Part shown: positions 1 through 15,974 of the stretch, piece after piece
How positions within the stretch are numbered: position 1 is the stretch's first letter
Layout of the letters: each line of letters starts with the position of its first letter
Source of the DNA: Deltaproteobacteria bacterium
GTDB lineage: Bacteria; Bdellovibrionota_F; JAHFAK01
Reading direction: 5' to 3'
Length of the DNA: 15,974 nt
Assembly: GCA_023250585.1 (NCBI GenBank)
Contig: JAHFAK010000047.1
Coordinates: 1 to 15,974, forward strand
Notes under the pieces: model-generated
The model's database searches: none
What the model was told of the DNA's origin: nothing
Seen by the model: the letters and a program-made list of their open reading frames with translations, nothing else
Translations under genes and position numbers: made by a program

Positions 1-1
1 C

Positions 2-3000
2 ACGATAGGCAATGATATATTTGTAGGTAAATATGCCTACATGAGCCCCGAGCAATTGCTGAGAAAAGAACTGACACCAAAATCTGACATATTTTCAGCA
101 GGCATTGTTCTCTATGAACTTATCTTTAAAAAACTTCCTCCGGGACGAATGGGAAATAGAAGTGTCTTAAATTTGGATAACGACAAATCCAGCGTAGATC
201 CCAAGCTTGATAAAAGTTTAATGAACACTCTTCCTCATGAACTAAAAAACATTATAGAGAAGGCAACTCAAACTAATCCAGAGGATCGCTATAAAAATGC
301 ATTAGATTTTCATGATGATTTAATGAGTTTTATTTTTGCCCATAATAAACGTGTTAATTCATTTTCCGCCGCTCATTATATTAAAATGGTATTTGCAGGC
401 GACCTGTATGAGCAGGAGGCAGAAGAAAAAGAATCAGAATCAACAACCTTTAGAGAAACAGTAACGTCATTTATTGAACAAAAGAAAGTAGCAGTTCTTA
501 CTATTAACATGAAACCAATAATGAGAGATACGGATAAGAATGAAACAGTGCTTGGTATGTTTCAAGAAGTGTTGCGAATTGTGCAAAAACACGGAGGAAT
601 TATTTATCGATTACGTGATACTGAACTCATTACGGTCTTTGGTCTTCCTAAAAATACAGAAGATGATGTGTATCGAGCTTTGCTTACAACGTTAGACGTG
701 AAAAACTATGTAAGCGGACTCAAACTCAATTTTAAAGTCGCCCTGACTCAGGCTTTAGACTTTGGTACGGTTATCGTAAACTTTAAAGACGAGGACTTAA
801 ATAATTTTACTATATCTGAAGGTCCTGAGAAGCACGTAAAAGACCTCATTGCTGTTGCATCTACCGGCGACATCTTATGTGGAAATTCAATTGAACATAT
901 GGTAAAAGATGAATTCCGATTTAGTCGAGTTAAACGAAACGATCAGTGGTGCTCAACTTTAATTGATAAAACAGAAAACTCACCTTCGTTGAAGAGTTCA
1001 CATGATTGCCACGAGCAATTTATTAATAGAAAAAAAGAATTGGATGTTGTTACCCATGCATTGCATGAAGTAACTATCGACAAGGGAAAAACGATAACGT
1101 TGACCGGAGAAGCAGGCATTGGAAAAACAGCGCTGATTTATGAAATATGCAGATACGCTGAGCAAGCAAATATTCAAGTCTTTGTAGGAAGATTTCATCC
1201 TTATATAAAAACGCCCTATTCATTCTTTAAACAATTAATTTTAGAACTTTTAAATAACAACAGGAGCAGCAAAGAAATATCTTCAGCCGAGATAAGTGAT
1301 CTCCAGGGTTTCGGGCTAACTCCCATGGAACTCGAATCAATTAAAAGCATTCTTTCCATGAGATATAAAAGTGAGACCTTTGATGCCCTTCCAGGAGAGA
1401 AAAGAAAACTCATCATCTTTATTGCTCTTAAAAAGATCATGCTGGGATGTGCAAATCAGAAGACAATCGTTGTTATTGAAGATATTCATTTAGCTGATGA
1501 ATTATCCCTTGAAGCAGTAGATTCAATCCTTGCCAATGGACCGCTTTCTGATATCCTTTTGATCAAGACTCACCGAACGGAATTCTCGTATCCCTGGAAA
1601 AACCTCGATCTTTCAGAAATAACAATGGAGCTTGAGCCACTTGATGTAAGAACCTTAGGAAATTATTTAGAAACAATAACATTGTGTCCACTAGAAGAAA
1701 ATTCCCTGGCACAAATCTATAGTAAATCATCAGGTAATCCATTATTTGCAGCAGAACTTACCAAAAGCTTACTTGATAATAAAACATTGGAAAAAATTAA
1801 TAACAAGTATGTTTTAGGAAAAGACAAAGATGGTTTTATCGTTCCCGATACCATTTATACTTTACTCGCTTCACGTATCGATGGCCTTCCCAAGCAATTG
1901 AAAGAAATCTTGAGGATTGTATCGATTATCGGGAATGAATTTATCGTTGATACACTTGGTGCTCTTTCGAATAAAGATTCTAATAGTTTACATCATACCC
2001 TCGCCCAATTGCAATCAGAAGGAATGATACGGAAAACAGAGAATGGCTTTACTATAACTCATGCGCTCATGAGAGATGTTGTGTACAAAAACATTCCCAC
2101 TGATACAAGGAAGCAGTTACACAAAAAGACAGCTGATTATCTTCTTGAAAAGTACACTCATGAATTGGAAGAGCATACGAATGAGCTTACGTATCATTAC
2201 AGTAATTCCAACGATGCCCAGAAGGCTTTCTATTATTTAGTTAAGGCTGGAGATGAAGCACACAAGATTTATCTCCTGAACGAAGCACATCGATACTATA
2301 GTGAAGCCATTGTTTGTTTTACCAACAACCTGACGCTCTTTGGAGATAGCTATATTGTGCTTATTGAACTTCATTATAAAGTAGGAATTATCAATCAAAT
2401 TTTGGGAAAACTTCAAGACGCACTTATAATGCTTAACAAAGCAATTAAACTATCAAAAGAACATCAGATTTTTGAGTTTGTTCCTAAGATCTATCATACG
2501 GTAGCTCATGTCTTTAATCTTAAAGGAGATTACAAGAAAGCGCTTTTTTTTATACAAAAGGCAACAACTATTTCAGCCAAAACCGGTAATCGGATAGATA
2601 CGCTTGAATTCTTACGTGAAGAAGCAGATATCTATCGAACAATCCATAATAATACAAAAGCTCAAGAAATATTAGAAAGAGGTTTACAAGAAGTAAGACA
2701 TTTAGGTGATAACTACTTGGAAAGTCGGTACTTAAATAATTTAGGCATTATCTACGGTGATATCAATTATAAAAAGGCATTACTCTATTTTAAAGAGTCA
2801 CTCGTATTCCCTCAGGAAATGAACGATAAACTCGCGCTTTCCGTTGTATTCTCAAATATCTCAGCGCTTTTCTATAAACTTAAAAAATTAGATAAAGCAA
2901 TTAAATATGCAAAAAGAAGCTTGCGGATTTCTTCCGAGATAGAAGATAAACTGGGCGTTTGTCTTAATCTCAATAATTTAGGAGAAATGTATTTAGCACT

Positions 3001-3349
3001 TGATGATCTTGATACAGCACTTCCTTATTTTAAAGAAGGGTTAGTACACTCACGTGAAATGTCCTGGAAGGAAGGAATGGTATCAAATAGCATTCATATG
3101 AGCCTTATCTATGTAATTAAAAACCATGATATATCTCTAACTAAAAAGATATTAGATGAGTCACTCAAAGGAGCTAAAGAATTACACCATCCTGAGCTTA
3201 TTGCAAAAGCCTATCTGATCCAGTCAAAAATCCTTGCTCTTGAAAACAAAGCAGAAGAATCACAGGTAGTTTTCAAAGATGCTCAAAGCTTAATTAAGCA
3301 GAATAATCTCTCACAGGCTGTGCAGGATTTTGAGAGAAAAATTCATTAA
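2..3349 (+). CDS. Ser/Thr protein kinase / cyclase-like / AAA ATPase / TPR protein, 5' end missing
   Basis: The frame is open to the window edge; the first Met (41) is internal, because the 13 codons before it encode the end of a kinase activation segment running into the YMSPEQ form of the APE motif. Residues here count from that Met. Residues 14-28 hold kinase subdomain IX (KSDIFSAGIVLYEL) and NPEDRY (79-84) subdomain XI. About 146-300 resembles a class III nucleotide cyclase domain, including the NTEDDVYRAL region, but the first metal-binding Asp is absent (VAVLTINM), so it is probably inactive. Next comes an ATPase module with Walker A GEAGIGKT (356-363) and Walker B TIVVIEDIH (475-483), then a helical region and TPR-like repeats (about 770-1090). 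The order matches the PknK-like or kinase/cyclase-fusion family of large cytoplasmic signalling proteins, in which the TPRs usually bind partners. Kinase N-lobe and catalytic loop are outside the window, so activity cannot be judged. Confidence 0.9.
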   Translation, partial: TIGNDIFVGKYAYMSPEQLLRKELTPKSDIFSAGIVLYELIFKKLPPGRMGNRSVLNLDNDKSSVDPKLDKSLMNTLPHELKNIIEKATQTNPEDRYKNALDFHDDLMSFIFAHNKRVNSFSAAHYIKMVFAGDLYEQEAEEKESESTTFRETVTSFIEQKKVAVLTINMKPIMRDTDKNETVLGMFQEVLRIVQKHGGIIYRLRDTELITVFGLPKNTEDDVYRALLTTLDVKNYVSGLKLNFKVALTQALDFGTVIVNFKDEDLNNFTISEGPEKHVKDLIAVASTGDILCGNSIEHMVKDEFRFSRVKRNDQWCSTLIDKTENSPSLKSSHDCHEQFINRKKELDVVTHALHEVTIDKGKTITLTGEAGIGKTALIYEICRYAEQANIQVFVGRFHPYIKTPYSFFKQLILELLNNNRSSKEISSAEISDLQGFGLTPMELESIKSILSMRYKSETFDALPGEKRKLIIFIALKKIMLGCANQKTIVVIEDIHLADELSLEAVDSILANGPLSDILLIKTHRTEFSYPWKNLDLSEITMELEPLDVRTLGNYLETITLCPLEENSLAQIYSKSSGNPLFAAELTKSLLDNKTLEKINNKYVLGKDKDGFIVPDTIYTLLASRIDGLPKQLKEILRIVSIIGNEFIVDTLGALSNKDSNSLHHTLAQLQSEGMIRKTENGFTITHALMRDVVYKNIPTDTRKQLHKKTADYLLEKYTHELEEHTNELTYHYSNSNDAQKAFYYLVKAGDEAHKIYLLNEAHRYYSEAIVCFTNNLTLFGDSYIVLIELHYKVGIINQILGKLQDALIMLNKAIKLSKEHQIFEFVPKIYHTVAHVFNLKGDYKKALFFIQKATTISAKTGNRIDTLEFLREEADIYRTIHNNTKAQEILERGLQEVRHLGDNYLESRYLNNLGIIYGDINYKKALLYFKESLVFPQEMNDKLALSVVFSNISALFYKLKKLDKAIKYAKRSLRISSEIEDKLGVCLNLNNLGEMYLALDDLDTALPYFKEGLVHSREMSWKEGMVSNSIHMSLIYVIKNHDISLTKKILDESLKGAKELHHPELIAKAYLIQSKILALENKAEESQVVFKDAQSLIKQNNLSQAVQDFERKIH

Positions 3350-3377
3350 TCCTTACACCAACCGCTCGTTGCCAAAA

Positions 3378-3406
3378 TTGACTTTTACCAAAAAATAGCA
3401 TAAACA
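3378..3406 (+). promoter_or_regulatory. Possible sigma-70-type promoter before the 231-aa exported protein gene
   Basis: TTGACT at 3378-3383 matches the -35 consensus at five of six positions. It is followed after 17 bp by TAAACA (3401-3406), a poor -10 with three of six matches. The position just upstream of the gene at 3441 is right. The weak -10 keeps confidence low. Confidence 0.3.
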
Positions 3407-3429
3407 GTCTTTGATAAAAACAAATTGTG

Positions 3430-3436
3430 GGAGGTG
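3430..3436 (+). promoter_or_regulatory. Ribosome binding site that sets the start at 3441
   Basis: GGAGGTG lies 4 nt before the ATG at 3441. It favours this start over the in-frame ATG at 3411, which would add ten residues ahead of the signal peptide and has no comparable site. Confidence 0.75.
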
Positions 3437-3440
3437 CACC

Positions 3441-4136
3441 ATGAGACGAGTATACGCTCTATTTTTAGTTCTTAGTATGTCTTTATTTATCATCTCTGCC
3501 AAAAAATTCTCCCGTGAGCCTAATGGAGATTTAGATGCATATAATGGGGAAGATGATCCCTTCCAAGATACCTATATTGAGTATATCAGCGTGGATACTC
3601 ATAAGCCTATTCCTACAGGCAATTTAGGGCGTCCTGATGTGTATTTAATTACCACAAATATAAAAACAAAAGAAAAGACTATCAAAAATACAACTCCTCT
3701 TGTTCCGTATGGTCAATTTAATGGAGAAGGTGGTTTCCCAATACCAAGTGGCTATGCTGTTGTTAATAAGGAATATTTCCTCAACTACATTGTTCCATCG
3801 AGTGACAAAGAGCGATTAAGCCAGTGGTTTGCAGCTTCTCCATATCCAACAAAACCTACTGGAGATTTTTTTGCTGAACCAGTCGTAATTTATTCTCCTG
3901 ATGCTATTTTAGGAGAAGATCCCTACGATGCACAGTATCATTTTGAAATAGTGAGCCTGGCATTTTATTTGCCTTTTACCGATGAATATGGTGATGGAAC
4001 GCGTCTCATTATGAAAGCAGATGACCTTCCCGTATATGACTATGATGTTATTCTTCAAGGAGATGCGGATAAACTAACCGATATCAGCTTTAAAAATACT
4101 GTCGTAGTCACTAAGACTATTCTTAATGTGAGATAA
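3441..4136 (+). CDS. Exported protein of unknown function (231 aa)
   Basis: I do not recognise this protein. The chosen ATG follows a strong GGAGGTG site and puts a typical signal peptide at the very N-terminus: MRR, then a hydrophobic run YALFLVLSMSLFIISA, with likely cleavage after ISA. The mature part is about 210 residues, rich in Asp, Tyr and Pro, without cysteines or further membrane segments, so it is probably soluble in the periplasm or outside the cell. The beta-prone C-terminal half ends in alternating hydrophobic residues (VVVTKTILNV). It lies 91 bp after the kinase/TPR gene and converges with the thrombospondin-repeat gene, sharing 14 bp at the 3' ends, so no terminator fits between them. 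A partner or wall-associated role is possible, but nothing in the sequence shows one. Confidence 0.8.
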   Translation: MRRVYALFLVLSMSLFIISAKKFSREPNGDLDAYNGEDDPFQDTYIEYISVDTHKPIPTGNLGRPDVYLITTNIKTKEKTIKNTTPLVPYGQFNGEGGFPIPSGYAVVNKEYFLNYIVPSSDKERLSQWFAASPYPTKPTGDFFAEPVVIYSPDAILGEDPYDAQYHFEIVSLAFYLPFTDEYGDGTRLIMKADDLPVYDYDVILQGDADKLTDISFKNTVVVTKTILNVR

Positions 4137-5970
4137 TCTGAAATGGCCAACATTTCTTATACGGAATAATAAACGTTCTATCGAATATATCGGGTCTCCG
4201 ATTGGTGTTTCGATCATAATTAGTCCCAAATTCAGAATTGATTAAATTATCTAAATAAGAAATGTCGTTGACATTAAAATATTCTAAGTCGTTTTTCGTT
4301 AGGAAATCTATTATTTTATAGCTTTCTGTAAGCCTCAAGAATGAGAAATAATTATTACTATCTCGAGCTTCTTTAACCAACACAGTGCCTATGAGAAAAA
4401 CAATACCTGCAAAATGACCTTTTCCTCTGAGTACTGCAGCAGTGCTTACTACTCTATTTGATGGATTAATTATATCTGGATGTATTCCGCAATGACATGA
4501 GGTTTCACCATTGTATCCTTCAGTACAATCCGCAGGTGTGTATTGTACTGCTCCCGGCATTCCATCATTCTGGAGCTGTATATACGCACACGCATATTCG
4601 AATTGGTCACGGAGTCGTTCGCGATTACGTCGATTACCTACGGTGAAAGAAATAGGCTTACTATTATTATCAAATAACCGATCTTCTAAACGATCATCTA
4701 TCTCGTCTTTTTTATCCTGCATGCAGGTAAGCATAGCTCGGAGCATCTCCTCATATGTTTGCTTAGGCGGTGCCATACCGTAATTTGTGTCTTGTACACC
4801 ATAATAGAGATCAACTAAGACTTCATCACCCAGATCATTAAAAGTATAGAGTTGATTAAATATAGAGCTGGTAACTTTTAATACTACAGCACCCAGGTTA
4901 GTCATACTCCCTCGACTGATAATTTCAGGAACTAAACTTCCTCGTGATATGATACTCCCTCGTGATATAATCTCACCGTTGATGATTATTGATTCAATGT
5001 ATTCTCCTGCAAGGGTATTTCCGGATAAAAGAGGGACATCTATATTTTTAGTATCTACATTATCAATGAGTTGTCCACAATAGCGAAATTCATTATTCTC
5101 TTTTGTATACATTTTATAGCATTCATATGTTTCTTCATCATCAGCACATTCGTAGAGCAAGAAGAGATCTGTGGTCGTACTTTCAACTTCTTCGTTCTTA
5201 TCAGTATTGCCATCATCTTCCCGCTTTCGATCATCATAATCATCACAGACATCACCCTTTTTATCAGCGTCAATGTCAGCCTGATCTGGATTAGTATGAT
5301 AGGGACAATTATCTTCATTATTATTCTTTGTATCACCATCAAGATTGTCATCGCACACATCACCTATGCCATCGCCATCTTGATCCTTTTGATCGGTATT
5401 TTGAATATCTGAGCAATTATCTAAATCATTAGCAATTCCATCTTCATCTTTATCGACATCAGGATTGCAGGTATTTTCATCATTATAAGGGCATTTATCT
5501 TCAGAATCAGGAATACCATCATCGTCCTTATCAGTATCACAGGCATCGCCTTCGGAATCTCCATCTGCATCAGCTTGATCTTTATTTACTGTAGCAGGGC
5601 AATTATCTACGGTATCAAGGATACTATCATTGTCTGAATCCTGACATGCATCTCCAATGCCATTAGGAGGATCATCACTATCATGCTGATCTGGATTTGA
5701 AACTGCAGGACAATTATCATCTGCATCGATAATGCCATCAGCATCGGTGTCTGTTTCTGGATCAGCATAGATTACTTGAGTTGGATCATCTCCCTGAGAA
5801 ATATCACTTTCCGTCGATGCTTTCTCATCATCATCATCTCCTCCACCACACCAGGGAATACCTAATGATAAGATGAGCAATATGATCCCGATTACAATAA
5901 CAATAATTGCTGGGTAGAGACATGATTCTTGTTGATGTTGTTTCTTGTGCCACTGAAAATACTGTAACAT
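4123..5970 (-). CDS. Membrane-anchored thrombospondin type 3 repeat protein (615 aa)
   Basis: A hydrophobic segment at about 20-39 (AIIVIVIGIILLILSLGIPW) follows a short charged N-terminus; the next Cys lacks a proper lipobox, so a membrane anchor with the rest outside the cytoplasm is likeliest. Residues about 73-245 are thrombospondin type 3 repeats: repeated DxDxDGIxDxxDNCP units separated by DQxDxDGDGIGDxCD units, with regularly spaced Cys. In this family the Asp side chains bind Ca2+ and the Cys pair up, giving a rigid calcium-dependent stalk. The C-terminal 350 residues are unfamiliar; they contain three copies of IISRGS (334-355), a Cys-rich stretch near 461-494 and a hydrophobic patch near 517-532. 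There is no Shine-Dalgarno sequence before the ATG, and a palindrome abuts it. A cell-surface adhesion or structural role is inferred. Start confidence is moderate. Confidence 0.85.
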   Translation of the reverse strand: MLQYFQWHKKQHQQESCLYPAIIVIVIGIILLILSLGIPWCGGGDDDDEKASTESDISQGDDPTQVIYADPETDTDADGIIDADDNCPAVSNPDQHDSDDPPNGIGDACQDSDNDSILDTVDNCPATVNKDQADADGDSEGDACDTDKDDDGIPDSEDKCPYNDENTCNPDVDKDEDGIANDLDNCSDIQNTDQKDQDGDGIGDVCDDNLDGDTKNNNEDNCPYHTNPDQADIDADKKGDVCDDYDDRKREDDGNTDKNEEVESTTTDLFLLYECADDEETYECYKMYTKENNEFRYCGQLIDNVDTKNIDVPLLSGNTLAGEYIESIIINGEIISRGSIISRGSLVPEIISRGSMTNLGAVVLKVTSSIFNQLYTFNDLGDEVLVDLYYGVQDTNYGMAPPKQTYEEMLRAMLTCMQDKKDEIDDRLEDRLFDNNSKPISFTVGNRRNRERLRDQFEYACAYIQLQNDGMPGAVQYTPADCTEGYNGETSCHCGIHPDIINPSNRVVSTAAVLRGKGHFAGIVFLIGTVLVKEARDSNNYFSFLRLTESYKIIDFLTKNDLEYFNVNDISYLDNLINSEFGTNYDRNTNRRPDIFDRTFIIPYKKCWPFQIISH

Positions 5971-5988
5971 ATGATACAGTATATCATA
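5970..5988. repeat. Palindrome abutting the start codon of the TSP3-repeat gene
   Basis: A perfect inverted repeat has arms TATGATA (5970-5976) and TATCATA (5982-5988) around CAGTA. It touches the first base of the ATG on the minus strand. It could be an operator or a weak RNA hairpin covering the start region; the sequence does not decide between them. Confidence 0.55.
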
Positions 5989-6023
5989 GTTTGTGATAAA
6001 AAAGAAGGGTAAATCTTTAGAAT

Positions 6024-6052
6024 CTTATAACCTATTGTTCTGATTGTGTAAA
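6024..6052 (-). promoter_or_regulatory. Sigma-70-type promoter for the TSP3-repeat gene
   Basis: On the minus strand TTTACA (6052-6047) matches the -35 box at five of six positions. It is followed after exactly 17 bp by TATAAG (6029-6024), five of six for the -10. Transcription would begin near 6017, leaving about 47 nt of leader that contains the palindrome at 5970-5988. It lies between the end of the kinase gene and this gene, so the TSP3 gene probably has its own promoter. Confidence 0.5.
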
Positions 6053-6112
6053 TAATAGATAATTCTACTCAATTACCAGTTGTTTTTCATAAATGGAAAA
6101 AGTATAAAATAA

Positions 6113-7984
6113 TTACACTGATTCATGAATGGAATCTTCTCGTCTTTCTGATTCTTCTTCGAACAGAGAATGCGGAAGTATCTCAATTGGTACACTGCCT
6201 GCTAATCCCTTGGGTAATAAGCTTACACCAAGGAGTTCGCAACGAGTTCTGATTCTTTCCTCTTCAAAGTGACTCGTAACAAGAATCGAATGTTTTCCAA
6301 TATTCAATCGTTCAATGAGATCAAGGCCTGTTTCTTGCTCTCCCAGTAATTCATAATCACTGAGAAGATAGTATGACTCCCACTTCTGATTCTCTAACAA
6401 AAAAGACAGAGCTTTTGCCGACGTAAAATGCATATGCATGACATTGTATCGAGTAAAGTCACTCTCTCGAAACCTCCGCTTCCAAACTTCATGTATCGAT
6501 GTATCATCATCCAAAATAAGCATCATGGTATTGGGAAAAATGGTAAGTTTCGGCAAAAACCATACGGGAGCTTTAGCTCGTTTGAAGGACAATTTCAGTG
6601 TTGTTCCCTGTCCTTCTTCTGAATCAATCGTGATATCTCCTCCCCATCTCTTCATGGTTTCTTTTGCATGGAAGAGCCCTAATCCTGAGCCTCCAGCTTT
6701 TCCGAAACTAAAGTTATGATCACACACCTTGGCAATAATATTTTGTGGAATACCTCTTCCGTTGTCTTCAATGGTCAGCAGAATCTTTGTGTCTTCAGCA
6801 GATACAGTAAGAACAACTTTACCCTCTTCATGACATGCCTCAACTGCATTATTGATTATATTTGAAATCATTCGCTTAAATTCCACCGGCTCTATCTCTA
6901 CAAAGGCTCCATACGATGATTGATCGCACTGGTCTTCTATAGAAATTCCCGATCGATCTCGATATTGCGTTCGCTTTTCAGAAACTATGCTTTCAAGGAG
7001 ACTTGGAAGTAATTCAATGCTTATCTTATGTGCTCGAACGGAAATAGATTGAGCATCTTTTTTCTCTTGCTTCATGAGCGATAGATTATTCGCTATATCT
7101 TGAATTCGCTTTACTGAATTTCGGAGTAATATCCGCTCTCCTTCTGGTATTGCTTCAATATGCCTCACCAATATATTCAAAGCTGCTAAGGGCGATCGTA
7201 TGTCGTGTGCTACCTGGGCAGAGATCTGCTCTATAGCAACGTATTTTTCAGTTTTGAGTTGTATTTCGTATTCTCTCAAAAGTGCTTTTTTAAGATCTTT
7301 AGACACCATATGAATAGTTTCTGCAACTTGGTTGAGTTCAGTAGACCCTAATGATGTTGGAATATTAACAGAATCAGTCATACCACGTAGATATTCACGA
7401 ATGTTTGGAATTGCACCTGTCAGTTCCATAATGGGTTTTACAACTGATTTTGAAAGAAGAGTACGACTCGTCATAAAAAGAAAAAGGAGTGAAAATAACA
7501 AAATACATAAGGCAAATAGAAGTGAACTCTTAAGAAAAGATGCCATAGAGAGATCAACCGGCTGAGCAAAGAAAATTGTTCCCAGACCTTCTCTCAAAAT
7601 ACTAATTTGTCTTGACACCACAACGAAACCATTTTCTAAGAAATCAGACTTAGATTGTTCAAAGTGTGAACGAAATATTTCTTTAGCCTTGTTACTCTCA
7701 TAGATCGCAGAGCCGTCTTTACGATAAAGCCCTATTTCTAAATCCTTATTTTCTTTCACTATCGATTGGCCCCGCATTAGAGCTGCATAGAACTTATCAT
7801 TAACAAACTCTTGGACAAGCAACGGAAGCTGTCCATCTATTAAACCATTGAGTCTTTGTTTTGCAGAGGCAATAACCTGATGTTTGTGTGCATTGCTTAA
7901 AATGAAGTAAAATCCAAAAGTTATGATGATAGAGGTCGAGATCGCAACTATAAAAATTCGGTTAAGTTGACTAGCGAGTCGCAT
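6113..7984 (-). CDS. Hybrid sensor histidine kinase with C-terminal receiver domain (623 aa)
   Basis: Two membrane segments (about 9-30 and 150-172) enclose a roughly 120-residue extracytoplasmic sensor region. A HAMP-like linker follows, then the kinase core: H box VAHDIRSPLAALN with phosphorylatable His260, N box NIINNAVEA, G1 box DNGRG (407-411) and G2 box GGSGLGL (431-437). After a linker, residues about 487-605 form a receiver domain with the acidic pocket DDD (492-494), likely phosphorylated Asp543, Thr570/Ser571 and Lys592. There is no Hpt domain, so this receiver may regulate the kinase rather than pass phosphate on. The ATG overlaps the 3' end of the permease/binding-protein gene by 14 bp and follows GGAAAGG, indicating translational coupling. 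The sigma-54 activator encoded nearby at 10229-11590 is the obvious partner. Its overall family is clear; the ligand is unknown. Confidence 0.92.
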   Translation of the reverse strand: MRLASQLNRIFIVAISTSIIITFGFYFILSNAHKHQVIASAKQRLNGLIDGQLPLLVQEFVNDKFYAALMRGQSIVKENKDLEIGLYRKDGSAIYESNKAKEIFRSHFEQSKSDFLENGFVVVSRQISILREGLGTIFFAQPVDLSMASFLKSSLLFALCILLFSLLFLFMTSRTLLSKSVVKPIMELTGAIPNIREYLRGMTDSVNIPTSLGSTELNQVAETIHMVSKDLKKALLREYEIQLKTEKYVAIEQISAQVAHDIRSPLAALNILVRHIEAIPEGERILLRNSVKRIQDIANNLSLMKQEKKDAQSISVRAHKISIELLPSLLESIVSEKRTQYRDRSGISIEDQCDQSSYGAFVEIEPVEFKRMISNIINNAVEACHEEGKVVLTVSAEDTKILLTIEDNGRGIPQNIIAKVCDHNFSFGKAGGSGLGLFHAKETMKRWGGDITIDSEEGQGTTLKLSFKRAKAPVWFLPKLTIFPNTMMLILDDDTSIHEVWKRRFRESDFTRYNVMHMHFTSAKALSFLLENQKWESYYLLSDYELLGEQETGLDLIERLNIGKHSILVTSHFEEERIRTRCELLGVSLLPKGLAGSVPIEILPHSLFEEESERREDSIHESV

Positions 7985-10016
7985 AGCCTTTCCAACTGGT
8001 GATAGTTGTAGGTGATACCAACGAATCCAATCGTAAACCTTTTGTCATTAGTTCAAGAAGCACCATATTTCTTGAAGTAGAACCATCGTTTTCAAACGTA
8101 ACTTTACCTGTTGTATCTATATATGAACTTCCTCTGAGTTTTTTTGAAAGTAATAGATTATCGACCGTTTGATATTTTTCGATAAGACTTCGTAAATGTA
8201 TAAGAAACGCATAGGGAAGAATATCGGGACCATCAGAAATATACGAAGGTAATTTCCCCGTTAGTTTTTCAAATCGTTTGGTTAGTACTGATTTTTTTTG
8301 AGTTACCATTTTGGGATGCCAACGGTGAATATAATAATAGTTATTTCCTTGTGGCTTTTTTCCTTCCAAAAAGAAAATATCAGGTCTACCATCAGTTGGG
8401 CCCCATCCATCAGCTCCAAGATAAGTGAGTTGCCCAAATCCCTGTTCGTTAAGAGCACGAAGTATCTCTGCAACTCTCGGTTTAAGATCTGGAATAAATA
8501 CAAGGTCTGGTTCAAAAGATCTCATTGAATTAAAGAGTTGTCCAAAATCAATCCGGTCTGAAAGATAATCATATTGTTGAATTTCTATAATTTTGGTTTT
8601 TATCTTTAAGATTTTAAGAAAAGTAGTTGAAAGTCCATCGCTATAAGGATCAGAACGATTAGTAAGAACAAGAACTTTTCTCGGCTTAAATCGTGATGTA
8701 ACAATGTTTACTAGCATTGCAGCTTGAAAATCATCATTCCAAGAAAGTTGAAAAACAGTGCCTTTTAATTTAGAAATTTCAACGTTTGTAGCATTAGGAG
8801 TAACAAATAGTTTTCCAGACTCTTGATACATTCTTCCTATTGGCAGCGCAACACTACTAAAAGAATGTCCTATAGTAAGGAGATGGTTTCGGTCGGCGAG
8901 TGCTACTTGGGCATTTTTTGCAGCCACAACTACCTGGGCTTTGTCATCTTGAGAAATAACTTCAATGTTTCTACCGAGAAGCCCTCCATGCTCATTTGTC
9001 TCTTTGGCGAAGGCAATCACTGCTAAACTTATTCCTTTTGCAAGAAATGGCATGATCCCCGTATAAGATCCTGGAACATAAATGTGAAGAGGTTCTTTGT
9101 TTGCAGCTTGCACTTGTGATATGAAGAAAAAAACTATAAGGAAAGCTAACCTTTTTTTAAAAATCATCGAGAAACGTTTTTCAATGAGAGGAAAAATAGC
9201 TGCAATACCTAGCATTACTGCGGAGATTTCTTGTTTGAGCGATAATGGCTCATTCATTACAAAAAGACTGATGAGTACAGCTGTCAATGGATCAACGTAT
9301 GATACAAATGGGCTGAGTTCATGATTGAGTCTCAGAGCTCTCCACCAGAGTAGAAATGGGGTAAGTGTAAATAAGACTCCTAGTACAATAATTCCTGTCA
9401 GTTCGCTAATATTAATCAAAGCAAATGAATTTACAGAGAAAGGAATAAGACAAAAAGCTGCAAATAACGATTGAATAAAAAGGGACAAACTCGGAGATAG
9501 AACCTTTGTACCCTGTTCAATTATTGGAATTAACCCAAATAGTATTCCTCCAAGTAGTGCTAACAGATATCCCAATTGATTTGACGACGCTGCCGTAGGT
9601 TGAGTAAGAAGTAAAAGAATAGCTACAATAGATATAAGTGAACTGATGGCATTCGCTCTATGAATTTGAGTTCGAAATACAAATCTTCTTATAATGATAG
9701 TAAATATAGGCCCAGAGTAAAAGATCGCGACACACATACTTACCGGTGCAAGTTTAAAAGAAGAGAATAAACACACCATGTTTAAAAAAATCGCAGCTGA
9801 AGTGGCAATGCTTGAAAGAAGAGACATAGGTGTAAGATTTTTGAATGATTGTTTATTTATAACTAGAAAACTGAACGTTGTGATGGCCGTGATTGCCATC
9901 CTATAAAAGACAAGATCTACAGAAGTTAATATAGATGGTTTAACAACGAGAGATGTACTCCCAAAAAGAATAAAAGCAATAAAAGCGATAAGATAAGCTT
10001 TTCCTTTGCTATTCAC
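7971..10016 (-). CDS. EamA/DMT-family permease fused to a LivK-type periplasmic binding protein (681 aa)
   Basis: Residues 1-279 are two EamA repeats with about ten membrane segments, the drug/metabolite transporter fold that often exports amino acids or other metabolites. Residues 284-304 (MIFKKRL, a hydrophobic run, then QVQA) look exactly like a signal peptide, and 306-681 form a type I periplasmic binding protein of the branched-chain amino acid/amide family (LAVIAFAKETNEHGGLLGRNIEV, IGHSFSSVALPIG). With an even number of permease helices, the extra segment places the binding domain outside the inner membrane. The GTG start is chosen because AGGAG lies 8 nt upstream, EamA homology begins there, and the upstream in-frame ATG (10082) lies inside the sigma-54 promoter. 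The reading frame is continuous, with no sign of a frameshift. It is co-transcribed and overlapped with the sensor kinase, so the binding domain is probably a ligand sensor. The substrate is unknown. Confidence 0.88.
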   Translation of the reverse strand: MNSKGKAYLIAFIAFILFGSTSLVVKPSILTSVDLVFYRMAITAITTFSFLVINKQSFKNLTPMSLLSSIATSAAIFLNMVCLFSSFKLAPVSMCVAIFYSGPIFTIIIRRFVFRTQIHRANAISSLISIVAILLLLTQPTAASSNQLGYLLALLGGILFGLIPIIEQGTKVLSPSLSLFIQSLFAAFCLIPFSVNSFALINISELTGIIVLGVLFTLTPFLLWWRALRLNHELSPFVSYVDPLTAVLISLFVMNEPLSLKQEISAVMLGIAAIFPLIEKRFSMIFKKRLAFLIVFFFISQVQAANKEPLHIYVPGSYTGIMPFLAKGISLAVIAFAKETNEHGGLLGRNIEVISQDDKAQVVVAAKNAQVALADRNHLLTIGHSFSSVALPIGRMYQESGKLFVTPNATNVEISKLKGTVFQLSWNDDFQAAMLVNIVTSRFKPRKVLVLTNRSDPYSDGLSTTFLKILKIKTKIIEIQQYDYLSDRIDFGQLFNSMRSFEPDLVFIPDLKPRVAEILRALNEQGFGQLTYLGADGWGPTDGRPDIFFLEGKKPQGNNYYYIHRWHPKMVTQKKSVLTKRFEKLTGKLPSYISDGPDILPYAFLIHLRSLIEKYQTVDNLLLSKKLRGSSYIDTTGKVTFENDGSTSRNMVLLELMTKGLRLDSLVSPTTITSWKGYATR

Positions 10017-10024
10017 TAATGATT

Positions 10025-10029
10025 CTCCT
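10025..10029 (-). promoter_or_regulatory. Ribosome binding site that sets the GTG start at 10016
   Basis: AGGAG on the minus strand lies 8 nt before the GTG. Together with the sigma-54 promoter at 10078-10093 it rules out the longer in-frame reading from the ATG at 10082. Confidence 0.75.
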
Positions 10030-10077
10030 GAATTGTGGGCTAAAAAATATGCTTGAATTTGCCCAAAAGCAAAATAA

Positions 10078-10093
10078 AGCAAACTTCATGCCA
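10078..10093 (-). promoter_or_regulatory. Sigma-54 (-24/-12) promoter of the permease-binding protein/kinase operon
   Basis: On the minus strand the sequence is TGGCATGAAGTTTGCT. Every defined position fits the sigma-54 consensus TGGCAYRNNNNTTGCW, with the GG and GC at the required spacing. Transcription would start near 10067, leaving a leader of about 51 nt before the GTG at 10016. The gene immediately upstream encodes a sigma-54 activator, which makes the assignment much stronger. Confidence 0.85.
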
Positions 10094-10122
10094 ATTTTTG
10101 ATAACATATCTAAAGCTCTTCC

Positions 10123-10198
10123 ATTCATGTATTCCAATGCTTACAGAATGTATTCATGTTCATCAGCAATATCTACCATTCATTCTATAATTTCATGT
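10123..10198 (-). promoter_or_regulatory. Candidate enhancer (activator-binding) region upstream of the sigma-54 promoter
   Basis: On the minus strand ACATGAA occurs three times (10198-10192, 10159-10153, 10130-10124). A dyad TACA-TTC-TGTA lies at 10152-10142 within AATACATTCTGTAA (10154-10141). ATGTATTC (plus strand) is repeated at 10127 and 10148, 21 bp or two helical turns apart. The block lies roughly 55-130 bp upstream of the predicted transcription start, within or near the range used by NtrC-type activators. The region is AT-rich, so chance repeats are possible. Confidence 0.35.
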
Positions 10199-10228
10199 AA
10201 GTAATTCTTATTTCATTTTCAAAATGAC

Positions 10229-11590
10229 TCATTTTAATCCATAGTCTTTTATTTTTCTGGTGAGTGTTGGAGCTGATGTTTTAAGCAGCTCTGCGCAGGA
10301 ACTTTGAGTTTTTGTCTCGTGTAATGCACACTCAATAATTTCCTTCTCTATGTTCTCTAATACTGACTTAAGACCCATGGTTTTTGCCTTTGTTAAAAGC
10401 TCTTGAGCAAGATTTCCAGTTTTGGAATGGGGAAAAGTTTCTGTATACAATTGAGAAGGAATATCCCGTGGGGTAATCAGTCCATCTCGTTTCATCGCAA
10501 TCACCAGCTTGATACAATTCTCTAATTCTCGTACATTTCCCGGCCACGAGTAGGCTCGTAAAACCTTTCGCACTTCTTCGGTTAGGAGTACACGAGTATT
10601 CTGTATAAAATGATCCAGTAAAAGATCAATATCGCCTCGTCGCTCTCGTAACGGAGGAATGAGTACGCTCATTCCCTTCAGACGATGGTAGAGATCAAGT
10701 CGAAAGCGCTTCGCTCTCACAAGCTCTTCTAAATTTTCATTCGTTGCTGAAATGATCCTACAATTCACCTGGCGGATATGATGCGATCCTATCCGTTCTA
10801 CCTCACCTCCCTGAAGTACCCTCAGTAATTTCTTCTGCGTATCGAGGCTCAACGTCCCCACTTCATCAAGAAACACATCTCCTTCATGCGCTAACTCAAA
10901 TTTTCCTATGCGATCTTCAGTGGCTCCCGTAAACGAACCCTTCTTGTGTCCAAACAGTACCGATTCCATAAGAGCATCAGGAATTGCTGCACAATTGACT
11001 ACTATAAATGGCCGATGTGGATTTCCAAGGTCATGAATGTAGCGGGCAATTAATTCTTTTCCTACACCGCTTTCTCCTTCGATAAGAATAGTAATATGTG
11101 TATTGTCTCTCAGATAATATAGGTTGCCTAAAATAGTCAGTAATCGAGGATCTTCAGTAATAAATGAATTTCCAAGAATAGAGACTCGATCTCCCGAGCT
11201 TTCTTTCTCTGAAGTACTATGTTCGGCAATGATTTTAATTCGTTGAATAATATCCTGATCTGGATGAGCCTTTGATACAAAATCAACAGCGCCTCGTGAG
11301 AGTGCATGCTGAATGGTTTCAGCATCATCACGGCCACTGAGCATAACTACATGAGCGTGGGACTGAGCATGCCTGATGCGGGAGAGCAGTTCAAAGCCTG
11401 CATTCGTATCTTTCCCTAATCCTATATCGAGGAGGATAATATGATAGTCTTTTTCGGTAATATATTTTTGCGCTTCGATAGTTGTATAGGCTTGATCTAC
11501 GAAAAAATCCTGCGATAGGTAGCGAGCATACACAGTATTTAAGGAAACATCATCGTCAACAATAAGAAGAGATAATCGTTCTCCCTCCAT
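10229..11590 (-). CDS. NtrC-type sigma-54-dependent response regulator (453 aa)
   Basis: Three domains are complete. The receiver (about 6-120) has the acidic pocket VDDD, likely phosphorylated Asp55, Ser85 and Lys107. The AAA+ domain (about 140-375) has Walker A GESGVGKE (172-179), the sigma-54 contact loop as GSFTGA (218-223) instead of the usual GAFTGA, Walker B DVFLDE (238-243), arginine-finger region RFRLDLYHRL and the NVRELEN sensor II motif. A Fis-type helix-turn-helix closes the protein (about 412-453). It would bind enhancer DNA and hydrolyse ATP to open sigma-54 promoters once phosphorylated. The ATG at 11590 is chosen because AGGAGG lies 9 nt upstream and the receiver homology starts at once; a longer reading to 11653 would add 21 unlikely residues. 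Two sigma-54 promoters lie nearby, at 10078 and 12186. The partner kinase is probably the one at 6113-7984. Confidence 0.94.
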   Translation of the reverse strand: MEGERLSLLIVDDDVSLNTVYARYLSQDFFVDQAYTTIEAQKYITEKDYHIILLDIGLGKDTNAGFELLSRIRHAQSHAHVVMLSGRDDAETIQHALSRGAVDFVSKAHPDQDIIQRIKIIAEHSTSEKESSGDRVSILGNSFITEDPRLLTILGNLYYLRDNTHITILIEGESGVGKELIARYIHDLGNPHRPFIVVNCAAIPDALMESVLFGHKKGSFTGATEDRIGKFELAHEGDVFLDEVGTLSLDTQKKLLRVLQGGEVERIGSHHIRQVNCRIISATNENLEELVRAKRFRLDLYHRLKGMSVLIPPLRERRGDIDLLLDHFIQNTRVLLTEEVRKVLRAYSWPGNVRELENCIKLVIAMKRDGLITPRDIPSQLYTETFPHSKTGNLAQELLTKAKTMGLKSVLENIEKEIIECALHETKTQSSCAELLKTSAPTLTRKIKDYGLK

Positions 11591-11599
11591 AACCTTATT

Positions 11600-11605
11600 C
11601 CTCCT
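11600..11605 (-). promoter_or_regulatory. Ribosome binding site that sets the start at 11590
   Basis: A full AGGAGG on the minus strand lies 9 nt before the ATG at 11590. It favours this start of the sigma-54 activator over in-frame ATG codons further upstream. Confidence 0.75.
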
Positions 11606-11624
11606 GTATCCCCAGATGATAGAT

Positions 11625-11653
11625 CTCATAGCCATTCTGTCATCATTTGGCAA
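11625..11653 (-). promoter_or_regulatory. Possible sigma-70-type promoter for the sigma-54 activator gene
   Basis: On the minus strand TTGCCA (11653-11648, five of six) is separated by 17 bp from TATGAG (11630-11625, four of six). The predicted transcript begins near 11618, giving a short leader that contains the AGGAGG site. It suggests the activator is made constitutively while its targets use sigma-54. Confidence 0.4.
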
Positions 11654-11750
11654 GAAAATTTTTATACTACTATTTTTCTTGACGGAAATTTAGGTTTGGG
11701 GTTTTTAAAAAGCACTTAAGTCGGTAGTGTCTATTTGCTGTTGTATTCTC

Positions 11751-11903
11751 TATCCGCCTTCGCAGAGTACCACGACATATACCGTGGGTGAATGAGCGGG
11801 AGCTTCGGGCGGATATCGCCTCAGGACTTGCAGGCGGATACCCTCCGTAGCCTTGGCGAAGGAGGGTAATAAATGGTACCACGGCTTTAGCCGTGGGGCT
11901 CCA
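11751..11903 (+). mobile_element. GC-rich hairpin island resembling the right end of an IS200/IS605-family element (remnant)
   Basis: About 150 bp stand out as GC-rich and highly structured within AT-rich DNA. Inverted repeats include TATCCGCC (11751-11758) with GGCGGATA at 11808-11815 and again at 11833-11840; CCACG (11770-11774) with CGTGG (11783-11787); CGCCT with AGGCG (11817-11836); CCCTCC (11841-11846) with GGAGGG (11861-11866); and a terminal hairpin at 11879-11896. The terminal CCACGGC-TTTA-GCCGTGG hairpin is the type found at IS200/IS605 ends. One plus-strand frame reads STTTYTVGE, a stop, then CRRIPSVALAKEGN to a stop at 11904, which resembles a decayed TnpB C-terminus. In TnpB elements this region also specifies the guide (omega) RNA scaffold. 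No transposase gene is present. The alternative is an unrelated structured RNA or a dispersed repeat. Confidence 0.42.
11879..11896. repeat. Perfect 7-bp hairpin CCACGGC-TTTA-GCCGTGG
   Basis: Arms of seven GC-rich pairs enclose a four-base loop, followed by GG. It has no U tract on either side, which argues against an intrinsic terminator. It is the last element of the structured island and its likeliest role is a transposase-recognised end hairpin. Confidence 0.7.
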
Positions 11904-12145
11904 TAATAATAAATCTGTGATATATTGTTTTTATTATAAAATAGTCGAATTGTACATAGGCTACTCGAAATTATTCCATCGATTATTTACGGGAAGAACG
12001 AAAGAGAAAAATTCTTGTAAAAAAACAGTAATGACCAAACGCTTTATTTTGTAATGTTTTTAATACATTTTGTTACTTTTCTTTACAGCTTTCAAAAAAT
12101 ATAAAAAAAGCTATTTCTGACGTGTTCCCTAAGATTCCTCTAGTA
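11904..12145. other. AT-rich intergenic DNA with no gene
   Basis: No convincing reading frame lies here. I see an AGCTTT/AAAGCT inverted repeat (12088-12112, 13-nt loop) and the dyad at 12054-12069 described separately. The whole gap between the activator start (11590) and the next gene (12267) holds the activator promoter, the hairpin island, this AT-rich stretch and the sigma-54 promoter. Confidence 0.6.
12054..12075 (+). promoter_or_regulatory. Candidate enhancer element of the secreted-protein operon
   Basis: The inverted repeat AATGT/ACATT overlaps AATACATTTTGTTA (12062-12075). This matches AATACATTCTGTAA on the minus strand at 10154-10141, upstream of the other sigma-54 promoter, at 12 of 14 positions and in the same orientation toward its promoter. 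It lies about 140-160 bp before the predicted start. Both regions are AT-rich, so this is tentative. Confidence 0.3.
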
Positions 12146-12158
12146 TATCAAATGGTTA
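12146..12158 (+). promoter_or_regulatory. Consensus IHF-binding site between enhancer and sigma-54 promoter
   Basis: TATCAAATGGTTA fits the IHF consensus WATCAANNNNTTR at every defined position. It lies about -66 to -54 relative to the predicted transcription start, the usual place for IHF to bend DNA so that an NtrC-type activator reaches the sigma-54 polymerase. The match is exact, but such sites also occur by chance in AT-rich DNA. Confidence 0.5.
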
Positions 12159-12185
12159 ACAACAGAAAATTGTTCCTAAAATTTT

Positions 12186-12201
12186 TGGCATATTAATTGC
12201 A
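12186..12201 (+). promoter_or_regulatory. Sigma-54 (-24/-12) promoter of the secreted-protein operon
   Basis: TGGCATATTAATTGCA fits TGGCAYRNNNNTTGCW at every defined position. Transcription would start near 12212, leaving about 55 nt of leader before the ATG at 12267. It is intergenic, faces the operon and has a consensus IHF site upstream. The nearest activator gene is encoded about 600 bp away on the other strand. Confidence 0.87.
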
Positions 12202-12266
12202 ATATCCAACAGTAAAAGAGGTTAGTACGAAAGAACAGTTTCATAACTTTTTCTTATGGAAGAAAT

Positions 12267-12737
12267 ATGAAAAAATATAATTTTACATTTTTAGTTTTTT
12301 TTATTGTTATTGGTGCATTGCTCTCAGAGGTGTATGCTCAGGAATGTAATTATGGGATGGAGATATCCAGCGAAGATATTAATGAATCCTGTAATAGAAT
12401 ACAAAAAGCAGCAATTGATACTTTTAATCGGTCATCAGAAACCCCTCGGTTTGATAGTTTATCGTACTTAGGAGTAAAGACTTACGATCAAGGCTGTAAA
12501 TGGGTTCTCACTTTTCAACTGCAATTCTGCATTCGAATCAAAGATAAAGGAAAAGAATCTGCTCAGTGTGTAGAGGAAAGAAATTCGGTTTACACAATTA
12601 CGATCAACCTCCATGCAGATGGTAGCGCTGGGTGGCATGTTGATTCAACGAAGGGAGAAGATCTTATCACCTTTTTTAACGAACTGATCGGGATATATTT
12701 TTCTGAATGTACTGTATGTAAAACGGAGAAAAAATAA
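12267..12737 (+). CDS. Exported Cys-rich protein of unknown function (156 aa), first gene of the sigma-54 operon
   Basis: I do not recognise it. An N-terminal signal peptide is clear: MKK, then FTFLVFFIVIGALLS, with likely cleavage after VYA. The mature protein of about 132 residues has seven Cys (27, 42, 77, 88, 101, 148, 151), the last two as CTVC near the C-terminus. It is probably disulphide-bonded and acts in the periplasm or outside. The middle alternates hydrophobic and polar residues (KWVLTFQLQFCIRI, SVYTITINLHADGSAGWHVDST), suggesting a beta sheet. A GGAAG site precedes the ATG. Its stop codon shares one base with the next start (TAATG), so translation is coupled. As the first gene behind the sigma-54 promoter it is likely induced together with the rest. 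An odd number of Cys leaves one free for a partner. Confidence 0.8.
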   Translation: MKKYNFTFLVFFIVIGALLSEVYAQECNYGMEISSEDINESCNRIQKAAIDTFNRSSETPRFDSLSYLGVKTYDQGCKWVLTFQLQFCIRIKDKGKESAQCVEERNSVYTITINLHADGSAGWHVDSTKGEDLITFFNELIGIYFSECTVCKTEKK

Positions 12738-14068
12738 TGAAAAAAACTACGTTTTTACTTTTGACTATATTTCTTTTTTCTTTTTCTTCTTCAGTTCTCA
12801 GCGAAGTAAAGGTGATAGAAGTTTTTAGTGGGCAAGAAAAGTTATTAGACTTAAATATTGATGCTAATTTAATTCGGTTAAAGCCAGGTAATTTACGATC
12901 GACTAACCATGATATTACATTGATTGATCCATTATTATTTGAAGGTTCAAAGTTAGTCCTTTTCTATACGATGTATAATTTGACTGACTACTATGATATT
13001 GAAGTTGGAGGTAATACTTCTTTTCCATCAGAGATTGAGACTATTGAGGACAATGGAGCAAAAGTTTATAAACGAACAATTACGCTTCCTCCTCATATTG
13101 AAAACTTTTCAATAACCATAAAACCAAAGAAACGCGAATTCTATCCATGGATATCTATTAATTCAGGTAGCGTACTTTATGCTATACGACTGTATATATC
13201 TGATGGCCCATTAGTAGATCGTTTTTATCGAGAAGTAGTTCCTTATGCGCGAGGACTTTATGAAGATATTTTTCTCGATGTGATTGCTGTAGAAAATATA
13301 AAAGAGATTGAAGAATTATTTTCTGATCTAGCAAAATATAGTAGCCAAACAAATTATACATTAGAAAGAGAAAAGATTGAGGCTGTCATTACTCGAATGA
13401 AAGAAGAAATTAATCTAAATAGCCAGTTCTCATCAATTTTCTCTCCATGGGTTCAATTATTAGAAAAAATACTGATTTCGTCTAAAAACAGTTCAATTAA
13501 TATTTCCAAACTCAAGGAAAACATGGCTGAAATAGAATCAAATCTTCTTCAAACAAAGAATGATATCTCTCAATTAAAGACTCAGATAGAGGCGAGGTTA
13601 GCAGAAAAAACAGATAAAGGGATCATTCTCTCAAAAGACCTCTATAAAATATATAATGCTCTCACTTTTTTTGACACCTCTAAAGAGATAATAAAATTCT
13701 CTCACACAAAAGCTATGTATGAAGAAACTATGAATGGAGTGAAAAAACAATTACAAACACTTAATCTTACGCCCGATGAAATAGCATCAAAAGATATTAC
13801 CACTATTTTAAAAGATAAGCAGCTAACCCTGACTGCTCGTAAATATTTCACTGCCATTAAAACACTTGCACACATGAATATCCCAAAAATCTACGTTCTC
13901 CCCGCTGGGGTATTATTCGAAAATGTAAACGACAATGCTGAAGCACAACAAGCCAAGATGACTAATTACTTTAAACTAAAAGGGTTAGATCCTGAGCTTG
14001 TAATTGTTTATCAAAGTTATTTTTTTAAATACATTGAATCTGTTGGAAAAACAAAACATCTCGATTAA
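12737..14068 (+). CDS. Exported protein with beta-rich N-terminus and coiled coil (443 aa)
   Basis: This family is unknown to me. Residues 1-22 form a signal peptide (MKKTTFLLLTIFLFSFSSSVLS, cleavage before EV). Residues about 24-155 look beta-rich, with repeated short hydrophobic strands and several Asn and Tyr. About 157-250 is helical. About 253-292 (ISKLKENMAEIESNL onward to QIEARLAEK) has coiled-coil character. The remainder is helical and ends at HLD. No cysteine is present, in contrast to the first gene. The ATG overlaps the previous stop by one base and the next gene starts two bases after its stop, so the genes form one transcript. The order of a beta domain followed by a long coiled coil suits an extended, self-associating or scaffold-type envelope protein; that function is inference only. 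Confidence 0.82.
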   Translation: MKKTTFLLLTIFLFSFSSSVLSEVKVIEVFSGQEKLLDLNIDANLIRLKPGNLRSTNHDITLIDPLLFEGSKLVLFYTMYNLTDYYDIEVGGNTSFPSEIETIEDNGAKVYKRTITLPPHIENFSITIKPKKREFYPWISINSGSVLYAIRLYISDGPLVDRFYREVVPYARGLYEDIFLDVIAVENIKEIEELFSDLAKYSSQTNYTLEREKIEAVITRMKEEINLNSQFSSIFSPWVQLLEKILISSKNSSINISKLKENMAEIESNLLQTKNDISQLKTQIEARLAEKTDKGIILSKDLYKIYNALTFFDTSKEIIKFSHTKAMYEETMNGVKKQLQTLNLTPDEIASKDITTILKDKQLTLTARKYFTAIKTLAHMNIPKIYVLPAGVLFENVNDNAEAQQAKMTNYFKLKGLDPELVIVYQSYFFKYIESVGKTKHLD

Positions 14069-14070
14069 GT

Positions 14071-15228
14071 ATGAAGATTAATAAAATCTACCTATTACTA
14101 TTCATAATTAATTATGTAGTAGGCACGAGTCTTTTTGCAGCTTCTTATACCAAAGAGCAAGAAAAAGCCTTAAGCGAAAAAAAGAAACGACTCTCTCAAG
14201 CCCAATCAGAATATGAATCAGTGCGTGAAGAGGAAACAGAGCAGCGGTACGTACTTTCATATTTTGTCCCGTATATTGATGCAGCAATAAGAATTAAAGA
14301 ATTGGTAGATGAAGATATTAAAGAGATTGAAAAATCGCTAGGAACTTTGGATAAAATTCCAGATATTGGAGAGATAAACACTATGTCTCCTGATAGAATA
14401 TCAAATTTTTATATCGAAGCAGTTCAAAAGCTCAATACTCTTGAATTAAGTTGTTATTCAGTGCGAAGCATTACGGTTAATACCCTCCCACGCTTGAGTC
14501 GATTACAAGATATCCATGGGAAATATATAAAAGAGCAACAATTGATCGATAAACATATGCCTTCTGTTCGAGGTGTTATTGGGAAATTCACTGACTATGT
14601 AAAAATACATAAAGACTTCGTCTTAGAGCAATCTAAAAAATGTAAAGACTTAGAAGAAACAATACAAACTGCGCGGGAGAAGATGTTCACATTTTGGATA
14701 CAATCCATCGCTCAGAAGAATGCAAATGTAGTTCTTGAATTTGAGAATATGCTCAAAGTAAACGACATGATCAAACTCATCTGGGATATTTATATGAATG
14801 CTTTTATGGATATTTTTGATTTCATACGCCGAAAGAATTTTTATCGTGCTGAACGTGAATTACGTAAAGTAAAACTTCTTAAAGAAACATTACGAAAAAT
14901 TGTAGTACCTTATCTTATTTCCCAATCAGTTCTTTCAGCTCTTGATGCAATTGATAAGGATTTTGAAAAATCATTTGAAGACAAGAGACAGGAAATAGGA
15001 GCCATTCCAAGAAAAGATTGGTTACCTCAACGATTCGAGCGTCTCAAGAAAGAATATGAATATGTCAAAACAAAATATGGAGAGAATCATAAGTCAGTCC
15101 AAAGAATGAAAAAAGAGATAGATACCGCACTTCAAGGAAACGCTTCGTACATGAAAGAAGCCCATATATATAGCTTACTCGATTATGCTGAACAAGATTA
15201 TATCAATTTATATGAAAAAGCCAATTAA
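14071..15228 (+). CDS. Exported alpha-helical coiled-coil protein (385 aa)
   Basis: This protein is unrecognised. The signal peptide is MKINKIYLLLFIINYVVGTS with cleavage likely after LFA, before ASYTKEQ. The mature protein is almost wholly predicted helix and very rich in Glu and Lys, with a coiled-coil-like start (residues about 26-60) and further heptad-like stretches around 250-385. The few Cys are scattered. It begins two bases after the previous stop without its own ribosome binding site, so it depends on translational coupling. Its final codons overlap the next gene by 17 bp. It does not look like an outer-membrane efflux protein or flagellar protein, because it lacks the repeated signature motifs of those families. 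A helical periplasmic or surface assembly factor is possible. Confidence 0.82.
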   Translation: MKINKIYLLLFIINYVVGTSLFAASYTKEQEKALSEKKKRLSQAQSEYESVREEETEQRYVLSYFVPYIDAAIRIKELVDEDIKEIEKSLGTLDKIPDIGEINTMSPDRISNFYIEAVQKLNTLELSCYSVRSITVNTLPRLSRLQDIHGKYIKEQQLIDKHMPSVRGVIGKFTDYVKIHKDFVLEQSKKCKDLEETIQTAREKMFTFWIQSIAQKNANVVLEFENMLKVNDMIKLIWDIYMNAFMDIFDFIRRKNFYRAERELRKVKLLKETLRKIVVPYLISQSVLSALDAIDKDFEKSFEDKRQEIGAIPRKDWLPQRFERLKKEYEYVKTKYGENHKSVQRMKKEIDTALQGNASYMKEAHIYSLLDYAEQDYINLYEKAN

Positions 15229-15974
15229 TAAGATAAAAGTATTAGAAAGATTAATTGCAGTAGCACTCATTATGGTTCAATCTCAACCTACTTTTAGCAA
15301 TGATTTTCTTTTTGACCGTGTTTCTGATCGTTTTCCTGATCTTTGTTCAGGAGTTCATGTATGTAGCGTGGGTGATTACAAAATTTGTGATTGCGGAGGA
15401 GAAGATGTTCCTGAAACAACTAATAACGAGCCTGGGCAAGTAAAGGGCAGCTCACCGAAAAATAATAGTGATAAAAAAACATCATTGTCTCATGATGATG
15501 ATACTTTTAAAGATGATGATTCACGTGAAGAAGGATCTCAATCATCGAAAGAACCTCAAGGAAAATCATCGGGAAAACGCAACCAAGAACAAGAAGCAAC
15601 CTATATAGCAGAAATTAAAACTATTGAAGCAAAAAATGAGAATATCGTTAAAGCAAAACAAATAAGTCAGGAGCACATACAAGAAAATAAAGGAACATTA
15701 AAAAATGAAAGTAGTCGACTCAATGTTTTTAATAACGTATCTCTATCTGGACAACAAATAACTTCAAATTTTCAACACACCGATGAAACAATACTAAAAG
15801 TTCGACAAAATACAAACTCCTTCAAAAGCTCTTTTGAAGGATCGTCTTCTATCTTAGATAGTGAGCTCGAATCATTAAAAAGAACTTTTCAAGATACACA
15901 AAACGAAGCACTCATAGGTATGCGTAAAAGCTATGTCAATTCCTTCAAAGAGAATTTGTCTCGCGCATCCAATA
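15212..15974 (+). CDS. Exported protein with Cys cluster and long helical region, 3' end missing (254 aa visible)
   Basis: The frame starts at the ATG at 15212, inside the end of the previous gene, and is open to the last base. Residues 1-29 look like a signal peptide (MKKPINKIKVLERLIAVALIMVQS, cleavage near FSN), though its hydrophobic run is short. A cluster of four Cys follows (45, 51, 59, 61; CSGVHVC, CDC), then a disordered, charged stretch of about 70 residues with two DDD runs (95-97, 101-103) and many Ser, Lys and Glu. From about 128 it becomes helical and Gln/Asn/Ser-rich, resembling a long rod. I cannot place it in a family. An in-frame Met further in (15272) would lose most of the signal peptide, so the overlapping start is preferred. 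The remaining domains lie beyond the window. Confidence 0.75.
   Translation, partial: MKKPINKIKVLERLIAVALIMVQSQPTFSNDFLFDRVSDRFPDLCSGVHVCSVGDYKICDCGGEDVPETTNNEPGQVKGSSPKNNSDKKTSLSHDDDTFKDDDSREEGSQSSKEPQGKSSGKRNQEQEATYIAEIKTIEAKNENIVKAKQISQEHIQENKGTLKNESSRLNVFNNVSLSGQQITSNFQHTDETILKVRQNTNSFKSSFEGSSSILDSELESLKRTFQDTQNEALIGMRKSYVNSFKENLSRASN

Follow-up and report, generated by a model that had tools for sequence, protein, structure and literature searches.

In a stretch of 15,974 nucleotides (the window), an EamA permease and a LivK-type periplasmic binding domain are encoded in frame as one polypeptide, and this fusion was confirmed to be real in the sequence. The interpretation favoured here, with a probability of about 0.45, is that the fusion tethers an exporter to a receptor through which an autoregulated two-component system would sense the amino-acid-like product that is exported. 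The window is the whole of contig C102 of a MAG (2.24 Mb, 164 contigs), for which one other genome was available for comparison in the class. The fusion is rare and probably derived, and represents an unusual form of binding-protein-dependent two-component signalling.

The fusion gene and its junction

The fusion gene (7971..10016) is a single open reading frame of 681 codons, running from a GTG start codon at 10016 to a stop codon at 7971-7973 with no internal stop, and is preceded by a clear AGGAG ribosome binding site (10025..10029, minus strand). The gene lies on the minus strand, which the initial annotation had left unstated. Both Pfam families were detected above their curated cut-offs in the same reading frame, EamA with an E-value of 5.6e-15 in two stretches and Peripla_BP_6 (PF13458) with an E-value of 7e-25 over residues 317-657 (profile positions 9-339 of 343). 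With this continuous frame of 681 residues, the initial claim that EamA and LivK form one polypeptide at 7971-10016 was upheld. In a separate scan, both EamA (PF00892) repeats, at 9606-10001 and 9192-9575, exceeded the cut-off.

The EamA half (residues 1-283; 9168..10016, minus strand) has the two repeats, of about five helices each, that define this family. The second repeat ends at about residue 275, and the permease is complete ahead of the junction at residues 283/284. Ten helices were predicted ahead of residue 283, at low confidence, and an eleventh at 284-305. The EamA/DMT exporters YdeD, YddG and RhtA likewise have two EamA repeats and ten predicted helices, and the fusion differs from them by its C-terminal, putatively extracytoplasmic LivK domain. 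The LivK-type domain (residues 305-681; 7974..9104, minus strand) was delimited by Pfam and by a structure model, and combines a full-length Peripla_BP_6 match with a type I binding-protein fold. Structure prediction of the full fusion, which had been proposed with the initial annotation, succeeded for one half: the LivK half was modelled at high confidence (AlphaFold with LivK relatives) and resembles LivK/LivJ, whereas the EamA half was of low confidence and uninformative (pLDDT 40). The top Foldseek matches of the LivK half were Thermotoga maritima LivK (3td9), LivJ and Atu2422, with 3td9 the best (TM-score 0.82 by target length).

The sequence across the junction is PLIEKRFS-MIFKKRLAFLIVFFFISQVQA-ANKEPL. 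The internal methionine and the signal-peptide-like eleventh helix (residues 284-304; 9105..9167, minus strand) were identified by prediction and by eye, and the segment together with the following ANK reads by eye as a normal, complete signal peptide. Because ten predicted helices are followed by an eleventh which begins with KKR, the LivK domain is expected to lie outside, and the initial proposal that the joint is able to place it there was borne out as far as topology is concerned. The VQA/A site at the end of this segment looks cleavable, and cleavage would free LivK, which counts against a tethered exporter-receptor. It is possible, although somewhat unlikely, that one open reading frame yields two proteins, with signal peptidase cutting after VQA to leave a free periplasmic LivK and an EamA protein with a short tail; the fusion would then merely fix a 1:1 ratio, and LivK would act as its soluble counterparts in the sister cassettes do. 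Such a cut is consistent with the complete signal peptide and acceptable cleavage site at the junction, and with the separate, signal-peptide-bearing LivK genes in sister cassettes and distant relatives. However, the segment is internal and comes after ten helices, a position at which cleavage is uncommon, and the fusion presumably stays uncleaved.

The LivK domain, its kinase and the related cassettes

In a LivK tree, one branch separated 13 kinase-adjacent LivK proteins, including that of the window, from 44 LivK proteins of ABC importers. The support for this branch was 79/78, it was recovered in 82% of bootstrap trees, and none of 500 shuffles was as low. Within this tree, which has several long branches and in which the exact placement of the window protein is unsure, the window LivK grouped near the LivK of Halobacteriovorax L146, whose operon has the order amino acid permease, dehydrogenase, LivK and kinase. 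As this clade consists of LivK proteins that partner kinases, the binding domain is best regarded as a receptor component and not as an ABC-type binding protein grafted on a permease, which corrects the initial interpretation. The fold and pocket motifs of the LivK half are those of the branched-chain amino acid binding proteins LivK/LivJ; unlike these, the fusion has no adjoining Liv ABC permease or ATPase genes, neither LivH/M nor LivG/F being detected in the window by Pfam. Another LivK gene in the same genome, on contig C48, is followed by permease-like and ATPase-like genes.

The pocket positions of the LivK half (ATN 409-411, Y458 and D536, in a DG pair) align with those of the amino-acid binders Atu2422 and T. 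maritima LivK, and the nearest solved structures are leucine or amino-acid binding proteins. For LivJ, Ser79, Ala100, Thr102, Tyr150 and Tyr202 were reported from docking to contact isoleucine (PMC6983066). Judged from the sequence, the ligand of the LivK half may be amino-acid-like.

The gene downstream of the fusion gene encodes a hybrid sensor histidine kinase (6113..7984, minus strand) with two TM helices, a short periplasmic sensor, an H-box, an HATPase domain and a C-terminal receiver-like domain. Its start at 7984 overlaps the end of the fusion gene by 14 nt, which agrees with the co-translation proposed in the initial annotation and makes coupled translation plausible. The coupling of a binding-protein gene to the gene of a kinase that has a periplasmic sensor, a pairing that recurs across related loci, is the arrangement of a binding-protein-dependent kinase, and the sensor regions of several LivK-coupled kinases resemble one another. 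Upstream of the fusion gene, an NtrC-type sigma-54 response regulator (10229..11590, minus strand) has a receiver, an AAA+ domain with GSFTGA and a Fis HTH. The GSFTGA loop, needed for sigma-54 activation, is at 218 and Walker A at 172; together with the promoter-like element at 10078-10093, these domains place the protein among the NtrC-type sigma-54 activators.

The regulator is similar to LuxO, also an NtrC-type sigma-54 activator, and LuxQ is a hybrid kinase like that of the window. Binding-protein-driven sensor kinases are established in LuxP-LuxQ, TorT-TorS and XylFII-LytS (PMC6321045). As in the window, the gene for a periplasmic binding protein is coupled to that for a sensor kinase in LuxPQ-LuxO, TorT-TorS and XylFII-LytS; the window differs from all three in that its binding protein is of another family (LivK) and fused to a permease, and in having no known autoinducer. 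It also differs in that no phosphotransfer protein is encoded near the hybrid kinase, although this kinase carries a receiver domain, which counts against the proposed circuit. Both the contact of LivK with the kinase and a phosphotransfer route to the regulator are presumed here.

An exact sigma-54 -24/-12 element, TGGCATGAAGTTTGCT (TGGCAT-N5-TTGCT; 10078..10093, minus strand), is present in the gap between the regulator and fusion genes. A second exact element (12186..12201, plus strand) is found 66 nt 5' of a divergent operon (12267..15974, plus strand), which encodes predicted secreted proteins without known family and may provide output genes. Both elements are in promoter positions. The strict pattern TGGCAC gave 8 matches against 4.8 expected, which was not significant; the pattern TGGCAY, widened after this first scan, gave 5 matches against 0.78 expected (0 of 200 shuffles). 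Neither RNA families nor tRNAs were found in the window. The sigma-54 element is at the same place in the homologous gaps on contigs C5 and C153, and upstream of it a 29-bp motif is conserved that contains two ATACAT-like half sites at a spacing of 21 bp. In the window this putative regulator binding site (10125..10153, minus strand) is a direct repeat of ATACAT. With three mismatches allowed, the motif had exactly three occurrences genome-wide, each in one of the paralogous cassettes, and a reversed control had none; the motif was derived from the same three sites, so the informative points are that it is missing elsewhere and that it is conserved although the flanks have diverged.

Related kinases of the same genome are encoded on C5, C101, C153 and C64, and wherever the contig suffices the gene order in their operons is NtrC-type regulator, cargo, binding protein and kinase. 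The shared layout consists of the NtrC-type regulator, a sigma-54 promoter, cargo, the binding protein and the hybrid kinase, and the three most similar cassettes have the 29-bp site and the sigma-54 element in common. The cassette on C5 encodes a beta-eliminating lyase, a methyltransferase and an ABC_sub_bind protein; that on C153 an MFS protein, a radical SAM protein and two SBP_bac_5 proteins; and that on C64 a methyltransferase, a short-chain dehydrogenase and LivK, while C101 has an SBP_bac_3 protein and a kinase only. The relatives of the window kinase were surveyed in 80 loci (85 kinase genes) from Elusimicrobiota, Bdellovibrionota and other MAGs. A binding-protein gene was present at most two genes upstream of 47 of the 85 kinases, a lower bound as only four binding-protein families were modelled, and was directly adjacent in 34; SBP_bac_5 was the commonest type. 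Among 86 other proteins of these operons, Pfam identified YcaO (9), radical SAM (9), methyltransferases (6), alpha/beta hydrolases (6) and MFS proteins (5). One EamA-LivK pair (locus L225) follows an ATP-grasp gene whose product matches the C-terminal domain of an amino-acid ligase weakly and below the threshold. A radical-SAM-like appearance of the EamA tail in L225, and of the upstream gene in locus L226, was not confirmed by Pfam. A system that makes, exports and senses modified peptides or amino acids would be expected to look like these related operons. No biosynthetic gene or signal synthase is present in the window operon, candidate enzymes being found only in the relatives, and the idea of a self-made ligand is therefore borrowed from these.

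The initial suggestion that the fusion senses what it transports was strengthened by the cassette architecture, the autoregulatory promoter, the amino-acid- or peptide-modifying cargo of the relatives and the amino-acid-ligase-like gene near one EamA-LivK pair, and it stays a suggestion. An unlikely alternative is that EamA is a passenger of the regulon, or its resistance or overflow pump, and that LivK senses an environmental amino acid unrelated to the EamA substrate. This would fit the highly varied cargo of the sister cassettes, and there is no direct tie between the EamA substrate and the LivK ligand. Against it, EamA is directly 5' of LivK in at least three lineages (the window, L225 and locus L115 of Bdellovibrionales bacterium RBG_16_40_8), and the two are covalently joined in the window.

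Relatives and origin of the fusion

The fusion occurs once, in a single MAG without close relatives, and was not seen in approximately 920 other genomes. No close relative of the whole fusion was found among the genome contigs searched, in the same class, in 98 relatives or in the two phyla carrying the kinase family, and no place in plasmid sequences covered 80% of it. This occurrence in a single genome, with no close relative, counts against the exporter-receptor reading. The best LivK relative (37%, in genome G367) is an orphan at a contig end, without signal peptide, EamA or kinase, and was dropped as a witness on the fusion. LivK matches with open frames of about 630-700 aa (among loci L206-L209 and L214) were inspected, and none was fused to EamA. 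Across all loci, three or more predicted TM helices were found in none of the 160 binding-protein open reading frames.

In L115, EamA, LivK and kinase are separate genes in this order, the kinase being homologous to that of the window; the EamA and LivK genes share 13 nt, read in different frames, and the latter has an AGGAG site. In L225, from a Deltaproteobacteria MAG, EamA and LivK are also separate, with an overlap of 11 nt, and the contig is too short to show whether a kinase follows. From the separate, overlapping genes of these two loci, the fusion is best seen as the derived state of an older overlapping EamA-LivK pair. Separate genes in related genomes had been named in the initial annotation as the observation that would speak against the fusion; distant relatives do have two genes, but no close relative was found.

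It is also conceivable, but improbable, that a one-base change joined two overlapping genes, through a sequencing or assembly error or a recent natural frameshift, and that the fusion has little functional meaning. Loss of one A from GAAAAACG would make the EamA frame end in ENVSR and a stop, exactly at an ATGA start/stop overlap, and overlapping separate genes are the rule in the relatives. The fusion is known from a single MAG, and a paralogous kinase on contig C34 is split across two frames, both of which are compatible with such a change. However, errors in five-base runs are rare in short-read assemblies, and the frame is open on both sides. In addition, no ribosome site is present ahead of the internal ATG, whereas the LivK gene of L115 has one, which is weak evidence as only 37% of first ATGs in the genome have such a site. 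An error origin is unlikely, and less likely than a natural one-base frameshift.

A possible export-sensing circuit

In the exporter-receptor reading, the EamA half would export an amino-acid-like metabolite; we infer both this ligand and the direction of export. EamA proteins are not uniformly exporters, which counts against this reading. Substrate-binding domains are fused to the transporter in the ABC importers OpuA and GlnPQ, and in these chimeric proteins, as in the fusion, the binding domain is covalently linked to a membrane transporter via a membrane segment. The fusion differs from them in having a secondary permease that presumably acts as an exporter, and in that its binding domain is of the kinase-coupled group. 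A TRAP-like secondary uptake, with LivK capturing a solute and feeding an importing EamA as the binding domains of OpuA and GlnPQ do, is highly improbable, as the window LivK belongs to the kinase-coupled and not the importer group, a kinase-regulator pair is coupled instead, and most EamA proteins described are linked to the export or metabolism of amino acids (PMC8707732).

In the proposed circuit, LivK would once have had a gene of its own, and its signal peptide would have become the eleventh helix, which would cross the membrane back out and keep the LivK domain at the inner membrane, on the outer side. Such a tether would ensure a 1:1 ratio of receptor to exporter in the inner membrane and prevent loss of the receptor. 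When loaded with ligand, LivK might contact the co-translated hybrid kinase at the short periplasmic sensor of the latter, as in LuxP-LuxQ or TorT-TorS, and the kinase would signal to the NtrC-type regulator. Once phosphorylated, the regulator would activate the sigma-54 promoter of its own exporter-receptor-kinase operon, so that fusion and kinase are switched on together, and also that of the divergent operon. Such an autoregulated circuit would report, and may amplify, the outside level of the compound exported by EamA.

A literature search of incomplete coverage found no published description of an EamA-binding-protein fusion, in agreement with the initial annotation, nor of this class of binding-protein/hybrid-kinase/NtrC cassette. 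A broader and rather doubtful interpretation is that the same polypeptide both releases a small signal and bears the receptor for it, as a self-listening exporter. The binding-protein/hybrid-kinase/NtrC cassettes of Elusimicrobiota, Bdellovibrionota and their relatives would then form a large class not yet described, with the fusion in its LivK branch. The cargo of this class (YcaO, radical SAM, amino-acid ligase-like proteins, methyltransferases and exporters) would produce and release signals consisting of modified peptides or amino acids. Binding-protein fusions are documented for ABC importers, and a DMT/EamA version with a kinase would newly couple export to sensing. To our knowledge, no signalling molecule is known in the phyla carrying the cassette family. 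By bringing together synthesis, export, receptor and promoter in a single operon, this family would offer a genome-readable route to candidate signals, and as a finding it may outweigh the fusion itself.

Divergent operon and other genes of the window

The window also encodes a Ser/Thr kinase-AAA-TPR signalling protein of 1115 aa (2-3349), the start of which lies beyond the contig edge, and a protein that is predicted to lie on the cell surface and contains four thrombospondin type 3 repeats (4123-5970). The products of the divergent operon at 12267-15974 were predicted to be secreted, and no Pfam or NCBIfam match was obtained for these proteins. This operon is preceded by an exact sigma-54 element (12186-12201). 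It is possible that the divergent operon is the output of the proposed circuit of EamA-LivK fusion, hybrid kinase and NtrC-type sigma-54 regulator.

Paralogous cassettes in the same genome

The response regulator on contig C153 lacks a receiver domain and is located at the contig start, where the preceding sequence resembles a transposase end (L065:1-123); an insertion may therefore have interrupted this gene. On contig C34, a paralogous kinase was present only as fragments split over two frames (L066:3459-3843), and is probably a pseudogene.

Related operons in other genomes

In the unfused Deltaproteobacteria MAG locus L225, the EamA gene (L225:4616-6136) carries a C-terminal extension of approximately 220 residues, which reads like a radical SAM fold, a resemblance that Pfam did not confirm. 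The LivK gene is immediately downstream, and an ATP-grasp, amino-acid-ligase-like gene is upstream.

Among the 80 loci with relatives of the hybrid kinase (L073-L152), YcaO or radical SAM enzymes were, in Elusimicrobiota and Bdellovibrionota MAGs, frequently combined with an SBP_bac_5 oligopeptide-type binding protein, sometimes together with an MFS exporter. These kinase operons might represent an undescribed class of modified-peptide signalling cassettes.

Follow-up and report, generated by a model that had tools for sequence, protein, structure and literature searches.

The locus analysed here raises the question of whether an activator gene lying between two sigma-54 promoters, which face a sensor operon and an operon of exported proteins, respectively, forms a regulatory switch with its neighbors. 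The window, i.e., the whole stretch of 15,974 nt, makes up all of contig C102 of genome G000 (2.24 Mb in 164 contigs). An earlier note, made from the sequence alone, had described it as a compact local regulon with a dedicated switch that boosts its own sensor and turns on an exported system.

Two sigma-54 sites around an activator gene

Both -24/-12 sites (Table 1) fit the pattern TGGCAYRNNNNTTGCW with 0 mismatches, as claimed earlier, and no other perfect match is present in the window, where 11 matches with up to two mismatches were found against 6.0 expected. According to a weight matrix built on the genomic sites, these two are the only sites in the window scoring above 9 bits. Each possesses a GG-N10-GC core with conserved flanks, and each is intergenic and oriented toward a gene, which also agrees with the earlier description. 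The claim that both sit about 50 nt before a supported start codon held in part: both starts are preceded by a Shine-Dalgarno sequence, whereas the measured distances are 61 nt for the gene of the EamA-binding protein fusion and 65 nt for the first exported gene, and about 50 nt suits the distance from the expected transcription start.

The gene between the two sites was confirmed to encode an NtrC-type activator with a receiver, an AAA+ domain and a Fis-type helix-turn-helix (HTH), since Response_reg, Sigma54_activat and HTH_8 all scored over cut-off, and the AAA+ motifs GESGVGK, GSFTGA (a variant of the GAFTGA loop) and FLDE are present. Its start is probably ATG 11590, which has AGGAGG 9 nt before it, and not TTG 11653, while the end of the gene lies 135 bp from the sensor sigma-54 site.

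Table 1. Features of the window, with their coordinates and the basis of each assignment.
Feature	Position	Strand	Basis and remarks
Membrane histidine kinase	6113..7984	minus	Pfam HATPase_c; overlaps fusion gene by 14 nt
EamA-type transporter fused in frame to type I periplasmic binding protein (Peripla_BP_6)	7971..10016	minus	Pfam, NCBIfam, hydrophobic segments
Sigma-54 promoter (-24/-12), sensor operon	10078..10093	minus	TGGCATGAAGTTTGCT; exact match; 27.4 bits on genome-derived matrix
Enhancer-like dyad TGTAA-N8-ATACAT	10127..10145	minus	33 bp upstream of -24 box; core of 29-bp block conserved at C5 and C153
NtrC-type sigma-54 activator (enhancer-binding protein)	10229..11590	minus	Receiver + AAA+ + HTH_8; Pfam/NCBIfam, motifs, paralogs
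Enhancer-like dyad TGTAA-N8-ATACAT	12050..12068	plus	117 bp upstream of -24 box
Sigma-54 promoter, exported-protein operon	12186..12201	plus	TGGCATATTAATTGCA; exact match; 21.9 bits
Exported protein 1, 156 aa, signal peptide	12267..12737	plus	ORF; heuristic signal-peptide call
Exported protein 2, 443 aa, signal peptide by eye, coiled coil, orphan	12737..14068	plus	ORF
Exported protein 3, 385 aa, signal peptide by eye, coiled coil	14071..15228	plus	ORF
Exported protein 4, signal peptide by eye, cut by contig end	15212..15974	plus	ORF

Sensor operon and exported-protein operon

As proposed earlier, one site faces a sensor operon, which is composed of the EamA-binding protein fusion gene and the histidine kinase gene. 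The fusion gene starts at GTG 10016, with AGGAGA 8 nt before it; the start given by the ORF caller, TTG 10082, was rejected because it falls inside the promoter. NCBIfam models matched 2A78/YddG for the transporter and a branched-chain amino acid substrate-binding protein for the binding half. At the joint, a signal-peptide-like helix (KKRLAFLIVFFFISQVQA-ANKEP) follows the EamA domain with no intervening stop codon, and no Shine-Dalgarno sequence was seen before the internal ATG there. Read as one protein, the fusion would place its binding domain outside the cell. Among 289 other genomes, no protein aligned over both halves and the matches cover essentially one half, and no paper describing such a fusion within the operon of a kinase was found.

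The kinase carries a C-terminal receiver-like segment missed by Pfam, and the NCBIfam TorS and NahK/ErcS hybrid-kinase models align beyond its ATPase domain. It is 54% identical to the kinase on contig C153 and 45% to that on C5; a search for related loci with the kinase gave matches of 23-24% only. The binding-protein gene adjoins the kinase gene in the window as well as on C5, C64, C91, C14 and C153, and in neither the window nor the paralogous cassettes described below was a gene for an ABC permease or ATPase recognised next to the binding protein.

The other site faces four consecutive genes with signal peptides, in line with the secreted-protein operon of the earlier note. The first begins with ATG 12267, preceded by GGAAG, and the four genes are joined by overlaps or 2-nt gaps. 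No Pfam or NCBIfam family was found among their products, and exported protein 2 gave a single match in 290 genomes, namely itself. As well, the window has no Rfam match.

Sigma-54 use across the genome

The genome carries one copy of rpoN (C92, 211 bits) and 57 perfect TGGCAYRNNNNTTGCW sites, compared with 1 for a reversed-pattern control. Moreover, the free positions of the pattern are biased, with A at offset 8 in 36 of 56 sites and T directly after the site in 39 of 56, a bias that a chance set would not show. Taken with the site count and rpoN, this indicates that the sites are promoters in a heavy sigma-54 user; judged by these statistics, the -24/-12 motif is functional in this genome. 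Two sites in 15,974 bases have a p of ~2.5e-5 at the control rate and of ~0.06 at the real rate of the genome, so that in a genome rich in such sites two per 16 kb are only mildly unusual. What is noteworthy is the placement of both around an activator gene. The genome encodes 11 strong activator domains, and at least 6 of the 11 genes have a perfect site within ~1 kb in similar layouts.

The first genes after the sites more often encode a signal peptide or lipobox (29/44) than controls do (78/275; p ~3e-6), as called by a crude predictor with control genes taken from the same loci. This enrichment agrees with the published view of sigma-54 as a controller of the bacterial exterior (PMC3162934).

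Paralogous sensor cassettes

The phylum is represented by two genomes in the compared set, and the other one, G001, showed neither enrichment of the motif (6 vs 5 in the control) nor a relative of exported protein 2. Since no close relative is present in that set, conservation was examined in paralogs. By its gene content, the window belongs to a set of seven or eight paralogous sensor cassettes, in which the binding proteins, enzymes and transporters are exchangeable; the further ones lie on C5, C153, C75, C64, C91 and C14, with a less complete one on C54. Their components are sigma-54 sites, genes for an activator and a kinase, and a binding protein that may be of the Peripla_BP_6, ABC_sub_bind, SBP_bac_5 or SBP_bac_1 family, accompanied by varying enzymes and transporters, such as radical SAM/SPASM, methyltransferase, beta-eliminating lyase, SDR, MFS and MATE-like proteins. 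On C75, no binding protein was recognised, and neither kinase nor first activator was found in the part of C54 that was read. A common core is evident in the window, C5 and C153, where the activators are 55-65% and the kinase cores 45-54% identical; the binding proteins differ.

The sensor promoter recurs with this core. On C5, TGGTATGAAGTTTGCT occupies the same position between activator and sensor operon and differs from the window sensor promoter by 1 base, spacer included; the promoter is found again on C153. The conservation of the -24/-12 elements in related loci, a check proposed in the earlier note, was thereby borne out at paralogous loci for the sensor site; the exported-operon site has no homologous locus in the compared genomes.

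The second sigma-54 site of the cassettes leads to different outputs. In C14, C54, C64, C75 and C91, it precedes a gene with an ideal Shine-Dalgarno sequence whose first 36 codons (MKRAFIT.HGPLVRRLSELRKLKGSTITIHIYGESG; MKRAFITEHG..GESG) align to the start of the AAA+ domain of the activator with no receiver before it, and all five contigs end inside this gene. Near-identical HTH ends open contigs C63, C91, C148 and C23. The middle of the receiver-less gene was probably collapsed by the assembler, and the start pieces and HTH ends would then belong to one gene. The output is a near-identical receiver-less sigma-54 activator in five cassettes and four orphan exported proteins in the window.

A candidate enhancer upstream of both promoters

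Alignment of the activator-sensor promoter regions of the window, C5 and C153 revealed a conserved block, ATACAttcTGtAA...TTG..AtACATGA / ATACAttcTGtAAgc.TTG.aAtACATGA, which is separated from the -24 box by exactly 33 bp at all three loci. In relaxed form, TGTA-N10-TACA, its dyad lies upstream of both window promoters (10128-10145 on the minus strand and 12050-12067 on the plus strand); C5 and C153 carry a variant of the dyad before their sensor operons. The plus-strand dyad is the best match to the sensor-promoter block in a 532-bp region (joint p ~0.002 against order-2 Markov sequences), a case weakened by the fact that the TGTA-N10-TACA geometry was defined after inspection of both window regions. 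The plus-strand region scored 8.6 bits on a matrix built from the three sensor promoters (95% point of shuffles, 7.2), which is weak alone, and its dyad lies 117 bp from the promoter instead of 33, which counts against the link.

Independent support comes from the second promoter of C153 and from a spacing-specific enrichment, both obtained later. TGYAA-N8-AYACAT has 16 genomic occurrences, against 6 in the control, and five of the 16 lie upstream of sigma-54 sites, each oriented like its promoter. These five belong to three loci: they precede the three sensor promoters, the plus promoter of the window and the second promoter of C153. In the 200-bp stretches preceding 58 sigma-54 sites, TGTA-N10-TACA was found 8 times versus 0.4-0.6 expected, one C54 dyad being counted twice for two divergent promoters, and the enrichment is confined to spacing 10, as spacings 4-9 and 11-16 gave 0-2 matches. 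Over the whole genome, the dyad is no more common than chance would predict (46 places vs 40 in the control); seven of the 46 lie at most 200 bp upstream of perfect sigma-54 sites, compared with ~0.2 expected by our own arithmetic.

Promoters on C54, C80, C91 and C118, where the activators are other local ones or none is known, have the dyad upstream as well, suggesting that it may be read by several activators. The word "dedicated" in the earlier note therefore finds no support, as other activators may act on the window promoters or the window activator may act elsewhere, and neither is "compact local regulon" supported as worded, given the at least 57 such promoters in the genome together with the dyads at promoters on other contigs. 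Neither raw 24-mer similarity between promoter regions nor a general dyad-pair test singled out the window promoters or within-cassette pairs, so a private enhancer for every cassette is not claimed, and the link between the two window promoters rests on the TGTA-N10-TACA geometry.

A proposed switch and its alternatives

We consider it fairly probable that the locus works as a sensor switch with positive feedback and an exported output. The observations behind this proposal are the genes, domains, promoters and dyads, the statistical tie of the dyads to sigma-54 promoters, and the promoter-dyad spacing of the paralogs. In the proposed switch, the periplasmic binding domain, anchored in the membrane through the EamA fusion, would bind an outside ligand and signal to the neighboring histidine kinase, which would phosphorylate the NtrC-type regulator. 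The regulator would then bind the TGTA-N10-TACA dyads upstream of the two sigma-54 promoters, so that activation of the sensor promoter would raise the sensor operon (self-amplification) and activation of the second promoter would turn on the four exported proteins. The pairing of kinase and regulator, dyad binding, promoter activity, the ligand and the role of the exported proteins are inferred from sequence. The core of the earlier note, a switch that boosts its own sensor and turns on an exported system, is largely upheld by the layout, the common dyad and the paralog conservation, as a prediction of regulation and in a form that is not strictly dedicated.

Alternatively, the local regulator might drive the sensor promoter only, while another sigma-54 activator, for instance the receiver-less one, drives the exported operon with TGTA-N10-TACA as its common site. 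The dyads at promoters on C54, C80, C91 and C118, which have no window-type regulator nearby, the receiver-less activator starts after the sigma-54 sites of five contigs and the matching HTH ends opening four contigs would fit such a two-tier arrangement. However, the dyad is best conserved, at a fixed spacing, precisely at the three loci with window-type regulators, and neighboring operons are the usual targets of such activators (PMC6615313; PMC4641369), which makes this arrangement rather unlikely. It is quite unlikely that the two promoters merely belong to a wide use of sigma-54 for envelope and exported proteins, each under general control and flanking the activator largely by coincidence. 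The abundance of sites with its p of ~0.06, the crudely predicted enrichment of exported products and the published role in exterior control agree with that explanation, but the similar layouts around at least six of 11 activator genes, the dyad common to both window promoters and its conserved spacing at paralogs speak against it.

An uptake function was considered as well, in which binding protein and transporter serve nutrient uptake and a DctBD-like switch induces its own uptake together with unrelated envelope proteins. The resemblance of the binding domain to branched-chain amino acid binding proteins and the fact that EamA members carry amino acids point in this direction; on the other hand, the lack of recognised ABC partner genes in both window and cassettes, a kinase-regulator core that stays constant while the binding proteins differ, and one EamA match to an exporter (YddG) render it unlikely. 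Finally, the cassettes might be self-inducing signaling circuits, in which each sigma-54-driven operon makes and exports its own signal, senses it again by means of a kinase with an orphan binding protein, and relays it to outputs that can be exchanged, in most cases the receiver-less activator common to the cassettes; exporter and receptor would be joined as one fused protein in the window. We regard this as improbable. The signal-making enzymes proposed for such circuits are radical SAM, methyltransferase, PLP lyase and ATP-grasp-like proteins, and the proposed exporters are MFS, MATE-like or EamA proteins.

Comparison with known systems

By analogy with described systems, the switch proposed for the window is closest in function to ZraPSR, whose regulator drives the sigma-54 promoters of zraSR and of the periplasmic ZraP (PMC4987338) and for which autoregulation is documented (PMC4987338; PMC12316311). 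ZraP/ZraSR (HydHG) of Escherichia coli and Salmonella likewise combines an NtrC-type regulator with two sigma-54 promoters serving its own sensor and an exported protein, an arrangement predicted here from the layout and the common dyad. In contrast, the Zra promoters are divergent, with kinase and regulator in one operon, whereas the regulator gene of the window lies between the promoters and the kinase belongs to a separate downstream operon, which begins with the EamA-binding protein fusion; the output consists of four unrelated exported proteins. Because of this layout, the window system is not classed as Zra, although it would work like it. The enhancer sites of GlrR (QseF), for which the small RNA GlmY is the listed target, are TGTC-N10-GACA (PMC4987338). 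They share the 4+10+4 dyad geometry with the window, where the arms are TGTA/TACA. The GlrR regulator is not close to the window activator, as the NCBIfam GlrR model scored 213 bits against a cut-off of 763.

Signaling in LuxP-LuxQ-LuxO and TorT-TorS pairs a periplasmic binding protein with a kinase; LuxO, moreover, is itself a sigma-54 activator. The NCBIfam models of LuxO (249 bits) and TorS (57 bits) match window proteins below their curated cut-offs. Similar to these systems, the window has a binding-protein gene adjoining a kinase gene with no ABC permease. Control of its kinase by the ligand-bound protein is a prediction. Unlike in those systems, the binding domain forms part of a transporter fusion, and a separate phosphotransfer protein was not seen.

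In Desulfovibrio and Clostridiales, activator genes lie close to the sigma-54 promoters they serve, which may be that of the same operon, a divergent one or one downstream of the activator gene, and these promoters have a cognate site upstream (PMC4641369; PMC6615313). An activator wired to its own sensor and an exported output is of an already known, ordinary kind. The present genome differs in having several paralogous cassettes with swapped sensors, five of them with a second activator as output. What is new is that one genome repeats the wiring around a constant kinase-regulator core, while receptors, enzymes and outputs are swapped, and does so with a predicted enhancer motif. The interest of the system lies in these repeated cassettes, their common enhancer geometry and the exporter-receptor fusion: the predicted dyads offer binding sites open to direct testing, and the fusion stands out as a candidate sensor of its own transport substrate.

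Receiver-less Activators of the Sensor Cassettes

In five of the paralogous sensor cassettes (contigs C14, C54, C64, C75, and C91; stretches L096, L108, L110, L113, and L121), a sigma-54 site is immediately followed by the start of a receiver-less sigma-54 activator gene; this start is near-identical among the five, and each contig terminates within the gene. Because the coding part is almost identical even where the 5' leaders diverge, recent copying or gene conversion of this activator among the cassettes is suggested. As well, C75 carries an activator with a GAYTDA loop instead of GAFTGA, and this activator may contact sigma-54 poorly or differently.

Features of the window and of related loci
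Feature	Location	Strand	Context
GAYTDA-loop activator	L113 236-1549 (C75)		
REP-like GC-rich hairpin-forming repeat (ccacggctttagccgtgg)	window 11730-11910		between activator and plus promoter
EamA transporter-type I periplasmic binding protein, in-frame fusion	window 7971-10016		
Ser/Thr kinase-AAA-TPR protein and convergent gene pair	window 2-3349, 3411-4136, 4123-5970		
Sigma-54 site	C113:58480-58465	minus	upstream of tandem peptide genes (L126)
Sigma-54 site with TGTA-N10-TACA dyad	C80:18577-18562	minus	directly precedes 57-aa peptide gene (L115)

Other Genes and Repeats

The EamA fusion was found in none of 289 other genomes. The kinase-AAA-TPR protein and the convergent pair, in which a small partner accompanies a membrane protein bearing thrombospondin type 3 repeats, have paralogs adjoining other cassettes or sigma-54 sites (C91, C75, C5, and C160), and an identical N-terminus, MLQYFQWHKKQHQQESCLYPAII, occurs on C91. 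The hairpin-forming repeat (fold z-score -2.5) has several further copies of 91-93% identity spanning most of its length, and fragments of it are present at many additional places.

Sigma-54 sites also precede peptide genes. The 57-aa peptide on C80 (MEQLIKELLESINKQGDG..CAQDGGSPP..) was assigned to no family. On C113, three variable peptides of ~94 aa with NTGC-type Cys repeats at their ends lie in tandem. The next gene encodes a radical SAM/SPASM protein that resembles RiPP maturases closely (195 bits for TIGR04463, short of the cut-off), and this locus is likely a sigma-54-controlled peptide-modification cluster.
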